Origin: Terriglobales bacterium | GTDB taxonomy: Bacteria; Acidobacteriota; Terriglobia; Terriglobales; Acidobacteriaceae | Assembly: GCA_025934025.1 (NCBI GenBank) | Contig: JAICYU010000011.1 | Span: forward strand, 1-36,577 | Direction: 5' to 3' | Length of the DNA stretch: 36,577 bases | In this document: piece after piece, positions 1-36,577 of the stretch | How the letters are laid out: each line of letters starts with the position of its first letter | Position numbering within the stretch: position 1 is the first letter of the stretch | The notes under the pieces: model-generated | The model's input: only the letters and a program-made list of their open reading frames with translations | What the model was told of the DNA's origin: nothing | Database searches by the model: none | Program-made: the position numbers and the translations under genes

Positions 1-70
1 AAGGCAATTGATAAAACAGCTTCATTGTGTTCGTGAACAGACGCAGGTGAGCCTATCAGCTTCAGCGGCA

Positions 71-98
71 AAACGAAAAGGCGGCCCGCAAGCCGCCT
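71..98 (-). terminator. Rho-independent terminator of yebC
   Basis: Read on the minus strand, a GGCGGC/GCCGCC stem (80-85 with 92-97) is followed directly by a T-rich tract (TTTTCGTTTT). It lies about 20 nt past the yebC stop codon, where a transcript end is expected. Confidence 0.8.
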
Positions 99-116
99 GC
101 AAAGGATTGGTATAGT

Positions 117-866
117 TTACCCGGCAACTTCTTCAAGCTGCTTCTGGTCTACATCAAAATTCGAAAACACGTTCTGCACGTCGTCGTGGTCTTCAATCGC
201 TTCCAACAGTCGGATCATCTGGTTGGCCGCCGGTCCTTCCAGCTTGATGTAGTTCTGCGGAACCATGCCCAGTTCTGAATGAGCGACTTCGAAGCCGGCC
301 TTTTTAACCGCGTCAAGCACCCCTTCATAGGCGCCGGGATCAGTAATGAGTTCCCAGCTCTCTCCGTCGTCGTTGAGGTCTTCGCCGCCGTTTTCGAGCA
401 GCAGATTCATCAGGTCGTCTTCTTTGGCTGCGCTCTTGGGAACAACAATCGAACCCTTTTTGTGGAACATCCAGGCCACAGAGCCGGATTCACCCAGGTT
501 GCCGCCGCCCTTGGTGAACATATGGCGGATCTCGCTGACCGTGCGATTGCGATTGTCGGTGGTTACGTCCACTAGGAGCGCCACACCGCCGGGACCATAG
601 CCTTCAAACGTGATTTCCTCATAGGTCGCTCCAGGCAACTCACCGGTTCCGCGCTGGACGGCGCGCTTGATGTTGTCTGCCGGCATATTCTCCGCCTTGG
701 CGGCAGCAATCGCTGTACGCAGGCGCGGATTGCCTTCAGGATCGCCCCCGCCGCTCTTGGCGGCCATGGCGATTTCCTTGATGAGACGGGTAAAAATCTT
801 GCCGCGCTTGGCGTCCAGCGCGCCCTTTTTGTGTTTGATTGTGGCCCACTTTGAATGGCCGGACAT
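117..866 (-). CDS. yebC: YebC/PmpR family protein
   Basis: The 249-residue product matches the YebC/PmpR (TACO1-like) family over its full length. It starts with the family signature MSGHSKWATIKHKKGALDAK, continues with the basic segment RGKIFTRLIKEI, and has the acidic C-terminal domains ending around DHDDVQNVFSNFD. YebC proteins are cytoplasmic; they were described as DNA-binding regulators and more recently as ribosome-associated factors that help translation through difficult motifs. The length is normal (240-250 residues). No ruvC, ruvA or ruvB, its frequent neighbours, is present here. A terminator follows the stop codon. Identification is secure; which role applies in this organism cannot be told from sequence. 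Confidence 0.96.
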   Translation of the reverse strand: MSGHSKWATIKHKKGALDAKRGKIFTRLIKEIAMAAKSGGGDPEGNPRLRTAIAAAKAENMPADNIKRAVQRGTGELPGATYEEITFEGYGPGGVALLVDVTTDNRNRTVSEIRHMFTKGGGNLGESGSVAWMFHKKGSIVVPKSAAKEDDLMNLLLENGGEDLNDDGESWELITDPGAYEGVLDAVKKAGFEVAHSELGMVPQNYIKLEGPAANQMIRLLEAIEDHDDVQNVFSNFDVDQKQLEEVAG

Positions 867-971
867 GTGGATAACCTCGAAAAATCAAAGATTTAGGCAG
901 CCCGCAGGAGACGCGGCAGTCGCTAACAAGCGCATGAAAACAAAGTAGATTATAGCACGCGACCCGGATAT

Positions 972-1445
972 TTACGGTTTCGTCACCGGCCTAGCGGCGG
1001 CTCGCGATTTGAAGGCAAACACCACAGCCAGAAGCGGCGGCGACAGCAGCACTCCCCAGAACGGAATGAGAATTCCCAGAACAATCGGCGCGGTCAGCGC
1101 GATCCAGAATGGCACTTTAGCCGTCCGCTTCATCAGGTAAGGCTGAAGGAAAAGTCCATCTGTCACCATGATGACCGCGAACAAGATCAGCACATAGAAA
1201 AACTTCATGTGGTCCGAGCTGATGGCGCCCGTGAGGGCAGGACCGATCACTGAAATCATGACACCGAAATTCGGAATGAACTGAAGCAAGCCCGCCAGCA
1301 CCGCCCACAGTGGCGCCCAGGGAATGCCGATAATCAACAATCCGACCAGCCACATTAGCCCCACTGCGAGCGAGTCCTGGCATTGGGCAATGAACCAGTT
1401 CCTCAGCGCCGAGCCGGTGGTGCGAGCGTGGGATCTCCAGTCCAT
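972..1445 (-). CDS. Half-length AI-2E family (PF01594) membrane protein
   Basis: The 157-residue protein matches only the C-terminal half of AI-2E/PerM-type permeases: RNWFIAQ, then the helix pair around GIPWAPLWAVLAGLLQFIPNFG, the segment ending LQPYLMKRTAKVPFWIAL, and a last helix before a basic tail. Family members are usually 340-400 residues, so the first three or so helices are missing. I start at ATG 1445, which has a GAGG Shine-Dalgarno five nt upstream; a GTG at 1451 is possible but badly spaced. The ribosome site argues for a real short gene rather than a fresh truncation. The gene is divergent from the small membrane ORF at 1524. Transport substrate is unknown. Confidence 0.7.
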   Translation of the reverse strand: MDWRSHARTTGSALRNWFIAQCQDSLAVGLMWLVGLLIIGIPWAPLWAVLAGLLQFIPNFGVMISVIGPALTGAISSDHMKFFYVLILFAVIMVTDGLFLQPYLMKRTAKVPFWIALTAPIVLGILIPFWGVLLSPPLLAVVFAFKSRAAARPVTKP

Positions 1446-1523
1446 CAACACCTCAGTTTACTCTGCGTCGGGAGCACCCCCGCGTGGTATGCTCTGCGCT
1501 GCTGGACGACGGAGGCTATGTTA

Positions 1524-1793
1524 ATGCGGCTCCTCCTGTACGTTGTGCTATCCGTTCTTGTCGCTTTGGGAGCAAATTTCACTTATGGATTTGCCTGTGG
1601 TGCTCTCGGAGTGTTCTTTCCTCGGCTTCAGAAGGTTGGGGGCGGTGCAGTTGTGTTCTATTCCGTGCTGGCTCTCGGGCTCATCTACTCCCGCTCACGT
1701 CTGAACCGCGGATCACGCGTCAGACCAAACGCTACGACTGCCAACCCGATGATCTCCCACGAGGAAGAGAAAGCACTGAATGCTGACTGCTGA
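1524..1793 (+). CDS. Small hypothetical membrane protein (89 aa)
   Basis: Two hydrophobic segments lie at about residues 3-32 ([19 protein letters not shown] onward) and 42-55 ([14 protein letters not shown]). They are followed by a basic stretch ([12 protein letters not shown]) and a polar tail, as in a two-helix inner-membrane protein with a cytoplasmic tail. I place the start at ATG 1524 because GGAGG at 1511-1515 is ideally spaced for it; the in-frame ATG at 1518 lies only two nt from the motif. The last codons run into a heptameric tandem repeat (1774-1805), so the C-terminus may be recent. I do not recognise a family. Confidence 0.55.
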
Positions 1794-1805
1794 GTGCTGA
1801 TTGCT
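1774..1805. repeat. Heptad tandem repeat (TGCTGAN)
   Basis: TGCTGAC, TGCTGAG and TGCTGAT follow one another at 1781-1801, preceded by a degenerate copy (CACTGAA) and followed by a partial TGCT. The array covers the stop of the upstream small ORF and ends about 30 nt before purQ. Confidence 0.8.
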
Positions 1806-1837
1806 TTGTTCGCTGCCGCCGTTGCTACAATGAACTC

Positions 1838-2539
1838 ATGAAATTCGGCGTCATCGTTTTCCCCGGCTCCAACTGCGATCATGACAGCTACCATGCAGCC
1901 ATCACCGCCACCGGACAACAAGCCACGATGCTATGGCACGAATCGCATGACCTTGAAAATTGTGACGCCATTGTCGTTCCCGGTGGCTTCGCCTACGGCG
2001 ACTATCTTCGCACCGGCGCGATTGCGCGATTTGCGCCGATCATGGATCAAGTGCGCAAATTTGCCGCCTCAGGCGGGCTGGTGATCGGCATCTGCAATGG
2101 TTTCCAGATACTCTGCGAGGCCGGGCTGCTTCCCGGAGCTCTTCTGCGCAATGCGGGACTCAAGTACATCTGCAAGTACGTAAATCTGCGGGTCGAGAAT
2201 GCCGACACGCCGTTCACCAATGCCTGCAAACCGGGAGAAGTCCTGCGGATTCCTATCGGCCACATGGAAGGCAACTACTACTGCGATCCCGGGACTCTGG
2301 AATCGCTGCGCCGCCAGAATCGCATCCTCTTCCGCTACTGCACGCCTGAGGGACAGATCACGCCGGAAGCCAACCCTAACGGCTCGCTCGACAATATCGC
2401 CGGCATCTGCAATGAAGGACGCAACGTGCTGGGCATGATGCCTCATCCTGATCGCTCGAGCGAGTCTCTGCTCGGCTCTTCCGACGGCGCGCGAATCTTC
2501 CGCTCCATGGCGCTTGCGCCGGTTGTTTCCACGCGTTAA
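1838..2539 (+). CDS. purQ: Phosphoribosylformylglycinamidine synthase, glutaminase subunit PurQ
   Basis: This 233-residue class I glutamine amidotransferase releases ammonia from glutamine for FGAM synthase (with PurL and PurS) in de novo purine synthesis. Visible features are the N-terminal [16 protein letters not shown], the [10 protein letters not shown] loop, the nucleophile Cys in [13 protein letters not shown], and the catalytic His in the C-terminal [10 protein letters not shown]. Length is normal for the free-standing bacterial subunit. No purL or purS lies next to it, so the gene appears separated from its partners. The start ATG has no strong Shine-Dalgarno, but the conserved N-terminus fixes it. 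Confidence 0.96.
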
Positions 2540-2594
2540 GCCTCTTCTCTGTTCTCCGCCGCATCAAAGCTGTTGAAGATTCATTGGGGGTTGT

Positions 2595-3149
2595 ATGCGT
2601 GTAAACCGCATTGCGGTGCTGTTCTCTTCTCTCCTGCTGGCATTCTGTCTGGGCTGTTCTACCAATAAGGCCAGCACGCCTGACGTGAAAGATCAGGTGT
2701 CAAAAGCGCTCAACAATGCTGGCTTCAAGAACCTGTCTGTGGATACGAACACTGACAAGCAGCTTGTCACGTTGAAAGGGGACGTGAAATCTCAGGAAGA
2801 AAAAGACCGCGCTGAGGACGTAGCCAAAGGCGCGTCAGCGGGATATGTGGTCTCGAATGAGATCGGCATCCGTCCTGAAGGCGTGGAGAACGCGGCGCGA
2901 AAGATTGACGCTAACGTGGACGATGCAATTCAGAAGGACTTCAAGGCTGTCATCATCGCCAATCGTCTGGAGAAGCAGCACATCCAGTATGACGCTAAGA
3001 ATGGGGTGCTTACTCTTAAAGGAAAGGTTGACAGTCTGACTCTGCGCGAAGAGGTGGAGAAACTTGCCGCCAACGTGCCTAACGTGCAGCAGGTTGTGAA
3101 CGAATTGGACGTGAAGAGCACGAAGAAGCGTAAGAGCGCCGGAATGTAA
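2595..3149 (+). CDS. BON-domain lipoprotein
   Basis: The 184-residue protein has a lipoprotein-type signal peptide (hydrophobic segment to about residue 20, ending LGC with Cys21 as the likely lipidated residue). Two BON domains follow, at about residues 35-95 (VSKALNNAGF through ASAGYVVSNEIGI) and 108-175 (VDDAIQKDFKA through ANVPNVQQVVNELDV). BON domains, as in OsmY and secretin-associated proteins, are thought to bind phospholipid or bridge envelope layers. GGGGG lies about six nt before the ATG. It follows purQ by 55 nt, with no evident functional link. The tail is basic (KSTKKRKSAGM). A periplasmic stability or stress role is inference. Confidence 0.85.
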   Translation: MRVNRIAVLFSSLLLAFCLGCSTNKASTPDVKDQVSKALNNAGFKNLSVDTNTDKQLVTLKGDVKSQEEKDRAEDVAKGASAGYVVSNEIGIRPEGVENAARKIDANVDDAIQKDFKAVIIANRLEKQHIQYDAKNGVLTLKGKVDSLTLREEVEKLAANVPNVQQVVNELDVKSTKKRKSAGM

Positions 3150-3167
3150 CTGCCAGCCCCAGATTTC

Positions 3168-4280
3168 TTATTTGAAGGCTTCCTTGTTCACCACGTAAGG
3201 CATGCGGGCAACGTCGCCGCCATAGTTATTTTCCAGAACATCCATCAAACCCTGAACGCAACGGCCGGCCATTCCTTTTTCCGGATCGGCCGAAAGCCGC
3301 GTAATGGTTGCTCCGCTGGCAAAGTGGTGAAAGACGCGGCAGCGGTCTTCGAGAGCCGAGTCAAGCAGAGGCGAATCCGCAGGCAACGGCTCGCGCTCAA
3401 ACACATCGAGGGCCGCGCCTGCGATCCAGCGTTCTTTGAGAGCCCGCGCCAGGGCTTCTTCGTCCACCACCGGGCCGCGCGAGGTGTTGATGAGATAGGC
3501 GTCTTTTCTCATCGAACGCAACGTTTTCTCATTAATGAGATGAAAGGTTGGCGTGCCTGACTCGCCCTCGCGCACCAGTGGAACGTGAATGCTGATGAAG
3601 TCGGCCTGGCTCAACGCCTGTTGCAGGTCCACATAGCGGATCCAGTTCTTGTCTTTGGTGAAGCGAAGCTGGTGGCGCAGATCCATCACCTGCTGGATCG
3701 CTGAAATCATCTTCTGGTCCTGGAACACAGGGTCATAGCACAGGATGTTCATGTCAAATCCCGTACATTTCTTGATCATCGCCTGACCAATGCGGCCGGT
3801 CCCGATCACTGCGATGCTCTTGCCTGTGACTTCGTCGCCGAGAAACGGCAGATACGGGTGCCAGGATCCCCACTTCTGCTCCCGCACCATCTTCTCGCTG
3901 TCCCATAGCCGGCGCGTCACTGCGCCCAGCATGAAAAACGCAAACTCCGCGGTGGCTTCGGTCAATACATCAGCAGTATGAGTAAACGGAATCTTGTAGC
4001 GATTGGCGTCGGTGCGGTTGATGTTATCGAACCCGACAGCAATCTGCGCCACCACTTTGAGCGTGCCCTTGCCGGCTTCAAAGACTTCCGCATCAATCTT
4101 GTCGCGCAGGGTGGTGATAAGCCCGTCAACGCCGCTGCGGACTTTTTCGACAATCAGGCTCTTGGGGGGAGGCTCGGGGTTGGGATAGACCTCAAGTTGG
4201 TAGCCTTGGTCTCGCAGTTTCTGTTCAGCAGGATCGCCAATATGGCAGGTAGCAAAGACGCGGACCTTTTCTTTTTTCAT
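3168..4280 (-). CDS. D-isomer-specific 2-hydroxyacid dehydrogenase
   Basis: A 370-residue NAD(P)-dependent dehydrogenase of the D-2-hydroxyacid family, which includes glyoxylate reductase, phosphoglycerate dehydrogenase and formate dehydrogenase-like members. The dinucleotide loop is GTGRIG (160-165), the catalytic triad is Arg268 (NTSRGPVVDE), Glu295 (DVFEREPLP) and a His at about 319 (FHHFASGAT), where most relatives have a PHIAS-type motif. A segment of about 30 residues after the second beta strand (near 185-215) is longer than in typical glyoxylate reductases. I chose ATG 4280 over the upstream TTG 4328 because homology begins there. Substrate is not predictable from sequence alone. It lies downstream of the aminotransferase on the same strand. 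Confidence 0.88.
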   Translation of the reverse strand: MKKEKVRVFATCHIGDPAEQKLRDQGYQLEVYPNPEPPPKSLIVEKVRSGVDGLITTLRDKIDAEVFEAGKGTLKVVAQIAVGFDNINRTDANRYKIPFTHTADVLTEATAEFAFFMLGAVTRRLWDSEKMVREQKWGSWHPYLPFLGDEVTGKSIAVIGTGRIGQAMIKKCTGFDMNILCYDPVFQDQKMISAIQQVMDLRHQLRFTKDKNWIRYVDLQQALSQADFISIHVPLVREGESGTPTFHLINEKTLRSMRKDAYLINTSRGPVVDEEALARALKERWIAGAALDVFEREPLPADSPLLDSALEDRCRVFHHFASGATITRLSADPEKGMAGRCVQGLMDVLENNYGGDVARMPYVVNKEAFK

Positions 4281-4434
4281 AATGAACAATTGCCGCAGAT
4301 TTGCGCAGGTGATCGCAGATAAAGCCAACTCTGGTCAGAGGAGTTCATCGTAGCGACCCGAACAAATCCTGCTGTAAAAAATTGACGAAGCTCGCTCTGA
4401 TCAGCGTTTATCTGCCGGAAATCAGCGGCAAAGA

Positions 4435-5631
4435 TTAGAGATTCTTCTTCGTCCAGGCTTCAATCCGCTGCAATGCTTTTTCCAGGTTCTCCAGAGAATT
4501 GGCAATGCTGAACCTCAGATATCCTTCGCCGTATTGCCCAAAAGCCGCCCCGGAAAGACATGCCACGCCCGCCTGCTCCAACAGAGCTTCGGCCAGCTTC
4601 TTGGAGGTCCAGCCTGTTCTGCTGATGTTGGGGAAAGCGTAAAAAGCTCCGTGCGGCAGCCGGCACGAAAAGCCAGAAATTTTGTTGAGACCCGCGATAA
4701 AGCGGTCGCGCCGCAGCTTAAACTGCTGGCACATGTGAGTGACGGACGACTGGTCGCCCCGCACGGCCTCGATTCCCGCAACCTGGGTGAATCCCGCGCT
4801 GCATGAATTGACGTTGGTCATCAGCCGTCCGAAGTATGCTGCCAAGTCCTTGCGCATCACGCCGTAGCCGAGACGCCAGCCGGTCATGGCAAACGTCTTG
4901 GAAAAGCCATCCAGCATGATGACGCGATCTTTCCAGCCGTCCAGCGACATCAGCGAGTGATGCTGGCCTTCAAAAATCAGGCGGCTATAAATCTCGTCTG
5001 AGAGCACCATGACATCGCGATCGCCAATTGCGGCGGCAATGTCGCGGATGTCCTGCTCCGTAAGCACACCGCCGGTGGGATTATGCGGAGAGTTGATGAC
5101 GATCAGTTTGGTGCGATCTGTGATCTTGTCGGCCAACTCGTTTATGTCGAGCCGGAATTCATTTTCTTCCCGTAGATGAAGCGGCACCGGTTTGGCGCCG
5201 GTGAAGTTGATGAGGGATTCATAAATCGGGAAGCCAGGGTTGGGATAGATGACTTCATCCCCTTCTTCAACCAACGCCGTGAAAGTGAAGTAAATAGTTG
5301 GCTTGCCACCGGGAACAACAACGACTTCTTCCGGCGCAACCTTCACTTTGCGCGAGCGGCTCACGTCTTCGGCAATGGCTTCGCGGAGATCGGGCAAGCC
5401 GGCGGAAGGCGTATAGTGCGTCCAGCCGCCGCGCATGGCTTTGACGCCGGCATCAATCACATTGGCCGGAGTATCGAAATCCGGTTCGCCAATTTCCAGA
5501 TGGACGATTTCTTTGCCTTGCGCTTCCAGGGCGCGCGCTTTGGCGAGGGTTTCAAATGCGGTTTCAGTTCCCAAGCGGGCCATTCTCTTGGCTAGCCGCA
5601 ATTCAGTCTGCGTAGTCAGTCCTGCGCTCAT
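4435..5631 (-). CDS. Class I/II PLP-dependent aminotransferase
   Basis: A 398-residue fold-type I aminotransferase of the aspartate aminotransferase AspC/AspB branch. Characteristic pieces are VHLEIGEPDFDTP near the start, the TPSAGLPDLREAIA segment, NSPHNPTGG (substrate and cofactor contact), LSDEIYSRLIF with the PLP-pyridine Asp, and SKTFAMTGWRLGY with the Schiff-base Lys. The C-terminal YLRFSIANSLENLEKAL holds the carboxylate-binding Arg. It is complete and soluble. Its start lies 28 nt beyond the stop of the upstream glycosyltransferase, so the two are probably co-transcribed. Likely donors are aspartate, alanine or aromatic amino acids; I cannot choose among them. Confidence 0.92.
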   Translation of the reverse strand: MSAGLTTQTELRLAKRMARLGTETAFETLAKARALEAQGKEIVHLEIGEPDFDTPANVIDAGVKAMRGGWTHYTPSAGLPDLREAIAEDVSRSRKVKVAPEEVVVVPGGKPTIYFTFTALVEEGDEVIYPNPGFPIYESLINFTGAKPVPLHLREENEFRLDINELADKITDRTKLIVINSPHNPTGGVLTEQDIRDIAAAIGDRDVMVLSDEIYSRLIFEGQHHSLMSLDGWKDRVIMLDGFSKTFAMTGWRLGYGVMRKDLAAYFGRLMTNVNSCSAGFTQVAGIEAVRGDQSSVTHMCQQFKLRRDRFIAGLNKISGFSCRLPHGAFYAFPNISRTGWTSKKLAEALLEQAGVACLSGAAFGQYGEGYLRFSIANSLENLEKALQRIEAWTKKNL

Positions 5632-5659
5632 AATCTTTTTCTAACTGGTCTCTTGGATG

Positions 5660-6637
5660 CTATTCGTTGACGGCCTGCTCCTGGCTTTGCGACCGAAGCA
5701 CGTGCGCCACGGTATAGGGCACGCGTCGCGAGGGTTCCTGGAAATTGCGTACCTGCAAATCTCCCAGCAGGCCCAGCGCGAGCATCTGGCCTCCAAACAC
5801 GATCATCACCGCGGCAAAAACCAGCAACGGCCCATGCTGGCCCATCACTCCCACATGCCACAGCACTTTGGAGAGCATCAGCCACAGCGCAATGCCCAAT
5901 CCGCTGAATAAAGACAGCATTCCCACACTGCCAAAAAGGTGCAGCGGACGATACATATATTTGAGCAGAAAGCGAATCGTGATCAGATCAAAGAAAACTC
6001 GGAAGGTGCGCGAGATCCCATAATGCGAAGCCCCTTTGGGCCGCACGATATTTTTGATGGGAATCTCACAAATCGAAGCTCCATACCATGATGCCAGCGC
6101 CGGAATGAACCGGTGCAATTCGCCATATAACGGTAATTGCTGAATGATCTCGCGCCGGTAGGCTTTGAAGGTCGTGCCGAAATCGTGAATGTCCACGCCG
6201 CTCAGCTTGGCCATGGTCCAGTTCGCGATGCGTGAAGGAATGCGGCGCATGACAAAGTTATCCACTCGCTCTTTGCGCCAGCCACTCACCAGATCGTAGC
6301 CCTGTTCGAGCATCTCAATGAACTGCGGGATGTCCTCGGGATCGTGCTGCAAGTCGCCATCCATGGCGATCAGGTACTCGCCCTGTGCATGAGCAAAACC
6401 GGCAGCGAGAGCGGAGGTCTGGCCAAAGTTGCGCCGCAGCTTTACCACCACCACCCGGCTATCAATAGTCACGATCTCGCGCAGCAGTTTATAGGTGCGG
6501 TCCATGCTGCCGTCATCAACGAACACCAACTCGAAGGTTTCTCCCGTGGCTTCCATGACGGCCTTGAGGCGGTCGTAAAGAGAGGTCACGCTCTCCTGCT
6601 CATTATGAAAAGGAACGATGATGGAGTACTTAGGCAT
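5660..6637 (-). CDS. Family 2 glycosyltransferase, polyprenyl-phosphate type (GtrB/DPM-like)
   Basis: The 325-residue protein has a GT-A domain followed by two C-terminal membrane helices (about residues 232-256 and 264-292). This is the layout of enzymes that move a sugar from a nucleotide donor to undecaprenyl or dolichyl phosphate at the cytoplasmic face. Visible motifs are IIVPFHNEQESV at the N-terminus, FVDDGS (39-44), MDGDLQHDPEDI with the metal-binding DxD at 93-95, and KRDFGT-like HDFGTTFKAYRRE. It may supply a lipid-linked sugar for surface glycan or lipid modification. No Shine-Dalgarno is seen; a perfect TATAAT lies 10 nt before the ATG, suggesting a nearly leaderless mRNA. Confidence 0.9.
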   Translation of the reverse strand: MPKYSIIVPFHNEQESVTSLYDRLKAVMEATGETFELVFVDDGSMDRTYKLLREIVTIDSRVVVVKLRRNFGQTSALAAGFAHAQGEYLIAMDGDLQHDPEDIPQFIEMLEQGYDLVSGWRKERVDNFVMRRIPSRIANWTMAKLSGVDIHDFGTTFKAYRREIIQQLPLYGELHRFIPALASWYGASICEIPIKNIVRPKGASHYGISRTFRVFFDLITIRFLLKYMYRPLHLFGSVGMLSLFSGLGIALWLMLSKVLWHVGVMGQHGPLLVFAAVMIVFGGQMLALGLLGDLQVRNFQEPSRRVPYTVAHVLRSQSQEQAVNE

Positions 6638-6647
6638 GCAAATCTAA

Positions 6648-6653
6648 ATTATA
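6648..6653 (-). promoter_or_regulatory. TATAAT -10 element for a near-leaderless glycosyltransferase mRNA
   Basis: On the minus strand a perfect TATAAT ends 10 nt before the ATG at 6637, so transcription would start only about 3-5 nt before the start codon. No good -35 hexamer is present at 17 nt. The absence of a ribosome-binding site fits a leaderless transcript. Confidence 0.4.
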
Positions 6654-6758
6654 CCCCTCGCAATTTGACCCTGTGCAGTTCAAAAGAGAGTAAAAACGGG
6701 TAGTTCACCTTTGGTTAACTCAGATGAACAGCCGCGCCGGTTCACACTCGTAAACTTT

Positions 6759-9572
6759 TTAGTGTACGGCGGCAGTAGTGGACGCCGCCTGCTTGGCATG
6801 GACATGCGTCGCCTGCCCTGCGCCGTATCTGGCATGAATCTTTACCGTGCGGTCGAGTTCGTCCGAAACTTCCAGAATTTTGAGTCGAAGGTCCTTATCA
6901 AGCGGGCGCGTTTTCAGAAAATTGCGGACTTCAGCTTGCGCCTGCGCAGATTGCTGTCCATCAATGAAGGCGTTGAGCCAAGCGAGCATGAAGAAAATTT
7001 TGCGATTACGCTTGACCTGCGGAAGTGCATTCAGAGCTGGCTTGAGATACGTCAGCGTCAACTGCGACTGGTTCCAGTAATTGAACGGAGCAAGACTCTG
7101 CTCCACCCAATCTTCCGGCAAAGAGGCGTCATGCAAGTATTCGCTGAAGTATTTCTGCTTGGTGGTCTTCTGGGGGGCGGCGGCCTGGGCCATATAGGCA
7201 TACTTGCGGCCTTCGCCTGAAGGGTCGCGCTTCTCTTCTGCCGCAAGCACCGCCGCGGCATCAGGATCATTAAGCCCGATCAGCGAAGTGACAATGTTCC
7301 AGCGGTCAAGTTGCCGCAGTTCCACTCCGGGGATGCTGAGTTTCCCGCTGAGAAGGTCCTTCAAATAGCCTCTGCCTCGCGGTGTTTCCGCCACCGAGCG
7401 CAGCCCGCGAAACCAGATGATCCGCATGTCCTGCTCTGGAGCGTGCAGCATCTGGTCATAGGCCAGCGCCTCGGCCTTGGGAGCGAGTTGAGTTCGTACT
7501 TGAGGAGTGACATACCGGTGCAGCGCCGTCACCATGTGGCCGATCGCATTCTGCGCCAGCGTTTCGTCTTTTTCCTGGGGCAGCAGCTTCAGGGAGAGTT
7601 CAACGTACTCCTTTGGGTCCATTTGCGCTTCGCGCACGGACTCCCACAATGAACCCCAAAGCAGCGTGCGTTCAAACACGTCGCTGATGCCGCCAAGCTG
7701 CGCGATGACAGCCCTGCGACTGCGCGCGTCAAGAAGAAAACGGCCGTAAGCGTAATCCCTATCGTTGGCAAAGACCCACTCCGGACAAGGCTTCCCGACT
7801 GCTTCTTTTACGTTTGTAGTCGCGGTATCAAACTGGGCTTTGATGCGCTCCTGCTTCCCTTGCGGAGAGCTCAGCAGAATCTCTGTGGCAACGGGCCACA
7901 GGCCGCCTTCATTCAGGACATTATGCTGGTGCAGCGCGAAATGATTGATGGTTCCCTGCGCGCTGCAACTCCAGTCCACATCCACTTGGGGCATGCCGCG
8001 CCGCCGGATGTAGGCATCGGCCCAGGCCTGCAGAGACTTGCCGGAAGCTTTCTCCAGCGCGTGTACCAGATCGCTCCATTCCGCGTTGGCGAAGGCGTGA
8101 TCTTTCAGGTATTGCTGCAAGCCTTCTTGAAATTTGTCTTCTCCAATCACGAAGGCAAGCTGCCGCATTACGCCTGGGGCTTTGGAATAAACAATGGCGC
8201 CATAAGCGGACTTGGCGTCTTTCAAATTCGCGATGTCCTGGTAGATGGGCGTGGTTCCGCGCGTGCCGTCAATGGCATAGGCTGCGGGCTTTATCTGCTG
8301 ATAGAAGCGCTTCCATATGTGCTCCTCGGGCTTGAGGCCGGCCAGGGTTTGGTAGGCCATGTATTGCGCGAAGCCCTCTTTCAGCCAGAGGTCGTCGAAC
8401 CAGCGCATGGTGACCTCATCGCCAAACCACTGATGCGTGAGTTCATGCAACAGCAGCAGATCGCGATTGATGTGGTCGCTGTGCGTGGGCGCGGTGCGGA
8501 ACAGGACCGATTCTTCCCGCAGGAAAGTCGCTCCGGCGTGCTCCATTCCGCCGTAGGCGAAACCGGGAATCAGGACCAGTTCGTACTTGTCGAAGGGAAA
8601 TGGTTGATCAAAATAGTCGGCCAGATACTTCGCGCCTTTGGCTGTGATGTCCTGAACTTCCGCAGCTTCCTGTTGGGCGCGTTTAGCTTGCGACTCGCGG
8701 ACATAGATGTTCGGAACTCCCGCGTCAAGGTCGCCGTTGATTCTGAAAAACGGGCCGGCGGCAAAAGCGAAAAGATAAGTGCTGATCGGCGCAGTTTGTT
8801 CGAACTGCGTCTGCCGGATCCCTGGACGGATCGAAGAAGTTCCGCCCGACAGCATGTTCGAGACTACAACCCAGTCTTCCGGCGCGGTAACCGTGAGCTT
8901 GAATTTGGCCTTGAGATCCGGCTGGTCGAAGCACGGGAAAGCCATGCTGGCGTCCATGGGAACGAACAGCGTGTAGATGTACTCGCTGCCATCGTCCTTG
9001 TCTTCGAAGCGGGTCAGCGCTTTGCCGGCGGCGGCAATCGGCGCGGTGAAATCAATTTGAACATCATTATCGTCCTTCTCTGGGCCAAACTGCGGAAGCG
9101 CTTCAATTCCGCCGACGACTGCGTCGGGGCGGATTGGACGACCGAGGTTGTCCGTGAGAATTGTGGGCTTCTTCACCTTCGCAGCAGCATTGGGCGAGAT
9201 CTTGAGCAACTCAGCCGGCAACACAACATGGCCGTTTTCAATCTTCGCCGGAATTTCCTTTCCATTTAACAAGATCTTGCTGATCGTGCCTTCGCGAAAA
9301 TCCAGCAGCAGAGGGCCCGGCGTAGTCACCTTGAACATGAGCTCTTCGTGTCCGGGCGCGCTCTGCGCGTGAGGAGTCAGCGTGTACTCCAACTCGTACC
9401 GAATGCCTACGATGCGAGCCGCCCGCGAGCGCGCCAGCGCGCGGGAAACTCCAGGCGTGATCGCTATCGGCAAGGCAGTGCTCGTTTGGCGTTTTGGATG
9501 ACCTTGGGCTGGGACAAGAGAAGCGGCGATCAAAAGAAAAAGGATCAGGCTCGATGAAATCTTGGTAGTCAT
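6759..9572 (-). CDS. Secreted M1 family zinc aminopeptidase
   Basis: A 937-residue M1 metallopeptidase that removes N-terminal residues from peptides. The N-terminus (MTTKISSSLILFLLIAASL, then PAQG) is a signal peptide, placing it in the periplasm or outside. The zinc motif HELTHQWFGDE begins at about residue 376, and the third ligand Glu sits in WLKEGFAQYMAY, 18 residues after the second His. The exopeptidase loop, classically GAMEN, is GGMEHAG at about 341; the Asn of GAMEN is replaced by His. The C-terminal helical domain of roughly 350 residues (ERAP/PepN-like) is present. I begin at ATG 9572 because the signal peptide starts there; the longer form from 9614 would hide it. It may share a transcript with the three genes downstream. 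Confidence 0.93.
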   Translation of the reverse strand: MTTKISSSLILFLLIAASLVPAQGHPKRQTSTALPIAITPGVSRALARSRAARIVGIRYELEYTLTPHAQSAPGHEELMFKVTTPGPLLLDFREGTISKILLNGKEIPAKIENGHVVLPAELLKISPNAAAKVKKPTILTDNLGRPIRPDAVVGGIEALPQFGPEKDDNDVQIDFTAPIAAAGKALTRFEDKDDGSEYIYTLFVPMDASMAFPCFDQPDLKAKFKLTVTAPEDWVVVSNMLSGGTSSIRPGIRQTQFEQTAPISTYLFAFAAGPFFRINGDLDAGVPNIYVRESQAKRAQQEAAEVQDITAKGAKYLADYFDQPFPFDKYELVLIPGFAYGGMEHAGATFLREESVLFRTAPTHSDHINRDLLLLHELTHQWFGDEVTMRWFDDLWLKEGFAQYMAYQTLAGLKPEEHIWKRFYQQIKPAAYAIDGTRGTTPIYQDIANLKDAKSAYGAIVYSKAPGVMRQLAFVIGEDKFQEGLQQYLKDHAFANAEWSDLVHALEKASGKSLQAWADAYIRRRGMPQVDVDWSCSAQGTINHFALHQHNVLNEGGLWPVATEILLSSPQGKQERIKAQFDTATTNVKEAVGKPCPEWVFANDRDYAYGRFLLDARSRRAVIAQLGGISDVFERTLLWGSLWESVREAQMDPKEYVELSLKLLPQEKDETLAQNAIGHMVTALHRYVTPQVRTQLAPKAEALAYDQMLHAPEQDMRIIWFRGLRSVAETPRGRGYLKDLLSGKLSIPGVELRQLDRWNIVTSLIGLNDPDAAAVLAAEEKRDPSGEGRKYAYMAQAAAPQKTTKQKYFSEYLHDASLPEDWVEQSLAPFNYWNQSQLTLTYLKPALNALPQVKRNRKIFFMLAWLNAFIDGQQSAQAQAEVRNFLKTRPLDKDLRLKILEVSDELDRTVKIHARYGAGQATHVHAKQAASTTAAVH

Positions 9573-9626
9573 TGGATTGGGTAATCCCAAATTATCATGC
9601 TTTGCAATACGCACTTAAAAAGCTGT

Positions 9627-9655
9627 TTGACCAATACCTGGCTCAGGTGTAAGCT
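9627..9655 (+). promoter_or_regulatory. Candidate sigma-70 promoter of the leader/ATP-grasp operon
   Basis: TTGACC at 9627-9632 differs from the -35 consensus at one base and is followed after exactly 17 bp by TAAGCT at 9650-9655, a weak -10. Transcription would begin near 9662, upstream of the cysteine-rich leader ORF and the terminator. The -10 is poor, so this is tentative. Confidence 0.4.
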
Positions 9656-9705
9656 TTAGTTCGATTCAAGTGCATCAGTTCAGCGCCAATCCGCTTCTCG
9701 CCAAC

Positions 9706-9771
9706 ATGGCCATGTGCATGTGTTGTTGTATCTGTCCGGGCGAGCGGCCGGGGTTGCGCACGACTTCCTGA
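9706..9771 (+). CDS. Cysteine-rich leader peptide (21 aa)
   Basis: A short ORF starts MAMCMCCCIC, then PGERPGLRTTS, and ends at TGA 9769-9771. Five of the first ten codons are Cys (TGC 9715, TGT 9721, 9724, 9727 and 9733). It lies upstream of a terminator hairpin and of the ATP-grasp/monooxygenase genes, and its downstream codons contain a strand complementary to the terminator's left arm. Runs of regulatory codons in short leader ORFs are the hallmark of attenuation; polycysteine upstream ORFs controlling sulfur genes are known in mycobacteria. No clear Shine-Dalgarno is visible; an in-frame GTG at 9670 would give a 33-residue form close to the predicted transcription start. A role as a precursor peptide modified by the downstream enzymes is a less likely alternative. 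Confidence 0.6.
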   Translation: MAMCMCCCICPGERPGLRTTS

Positions 9772-9841
9772 ATCAAAAGTTTTAAGCAAGTTTAGGAAAG
9801 CCAGGCCGCTCAGATTCGAGATGAGCGGCCTTCCTGTTTTT
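9742..9841 (+). promoter_or_regulatory. Transcription attenuator (antiterminator strand plus terminator)
   Basis: GGCCGCTCA (9804-9812) and TGAGCGGCC (9822-9830) form a perfect 9-bp hairpin followed by TTCCTGTTTTT, a good intrinsic terminator that ends 40 nt before the ATP-grasp start. The left arm can instead pair with GAGCGGCC at 9742-9749, extending past one mismatch to GG/CC for about 10 bp. That strand lies inside the leader ORF just after the last Cys codon. The two structures exclude each other, so stalling at the Cys codons could favour read-through. The exact timing is not resolved: the competing strand is 17 or more nt before the leader stop codon. Confidence 0.65.
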
Positions 9842-9880
9842 GGGTTGCTCACTCGGCGGCGTCCTTGGAGTGAGGATGAA

Positions 9881-10846
9881 ATGCCAGGCCGAAAGCAGCC
9901 CATTGCCATCTATTACGAGCATCCACACTGGTTCAAGCCGTTGTTTGCCGAGCTGGAACGGCGCAAGACTCCGTTCCTGCGCATCAATGCGGCCCAGCAC
10001 CACTTTGACCCTGCCCATCTGAACGGGGAGGCCGGCTACCGGCTTCTGTTCAACCGTATGAGCCCGTCGGCCTACCGGCGCGGTCACGGCCAGGGGATCT
10101 TCTACACCCAGTACTACCTTGCGCATCTGGAACAGCGCGGCAAGCGCGTGATTAACGGGCAGAAGGCATTTCGTTATGAGACCTCGAAGGCATTGCAGCT
10201 TTCGTTGCTGGAATCGCTCGGACTTCCCTACCCCAAGTCGCGCGTGATCAACTCCCCAGACGACGCGGTGGCCGCAGCTAAGGGACTGCGCTTCCCTATT
10301 GTGGTGAAGCCGAATATCGGCGGCAGCGGCGCCGGCGTAACTAAGTTCAATACCCGCGAGCAACTTGCCGAAGCAGCGGCGGCAAACCAGCTCGATCTTG
10401 GTCTCGACAATACGGCCCTGGTGCAGGAGTTCATCCCGGCACGCGATGGGCATATTGTTCGCGTGGAGGTGCTGGGATGCAAATTCCTCTATGGCATCAA
10501 GGTCCACCTTACCGGCGAGACGTTCGACCTCTGTCCCGCGGATATTTGCCGGACCTCCGGCGGCCAGGAATTGCAACGCGCAGCCTGCCCGGTTGACGCT
10601 CTTAAAACCGGATTACGCGTGGAAGGCTACACGCCACCCGACAGCATTATTCATTCGGTGGAGCGGATCATGACGGCAGCGAGCATCGAGGTCGGCGGAG
10701 TGGAATACATGACCGACGACCGCGATGGCCAGCTTTACTTCTACGACATCAACGCGCTCTCAAACTTCGTGGCCGATGGCCTCAAGGTGGTCGGCTTCGA
10801 TCCTTTCGTGAAGCTGGCGGATTACCTCGAAAAGGAGGCTGCGTAA
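9881..10846 (+). CDS. ATP-grasp ligase, RimK/GshB-like
   Basis: The 321-residue protein has the three parts of an ATP-grasp enzyme: an N-terminal pre-ATP-grasp domain (IAIYYEHPHWFKPLFAEL), a central lid with the ATP-binding FPIVVKPNIGGSGAGVTKF (about 156-174), and a C-terminal metal site in QLYFYDINALSNF. Such enzymes activate a carboxylate as acyl-phosphate and join it to an amine or thiol. RimK/GshB-type members act on amino acids and peptides. The start at 9881 is preferred over 9821 because the longer form would read through the terminator hairpin, and GGAG/GAGG motifs precede 9881. Its stop overlaps the next ATG by one base (TAATG), indicating translational coupling. Substrate is unknown; the context suggests a sulfur-linked conjugation. 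Confidence 0.85.
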   Translation: MPGRKQPIAIYYEHPHWFKPLFAELERRKTPFLRINAAQHHFDPAHLNGEAGYRLLFNRMSPSAYRRGHGQGIFYTQYYLAHLEQRGKRVINGQKAFRYETSKALQLSLLESLGLPYPKSRVINSPDDAVAAAKGLRFPIVVKPNIGGSGAGVTKFNTREQLAEAAAANQLDLGLDNTALVQEFIPARDGHIVRVEVLGCKFLYGIKVHLTGETFDLCPADICRTSGGQELQRAACPVDALKTGLRVEGYTPPDSIIHSVERIMTAASIEVGGVEYMTDDRDGQLYFYDINALSNFVADGLKVVGFDPFVKLADYLEKEAA

Positions 10847-11934
10847 TGCGATACGGATATTGGCTCCCGGTATTCGGCGGCTGGCTTCGCAATGTGGAAG
10901 ACGAACGGATGCAGGCCACTTGGCCGTATGTCAGCCGGCTGGCGCGGCGAAGCGAAGAGATCGGTTACGACCTGACCCTCATTGCCGAGCTTAACCTCAA
11001 CGACATCAAAGGTCCTGAAGCGCCGTCGCTGGATGCGTGGTCCACGGCCGCGGCTCTGGCCGCGGTGACGCATCGGCTGGAGCTGATGGTTGCGGTACGG
11101 CCCACGTTCCACAATCCTGCATTGCTGGCGAAACAGGCCGCGAACATTGACCACATCAGCAACGGCCGCGTCTCCTTGAACGTCGTTTCTTCCTGGTGGG
11201 CGGAAGAGGCGAAGAAATACGGCGTGCAGTTTGACCAGCATGACGATCGCTACGCTCGCACCTCCGAGTGGCTCGACATTGTGGACCGCGCCTGGAAGCA
11301 CGATCACGTGAACTTTGAGGGCAAATACTATCGCGTGCAAGACCTGGTGCTTCAGCCCAAACCTGTTTCGCAGCCGCGTCCGGTGATCTACGCCGGCGGT
11401 GAATCGGAAGCGGCCAAGAATCTCATCTCGCAAAAGTGCGATGCCTACGTGATGCACGGCGACCCGCCGCAGAAGATCCGTGAAAAGATTCGCGACTTTT
11501 CCGCGCGACGGGAACGCTGGGGACTGCCGCCGACGCAGTTTGGTGTCGCGGCGTACGCGATCGTCCGCGACTCGGAAGAAGATGCCCAGGCCGAGCTGCG
11601 CCGCATCACCGACGTCAAGCAGAATGCGGCCGGGTACCAGAACTATCAGCAATGGCTTGCCAATACGCAGTTGGAGCAGCGCGTTTCACTGGAAGATTAC
11701 TCCGTCTCCAATCGCGGGCTGCGCTCCGAACTGGTGGGAACGCCGGAGCAGGTCTTTGACCGAATCGCTGAATTTGAGGATGCCGGGGTGGACTTGCTGC
11801 TGCTTCAATTCAGCCCGCAACTGGAAGAGATGGAACGTTTTGCTGCGCAGGTGATCCGCCCGTCAAGGCGGCCCTTGGCGCAAGTGGTCAACGGGTTCGC
11901 GTCCCGCGAAGCGAGGAGGGTGGCGTTCGGCTGA
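10846..11934 (+). CDS. LLM-class FMN-dependent monooxygenase (SsuD/SfnG-like)
   Basis: A 362-residue bacterial-luciferase-like TIM-barrel oxidoreductase. Family features include YGYWLPVFGGW at the N-terminus, ARRSEEIGYDLTLIAE, the NPALLAKQAANIDHISNGRVSLNVVSSWW segment typical of alkanesulfonate and dimethylsulfone monooxygenases, HDDRYARTSEWLDIV, YYRVQDLVLQPKPVSQPRPVIYAGGES, and a late LVGTPEQVFDRIAEFEDAGVDLLLLQF. These enzymes use reduced FMN and O2 to oxidise or cleave C-S bonds, among other reactions; no FMN reductase lies nearby. Coupling to the ATP-grasp gene and the cysteine-type leader support a sulfur role. A terminator follows at 11968. Family placement is firm, the substrate is inference. 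Confidence 0.9.
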   Translation: MRYGYWLPVFGGWLRNVEDERMQATWPYVSRLARRSEEIGYDLTLIAELNLNDIKGPEAPSLDAWSTAAALAAVTHRLELMVAVRPTFHNPALLAKQAANIDHISNGRVSLNVVSSWWAEEAKKYGVQFDQHDDRYARTSEWLDIVDRAWKHDHVNFEGKYYRVQDLVLQPKPVSQPRPVIYAGGESEAAKNLISQKCDAYVMHGDPPQKIREKIRDFSARRERWGLPPTQFGVAAYAIVRDSEEDAQAELRRITDVKQNAAGYQNYQQWLANTQLEQRVSLEDYSVSNRGLRSELVGTPEQVFDRIAEFEDAGVDLLLLQFSPQLEEMERFAAQVIRPSRRPLAQVVNGFASREARRVAFG

Positions 11935-11967
11935 TCATTGCCGTTCGCTATCCTGCTCAAACATTCA

Positions 11968-12015
11968 GGCGGGCCATTTCAAGGTGGCTCCTTCCGTGGT
12001 CCGCCGGTTTGTTTC
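11968..12015 (+). terminator. Terminator of the ATP-grasp/monooxygenase operon
   Basis: GGCGGGCC (11968-11975) pairs with GGTCCGCC (11998-12005) with one G-U pair, an inner AAGG/CCTT helix extends it, and GGTTTGTTTC follows. It sits 34 nt after the monooxygenase stop. Confidence 0.65.
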
Positions 12016-12071
12016 ATTGAACCGAAACAGAATCTCACCCGCATCGTCTAAACTCGGGTGAGGTGCTGCCT

Positions 12072-13394
12072 GTGAAAATCTCTGCTATTGGAAAAACTCT
12101 TGCAGCTTTGCTGCTGACTCCGTTGTTGGCGCTTTGTCAGCAGTCCTCCGAAACCCCAGCGGCCCTCAACGCGGAAGCGGTCAAAGCTTACCAAGCCAAG
12201 GACTACGCGCAATTTCTCTCGCTGGAAAAGCGTGCTATGCAGCTTGCTCCGGACAATCCACGATACGTTTACAACGCTGCCTGTGGCGAAGCTTTGCGGG
12301 GGAACGGGAAAGAGGCGGTCCGGTTGCTCGATCACCTCGTGGCATGGAAGCTCGATCTGGGAGCCGAAAAGGACGATGACTTCTCGAAAATTCGCAACAC
12401 TCCGGAATGGTCAGAGTTCGAGTCGCAGCTTGCAGCATTGCGGAAGCCGATCGTACACAGCAGCACCGCATTTACTCTTCCCGATCCTGGACTGATTGCG
12501 ACCGGCGTCGCGTTGGACCAGAAGACGGGCGATAGCTACATCGCGAGCGTAAGAGAAAGAAAGATCCTCCGGCACGCGAAGGACGGGAAAGTTTCCGATT
12601 TCATCCATCAGGGGCAGGACGGGTTCATGGCTGGAGCGTCGCTGCTGATTGATCCTGCACGACGAATTCTCTTCGCGAGCACAGCCGCGGTTCCCTTCAT
12701 GACGGATTATCGGGCTGAAGACTCAGGACGCTCAGGCGTGTTCGCCTTCGATTTAAAGAGTGGCAAACTGCTGCGCAAGGCGCTGCTCGCTCCGGACGGC
12801 AAGCAACACTTTCTGAATGCCCTGGCGCTCGATCACGACGGGAATCTGTATGTCTCCGATTCCGCCGGCGCAACCGTGTACCGGCTATCGCGCAATGGGA
12901 AAGAACTCGAAACATTCATTCCGACTGATGTGTTTCGCTCCACGCAAGGGTTGGCGTTTTCTGACGATGGAAAGACTCTCTACGTCGCTGACTTTTCTGA
13001 TGGAGTGTGGGCGATGGATATGGCAACCAAGAAGCGCCGATATCTGGATCGCCCGTCCGGCGTGTGGCTGGCTGGCCTAGACGGCATCTCGCGCGTGCCG
13101 GATGGATTTATCGCCGTCCAGATTGCGCCCGCTGTACGGCCGGAGCGAGTGCTGCATTTGCGGCTTGATCCGACCGGACAAAAGATCGCGAGCGTTGATA
13201 TTTTGGAGATGAATTATCCGGCCTACGAGGGGCCGATCCAGGGGACGGTGTCCGGGAACGCGTTCTACTACGTCGCCAACAGCCAACTCGATCTCGGAGA
13301 TGCCAAGACCGGAACCTTTGCGCAAGAGCGAGCCAAACCTACGGTGGTTCTGCGCCTGCCACTCACCTTCACCGCAGCACACGCGGAACAATGA
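12072..13394 (+). CDS. Secreted TPR plus SMP-30-like beta-propeller protein
   Basis: The product has a signal peptide (MKISAIGKTLAALLLTPLLA, then LCQ), a short tetratricopeptide-like helical region at about residues 30-115 (AVKAYQAKDYAQFLSLEKRAMQLAPDNPRYVYNAA), and a six-bladed propeller of the SMP-30/gluconolactonase/NHL type from about 120 to the end. Repeated blades include NALALDHDGNLYVSDSAGATVYRL and GLAFSDDGKTLYVADFSDGVWAMD. Members of this superfamily hydrolyse lactones or act as binding scaffolds; the activity here is unknown. I choose GTG 12072, eight nt after a GAGGTG motif, over GTG 12063. It follows the operon terminator and so is probably transcribed separately. Confidence 0.78.
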   Translation: MKISAIGKTLAALLLTPLLALCQQSSETPAALNAEAVKAYQAKDYAQFLSLEKRAMQLAPDNPRYVYNAACGEALRGNGKEAVRLLDHLVAWKLDLGAEKDDDFSKIRNTPEWSEFESQLAALRKPIVHSSTAFTLPDPGLIATGVALDQKTGDSYIASVRERKILRHAKDGKVSDFIHQGQDGFMAGASLLIDPARRILFASTAAVPFMTDYRAEDSGRSGVFAFDLKSGKLLRKALLAPDGKQHFLNALALDHDGNLYVSDSAGATVYRLSRNGKELETFIPTDVFRSTQGLAFSDDGKTLYVADFSDGVWAMDMATKKRRYLDRPSGVWLAGLDGISRVPDGFIAVQIAPAVRPERVLHLRLDPTGQKIASVDILEMNYPAYEGPIQGTVSGNAFYYVANSQLDLGDAKTGTFAQERAKPTVVLRLPLTFTAAHAEQ

Positions 13395-13539
13395 ACCACG
13401 CACAGCCGAGCCCGAGTATCACGATCGCTGCTGCGGTGCCGATCCAGATCAAGAGCACAAGAACTTCCCGCTCTTTCGGCGGCGCAGTAATTCCCACCAT
13501 GTAGTGGAATAGGCGCATCGCGACGATCAGCGTTTTCAT
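13369..13539 (-). CDS. Small membrane protein (56 aa), hypothetical
   Basis: The ORF reads MKTLIVAMRLFHYMVGITAPP, a charged linker KERE, one strong membrane helix (VLVLLIWIGTAAAIVILGLGCAWFIV) and a basic end PRVLR. That composition is unlike the antisense shadow ORFs around it. GGCGG lies about five nt before the ATG. It converges with the propeller gene and overlaps its last 26 bp. I do not recognise a family. A single-helix inner-membrane microprotein is a reasonable reading. Confidence 0.45.
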   Translation of the reverse strand: MKTLIVAMRLFHYMVGITAPPKEREVLVLLIWIGTAAAIVILGLGCAWFIVPRVLR

Positions 13540-13802
13540 TACAGCCGCCAATCAGGGATTCGACGTGGCGGGTGCTCCCTCCTGCACCCTTTGCTCTTCG
13601 GCAGGACTCAAGGAAAGATATATCAGTCCGACAGAGAGCGCATGCCAATCCAACCTTGAACACACACAACATGACGGCGTAGACGTTTCCACACCGAGAA
13701 ACTCCGTTTATGAATTTTGAAGGGAATGGATGGAGAGCAGAAGGATGGAGATGTCCTGGCGTGGGAAATCCAGGTCCCGCCTGGCGCAGAGACGCGCCGG
13801 GC
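13540..13802. other. Intergenic region without a recognised gene
   Basis: Nothing coding is convincing on either strand. It should hold the promoter of the minus-strand 56-residue ORF and ends at the terminator of the cold-shock gene. Confidence 0.5.
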
Positions 13803-13833
13803 GAAAAAAGAAAGGCGGCTTTGCGCCGCCTTT
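13803..13833 (-). terminator. Terminator of the cold-shock gene
   Basis: On the minus strand AAAGGCGGC and GCCGCCTTT (13825-13833 and 13811-13819) form a 9-bp stem with a 5-nt loop, followed by a T6 run at 13804-13809. It lies just after the position where a full-length cold-shock frame would end (TAA 13853-13855). Confidence 0.85.
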
Positions 13834-13879
13834 GTTTGAAATTGTTGATGAATTACAGCGCGCGAACGTTCTCTGCCTG

Positions 13880-14053
13880 TCAGCCCTTCTTACCTTTGGT
13901 TACGGTGAACTCAACTGCCTGGCCTTCTTCGAGGCTGCGATATCCGTTGCTCTGGATGGCGGAGAAGTGCACGAAGACATCTTCACCATTCTGACGGGAG
14001 ATAAAGCCGAAGCCTTTAGCGGCATTGAACCACTTCACAGTTCCTTGTTCCAT
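13880..14053 (-). CDS. Cold-shock (CSD) protein, truncated by an in-frame TGA
   Basis: The frame reads [20 protein letters not shown], then [20 protein letters not shown] and [17 protein letters not shown], and stops at TGA (13880-13882). RNP1 (KGFGFI) and RNP2 (VFVHF) are intact, as in CspA-type RNA chaperones that bind single-stranded nucleic acid. After the TGA the same frame continues QAENVRAL and then TAA at 13853, matching the conserved end of the family, where the stop position is normally Trp or Leu (for example KKGWQAENV). One G-to-A change of TGG would explain it. The last beta strand is therefore lost unless the TGA, followed by C, is read through. A 5' leader of roughly 140 nt is likely, as is usual for csp genes. 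Sequencing error is an alternative. Confidence 0.85.
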
Positions 14054-14278
14054 ATTGCTTTTATTTTCCTGATGTTGATTTTTTTTGACGCTGGAATGAA
14101 ATATCGAGTGTTCAGCAGGTGCAGAGAAGCGCTTGCAGAATCCAACAGTTCAATTTCTAACGCGGTTTTAGAATATCACGCTTTGTGATTTTCAGAGACT
14201 CCCTTTTATGTCTATATATCCATTGACCTTAGCGTCCGTTATCTCTATGGAAACGGTTAATTGAGAAGACGTTCCGGG
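14054..14278 (-). promoter_or_regulatory. Upstream leader/promoter region of the cold-shock gene
   Basis: AT-rich sequence between the M24 peptidase stop and the cold-shock start. On the minus strand GGATATATAG near 14210-14220 contains a TATATA that could be a -10, giving a leader of roughly 140 nt. No gene is seen. The -35 is not recognisable. Confidence 0.35.
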
Positions 14279-15580
14279 CTACGCCTTCGCGAACGGATTT
14301 TCCAGATCGGGGCTTTGCGGCGTAAACAATTGAGCGCCATTCTCTGTGATATGCATGTCGTCTTCCAGGCGTACCCCGAACTCGCCGCGAATATAGATTC
14401 CCGGTTCATCGCTGAAGCACATGCCCGGCTCAAGCGGCAGGGCGTCGCCGCGCACCAGGTAAGGCCACTCGTGCCCGTCCATGCCGATTCCGTGCCCCAC
14501 TCGATGCGTAAAGTACTTGTAGTCAGGGCCGTAGCCGGCATCGGTAATAACTTTGCGGGCCGCTGCATCTACTGCCTGGCATTGCACGCCGGGCTTGGCC
14601 GCTGCCAATGCCGCTGATTGGGCGCGATGAACGATCTCAAAAACCTGTTTCATCTTGTCCGCAGGCTTGCCAAGAACGACGGTACGGCTGATATCGGATT
14701 CGTAATCCTCAACCTTGCAGCCTCCATCCATCAGCAGAATGGTTCCTTCTTTGATGATCTGGGGCTTGGCCGAACCGTGCGGCAGAGCGGAATACTCGCC
14801 CACCTGAATGCTTGCGCCTCCGCTGAAGCCCTGGCGGTCATGCGCGAGTGACACCAAATGTCCGAAATCGTTCTGGCTCATGCCCTCTTTGGTGGACACA
14901 TACGCTGCCTCGTAGGCCGCAAGAGTAACCTCATTAGCAAGCTTCATCAGGGCGAGTTCGTGCCCAGTCTTGATCATGCGGCAACCCGCGGTCACTGGCA
15001 TCGCGCTTACGATCCGCAGTCCAGGCGCGGCTTTGCTCACTCCGTCACCGAAGACGAAGCGGACCGTCTCTTCCATTCCCAGAGTTCCCGAGTTAATGCC
15101 GCGCTCCTTCAATCCTTGCGCAATGCGCTGGTAAGGATCTTGGTCTTCCTGCCACAGTCTGATATCAGGATTCTTGCCATCGGGAGCGTTCGCAATCTGC
15201 TCGCGCGCCCGGTCTTCCTCAAACGCTGGACAAACATAAAACGGAGCGCCTTTGACGGGAACAATCAGCGCGAACAGCCTTTCACTCAACCACCAGCGGA
15301 TTCCGGTGAAGTAGATGAGCGACGTACCGCCGGTGAGCATGATGGCATCGAGCCTGTTCTGCGACATCAGCGAACGAGCTCGCTCAAATCTTGCCTGCCG
15401 TTCTTCGAGAGTGATCGGTTTCGCTTCGTTCTTTCGCGACTTCAATCTGGAGATTGCTTCAGGAAGTTGCGCTCCAGGGGTGTTGTTGGCCTGCGCGGAA
15501 ATCAGATTCGCCGGCGCAACCGCCCCGACAGTGGCAACGATTCCGGCGTTCTGAAGAAAACGGCGGCGAGACGAATCCAT
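14279..15580 (-). CDS. Tat-exported M24 family metallopeptidase (Xaa-Pro aminopeptidase-like)
   Basis: The 433-residue protein begins with a twin-arginine signal (SRRRFLQNAGIVATVGAV), so it is exported folded. A creatinase-type N-terminal domain (about 60-200) precedes an M24 pita-bread domain with the five metal ligands visible: Asp in LMDGGCKVED, Asp in YESDISRT, His in THRVGHGIGMDGHE, and Glu in CFSDEPGIY and VRLEDDMHI. Such enzymes cleave X-Pro bonds or act as related dipeptidases. AAGGAG five nt before the ATG fixes the start. It stands alone, divergent from sdhC. A periplasmic proline peptidase is the likely role; other creatinase-fold activities are possible. Confidence 0.9.
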   Translation of the reverse strand: MDSSRRRFLQNAGIVATVGAVAPANLISAQANNTPGAQLPEAISRLKSRKNEAKPITLEERQARFERARSLMSQNRLDAIMLTGGTSLIYFTGIRWWLSERLFALIVPVKGAPFYVCPAFEEDRAREQIANAPDGKNPDIRLWQEDQDPYQRIAQGLKERGINSGTLGMEETVRFVFGDGVSKAAPGLRIVSAMPVTAGCRMIKTGHELALMKLANEVTLAAYEAAYVSTKEGMSQNDFGHLVSLAHDRQGFSGGASIQVGEYSALPHGSAKPQIIKEGTILLMDGGCKVEDYESDISRTVVLGKPADKMKQVFEIVHRAQSAALAAAKPGVQCQAVDAAARKVITDAGYGPDYKYFTHRVGHGIGMDGHEWPYLVRGDALPLEPGMCFSDEPGIYIRGEFGVRLEDDMHITENGAQLFTPQSPDLENPFAKA

Positions 15581-15719
15581 GAATGCTCCTTCAATGAGAA
15601 CGGATAGAGTACCACTCGCTGTACTCCAGCTCGCCTGGTTTGACGGCTTCTATTCTGAGTCGCATAATGAAAGGTTTGCCTGTGCAGTCTGATCCCCGCA
15701 ATCCTCGGAGAGAGTTCTG

Positions 15720-16466
15720 ATGGCTGGTCTTGCTTCTCCGGTCGCGCGCGGCGTGCCTCCCCTCCGCGCGGGACAAGGTCATTCCTTTTTCTGGCGTCGC
15801 TTGCATTCCTTAAGCGGCATTGTTCCGGTGGGCGTATTTCTTCTCGAACACTTTATTTCGAACGCATTCGCCACCAACGGTCCTCACGCCTATGCCGACC
15901 AGGTAAAGTTCCTTACCGGGCTTCCGTTCCTGATTTTTCTGGAAGTCTTCGGGATTTATCTTCCCTTGCTTTACCACTCTTTGTACGGCTTCTATATCTG
16001 GTTTCGCGGCGATTCCAACCTATCTTCCTATCCGCTGCACGGGAATTTCATGTACTCCGCGCAGCGATGGACGGGCGGCATTGCTTTCCTGTATATGGGC
16101 TGGCACACCTACACGATGCGCTTCAGCGGAATTCACCTGATCACCAACAGCCAGGCGGCGTTTCACAAAGTCCAGGTGGAGTTGCAAAACCCGTGGGCGC
16201 TCGCCTTCTACGTGATTGGAATCATTACCGCGTCGTGGCATTTCGCATATGGGCTTTACCTGTTCTGCTCTAAATGGGGGATCACGGTGAGCGACCGGTC
16301 ACGTAAAGGGATGCTCGCCTTTAGCACCCTGGTCGCGATTGCGTTCATCGCTGTGGGTTTTGCCACAGTGGCTGCGTTCTTCAACCCGCAATGGCGCAAT
16401 ACTCCGGAAAAACTCCCGTCGTCTCCGCCTGCGATAGAGTCCGGTACACCGGGAGGCCAGAGATAG
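15720..16466 (+). CDS. sdhC: Succinate dehydrogenase cytochrome b558 subunit
   Basis: A 248-residue five-helix membrane anchor of the Bacillus/epsilon-type SdhC/FrdC family, which binds two haems b and passes electrons to quinone. Likely haem-ligand histidines lie in the helices at RRLHSLSG, LEHFIS, LYHSLYG, GWHTYT and SWHFAYG. GGAGAGAG precedes the ATG at good spacing. It is followed by sdhA (36 nt gap), so membrane anchor and flavoprotein are co-transcribed. Because this class is one five-helix subunit, no separate SdhD is expected. Confidence 0.93.
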   Translation: MAGLASPVARGVPPLRAGQGHSFFWRRLHSLSGIVPVGVFLLEHFISNAFATNGPHAYADQVKFLTGLPFLIFLEVFGIYLPLLYHSLYGFYIWFRGDSNLSSYPLHGNFMYSAQRWTGGIAFLYMGWHTYTMRFSGIHLITNSQAAFHKVQVELQNPWALAFYVIGIITASWHFAYGLYLFCSKWGITVSDRSRKGMLAFSTLVAIAFIAVGFATVAAFFNPQWRNTPEKLPSSPPAIESGTPGGQR

Positions 16467-16501
16467 GCGCCCAGAACAGATCTATCAACGGTTTTTAAAA
16501 A

Positions 16502-18298
16502 ATGGCAGCGACAAAAATTCCAAACATCATTGTAGTGGGAGGCGGCCTCGCGGGACTCTCCGCCTCCATCAAGATTGCCGAAGCAGGCGGCCACGTGGAT
16601 CTGTTCTCGATCGTCCCGGTGAAGCGATCGCATTCGGTTTGCGCTCAGGGCGGAATCAATGCCGCCAAGAACCTCAAAGGCGAGGGCGATACTACGTGGC
16701 AGCACTTTGACGACACGGTATACGGCGGGGACTTTCTGGCCAATCAGCCTCCCGTAAAGGCCATGTGCGATGCCGCCCCGGGAATCATTGACCTGCTAGA
16801 CCGAATGGGCGTTCCCTTCAACCGCACTCCGGAAGGGCTGCTTGATTTCCGGCGTTTCGGCGGCACGCTTTATCATCGCACCGCATTTGCCGGGGCAACT
16901 ACCGGACAGCAGCTGCTCTATGCTCTTGACGAGCAGGTGCGCCGCTATGAATCGGAAGGGCGCGTCACCAAGCATGAACATTGGGAATTCCTGAGCGCAG
17001 TCCTCGACAATCAGAGAGCCTGCCGCGGCATCTGTGCCATGGACCTGCGCAGCATGGAGGTCCGCACGTTTCCTGCGGACGCTCTGGTGGTCGCAACCGG
17101 CGGAATCGGAGCGATCTTCGGCAAGTCCACCAATTCGGTTGTCTGCACCGGAACAGCGCAGTCGGCCCTTTATCAGCAGGGCTGCTACTACGCGAACGGC
17201 GAGTTCATCCAGGTGCACCCAACTTCGATTCCGGGCGAAGACAAACTGCGTTTGATGTCGGAATCGGCGCGCGGTGAGGGCGGCCGCATCTGGGTCCCCA
17301 AGAAAGCGGGTGACAAGCGCGATCCTAAGAGCATTCCTGAAGCAGAACGCTGGTACTTCCTGGAGGAGTGGTATCCCAAGTACGGCAATCTGGTGACGAG
17401 AGATGTGGCTACCCGGGCCATCCACAAAGTGGTTTACGAATATGGGCTCGGGATTGACGGCCAGCCGATGGTCTATCTGGACCTCACGCACATTGATCGC
17501 GCCACGCTTGACCGCAAGTTGGAAGGAATCCTGGAAATTTACGAGAAGTTTGTGGGAGATGACCCGCGAGTCACTCCCATGAAGATCTTTCCCGGCATGC
17601 ATTACACCATGGGCGGCCTTTGGGTGGATTACAACCAGGCCACCAATATCAAGGGAATCTACGCCGCGGGAGAATGTGAATTCGGCTACCACGGCGCCAA
17701 CCGGTTGGGAGCAAATTCTCTGGTTTCCTGCATCTGGGGCGGCTTCGTTGCGGGTCCGCAGGCGCTGCTGTACGCCAAGAACACCGCGACTTCAACCGAT
17801 GGCCTGAGCAGCAATGTGTTTGAAGCCGAGCGCAAGCGCCAGGAAGACGCGAACGCTGCGCTGATCAACAATCAGGGCACGGAGAATCCCTTCCGGCTGT
17901 GGCGCGAACTGGGCGAGTTGATGACGCGAAACTGCACCGTAATCCGCTACAACAAGCCACTCCAGGAGACCGACGCCAAACTCGTGGAACTGCTCGAGCG
18001 CTTCGACCGCGTCAACTTGAGTGACAAAAGTTCCTGGGCCAACACTTCATTCGCGTTCACCCGGCAGCTTTACAACATGCTTCAGCTCTCGCGCGTGATC
18101 GCGCAGGGCGCCGCCATGCGCAACGAATCGCGCGGAGCGCACTACAAGCCGGAGTTCCCTGAACGCGATGACAAGAATTGGTTGAAGACAACGAAGGCTT
18201 ATTTTGCTCCCGACGCTGACGAGCCCCGTTTTGAGTTTGAGCCAGTGGACATCTCGTTGATTCCGCCCCGGCCGCGGCGGTATGACATGGCTAAATAG
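16502..18298 (+). CDS. sdhA: Succinate dehydrogenase flavoprotein subunit
   Basis: A 598-residue SdhA/FrdA subunit that oxidises succinate to fumarate at a covalent FAD. The FAD fold is at the N-terminus (VVGGGLAGLSASIKIAEAGG). The histidine for covalent flavin is in KRSHSVCAQGG. Active-site regions appear in NGEFIQVHPTSI, LMSESARGEGGRIW and MHYTMGGLWVDY, with the FAD contact GANRLGANSLV. The length is close to the family norm. There is no strong Shine-Dalgarno before the ATG, which suggests dependence on upstream sdhC translation. It is followed by an inverted repeat and a small ORF before sdhB. Confidence 0.97.
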   Translation: MAATKIPNIIVVGGGLAGLSASIKIAEAGGHVDLFSIVPVKRSHSVCAQGGINAAKNLKGEGDTTWQHFDDTVYGGDFLANQPPVKAMCDAAPGIIDLLDRMGVPFNRTPEGLLDFRRFGGTLYHRTAFAGATTGQQLLYALDEQVRRYESEGRVTKHEHWEFLSAVLDNQRACRGICAMDLRSMEVRTFPADALVVATGGIGAIFGKSTNSVVCTGTAQSALYQQGCYYANGEFIQVHPTSIPGEDKLRLMSESARGEGGRIWVPKKAGDKRDPKSIPEAERWYFLEEWYPKYGNLVTRDVATRAIHKVVYEYGLGIDGQPMVYLDLTHIDRATLDRKLEGILEIYEKFVGDDPRVTPMKIFPGMHYTMGGLWVDYNQATNIKGIYAAGECEFGYHGANRLGANSLVSCIWGGFVAGPQALLYAKNTATSTDGLSSNVFEAERKRQEDANAALINNQGTENPFRLWRELGELMTRNCTVIRYNKPLQETDAKLVELLERFDRVNLSDKSSWANTSFAFTRQLYNMLQLSRVIAQGAAMRNESRGAHYKPEFPERDDKNWLKTTKAYFAPDADEPRFEFEPVDISLIPPRPRRYDMAK

Positions 18299-18306
18299 AG
18301 CTGATG

Positions 18307-18383
18307 AACCACAAAGGACACGAAGGAGCACAAAGAACGAGGCTAATAGGGTTTCTTCGTGATCCTTTGTGCTCTTTGTGGTT
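18307..18383. repeat. Imperfect inverted repeat built from CACAAAG-type units
   Basis: The left arm starts AACCACAAAGGACACGAAGG (18307) and the right arm ends with CTTTGTGCTCTTTGTGGTT (18383). As reverse complements, the 31-nt arms agree at about 26 positions around a short spacer. Each arm is itself made of 9-10 nt repeats. It lies between sdhA and the small ORF and would form a hairpin in the sdh mRNA. Similar CACAAAGG-type elements are common dispersed intergenic repeats in environmental genomes. Confidence 0.75.
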
Positions 18384-18395
18384 AGAAGTGTTTTG

Positions 18396-18593
18396 ATGGA
18401 GCAGCAACGCCGAAATGCATCGCCGGAGTGGTACCGCAACACCGCGATCGTCTTCTTCTTGATTGCGGCCGTGCTGGTGTGGGCGGCGATCACAAAGCAC
18501 GATTGGGTCTATTGGGCGTTCGCCGGCATCACGTTTCTGAACGCAATCATGACAACTTTGAAATTTATGACAGTGCGCGACACTGGAAAATAG
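18396..18593 (+). CDS. Small membrane protein inside the sdh operon (65 aa)
   Basis: The ORF begins MEQQRRNASPEWYRN and has two hydrophobic helices, about residues 15-35 (TAIVFFLIAAVLVWAAI) and 41-60 (WVYWAFAGITFLNAIMTTL), then a short polar tail VRDTGK. It lies on the operon strand between sdhA and sdhB, ending eight nt before the sdhB ATG, so it should be co-transcribed with them. The SdhC here is already the complete five-helix type, so this is not a normal SdhD. It could be an accessory subunit or assembly factor. The ribosome site is weak. I do not recognise a family. Confidence 0.55.
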   Translation: MEQQRRNASPEWYRNTAIVFFLIAAVLVWAAITKHDWVYWAFAGITFLNAIMTTLKFMTVRDTGK

Positions 18594-18601
18594 AAAAACA
18601 C

Positions 18602-19348
18602 ATGGCAAGAACCGTCATCTTGAAAATCAAGCGGCAGGATAACCCCGCCGCCCAGCCTCATTGGGAAGAGTTCGAACTTACATGGAAACCCGGAATGAAT
18701 GTTATCTCTTCCATGATGGAGATCGCCGCCAACCCAGTCACCCGTGAAAGAAAGCCCACCACCTCAATCGCCTATGATTCGAACTGCCTGGAAGAGGTCT
18801 GCGGGTCCTGCGCCATGCTCATTAACGGACGCGCTCGCATGGCTTGCTCCGCATTGGTGGACAAACTGGAGCAGCCGATCACGCTGGAGCCATTCACCAA
18901 GTTTCCCGTCATTCGCGACCTGCAGGTGGACCGCAGCGTGCTCTTCGAGAATCTGAAGCGTGTGAAAGCATGGGTCCCAGTGGATGGTACCTATGATCTG
19001 GGCTCAGGCCCGCGTGTCTCGCCTAACGAACAAGAGCATGCGTATCCGCTCTCGCGCTGCATCTCGTGCTGCTGCTGCATGGAAGCGTGTCCTCAGTTCA
19101 ATGAAAAGACCGGGTTCGTTGGAGCCGCGACCATTGCGCAAGTCCGACTCTTCAATCAACATCCCACGGGCAAAGCGCTCAAGCACGAACGGCTTCAGGC
19201 TTTGATGGGTGACGGCGGAATCCAAGAATGTGGCTACGCGCAGAACTGCGTGGAAGTCTGCCCCAAAGATATTCCCCTTACCACGGCGATTGCCGATACC
19301 GGGCGCGAAGTGATCAAACAGGCATTCAAGGACTTCTTCCGCAGCTAG
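18602..19348 (+). CDS. sdhB: Succinate dehydrogenase iron-sulfur subunit
   Basis: A 248-residue SdhB/FrdB subunit carrying electrons from FAD to the membrane haems. The [2Fe-2S] ligands lie in NCLEEVCGSCAMLINGRARMAC, and the two C-terminal clusters in CISCCCCMEACPQF and CGYAQNCVEVCPKDI. The start is set at ATG 18602 (MARTVILKIKRQD), where homology begins, and not at the longer upstream frame, which overlaps the small membrane ORF. It is the last gene of the operon. Confidence 0.96.
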   Translation: MARTVILKIKRQDNPAAQPHWEEFELTWKPGMNVISSMMEIAANPVTRERKPTTSIAYDSNCLEEVCGSCAMLINGRARMACSALVDKLEQPITLEPFTKFPVIRDLQVDRSVLFENLKRVKAWVPVDGTYDLGSGPRVSPNEQEHAYPLSRCISCCCCMEACPQFNEKTGFVGAATIAQVRLFNQHPTGKALKHERLQALMGDGGIQECGYAQNCVEVCPKDIPLTTAIADTGREVIKQAFKDFFRS

Positions 19349-19622
19349 CGTGGAGCAGCGAAAGACGCAGCTTTTGAATTATTAAAAAATCACATTTTTG
19401 CCAGAGATTATGAAGTCGCTGGGAGCTGCGGGCCGGAGTGACAGATTTTGTCAGTTTCTATAACCGATTGATTACCAAAGTCGGAGCTGCGGATTGGCCG
19501 AAGGGGCAGGTTTTTCGGCGGGTTCAGGCAAATCTCTGAGCACATTCACGGCAGCTCTGGGTTAGAATCTGCCATCCAAGTAGATGCTGGAACGGATTCT
19601 ACTTTAACTGGAATCAGACCCG
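19349..19622. other. Intergenic region upstream of the DUF5715 gene
   Basis: No gene is seen. It contains a short inverted repeat AAGTAGA/TCTACTT (19578-19584 and 19598-19604) about 20 nt before the next start codon, which could be an operator or mRNA hairpin. No convincing sigma-70 promoter was found. Confidence 0.4.
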
Positions 19623-20324
19623 ATGGGCGCCAAAAACAGGTTCTACACTTCGTCGCTTGTCTTGATCATGGCCGTTCTGGCCGGTGCGCAAAGCTTTGCC
19701 ATTAACCACAGCACGCGATATCGGCACCGCAGAACGAGGTTTCGCCACGTGGTCTGGAACCCCGTGCTGAAGGGTTCGTACGACTCCATGCTGCGGCAAA
19801 ACGAAGAGATTGACCGCCTGCAACTGCCTCGCATCGCCGACGACCAGCAGCTTCTTGAGCTGGAGCGTACCCAGGAACTGGTTCCGATTCCTGAATCTGG
19901 AGCTTTGCGCGTGAGTCCGGCAGTGCATCCGGACAAGCGTTATGCGCGGCCGTGGGTAGTCCAGTTCCTTGGTGACATGAGCAAGGCGTACTACAGCGAG
20001 TTTCATGTGCCAATGCAGGTGACCTCGGCTGTCCGTACCATCGAACAGCAGCACAAGCTTCGCCGCTCGAATCACAATGCCGCCCCGGAAAACGGAGACA
20101 ACGCATCTTCGCACCTCGCCGGCATTACAGTGGACCTGGCAAAGCGCGGGCTTACGCGCACTCAGCACGCGTGGATTGAGAGTTACCTCAAGAACCTGCG
20201 CGACCAGAACCTGATCGAAGTGGCGGAAGAGCGGCGGCAGGCATGCTTCCACGTGATGATTTCAGACCGTTATACGGAATGGCGCGAAGCGAACCAGACG
20301 GCTGATAAAATTGCGCTGGAATGA
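19623..20324 (+). CDS. DUF5715-type exported protein with M15-like metal site
   Basis: The 233-residue protein has a signal peptide (SSLVLIMAVLAGAQSFA) and a basic linker. Its C-terminal domain contains SSHLAGITVDL (His164, Asp171) and CFHVMI (His210). This spacing matches the SxHxxGxAxD plus late His zinc site of M15 peptidases such as VanX/VanY and phage endolysins. It also resembles DUF5715 proteins of Acidobacteria. A peptidoglycan D,D-carboxypeptidase or a related fold is inferred; the basic catalytic residue expected shortly before the last His is not obvious. The gene overlaps the following M19 dipeptidase by four bases (ATGA), indicating co-translation. Confidence 0.7.
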   Translation: MGAKNRFYTSSLVLIMAVLAGAQSFAINHSTRYRHRRTRFRHVVWNPVLKGSYDSMLRQNEEIDRLQLPRIADDQQLLELERTQELVPIPESGALRVSPAVHPDKRYARPWVVQFLGDMSKAYYSEFHVPMQVTSAVRTIEQQHKLRRSNHNAAPENGDNASSHLAGITVDLAKRGLTRTQHAWIESYLKNLRDQNLIEVAEERRQACFHVMISDRYTEWREANQTADKIALE

Positions 20325-21808
20325 AGCCTGCACTGACCTTACTGATTTCTCTTCTCCTTCTCTCAACTCTAGTTTTCGCACAAAGCGCCCGCTCGCATAA
20401 GAGCGCGCCTCCCCATAAGGCCAAACCTCAGGCCAAAGCGGTCCGCCAGCCAGAGACTCCTGAAGGCATCCATCAGTCCGCCCTCATCATAGATACGCAC
20501 GCGGACACGCCACAGCGCTTCCTTGACGAGAACTTCGATCTGGGGGAAAACACTCCCGTAACAGAAGGGCAGATTGATCTCGGGAAGATCAAGAAGGGCA
20601 ACCTGGGCGCTGAGTTTTTCTCGATTTGGGTTGAGCCAGAGTTCAAGGGCCAGTATGCGAAACGCGCCATGGACCTGATTGACAGCGTTTACCAGCAGGC
20701 CGCGCGGCATCCTGACCAGATGACGATGGCGTTCAGCGCAGATGACATTCTCCGTGCGCACCAGCAGCACAAGTTTGCCGCGCTGATGGGAATCGAGGGC
20801 GGCCATGCCATCGAGGACGACCTGCGTCTGCTGCGCGATTTCTACCGCCTCGGAGTCCGCTACATGACCCTGACCTGGTCGAATACTAACGATTGGGCGG
20901 ACTCTTCCGGCGACATTCAGAATCCCGCCATAAAACACCACAACGGCATGACCGATTTCGGCAAAGACGTGGTGCGGGAGATGAATCGACTGGGAATGAT
21001 CGTGGATATCTCCCACGTATCCGACGCTACGTTTTACCAGGCTCTTCTGGTAAGCCAGGCCCCGGTGATTGCTTCGCACTCCTCGGCCCGGGCGCTCACC
21101 AGCGCTCCGCGCAATATGACTGATGACATGCTGCGGGCGGTCGCGCGCAATGGCGGCGTGGTGATGGTGAATTTCTATTCGGCATTCGTGGACCAGAATT
21201 ACCTGAATGCTTCATCTGACCCGCAGAAAGTCAAAGAACGCGACGACGAAATTGAAGCCTACAAGAAAGCGCATGCGCACCCTGATGGCAGCCCGGTAAC
21301 CTACGACGAGTATGCATTCATCGAGAAGAAGTGGGCAGCCCAATTTCCGCGTCCGCCGCTGAAGTCGCTTATTGATCACATTGACCATGTGGCGAAGGTC
21401 GCCGGCATTGACCATGTCGGGCTGGGCTCCGATTTTGATGGCATTACTTCCCTGCCCCAAGGCCTCGATTCCGTTGCCGACTTGCCCAAGATCACAGAAG
21501 CCCTGGTGCAGCGCGGCTACAATGCCGAGCAGATCCGCAAAATCCTGGGCGGCAATTTCCTGCGCGTGATGCGCGAGGTGGAAGAAACCGCGCGGCGCAT
21601 CCGGGCCGAACGTAAAGAATCCGATGCTCTTTCGGTCGAGGATGTGGAATTGATGCTGGGGAATCGCGTAACGGCAGACCATCTGATTCAGGTGGTCCGC
21701 CGCCACGGAGTGAATTTTGACTTGACACCGCAACTCCGGGAACGGCTCAAGGCCGAGAAAGCCAGCGACGCCGTACTTGATACCATTGCCAAATCCAAGC
21801 GTCAGTAG
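20321..21808 (+). CDS. Secreted M19 membrane dipeptidase
   Basis: A 495-residue exported zinc dipeptidase of the renal dipeptidase family. A signal peptide (LTLLISLLLLSTLVFAQ) is followed by a basic linker and then the TIM-barrel catalytic domain. Metal ligands are visible in IDTHADTPQR, GIEGGHAIED (bridging Glu), VDISHVSD and VIASHSSARAL, and the catalytic Asp in GLGSDFDGI. The family hydrolyses L-D or L-L dipeptides. Two segments of about 25 residues (NYLNASSDPQKVKERDDEIE and the following PDGSPVTYDEY) look like an insertion typical of the acidobacterial subgroup. It starts within the last codons of the M15-like gene, so both may act on cell-wall peptides. Confidence 0.93.
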   Translation: MKPALTLLISLLLLSTLVFAQSARSHKSAPPHKAKPQAKAVRQPETPEGIHQSALIIDTHADTPQRFLDENFDLGENTPVTEGQIDLGKIKKGNLGAEFFSIWVEPEFKGQYAKRAMDLIDSVYQQAARHPDQMTMAFSADDILRAHQQHKFAALMGIEGGHAIEDDLRLLRDFYRLGVRYMTLTWSNTNDWADSSGDIQNPAIKHHNGMTDFGKDVVREMNRLGMIVDISHVSDATFYQALLVSQAPVIASHSSARALTSAPRNMTDDMLRAVARNGGVVMVNFYSAFVDQNYLNASSDPQKVKERDDEIEAYKKAHAHPDGSPVTYDEYAFIEKKWAAQFPRPPLKSLIDHIDHVAKVAGIDHVGLGSDFDGITSLPQGLDSVADLPKITEALVQRGYNAEQIRKILGGNFLRVMREVEETARRIRAERKESDALSVEDVELMLGNRVTADHLIQVVRRHGVNFDLTPQLRERLKAEKASDAVLDTIAKSKRQ

Positions 21809-21817
21809 CCGAACCCG

Positions 21818-22660
21818 CTACTGCTTCGCGCCCGCTTTCCGGATATAGATGTTGCCATTGAAATTCTTGAGCTGAATTTCCGGCCCGCCGCCGTTGATGG
21901 TGCCGCGCACGTTCTTATCAATCTTCACGCGGTACTTGCCGCCGTCATTGCGATTGTCTTCTACCGTTTGCTGCGGGGCTGTCGTTTGCAGTTGAATATC
22001 AAAGTCGCTGTAGACTTCGCCATTATCGGTGCGCATGTTGAGCGTGGCCTTGGTGTCCGCAGGAAGAGTCACATCAATGTCGCCATTCATGGAACTGAAG
22101 GCCATGGGTTTCGGATCAACGCGGTTGAGCGTTGCCATCACGCGCCCGTTCAAGGCGTGAGCCACCACGCTGCCTGAAACATGATTCAGAGTCACCGAAC
22201 CGTTCACGTCGTCAATATCCATTTCGCCATCCACTCCGTTTACAACAATATTTCCGTCGTTAACCGTCTTGAGTGAAAGCGAAGTTTTTGCCGGCACCGT
22301 CAGCGTGAGATCCACCGTGCGCTGGAACGAGTCGGTACTGATCCGCACCTGATTGTTCTCCGCTTCGATGTTCAGGCCACTGGAGGTCATTGGAATACGC
22401 TTCATTCCGCTTTCTGCCCCGCGGGATTCATCTCTGGCCTCGCCACGCATCCGCGCCTCGACGATCACGTCCTTCACTGCGCCCGACTTCACCGTAATGC
22501 TGCCGTTCAGCAGATGCGCTCTGACAGTCACCGGGCGGGAAGGGTCCGTGATCGGAACAGCGAAGCGGTTCTCCGGCGTTTGCGCCAGCAGTTGGCCGGA
22601 GCAGAGCGTTGCGAAAACGGCAACCAGAATTAAGAATGAATGAGTCATTTTGTTGTTCAT
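21818..22660 (-). CDS. DUF4097 beta-repeat protein (second copy)
   Basis: About 280 residues with a signal peptide (SFLILVAVFATLCSGQLLA) followed by a right-handed beta-helix-like repeat of the DUF4097/DUF4098 type. The repeating pattern is NG-x-I/V plus hydrophobic strands, for example DGNIVVNGVDGEMDIDDVNGSVTLNHVSGSVVAHALNGRVMATLN. The last segment, GTINGGGPEIQLKNFNGNIYIRKA, mirrors the end of the upstream copy. Function is unknown; such proteins are often found in sigma/anti-sigma operons. The stop of the upstream gene lies only four nt before this start, so they are co-transcribed. ATG 22660 or 22648 are both possible starts. Confidence 0.75.
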   Translation of the reverse strand: MNNKMTHSFLILVAVFATLCSGQLLAQTPENRFAVPITDPSRPVTVRAHLLNGSITVKSGAVKDVIVEARMRGEARDESRGAESGMKRIPMTSSGLNIEAENNQVRISTDSFQRTVDLTLTVPAKTSLSLKTVNDGNIVVNGVDGEMDIDDVNGSVTLNHVSGSVVAHALNGRVMATLNRVDPKPMAFSSMNGDIDVTLPADTKATLNMRTDNGEVYSDFDIQLQTTAPQQTVEDNRNDGGKYRVKIDKNVRGTINGGGPEIQLKNFNGNIYIRKAGAKQ

Positions 22661-22664
22661 AAAT

Positions 22665-23561
22665 TTATTGGCGTTCCAGGACGCGAATATCTCCATTTAG
22701 ATTTTCAGCTTTGATTTCCGGCCCTCCGGAGCCGACACGGCCTCCGGTGAACCGGTCCGAACGAAAGATGAACTTGCCTCCGCGCCGCTCCGCATTGACC
22801 TCGCGGGCGGGAAGCGCCGTCATGGCAAAATCGCTGTAAACGTTGCCGTTCATGGTCTTAAAGCGGAAGTCAGCAGAAAGCCCCCGCGCAAATGTGAGTT
22901 CCACATTGCCGTTGATGGTCGAGAAACTCGAGTTCTCTCGCGGGTTCTGGGTGAACGTAACTTTCACGCTTCCGTTCACGGTTTTTGCCTGGCCGGAACC
23001 GGCGATGTCTTGCAGGTCAATTCCGCCATTGACGTTATGCACGGAAAATGCTCCGTTCACATCGTGCACATTGATGTGGCCGCCGTTCACCGTTTTCAAA
23101 GTAATGTCGAGATTGCGTGGGACTTGAAGTTGGAAATCCATGCGGACGGAATAGCCACGGTCGCCCTGCCATCCACGGCATCCATCGTTGCAGTTACAGC
23201 GGAACGGGCCGTTTACATACAACTTCAGCAAATCCGGCTGATCAGTGATGTCGAGCGTGACCTCTTTTTTCGCAGCTTCCATTTTCGGTTGCGATTCAGC
23301 ACGGATGGTCTTGTTCACTGTCAGTTGCACCTGGTCAGAGGAGCTGCCAGTAACTTCAATAGAGCCGGTGACGTTGTCAATTTCCAGCGTCTTGTGCGCG
23401 CGGCTCAGGTTGAATGACTTGCGAATGGTTTCCTGCTGCCGCAAGGGCATCCCGGAATACGAATCGTCGTCCTCATGCTGTGCCACGGCTGCGATCCCGT
23501 GCATGAGAATGAAGAACCCAAGCACGTAGGCAATCAATCTTGACGGTTTCAGGTCCAACAT
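22665..23561 (-). CDS. DUF4097 beta-repeat protein (first copy)
   Basis: A 298-residue exported protein: an N-terminal hydrophobic signal (LIAYVLGFFILMHGIAAVA), then the same beta-repeat architecture as its downstream neighbour, including TVNGGHINVHDVNGAFSVHNVNGGIDLQDIAGSG and the closing GSGGPEIKAENLNGDIRVLE. It contains a cysteine-bearing insertion (FRCNCNDGCRGWQGDRGY) not present in the second copy. The two probably arose by tandem duplication. It follows the anti-sigma gene by 32 nt. The function is unknown; an envelope-exposed stress protein is an inference from context. Confidence 0.78.
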   Translation of the reverse strand: MLDLKPSRLIAYVLGFFILMHGIAAVAQHEDDDSYSGMPLRQQETIRKSFNLSRAHKTLEIDNVTGSIEVTGSSSDQVQLTVNKTIRAESQPKMEAAKKEVTLDITDQPDLLKLYVNGPFRCNCNDGCRGWQGDRGYSVRMDFQLQVPRNLDITLKTVNGGHINVHDVNGAFSVHNVNGGIDLQDIAGSGQAKTVNGSVKVTFTQNPRENSSFSTINGNVELTFARGLSADFRFKTMNGNVYSDFAMTALPAREVNAERRGGKFIFRSDRFTGGRVGSGGPEIKAENLNGDIRVLERQ

Positions 23562-23593
23562 AGTTTTCTTCTCCGTTACTCAAATCTGGATCG

Positions 23594-24412
23594 TTAGCTC
23601 AACTGCTGGATTCCCCAATCGGCGCGCTTGCGCACGGAGGGATCGGTCTTAGGATCTTTTTGCAGGATCTTGAGGCGATCCACCGCAGACGCATCGTGCA
23701 AGTCCACCAGAACATCAATCAAAGCCACCTGCACCAGAGGCGACTGCGGTTCCTGGAGCGAATCCATGAGGCCTTTGCGGACGTCCTGCCGCCCTCCGTA
23801 GTGGCTCAGCGCATCCAAGGCCGCCAGGCGCACATCCACGCTGTTGTCATAGCGCATGGTGTGCAACAGCGCGTTCAGGACCTTGGGATCGGGGTCGGTC
23901 TGAGCGCGGCTGTAACTCACGCCTTGCAGCCGCTCGCTGGCTGACTGTTGCTGGAGCATCGAGATCACAACCAGTTGGCGCATACTGCGGAGTTCTTCGT
24001 GCAACGAAGCAACTTCCTGCGAACTAACTCCAGTGCTCGGGGCAGGACGATCAAAATAATGCCCGATCAAAAAGCCGCCGATGAGCAATGCCACAGCCCA
24101 GGCCATGCTGAATGCCGGCGTGCGCAGCCAGTCGAGGACCTGGCGAACATCAAAGAACTTGTTGCGCTCGGCCGCAAGGCCCTTCTTTTCCCAGCGGCCT
24201 TCCTGATAGCTGGCCAGCATGGCATCAAAGCGCGACCGTAGCGCGGGGCTGGGTTGCTCTTCCGGCAACGAGGAGAGCTTGTTCCACAGGGCCACCTCGG
24301 CCGTACACTTTTCGCAGTGGGCAATGTGCAATTCCAGCCCGGCGCTCTCGCCCGCAGGCAAAGCGCCATGGAGGTAGTCAGCCATTAGAGCGGAGATGTC
24401 TTCGCATTTCAT
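23594..24412 (-). CDS. Anti-sigma factor (zf-HC2) with HEAT-like repeats
   Basis: The 272-residue protein begins MKCEDISALMADYLHGALPA, then LELHIAHCEKCTAEV, the zinc-coordinating His-x3-Cys-x2-Cys anti-sigma domain (ZAS, zf-HC2). One membrane helix (FSMAWAVALLIGGFLIGHYF) spans about residues 115-135. The rest, outside the membrane, has HEAT-like helical repeats such as DPKVLNALLHTMRYDNSVDVRLAALDALSHYGG. It is expected to hold the adjacent sigma factor inactive and release it on an envelope signal. Its ATG overlaps the sigma stop codon (ATGA), which supports the shorter start over 24469. The HEAT extension is unusual as a sensor domain. Confidence 0.86.
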   Translation of the reverse strand: MKCEDISALMADYLHGALPAGESAGLELHIAHCEKCTAEVALWNKLSSLPEEQPSPALRSRFDAMLASYQEGRWEKKGLAAERNKFFDVRQVLDWLRTPAFSMAWAVALLIGGFLIGHYFDRPAPSTGVSSQEVASLHEELRSMRQLVVISMLQQQSASERLQGVSYSRAQTDPDPKVLNALLHTMRYDNSVDVRLAALDALSHYGGRQDVRKGLMDSLQEPQSPLVQVALIDVLVDLHDASAVDRLKILQKDPKTDPSVRKRADWGIQQLS

Positions 24413-25011
24413 TGCAAACTCCCGGGGTTTGGCAGGCGCGCCGGCCCGCCTCTTCCCTGCTTGTTCCAAATCTTGTTGCCGCTGATGGCGCTGAATTTTT
24501 CCCGCAACTCATGTAACGCACGATGCACTCTGACTTTTACGGTATTCACTTCGCAGCCCATGAGTTCGGCGATTTGCTCATACTTCAGCCCCTGGAACCG
24601 GCTCAGCACCAGGACTTCCCGTTTTTCCTCGGGCAGTTCCAGCAGAGCTCGCCGCAGTAGCGTGGCCTCCTGCTGCTCCTGCGCCGTATCCGATGGGAAA
24701 ACAGCGGGTTCCATCTCCGACTCAAGCGCAGTTTCCGGGCGGCGACGCCGGAGGTAGTCAATGCGGGCGTTCCGCGCAATCTGGTACATCCAGGCCCGGA
24801 ACGGTGTTTCCGGACGGTAGCTGTGGCGGTACTTCAGGATGCGGAAGAAAACTTCCTGAACCAGGTCTTCGCTGAGAGACCGGTCGCCCGTAAGCTTGCA
24901 ATAAAAATTGAACAGCGGCACTTGATAGCGCTCAAACAGCTCGCCCAGCATTTCGCCGACACCGCTTCGCACCTGCGACATCAACTCCTCGTCCGGGATT
25001 GAATGGTCCAT
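24409..25011 (-). CDS. ECF-type RNA polymerase sigma factor
   Basis: A 200-residue sigma-70 family protein with the two domains of group IV factors. Sigma2 covers about 18-90 (MLGELFERYQVPLFNFYCKLTGD through PFRAWMYQIARNARIDYLRRRR). Sigma4 covers about 125-180 (LELPEEKREVLVLSRFQGLKYEQIAELMGCEVNTVKVRVHRALHELRE). Its start has GAGAGG upstream. It is the first gene of the unit sigma, anti-sigma, DUF4097, DUF4097, which it probably controls itself. The C-terminal tail beyond sigma4 is basic and short. Confidence 0.92.
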   Translation of the reverse strand: MDHSIPDEELMSQVRSGVGEMLGELFERYQVPLFNFYCKLTGDRSLSEDLVQEVFFRILKYRHSYRPETPFRAWMYQIARNARIDYLRRRRPETALESEMEPAVFPSDTAQEQQEATLLRRALLELPEEKREVLVLSRFQGLKYEQIAELMGCEVNTVKVRVHRALHELREKFSAISGNKIWNKQGRGGPARLPNPGSLQ

Positions 25012-25168
25012 CGGCCCTCTCTGGTTGCTGCTTGTCCCTTCGCTGGATGAATACTGGAACAGACAAAAAAGGTTACATCCAACGCGCTTTTCTTGTGACG
25101 GCGGGCCACGGCTTTACATGAACCTGAAGCAACGGTTTTAATAGGGGATTGATCACTGAGGAGAGTGC

Positions 25169-25924
<756 letters not shown>

Positions 25925-25947
25925 TCATTGCGGACTGACGTTGATGC

Positions 25948-27573
25948 TTACAGCCGCTCCAGCAGCACCAGCGTGCGGTCGTCTTCCGGTTCGCGGTTCT
26001 GTGAGAAGTTTTCCACTGCCTGAAACACCTGTTGCACAGGATCCGCGGAGAGAAGGCAGCCTTTCACCCGTTCCAAGCCAAACTCTGTTCCGTTGCGGTC
26101 TTCTGTCTCGGTAATTCCGTCAGTAAGGATGCACAGGCGCGAGCCTGATGGAAATGGCGTCTGAATCGAATGGAAACTCGCGGCGGCGATCAGCCCGACA
26201 GGGAGATCACCATCCTCAATTTGTGTTGCCGATTCTTTAGCGCTCACGATGGGCGGCACATGGCCGCAGTTCACCACATGGAGACTGCCGTCTTTGCGGG
26301 CCTGCGCGGCCAGCAGCGTTGCGTACTTCTGCCCGGCGACGCGGGAGCACAGGAATTGGTTGACGGCAGAAACGGCCTCCACCAGCGAGACGCCATTCGA
26401 GATTTGAGCATAGAACATGCCCTGAATGACCGAAGCCAACAGGGCCGCGGAAATTCCTTTGCCAGAAACGTCCACTACGATCGCAGTCAGGGCGTCAGGA
26501 GAGACGTGGATGTCAAAGAAATCTCCGCCAATCTCCTTGCACGGCGTGCTGTGCCCTTTGGCCCAGCCGATCTCGCAAGTGACCTCAGAGCGCGAGATCA
26601 AACTGCGCTGAATGGAAGATGCAATGGCCATTTCCTTTTGGTATTGCTGCTGCGCCTGCTCGGCTTCCACCAGGCGCGCGCTTTCCAGCACCGCTGCGCA
26701 TTCGCCCGCCAGCGCGCGCAACACGTCATTGCCCACCGCAGATAGGTCTCCCGTGACGGAACGGCTGTCCAGGTAGAGAACTCCGTTGACCGCCCGCTCC
26801 GCTGGAAGTTCCGCGCCCGCGCGCAAAGAACGAAGCGGAATGGCCACGACTGTCCGGAGCTCGTTGATCACAATGCTTTGCCGCGCGGCGAGTTCGCGCT
26901 GGCGGGTGGCATCGCCGGTAATGAACTCGGCGGCGGAATTCATGGCCTCATCCACCACAGAGTGCGAAACGCCGGAAGCACGCGGCAGTTCGGTACCTGC
27001 CGCATCAACTCCGCAGGTCATAGTTGGGACGCCTTTTTTGTCCGGCAGATAAACGAAGCCACGCTCCGCGCGCGTGATGCGCAGAGCTACGCCTACCATT
27101 TTGCGTAAAACGTCGTCTACGATGCCGCCGCTGCTCAAGGTCCGGGCCGCCTCAAGGAAGAGTCGCAACTGCTCCAGCTCTGAGCTGTCACTCTGCCCTG
27201 CAAGGCGGGTGAGCAGAACATTGCGGGTGCTGCTGATGGTGGCTTCCCGCAGAAAGATCAAGCTGAGTCCGGGTACGCCAAGGGTGATCTGGTCCTTATG
27301 ATTCAGCGCGGAACGCTCAACACGGCCTCCATTGACAAAGGTGCCGTGGCGGCTACCCGCGTCCTCAAGGTAATATTCGCCGTTCTCGGCGACCACGCGC
27401 GCGTGCACGCGCGAAACCCTGAAATCAGGAATGATGATGTCGCACTCATCGGAACGCCCAATGCTGGAGAGAGGCTTGGAAAGGATTGCTTTGTGCTGCT
27501 GCCCTGCAACTTCCACAAGAAGCGTGGCTTGTTTTGGCGCACTGGTTCCGGGGCTGGCCATCAGCATCATCAT
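25948..27573 (-). CDS. FHA-GAF-PP2C (SpoIIE-type) phosphatase
   Basis: A 541-residue cytoplasmic signalling protein in three parts. The FHA domain (about 18-105) has IGRSDECDIIIPDFRVSRVHARV and GTFVNGGRV, for binding phosphothreonine. A GAF domain (about 150-300) follows. The PP2C/SpoIIE domain (about 330-541) has the metal-binding GGDFFDIHV, VDVSGKGISAALLAS, LTDGITE and EDDRTLVLL. Such proteins dephosphorylate anti-sigma-factor antagonists or other Ser/Thr phosphoproteins. The likely partner kinase and antagonist are not in this window. A terminator (27612-27649) separates it from the upstream microprotein unit. Confidence 0.9.
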   Translation of the reverse strand: MMMLMASPGTSAPKQATLLVEVAGQQHKAILSKPLSSIGRSDECDIIIPDFRVSRVHARVVAENGEYYLEDAGSRHGTFVNGGRVERSALNHKDQITLGVPGLSLIFLREATISSTRNVLLTRLAGQSDSSELEQLRLFLEAARTLSSGGIVDDVLRKMVGVALRITRAERGFVYLPDKKGVPTMTCGVDAAGTELPRASGVSHSVVDEAMNSAAEFITGDATRQRELAARQSIVINELRTVVAIPLRSLRAGAELPAERAVNGVLYLDSRSVTGDLSAVGNDVLRALAGECAAVLESARLVEAEQAQQQYQKEMAIASSIQRSLISRSEVTCEIGWAKGHSTPCKEIGGDFFDIHVSPDALTAIVVDVSGKGISAALLASVIQGMFYAQISNGVSLVEAVSAVNQFLCSRVAGQKYATLLAAQARKDGSLHVVNCGHVPPIVSAKESATQIEDGDLPVGLIAAASFHSIQTPFPSGSRLCILTDGITETEDRNGTEFGLERVKGCLLSADPVQQVFQAVENFSQNREPEDDRTLVLLERL

Positions 27574-27611
27574 ACCGCCGTTGCAGCTTGGAAATCGTCT
27601 GGGACGGCACA

Positions 27612-27649
27612 GAAAAATGCGCCTGCCGGATGTCGAGTTCCGGCAGGCG
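27612..27649 (-). terminator. Terminator after the microprotein unit
   Basis: A perfect 10-bp stem CGCCTGCCGG/CCGGCAGGCG (27620-27629 and 27640-27649) is followed, on the minus strand, by CATTTTTCT. It lies between the 36-residue ORF and the phosphatase gene. Confidence 0.8.
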
Positions 27650-27725
27650 TCTGGAAAACCGTCCTTGGATGCGCGGGTACAGTTCCGGGACGGAAGGCCA
27701 ACAGGTCAGGGCAAAAACTCTTGAA

Positions 27726-27836
27726 CTATCTGGTCGCCGCCAGAAGAGCGCAGAGCGCGACAAACAAAACAACTCCGAATACCATCATGGTGCGCGGGGC
27801 CATTTCCTCGATGTAATCTGCTGTGCGGTTAAGCAT
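27726..27836 (-). CDS. Single-helix microprotein (36 aa)
   Basis: The ORF begins MLNRTADYIEEMAPRTMM and continues into one hydrophobic helix (VFGVVLFVALCALLAA), ending TR. A consensus AGGAGG sits five nt before the ATG, one of the best ribosome sites in the window, which makes coding likely despite its size. The start overlaps the last eight bases of the zinc-ribbon ORF upstream, indicating translational coupling, and a terminator follows about 75 nt later. I do not recognise a family. A small inner-membrane regulator or partner of the upstream protein is possible. Confidence 0.6.
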   Translation of the reverse strand: MLNRTADYIEEMAPRTMMVFGVVLFVALCALLAATR

Positions 27837-28101
27837 GTTTTCCTCCTGTCCGGTTGCCGAAACGCTCGCTTTCCCGGTAATCCTCGGAGGTCAGCATCAC
27901 GAACTCCATGGCGGTTTGATCTGATTGAACATCTGCGGCCGAGTATCCCAGCACATCGCTCACCTTAAGCAGATTGATCCCACCGCAAACCGCGCAAGAA
28001 TCTCCGCGATCCGAGGAGATGAATTCGCAATCAGCGCAAAGTACCGCATCGCGCAGCGGCAGATAACACGATCTATTGGTACTGTTCACAATGCGTTTCA
28101 T
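27829..28101 (-). CDS. Small zinc-ribbon protein (90 aa), hypothetical
   Basis: Two CxxC pairs (CADCEF and CAVCGG, 14 residues between the pairs) form a probable zinc ribbon near residues 22-40. A polar C-terminal half ends TGGKHA. It overlaps the 36-residue microprotein by eight bases on the same strand. The protein has no signal peptide and is likely cytoplasmic. Its role is unknown; nucleic-acid or protein binding through the ribbon is the general expectation. The ATG has no strong Shine-Dalgarno. Confidence 0.6.
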   Translation of the reverse strand: MKRIVNSTNRSCYLPLRDAVLCADCEFISSDRGDSCAVCGGINLLKVSDVLGYSAADVQSDQTAMEFVMLTSEDYRESERFGNRTGGKHA

Positions 28102-28287
28102 GGTTCAACCATCGCCCGTTCACAGACTCATAAAGCAGCTGGCTGGCCAAAGCGATAACCTGTATAAGTCACTTTATTTCAGCTACTTGGCTAGATGGCA
28201 GAAGAATGCATGATGGGGTATTTCAACCCGATGTGTGTCCGTTGGACACACCACTTCTCTGTCGCGCGGGGATCGCTGGGTGAACAG

Positions 28288-28812
<525 letters not shown>

Positions 28813-28961
28813 TTATTGAGCAGCAGCTCTCGTTTCTATTGATGGCGGTCAACCTTGCACTAGTAACTATTGTCTAACCTATATCAGTTTGGCACTCGCG
28901 AGCTGATCGCAAGTGGTCAAGCCCACTGACGGGCAGTTGAATCTTCGAAGGAGCAACAGAC

Positions 28962-30167
28962 ATGAACAAGAAATTTCTTTTGGCGTTAATGCTGGCCTCA
29001 GGCATGGCATTTGCGCAGGGCACCGGAAGTTCCGGATCTTCAACACCTCCGGACCAACAGCCTTCTGCGCAGCAGCCGAGCTCACCATCAAGTACAGACC
29101 AGCAGCAGCCCTCGGCGCAACAGCCGAGTTCTCCATCCTCCACAGACCAGCAACAACAGCCGGCTACTCCGCCTGCAACGGACCAGAGCAGCCAGAGCAC
29201 CTCAACGACGAGCTCCAGCACTACTTCCACCAGCTCGAACTCGGTGAAGGGATGCTTGAAGCAATCGGGCGGCAACTGGGTCCTGAATGCAGACAACGGA
29301 CAGACCATCAATCTTAACGGCGACAGCTCCCTGCTGAAACCGCACGACGGACACGAAGTGCAAATCCAGGGCAGCCAGGCCAGTGATGGTTCGTTCCAAG
29401 TCAGCTCCGTGAACATGATCTCCGATTCCTGCACCAATCAGCAGGCAGCGGGCAGCATGGGCGCCGGCGCTGCTGCTGGAACGGCTGCTGCAGGCGCGGC
29501 AACCACCGCTCCCAGCGACACCACCAGCCAGAGCACTTCATCTCCGTCTTCAACGCAGCCCGGAGCAGCCTCGGGCGCAGCTCCTGCGGCTCCTGAAGCT
29601 CAGGAATCAACCTCGACCGCAACCAGCAATCCTCCTGCAACCGACCAGAACGCTCAGACGGGCGCTGCTCCGGCTACCGGCGCCGCTAATCCGACAGCGC
29701 AGACCGGCGCTGCGGCTCCTGGACAGAGCACCACTGGGCCAACCAATCCTCCAGTAACTGGCCAGACTTCCGCGAGCTCGGTGGGAAGCACGACCGACCA
29801 GAGCGCGGCTGCAAACCAAAACCCAAGCTCGACTGCTCCGGCCGACCAGAGCTCAACCACTGCGAATCCTCCGGCCAGCACGACCTCGACCGATCAGAAC
29901 GCAGCGGCTGCAGGGCAGACTGCTCCCAGCAGCAGCACCGCAGATCAGAATGCTGCCGCCAGCCAAAGCAGCACGACTTCTGCTGATCAGAATGCCACCG
30001 CAAACCAGACTCCGACCACCAGCGACCAGAGCGCCGTTGCGGCCGGAAATGCAGACCAGAACGCCAATGCGGGCCAGAAACTGCCTCAGACGGCTTCTCC
30101 TCTGCCATTACTGGGACTGTTGGGACTCGGCTCACTCGTAACCGGCCTCGTAAGCCGCAAGAAATAA
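28962..30167 (+). CDS. Low-complexity secreted protein with LPQTA sorting-like C-terminus
   Basis: A 401-residue protein. It has a signal peptide (FLLALMLASGMAFAQ) and a Gln/Ser/Thr/Pro-rich region in which PSAQQPSSPSSTDQQQ occurs twice. A small folded domain of about 65 residues follows (VKGCLKQSGGNWVL, then LNGDSSLLKPHDGHEVQIQG), with a Cys at each end. A long tract rich in Thr, Ala, Ser and repeated TDQN units comes next. The end is LPQTASPLPLLGLLGLGSL, then a second hydrophobic half and SRKK. That end has the form of a cell-wall sorting signal (LPxT, hydrophobic helix, basic tail), unusual for a Gram-negative lineage. AAGGAG precedes the ATG. No sortase gene lies nearby. Function is unknown. 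Confidence 0.85.
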   Translation: MNKKFLLALMLASGMAFAQGTGSSGSSTPPDQQPSAQQPSSPSSTDQQQPSAQQPSSPSSTDQQQQPATPPATDQSSQSTSTTSSSTTSTSSNSVKGCLKQSGGNWVLNADNGQTINLNGDSSLLKPHDGHEVQIQGSQASDGSFQVSSVNMISDSCTNQQAAGSMGAGAAAGTAAAGAATTAPSDTTSQSTSSPSSTQPGAASGAAPAAPEAQESTSTATSNPPATDQNAQTGAAPATGAANPTAQTGAAAPGQSTTGPTNPPVTGQTSASSVGSTTDQSAAANQNPSSTAPADQSSTTANPPASTTSTDQNAAAAGQTAPSSSTADQNAAASQSSTTSADQNATANQTPTTSDQSAVAAGNADQNANAGQKLPQTASPLPLLGLLGLGSLVTGLVSRKK

Positions 30168-30191
30168 CCTAACCAGAAAGTGAAGGCAACA

Positions 30192-30235
30192 AATGCCCGG
30201 ATGCCCTGTTGGGCTCCGGGCATTGTTGTTGTTGC
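30192..30235 (+). terminator. Terminator of the low-complexity protein gene
   Basis: AATGCCCGG and CCGGGCATT (30192-30200 and 30216-30224) pair perfectly around an inner GCCC/GGGC helix. GTTGTTGTTG follows. It sits 24 nt after the stop. Confidence 0.75.
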
Positions 30236-30239
30236 ATCA

Positions 30240-30776
30240 TCAGCCCGCCAGAACGGATCGCCACTCTCTCCTCGCAAGTTCCGTGCTCACGCCGTAAACC
30301 AGATGCGCCAGAAAGCCTACAGCGTGGCTTTCAGCGGGGATCTGCGACGGTTTGGCGCTCAGCCCAAGCAGCGGCACAGCAACCTCTTCCCCCAACAGAA
30401 AGAACGCTGTCCCGAAGCCCGCGCCGCCGCCAACTCGCAATTGCGGCAGATACTCAGAAGATGCTCCATAAAACGCGCCACCCATAATGCCGATCACGTA
30501 ATGTCCAATCAGGTCTGCAATCTTCGCTTGCTCCCCTGTCAATTCGCGGCCCAGGAACCGGTGCGAGACCTTGTTTACCATTGCGATTGTCGCCGGATCT
30601 GTGCTTACGCCGCGCTGGGCTGATTGTTCGGGCTGTTGATAATTTCCGGTGAGTCTCGTCCAAATCCCGTAAATCTGGTTCATGGTCCAGGAAGCAAACA
30701 CTCCTGCCACAGCCCCCGCCAGAGCGCCTTTCAGCAGCGCAGGCGAAGATTTTTCTTGAAGGTCTTTCATATCCAT
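30240..30776 (-). CDS. DUF1440-like membrane protein
   Basis: A 178-residue protein with hydrophobic stretches at about 14-36 (ALLKGALAGAVAGVFASWTMNQI), 88-108 (IADLIGHYVIGIMGGAFYGA), 116-140 and 153-168. The order and Gly/Ala-rich first helix with SWTMNQ resemble the DUF1440/YagU family of inner-membrane proteins. E. coli YagU has been linked to acid tolerance. It follows aguA by 42 nt on the same strand and could be in the same transcript. Function here is not known. Confidence 0.6.
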   Translation of the reverse strand: MDMKDLQEKSSPALLKGALAGAVAGVFASWTMNQIYGIWTRLTGNYQQPEQSAQRGVSTDPATIAMVNKVSHRFLGRELTGEQAKIADLIGHYVIGIMGGAFYGASSEYLPQLRVGGGAGFGTAFFLLGEEVAVPLLGLSAKPSQIPAESHAVGFLAHLVYGVSTELARREWRSVLAG

Positions 30777-30818
30777 TTGGAAGCGACGCAGAGGAGGGAA
30801 GAGGCCTTCTGTCTTCTC

Positions 30819-31895
30819 TCAAGCCGGCTGCTGCTGGGTGGCGCAGTGGATTGCGCCCAGTCCCCAGATGAAATCGCCGCAATAGATTCCCACCACCTCA
30901 TGCTTGGGCAGCACTTGCGCAATGATGTTCAACGCAATGCGGTCATTCGCATCATTGAACGTCGGCGCCAGCACAAGCTGATTGGCGATATAGAAGTTTG
31001 CATAACTGGCGGGAAGGCGCCGCTTTTCAAACATTACCGGACGGGGCAGCGGCAGCTCGACTACATGAAGCTTTCGGCCACGAAGGTCTGTAGTCTCGCG
31101 AAGACGTTTGAGATTTTCCTGCAGCGGCTCGTAGTTTGGATCGCTGCGGTTAGTCTCCACTGCGGTCAGCACCGTGTCCGGAGCGACAAAACGCGAGATG
31201 TCGTCCACGTGCCCGTGCGTGTCGTCGCCGCCGATTCCGCCGCCCAGCCAGATAACTTTCTCAACTCCCAGATAGTCGAAAAAAACGCGCTCCAATTCCC
31301 GGCGCGAGAGTCCCGGGTTGCGCTGCTGCACACGGCTGAGAAGGCACTCTTCGGTGGTCAGCATCAGGCCTTGTCCGTTCACGTCAATGCTGCCGCCTTC
31401 AAGCACTACGTGATACGGACTGCCCTCGCGCTCAATAAACGGCGTGAACTGCTTCAGTTTGAGTTTGCGTGCAATCCGCTCTGGAAGCTGATTATCCAGC
31501 CTGCAATCGGGGTACTTGGCCCAGGCATTGAAGCGCCAGTTGGTAAGGGCGATAGAATCATCAGGCGAATCACGGCGGACAAAGATGGGCCCGGAATCTC
31601 GTGTCCATACGCGGTTGGTCGGCCACTGATGGAAACTGACATTCTTCAACCCGGCGCCGCTCTTCGTTAGGACCTCGCGTGCCCGGGCCTTCTCGCCGGC
31701 ATCGCGAACAATGATGTTTACCTTTTCGACGCGGCTGAGATGGCGAATGATTTCGGCATAGACCCAGGGGATGGGCTCGAATTTTCCCGGCCAGTCAGAG
31801 CGATTGTGCGGCCACGCGAGCCACGTGGATTGGTGCTGCTCCCATTCGGCCGGCATGCGATATCCGAGCTGCTGTGGAGTGGGCTGCTTGTACAC
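30819..31895 (-). CDS. aguA: Agmatine deiminase
   Basis: A 358-residue peptidyl-arginine-deiminase-like enzyme that converts agmatine to N-carbamoylputrescine and ammonia. Visible are TWLAWPHNRSDWPG, WTRDSGPIFVRR, VVLEGGSIDVNGQG, GGGIGGDDTHGHVDDISRF (catalytic Asp/His) and the nucleophile Cys in GAIHCATQQQP near the C-terminus. It starts at GTG 31895, two nt after the aguB stop. The two enzymes give the agmatine route to putrescine; no speA (arginine decarboxylase) is present in the window. Confidence 0.93.
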   Translation of the reverse strand: MYKQPTPQQLGYRMPAEWEQHQSTWLAWPHNRSDWPGKFEPIPWVYAEIIRHLSRVEKVNIIVRDAGEKARAREVLTKSGAGLKNVSFHQWPTNRVWTRDSGPIFVRRDSPDDSIALTNWRFNAWAKYPDCRLDNQLPERIARKLKLKQFTPFIEREGSPYHVVLEGGSIDVNGQGLMLTTEECLLSRVQQRNPGLSRRELERVFFDYLGVEKVIWLGGGIGGDDTHGHVDDISRFVAPDTVLTAVETNRSDPNYEPLQENLKRLRETTDLRGRKLHVVELPLPRPVMFEKRRLPASYANFYIANQLVLAPTFNDANDRIALNIIAQVLPKHEVVGIYCGDFIWGLGAIHCATQQQPA

Positions 31896-31897
31896 GG

Positions 31898-32800
31898 CTA
31901 GTCCAGAAATCTGCTTGTGATCCCCGCGTAGCTGTCAATTCTTCGATCACGCAAGAAGGGCCAGTTACGGCGCGTCTCTTCCAGCAGCTTCAGGTCGCAT
32001 TGGGCAATCAGAATTTCTTCCTTTTCGTGAGAAGCTTCGGCGATGATGCGGCCAAAAGGATCGGCTAGAAATGATCCACCCCAGAACTCCAGGCCTTTCC
32101 CCGGAGCGCGCTTGCCCCGAACATCGCCGAACTCATGCCCGACGCGATTGACGACGGCGACGAACACTCCGTTGGCAATGGCGTGGGCCCGCTGGATGGT
32201 TCGCCAGGCATCATGCTGGGCTTCGCCGTATTCGGCTTTTTCGTCGGGATGCCAGCCGATCGCGGTCGGATAGAACAGAACGTTGGCGCCCTGCAATGCA
32301 GTCAACCGCGCGCCTTCCGGATACCACTGGTCCCAGCACACCAGCGTCCCCACGCGCCCGAAATCAGTGTCAAAAGCCTTGAAGCCAAGATCGCCGGGCG
32401 TGAAGTAATACTTCTCGTAGTAAAGCGGATCGTCGGGAATGTGCATCTTGCGATACAAGCCCTGCAGAGTGCCGTCTGCGCCGATGACCGCGGCCGTGTT
32501 GTGGTACAACCCGCGCGCCCGCCGCTCGAAAACCGACGCCACGATCACTACATGTTTCTCCTTGGCAATCTGCGCCAGAGCTTCTGTCGTTGGGCCGGGG
32601 ACCGGCTCGGCCAGATCAAACAGAGCGGCATCTTCGCGCTGGCAAAAGTACTGGGTGCGGAACAATTCCGGCAAGCAAATCACCTGCCCGCCTTTGCTCG
32701 CAGCTTCACGCACTTTTTCGCATGCGCGTCGAAGGTTCTCGTCCGGATCTGGCGAACAGGACATCTGGATGAGACCGACAGTGAATTGATCGTTTGGCAA
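31898..32800 (-). CDS. aguB: N-carbamoylputrescine amidase
   Basis: A 300-residue carbon-nitrogen hydrolase that splits N-carbamoylputrescine to putrescine, CO2 and ammonia. The nitrilase-type triad is visible: Glu in CLPELFRTQYF, Lys in LYRKMHIPDD and Cys in LVCWDQWYPEG. QREDAALFDLAEPVPG is typical of the AguB branch. The start is TTG 32800, supported by a strong GAGGGAG site just upstream. The rare start codon and the immediate coupling to aguA may set the ratio of the two enzymes. Confidence 0.93.
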   Translation of the reverse strand: MPNDQFTVGLIQMSCSPDPDENLRRACEKVREAASKGGQVICLPELFRTQYFCQREDAALFDLAEPVPGPTTEALAQIAKEKHVVIVASVFERRARGLYHNTAAVIGADGTLQGLYRKMHIPDDPLYYEKYYFTPGDLGFKAFDTDFGRVGTLVCWDQWYPEGARLTALQGANVLFYPTAIGWHPDEKAEYGEAQHDAWRTIQRAHAIANGVFVAVVNRVGHEFGDVRGKRAPGKGLEFWGGSFLADPFGRIIAEASHEKEEILIAQCDLKLLEETRRNWPFLRDRRIDSYAGITSRFLD

Positions 32801-33177
32801 GAACTCTCCCTCGCAACCCTGGTTGAAATTCTATGGAACGACGGGAAACAATGCGCGCGAGTAAATAGTAAATCATGCTGGTTCGCCGTCAGGTCAGGGT
32901 TCGTGGCCGAAACTCCCTGACGATGGCGTGCCATCCTGAAGGGTGATGGGATCGTTCGACTTCGCCTCAGTCCCCTTCGACAAGCTCAGGGTCCCTCGGC
33001 TCCGCTCACGATGACAGCAGTTGAGTAGTAGCGGTCGGTAGGAAATGACCATTTTCACGAGCTTCCAATCACTCTTGAAACATGCTCTCCGATAAGCATC
33101 CCAGCCTCGCACGTGGGTACCAGCCTTACCAATCGTACGGCACGGAAAAACTACTTCTGCTCTTGCTGGTTTGAGAG
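32801..33177. other. Intergenic region with a dispersed repeat
   Basis: No convincing gene. The central part holds the CCCTTCGACAAGCTCAGGG-type element. The left end should hold the aguB promoter on the minus strand, and the right end leads to the small plus-strand ORF at 33178. Confidence 0.5.
32973..32991. repeat. Dispersed repeat core CCCTTCGACAAGCTCAGGG
   Basis: The 19-bp core has CCCT/AGGG ends as an inverted repeat and is flanked by the usual GTCCCTCGGCTCCGCTCACG sequence. The same element is widely seen in intergenic DNA of many bacteria, from memory. Its origin is not known from this window. Confidence 0.7.
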
Positions 33178-33441
33178 ATGATAGAGAACACGAGGCGCGC
33201 ATTGGCTGCCAGCAAGAAGAAATCGAAACAACAACCGCGTGATCCGCTGATCGCGGAACTGGAGAGAGTTGAAGGTAAGTTGCAGAAATGGTTGAAGGCT
33301 TCAGAGAAGAACGCTCTCTGGTTCAAAAAGGACCCTATCGCAGCGATGCAGGCCGCAGGGTTGGACATGGAAGATGAAATCATGCTGGAACTGGAGCGGA
33401 TTACAGCAGAGATTGCGCGCAAGCTGAAACGGCATTGCTGA
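33178..33441 (+). CDS. Small charged helical protein (87 aa), hypothetical
   Basis: A basic N-terminus (LAASKKKSKQQPRD) leads into amphipathic helices rich in Glu, Lys and Leu (LIAELERVEGKLQKWLKA). The segment DPIAAMQAAGLDMEDEIMLELERI, of a kind seen in Nif11-like or other short helical leader peptides, follows, and the protein ends KLKRHC. Charge pattern suggests a soluble helical or coiled-coil protein. GAGAG directly precedes the ATG. It converges with the phosphatase at 33473. I cannot name a family with confidence. Confidence 0.5.
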   Translation: MIENTRRALAASKKKSKQQPRDPLIAELERVEGKLQKWLKASEKNALWFKKDPIAAMQAAGLDMEDEIMLELERITAEIARKLKRHC

Positions 33442-33472
33442 ACTGAGGAACGGCTTTCATGATTCCCAGCCG

Positions 33473-34636
33473 CTAGTGAACTGCCACCACGATCAAAGTC
33501 GCGTCATCAGTGAACACGCCTTTCGAGTGTTCGTTCGCACAGGAGAGGATCAGGTCCTTCAGCTCCGATGCGGGAAGATGCACGTTGCGGCTGACCAGTT
33601 CCACCAGCCGGTCTTCACCGAACTCCTGGCCTTCAGCGTCAGCGCATTCTGTAATGCCGTCTGTGAATAAGATAAGCCGGTCGCCGGAACGAAGCTCTGC
33701 CTGCTGCTGGTGATAACTCCATTCGCGCATCGTTCCCAGTACAACGTCATCGCTGCTCAACCGCAGCCATGATCCGTCGGCATGGGCCAGAACGGGCCAG
33801 TTGTGTCCGGCGTTGGTAAAACTGATGCGCTTCTCGCCTGAGTCCACCACGCAATAGAAGAACGTTATGAATTTTCCCGGAACGTTGTTCGCGGACACAG
33901 CCTTGTTCACGCGCTCGCAGAACGGCTTGGGCTCGATGACATCCGAGGCAAGCATCCGCACCGCCGCCTGGAGGTTCGACATGAGCAGGGCCGCGCCCAT
34001 CCCTTTGCCCACAACGTCTGCGACGCAGAGCGCCGAGCGATGTTCGCCGAGTTCAATCACATCGTAGTAGTCGCCGCCCACCGTGCGCGCCGATTGAGAA
34101 GAAGCAACCACGGTCACGCCATCCCGGGCGGCGATCTCATGCGGCATCAAAGCTCGCTGCACCTGCGCTGCTTCCTGTTGCTCAAATTGCTCGTTTAGTC
34201 TCTTCAGGCGCAGCTCCTGCGAGCGCTTCATCTGCTGCTCCAGAACGTTCAAGAGCTGCCGGTTGTCCCAGGGCTTTTGCACAAAATCGCAGGCGCCGCG
34301 ATGCATGGCGTCTACAGCAAGCTCAATGGAACCCCAAGCCGTCATCACAACCACAGCCATCGTGCTGTCCAGGGCCTGCACTGCGGAGATGAGTTCCAGG
34401 CCTTCTGCCCCCGACGTTGTGTCACGGCTGTAGTTCAGGTCGAGAAGAATCGCATCAAAGTTGTGGCTCTTGAGGGCATTTACGGCTGCGGCCGGGGAGT
34501 TTACGAACTCCGCTTCGTAGCCGTTGTTCTTCAACAGCAGAAGCAAAGCCGCAATCACGTCTTCCTGATCTTCTGCTACCAATACCCGAGGACGTCCGGA
34601 GAAGGCTTGGAGTTCGGTTGTCGCCGCGTGTGCCAT
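33473..34636 (-). CDS. Response regulator with PP2C (RsbU/SpoIIE-type) output
   Basis: A receiver domain (about 15-135: RPRVLVAEDQEDV, phosphoacceptor Asp in AILLDLNYSRD, VMTAWGS, QKPW) is joined through a coiled-coil linker (LEQQMKRSQELRLKRLNEQFEQQ) to a PP2C phosphatase with GGDYYDVIEL, VADVVGKGMGAALLMSN, LFTDGITE and TDDATLIVV. Such proteins turn a two-component signal into dephosphorylation of an anti-sigma antagonist. No histidine kinase is next to it. ATG 34636 places a purine-rich AGAGAG upstream; ATG 34663 and the longer 34741 form are possible. It is the second PP2C phosphatase in the window. Confidence 0.88.
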   Translation of the reverse strand: MAHAATTELQAFSGRPRVLVAEDQEDVIAALLLLLKNNGYEAEFVNSPAAAVNALKSHNFDAILLDLNYSRDTTSGAEGLELISAVQALDSTMAVVVMTAWGSIELAVDAMHRGACDFVQKPWDNRQLLNVLEQQMKRSQELRLKRLNEQFEQQEAAQVQRALMPHEIAARDGVTVVASSQSARTVGGDYYDVIELGEHRSALCVADVVGKGMGAALLMSNLQAAVRMLASDVIEPKPFCERVNKAVSANNVPGKFITFFYCVVDSGEKRISFTNAGHNWPVLAHADGSWLRLSSDDVVLGTMREWSYHQQQAELRSGDRLILFTDGITECADAEGQEFGEDRLVELVSRNVHLPASELKDLILSCANEHSKGVFTDDATLIVVAVH

Positions 34637-34892
34637 GCTGGGACTCTCTAGCTGAGAAATCATATCTCGAATACCTGCGGCGCTGTTGGCCTCAAGGTGG
34701 TTCCGGACAAAATAAATTGCAGTTTGTTGTCCGCTTGCCACCCAGCACTAAATCGCTGAAAACGCGGCAGATGCATATCGCTGAAAGTTGGACTGGGGTG
34801 GCGCGATGTCCGTTAGCGAAACCTTGCTGTTCGGAATTGAACAGAAGAGCGCCGGGGCGGATCGAGGAAAGATGGATGGATGAAAAGTTAAA

Positions 34893-35084
34893 AGGCTGTG
34901 ACGTTGGTTATGCTCTAGCCACCAACTCCTGCGAGGGAGCCGGCAGCGTGGACGCATGTACCGTCACAGCCTCTGATGTAATTACTGCTTTCGCAATCTC
35001 CAACCCCGGCCCGTTCCTCGCAGGACCTGCCGGTTTTTTCGGGTTGGAGCGGCCAACGAATCACTTCGTTGCGCCAATCACCCA
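34893..35084 (+). ncRNA. Structured RNA, first tandem copy (novel candidate)
   Basis: Helices seen directly. P1: AGGCTGTGACG (34893-34903) with CGTCACAGCCT (34962-34972), 11 bp perfect. P2: TATGC with GCATG inside P1, with one U-G pair. P3: CTCC (34926) TGCGAG GGAG hairpin. P4: CTCCAACCC (34998-35006) with GGGTTGGAG (35041-35049), 9 bp perfect. P5: CAACGAA with TTCGTTG (35054-35071), tetraloop. The P3 loop region CCTGCGAGG (34928-34936) is complementary to CCTCGCAGG (35016-35024) inside P4, a loop-loop contact. T6 at 35034-35039 lies inside P4, so it may not be the end. Wobble pairs favour the plus strand. The same set recurs 245 bp on with different sequence. No family is recognised; the Rfam Acido-1 and similar motifs should be compared. 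Confidence 0.75.
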
Positions 35085-35135
35085 GCCTACTTCGGAGCAG
35101 CTACAGTTTCCTGAGCTGTCCTTTCGGCCGTCGGC

Positions 35136-35336
35136 TGAAAATTGAGCATTGGTTATGCTCTGGCTGCCTGCTCCTGCGAGGGAGCCTGCAACTCGGATGC
35201 ATGTACCGCTGCAATTTTCGATGTGATCACCGCTTTCGCAGTTTCCGGTCCCAGCCTGCCCCTCGCAGAGCGTGCCGGTTTTTTCGGGCCGGAGTGTCCG
35301 GCAAATTGCTTTGCCTTCCCGATCACTCAGTTTTTT
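35136..35336 (+). ncRNA. Structured RNA, second tandem copy (novel candidate)
   Basis: Helices matching those of the first copy but with different sequence. P1: TGAAAATTGAGC (35136-35147) with GCTGCAATTTTCG (35208-35220), 12 bp including one U-G and one bulge. P2: TATGC/GCATG. P3: GCTCC (35170-35174) TGCGAG GGAGC. P4: TTCCGGTCCC (35243-35252) with GGGCCGGAG (35286-35294), one bulge. P5: GGCAAA with TTTGCC (35300-35315). The loop pair CTGCGAGGG (35174-35182) and CCCTCGCAG (35260-35268) is kept. A possible closing pair GTGATC/GATCAC precedes a T6 run at 35331-35336, a likely transcript end. A reading frame is open across both copies in the same register, but substitutions fall almost evenly over the codon positions, so coding is not favoured. 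Confidence 0.75.
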
Positions 35337-35647
35337 CGGACCAGATGCTGTTTAGTTCAACTGGCCTTTCAACTGCCGACGCACGCAATCCTAAATGAGA
35401 ATCGTGAACTGTCAAGACTCAGGAGTTGTGCAAACTCAGAAAAAGTTTTCCGGCGCGGGCCGCGTTAGAAACCGCTAATCATGCGGCTCCAGAGCACCCG
35501 ACGGTCCCGAGTACCGGATATGCACAGAACTTTCCACAGAAATGGAAAACGCGAAGCCGGATGTTCAACACCCATTGGCGGAAATGAATTGCTTGACTCG
35601 CCAACCCGATTTGCTTCATTGTGTTTCTTAAGGTGGCAGAAGGTGAC
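35337..35647. other. Intergenic region between the RNAs and the RNase H-like gene
   Basis: No gene is supported. It contains a short inverted repeat TTTCCA/TGGAAA (near 35530-35550) and a G+C-rich block. It may hold the promoter of the RNase H-like gene. AAGGTGAC just before 35648 is a ribosome site. Confidence 0.45.
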
Positions 35648-36064
35648 ATGTCCATCCTGAGAGCGTATGTTGACGGCGGCTCGCATGGAAGCCCGGGACC
35701 GTCGGGCATCGGCGTTGTTATCGAGAAGCCGGATGGTGAGCGGGTCAGTATCTCCAAATGGATTGGCCATCAGGACAACAACGTTGCAGAATATGTGGCG
35801 CTGCTGGAAGCACTCCAGCTTGCGGTGGCGCTCAAGGCTACAGCTCTCCACGTTTTTACCGATTCACAACTTGTCGTGAAGCAGATGACGGGCGAGTACC
35901 AGTGCCACAGCCCGCGTCTTTACTCCCTGAACTGGACCTGCCGCAAGATCGCCCGATCTCTCCGCTTCGCCATCGCTCACATTCCGCGCGAAAACAACCA
36001 GGAAGCAAATCATTTGGCGAATAAAGCCGTGAGAGCAGGCGCAAGACCCATCCTGGCCCGTTAA
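35648..36064 (+). CDS. RNase HI-like (RVT_3) protein with one altered catalytic residue
   Basis: A 138-residue protein of the RNase H fold, similar to RNase HI-family and plant-type RVT_3 proteins. Three of the four acidic residues are present: Asp9 (YVDGGSHG), Glu48 (AEYVALLEAL) and Asp72 (VFTDSQLVV). The fourth, normally Asp in an EADxLAN motif, is Asn121 (QEANHLANKA). HIPRENNQEAN is otherwise typical. AAGGTGAC before ATG 35648 supports this start over the upstream frame. It may cut RNA in RNA-DNA hybrids, but the altered site leaves activity open. It converges with the next gene, sharing two stop-codon bases. Confidence 0.85.
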   Translation: MSILRAYVDGGSHGSPGPSGIGVVIEKPDGERVSISKWIGHQDNNVAEYVALLEALQLAVALKATALHVFTDSQLVVKQMTGEYQCHSPRLYSLNWTCRKIARSLRFAIAHIPRENNQEANHLANKAVRAGARPILAR

Positions 36065-36573
36065 GCCCAGCGTTCCGGCTCTCTGACAAAATTATTCGCC
36101 GCTTCGGAAGCTTCTCCCGAGTAGGCTTTCATGATTTCTTCTACCACGGTCTGCAAAACGGCCGGCAAATCCCAGCGCGAGACCACCACAACCCGGCTGT
36201 CTAGGTAGAGCGTAGAAAAGCCTTCCTTCTTCATGAGCTGCTGAAGACCTGAAGGCGTCGCCACGGTGTATTGATATTCCCAAAGATGCTCGTCTTCCGG
36301 GTTCTGCGCCAGAAGATGAAACTCATCGCAGAAGCACTCAGGATCGGGCGGGCCGGCAACCAGGTCGGTTTTCTCGAAGTAATAATTTAGAAAATAGGGG
36401 CGGCTGAATTGCCCTTGCTGATTGCGAGTTACCGGCGGAATCACAATGGGAAATCCAATTTCTGCTCCCGTTGCTCCCGGCGAACGCGCCGATGGCGCTG
36501 CGACAGCACCGGGCGGCTGGTCCTCTGGAGTAAGTGGCGTCTGAGAAATCTGGCTCTCGGAATGAATTGACAC
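36061..36573 (-). CDS. Hypothetical protein, start near window edge
   Basis: About 170 residues with a polar Pro/Ala-rich N-terminal stretch and a folded C-terminal part containing FLNYYFEKTDLVAGPPDPECFCDEFHL and LYLDSRVVVVSRWDLPAVLQTVVEEIMKAY. There is no signal peptide or membrane helix. The first codon available is GTG at 36573, four bases from the window edge, so the true start may lie outside. The family is not recognised. It ends overlapping the RNase H-like gene's stop. Confidence 0.6.
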   Translation of the reverse strand: MSIHSESQISQTPLTPEDQPPGAVAAPSARSPGATGAEIGFPIVIPPVTRNQQGQFSRPYFLNYYFEKTDLVAGPPDPECFCDEFHLLAQNPEDEHLWEYQYTVATPSGLQQLMKKEGFSTLYLDSRVVVVSRWDLPAVLQTVVEEIMKAYSGEASEAANNFVREPERWA

Positions 36574-36577
36574 GATC

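Follow-up and report, generated by a model that had tools for sequence, protein, structure and literature searches.

Tandem copies of a structured minus-strand RNA beside a divergent RNase HI paralogue in Acidobacteriaceae: a candidate two-gene system

The Locus

The DNA analysed here (the window) is a stretch of 36,577 nucleotides from a Terriglobales bacterium of the family Acidobacteriaceae (assembly GCA_025934025.1, contig JAICYU010000011.1). It holds two repeats, at 34904-35085 and 35149-35330, which are 73% identical and spaced by exactly 245 nucleotides; GGTTATGCTCT is present twice, at 34906 and 35151. The repeats belong to two copies of an RNA read from the minus strand, and a gene for an RNase HI-like protein runs divergently from them on the plus strand. 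The features of the locus are as follows.

34882-35136, minus strand: RNA copy 1, second in the putative transcript (homology and structure; ends in a stem and T-run)
34882-34971, minus strand: terminator-like 3' hairpin domain of copy 1, with a TTTTAACTTTTC tail (sequence, fold, conservation in homologues)
34930-34935, minus strand: kissing-loop arm CUCGCA of copy 1, predicted from complementarity to UGCGAG at 35017-35022
35129-35136, minus strand: 5' octamer of copy 1, AGCCGACG
35137-35381, minus strand: RNA copy 2, first in the putative transcript (homology, covariation, sequence)
35175-35180, minus strand: kissing-loop arm CUCGCA of copy 2, predicted from complementarity to UGCGAG at 35262-35267
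35374-35381, minus strand: 5' octamer of copy 2, CGUCGGCA, matching the copy 1 octamer over 7 bases
35388-35393, minus strand: -10 box TAGGAT (TA...T in 141 of 144 copies)
35410-35415, minus strand: -35 box TTGACA (TTGAC in 127 of 144 copies)
35428-35433, minus strand: conserved upstream box TTGCAC(C), 5' of the -35 box (TTGCAC in 109 of 144 copies, from the alignment)
35648-36064, plus strand: RNase HI paralogue linked to the RNA and divergent from it (RVT_3/RNase_H; Pfam, homologues), with Asn in the fourth catalytic position

An earlier note, made from the letters of the window, had described two elements exactly 245 bp apart in which three helices had changed yet remained complementary. 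The coordinates and the identity of the repeats agree with the first statement and the window sequence with the second; the stem at 34894-34903/34962-34971 (copy 1), for instance, differs in its letters from that at 35137-35144/35212-35219 (copy 2), with pairing kept. Its interval of 34893-35336 and its length of about 200 nt were too short, as the unit is about 245 nt long, copy 2 starts near 35381 and the promoter extends to 35433. The 5' end of copy 2 was placed from the spacing to the -10 box and from the geometry of CRP sites in homologues. No tRNA or tmRNA was found in the window by ARAGORN. Beyond the 3' end of the RNA, a response regulator with a SpoIIE phosphatase domain is encoded on the minus strand at 33473-34741.

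Homologues and Distribution

A blastn search of 150 related genomes with copy 2 gave strong matches (E < 1e-8) only in the GTDB family of the window (f1). Using nhmmer on the fetched loci, 68 matches were obtained; 67 were near full-length and were used, and one partial match was dropped. A later set, assembled from pattern-found contigs and genome searches, comprised at least 243 matches, which were reduced to 150 unique copies by removing short and duplicate ones. A model of the 5' domain (R2) matched eight of the 396 genomes in a sample of the phylum, all of them in f1, and the RNA was found in none of the other sampled families. In the f1 sample, R2 matched 124 of 398 genomes, which are spread over 36 of the 79 genera and carry between one and five matches apiece; these counts are a lower bound, since only seven candidates per genome were scored. 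The search of acidobacterial genomes proposed by the earlier note has yielded homologues. When 29 genomes with no RNA on record, 18 from outside f1, were searched under laxer settings, a single match appeared (E 0.55), and it lay inside f1.

Among at least 117 named records, all except two are labelled as acidobacteria (Terriglobia, Terriglobales, Acidobacteriaceae, Sulfotelmatobacter and others). Two RNA-bearing contigs, L125 and L184, carry the labels Verrucomicrobia and Xanthobacteraceae, which are likely to be binning errors. A phage or plasmid origin was considered, and no match was obtained by blastn. On one IMG/VR contig (L209), the RNA is found alongside a resolvase, a DUF2924 gene and a ParB/methyltransferase gene.

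Strand and Secondary Structure

Comparative sequence analysis demonstrates that the RNA is encoded on the minus strand and not on the plus strand. Compared with shuffled sequences, the region 34880-35150 folds with a z-score of -6.1 on the minus strand and -4.2 on the plus strand, and RNAalifold on the 67 homologues gave -188.7 against -138.2. When pairs with at least two Watson-Crick types were read on the minus strand, 626 G-U and 92 C-A cells were counted in these homologues; the same variable pairs read on the plus strand gave 77 G-U and 273 C-A cells. On a tree of the 150 copies in the minus-strand reading, 454 changes led from Watson-Crick pairs to G-U and 111 to C-A. The earlier note had placed the RNA on the plus strand, which is refuted by this asymmetry and by the RNAalifold energies, as well as by the promoter, the 3' end and the GNRA loops, all of which are found on the minus strand. 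A plus-strand Northern blot would therefore probe the wrong strand.

The secondary structure comprises 84 consensus pairs in a unit of about 245 nt, as derived from the 150 unique homologues. At these pairs the tree holds 187 double changes from one Watson-Crick pair to another on a single branch, compared with 3-25 in eight slid controls and a mean of 11.5 (maximum 27) in 200 permutations of the partners. Pairing is kept in 94.1% and 96.8% of the cells of the two domains, against 28-49% in slid controls, and none of 500 shuffles reached the observed pairing values by any measure in either domain. A G-test resembling that of R-scape, run in two versions with a phylogenetic null, counts against this: it found 0 and 1 significant pairs. 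We think that its null is inflated by deep branches and that its power is low here. The proposal that homologues would covary was thus upheld by the double changes and not by the G-test, and the claim of a tandem structured RNA under selection is well supported by the pairing. The earlier interpretation as a whole was right about such an RNA, its acidobacterial lineage and the lack of an Rfam match; it missed the strand and the link to RNase HI. A protein-coding repeat was rejected as an explanation: the changes track base pairs, and the longest stop-free run reaches a median of 60 aa in the direction of the RNA and 77 aa in the opposite one.

Read 5' to 3' on the minus strand, the RNA opens with the octamer CGUCGACG and a small helix that encloses a hairpin, continues into a multi-branched domain and ends in a long terminal hairpin with a T-rich stretch after it. 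Within the multi-branched domain lie two hairpins, one of the GNRA type and one with a GAAA cap, as well as an internal loop that carries a conserved GAAAAAA run. On inspection, paired segments make up most of the RNA, and a long conserved single-stranded stretch that could serve as a seed is not visible. The complementary loops UGCGAG and CUCGCA are near-invariant in the 150 copies; a few copies are compensated (e.g., L069) and a few are broken (e.g., L064).

The family consensus octamer, CGUCGACG, is self-complementary, and with G-U pairs allowed this holds for 144 of the 150 copies, a pattern which a small local hairpin would also give. Positions 2 and 7 form G-C in 156, G-U in 8, A-U in 6 and A-C in 0 of 170 copies, which are not independent of one another, and this covariation is also explained by a local hairpin of 2-3 bp with a UCGA loop. 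Both octamers of the window have lost their self-complementarity, and they match each other over seven bases. Calculated duplex energies were -20.5 for consensus with consensus, -18.0 for copy 1 with consensus, -16.5 for copy 1 with copy 2, -15.3 for copy 1 with itself, -12.7 for copy 2 with consensus and -12.5 for copy 2 with itself. As a sign of pairing between the copies these energies are suggestive only; for the octamer of copy 1, the family consensus is no worse a partner than copy 2.

Promoters and the 3' End

A sigma70-type promoter is found at the 5' end of the RNA, and a stem with a T-run at its 3' end. The promoter counts given in the feature list refer to 144 copies with at least 60 nt upstream; five unplaceable copies and one with a short flank were left out. 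The only promoter-like site found in the window is that of copy 2 (35415-35388), and none was found for copy 1. Copy 2 ends in an A-T rich stem (35137-35144/35212-35219), after which there is no T-run. Since copy 1 follows directly without a promoter of its own, and a T-run is present only after copy 1, both copies are probably carried by one transcript that ends after copy 1. A simple terminator scan returned a single site, on the plus strand at 35288-35302, which equals the chance rate of one per shuffle. The terminator-like hairpin of copy 1 is absent from that scan because its loop is longer than the scan allows.

A second class of promoter was also identified. The CRP-type site TGTGA-N6-TCACA, with at most one mismatch, occurs in 12 of 149 copies and is centred at -40.5 to -42.5 from the octamer; this position (about -41.5) corresponds to the class II CRP geometry. 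It is present in 12 of the 17 copies that lack TTGAC and in none of the 132 that have it, the rate expected by chance from base shuffles being 0.17% per copy. None of these 12 copies, some of which are close relatives of one another, adjoins the RNase gene. A set of 20 further copies, obtained from 39 matches by leaving out 18 already in the set and one without a recognisable octamer, gave the same picture: the site was found in 3/3 copies without TTGAC and in 0/17 with it. Regulators of the Crp type were found in four of four tested genomes and also in 14 of 14 control genomes of the same search. A search for the promoter-box pattern in 61 genomes yielded 35 matches, of which 15 could be assigned to RNA loci from their positions. 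At one locus (L039:3262-5169), two inverted RNA copies lie about 1.35 kb apart, the promoter of one being of the CRP type and that of the other of the TTGAC type.

The RNase HI Paralogue

The protein encoded in the window matches PF13456 (E 7.1e-25) and PF00075 (E 6e-13), and solved structures of RNases H match as well. With residues numbered in the ORF from 35621, D18, E57 and D81 are kept in all of the 90 distinct sequences from RNA-bearing loci, as are C95 and C107. The fourth catalytic acid is replaced by Asn in 86 of these sequences and by His in one, and is Asp in three; the full DEDD set is thus not the rule. In 12 of 12 housekeeping RNases HI, the residues at the positions of the fourth acid, C95 and C107 are D, V and A. 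An Asn mutant of E. coli RNase HI at Asp134 reportedly retains activity. In that enzyme the fourth acid, Asp134, together with His124 helps to activate the attacking water (PMC13310575).

Two types of RNase HI are found in these genomes by whole-genome searches: a housekeeping type, about 39-48% identical to the window protein, and the RNA-linked paralogue. Of 20 RNA-bearing genomes, 19 have the housekeeping type, the exception being G082; in G011 the match contains a stop codon. The paralogue was found in 16 of the 20, including the window's own genome, with 67-80% identity outside the latter and down to 63% across the family. In G012 and G019, an RNase HI type of 52-54% identity lies beside the RNA, and G380 and G418 have CRP-type RNA with only the housekeeping RNase HI. 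All of 12 genomes without the RNA likewise have only the housekeeping type (E 1e-20), here with an identity of 40-47%. In none of 12 loci was the RNA found beside the housekeeping gene.

Linkage of the RNA and the Paralogue

Of the 142 RNA copies with sufficient flanking sequence, 95 have an RNase HI gene in divergent orientation no more than 1.5 kb away, and 47 are without one; the other 8 of the 150 copies had too little flank to be counted. In 84 of the 95 adjacent cases the gene is 160-300 nt from the RNA start. For copies away from the RNase gene no common neighbour was found, as no Pfam family occurs in more than 2 of 73 neighbouring proteins.

Co-occurrence was scored in the 398 f1 genomes, with the paralogue called at a protein E value of 1e-33. 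Both were found in 115 genomes, RNA only in nine, the paralogue only in three and neither in 271 (Fisher p 9e-85, not corrected for phylogeny). Most of the sampled genomes are draft assemblies, with contamination of up to 9%, which can mimic duplication. The three paralogue-only genomes are cases at contig ends: in two of them the first ~85 nt of the RNA are visible, and in the third the contig begins 62 bases before the gene match. Four of the nine RNA-only genomes (G380, G418, G573 and G673) carry CRP-type RNA genes, and two others (G608 and G775) have no RNase HI gene at the RNA locus.

Pairing was followed gene by gene in 36 genomes, re-searched with laxer filters, and for six further paralogue genes picked because no RNA was listed near them. 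In the 36 genomes, 39 of 41 paralogue genes adjoin the RNA, one of the 39 (in G670) being counted by a partial RNA match of 28 bits, and the remaining two are truncated where their contigs end. Two or three paralogue genes are present in seven of these genomes, and in five of the seven (G556, G581, G597, G607 and G722) every one is paired, so that RNA and paralogue have been duplicated together. Beside the six picked genes, the full RNA was found in G554, G690 and G714 and an RNA with an internal gap in G700. Only a 3' remnant of the RNA lies beside the gene of G710, and the gene of G011 has no RNA within 1.1 kb, the RNA being 4 kb away on the same contig. The RNA of G710 (L341), reduced to its 3' domain, and that of G700 (L342), in which an internal stretch is missing, are apparently decaying copies.

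Between the RNA and the RNase HI gene, 60 of 88 loci hold 9-mers that resemble the DnaA box with one mismatch or none, where 3.6 were expected from shuffles. Mostly these are TTTTCCACA rather than TTATCCACA, and the exact box occurs in 8 of 88 loci. The intergenic region of the window contains no such 9-mer with at most one mismatch.

Proposed Function and Alternatives

Taken together, the sequence data are best explained, and in our judgement probably so, by a minus-strand transcript carrying two copies of a new structured noncoding RNA of about 245 nt, which with the divergent RNase HI paralogue would make up a two-gene system that is inherited as such. We regard the RNA and the modified RNase HI as partners because they are inherited and duplicated together far above chance, and because a paralogue gene that lacks an RNA next to it is rare among those examined. 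The RNA is more than an accessory of the paralogue, since it also occurs without it.

As the working partner of the RNase HI-like protein, the RNA would bind it and direct or restrain its action on RNA-containing duplexes. The amount of RNA relative to the protein may be shifted by additional RNA genes that a CRP-family regulator controls, and two RNA molecules, or both tandem copies, may pair through the 5' octamer. The physical partnership of RNA and protein, the dimerisation and the target are what we infer from these patterns. In its fullest form, which we put forward tentatively and hold to be less probable than its opposite, the proposal is that the dimerising RNA is a dedicated cofactor guiding or gating the modified (DEDN) RNase HI, that the CRP-controlled extra RNA genes tune it to the nutrient state, and that this constitutes a new RNA-protein system of soil acidobacteria. 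RNase HI is generally viewed as a lone enzyme that clears RNA-DNA hybrids. If the proposal is true, an RNase HI short of one catalytic acid and passed on along with the gene of a structured RNA would represent a new way of controlling or redirecting such an enzyme. The pair would also offer a functional handle on an RNA of wide occurrence in one family, and since it is small, it could readily be tested in E. coli.

The alternative that survives best, although it is rather unlikely, is that the RNA acts in trans as a regulatory small RNA, by pairing with mRNAs or through a general RNA-binding protein, the paralogue being its neighbour by shared regulation or hitch-hiking. A promoter and a 3' end of its own, multiple gene copies within a genome, the CRP-type control of some copies, the diverse contexts away from the RNase gene and the nine genomes that have the RNA without the paralogue are all consistent with such a role. 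However, it leaves the co-occurrence and the paired duplication with the paralogue unaccounted for, and the largely paired RNA without a visible seed would argue against it as well.

Another possibility is an addiction pair, in which the RNase HI-like protein is harmful and is neutralised by the RNA, orphan RNA copies serving as extra antidote. The patchy distribution, the paired duplication and the fact that the paralogue is rarely without neighbouring RNA, whereas the RNA occurs without the paralogue, would all fit. The divergent rather than operonic order, the RNase HI fold and the lack of a PADLOC match do not, and to our knowledge RNase HI has not been described as a toxin. The odds are lowered further by the paralogue gene of G011, which has no adjacent RNA, and that of G710, which lies beside a mere remnant; we consider this explanation improbable. 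Slightly less credence still is given to a primer function resembling that of ColE1, in which an RNA-DNA hybrid would be processed by the RNase HI paralogue. An RNase H neighbour and the excess of DnaA-box-like 9-mers would suit such a role; against it stand the absence of matching phage or plasmid records, the prevalence of TTTTCCACA over the exact TTATCCACA and the window, which is without a box. A structured RNA of the plus strand, or a leader of the RNase HI mRNA, can practically be dismissed, for although that strand folds too, has the RNase HI gene downstream and bears the only site of the terminator scan, the G-U/C-A asymmetry, the alifold energies and the conserved promoter, T-rich 3' end and GNRA loops all point to the minus strand. 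A cis-regulatory leader of that gene was rejected on the same ground, the RNA being divergent and on the opposite strand.

Comparison with Known Systems

All Rfam models (Rfam 15), which the earlier note had asked to be searched, were run on the window and gave no match at the gathering cut-off, and only chance-level ones at E values of up to 10. The relation to Acido-1 or other Rfam motifs that it had thought possible was not found. Three homologous loci gave two weak Rfam matches, neither of them over the RNA.

OLE, GOLLD and ROOL are likewise independent structured RNAs and contain a self-complementary segment that switches palindromes by paired changes. Such switching is taken there as evidence for homo-oligomers of OLE and GOLLD (PMC12286853). 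Unlike these RNAs, the present one is far shorter (~245 nt) and is linked to an RNase HI paralogue, and its oligomerisation is only putative. Homology to them was rejected, as no match was obtained in the Rfam scans.

Type III toxin-antitoxin systems comprise short RNA repeats within the toxin operon. They resemble the present locus in that a structured RNA gene lies next to a gene with a nuclease fold, and differ from it in that the genes here are divergent, the fold is that of RNase HI and the RNA is single and large. Such a system was rejected, since the locus is not one operon, Pfam shows only RVT_3/RNase_H and no ToxN/AbiQ fold, and there is no match in PADLOC; the latter applies equally to a link with defence systems. 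Retrons, OMEGA systems (IscB/TnpB) and CRISPR also combine a noncoding RNA with a dedicated protein, in part of RNase H-like fold. The neighbour of the window copy is, in contrast, a small RNase HI and not a reverse transcriptase, a RuvC-type nuclease or a Cas protein. A retron was rejected because the adjacent gene matches RVT_3 and RNase_H only, with no reverse transcriptase.

With the housekeeping bacterial RNase HI of the RVT_3 group, the paralogue shares the family match and three of the four catalytic acids; it is set apart by the Asn in place of the fourth, by two invariant cysteines and by its occurrence with the RNA. Soil-1 and Solibacter-1 are also RNA candidates from soil or acidobacteria, and have no Rfam entry in the table of PMC2864571, from which this likeness is drawn. 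Rfam, PADLOC and the open-access literature searched yielded no description of the present RNA, nor one of an RNase HI that has an RNA dedicated to it. Taken by itself, the RNA would be one more structured RNA; what would be new is its pairing with an RNase HI paralogue, to which we know of no counterpart.
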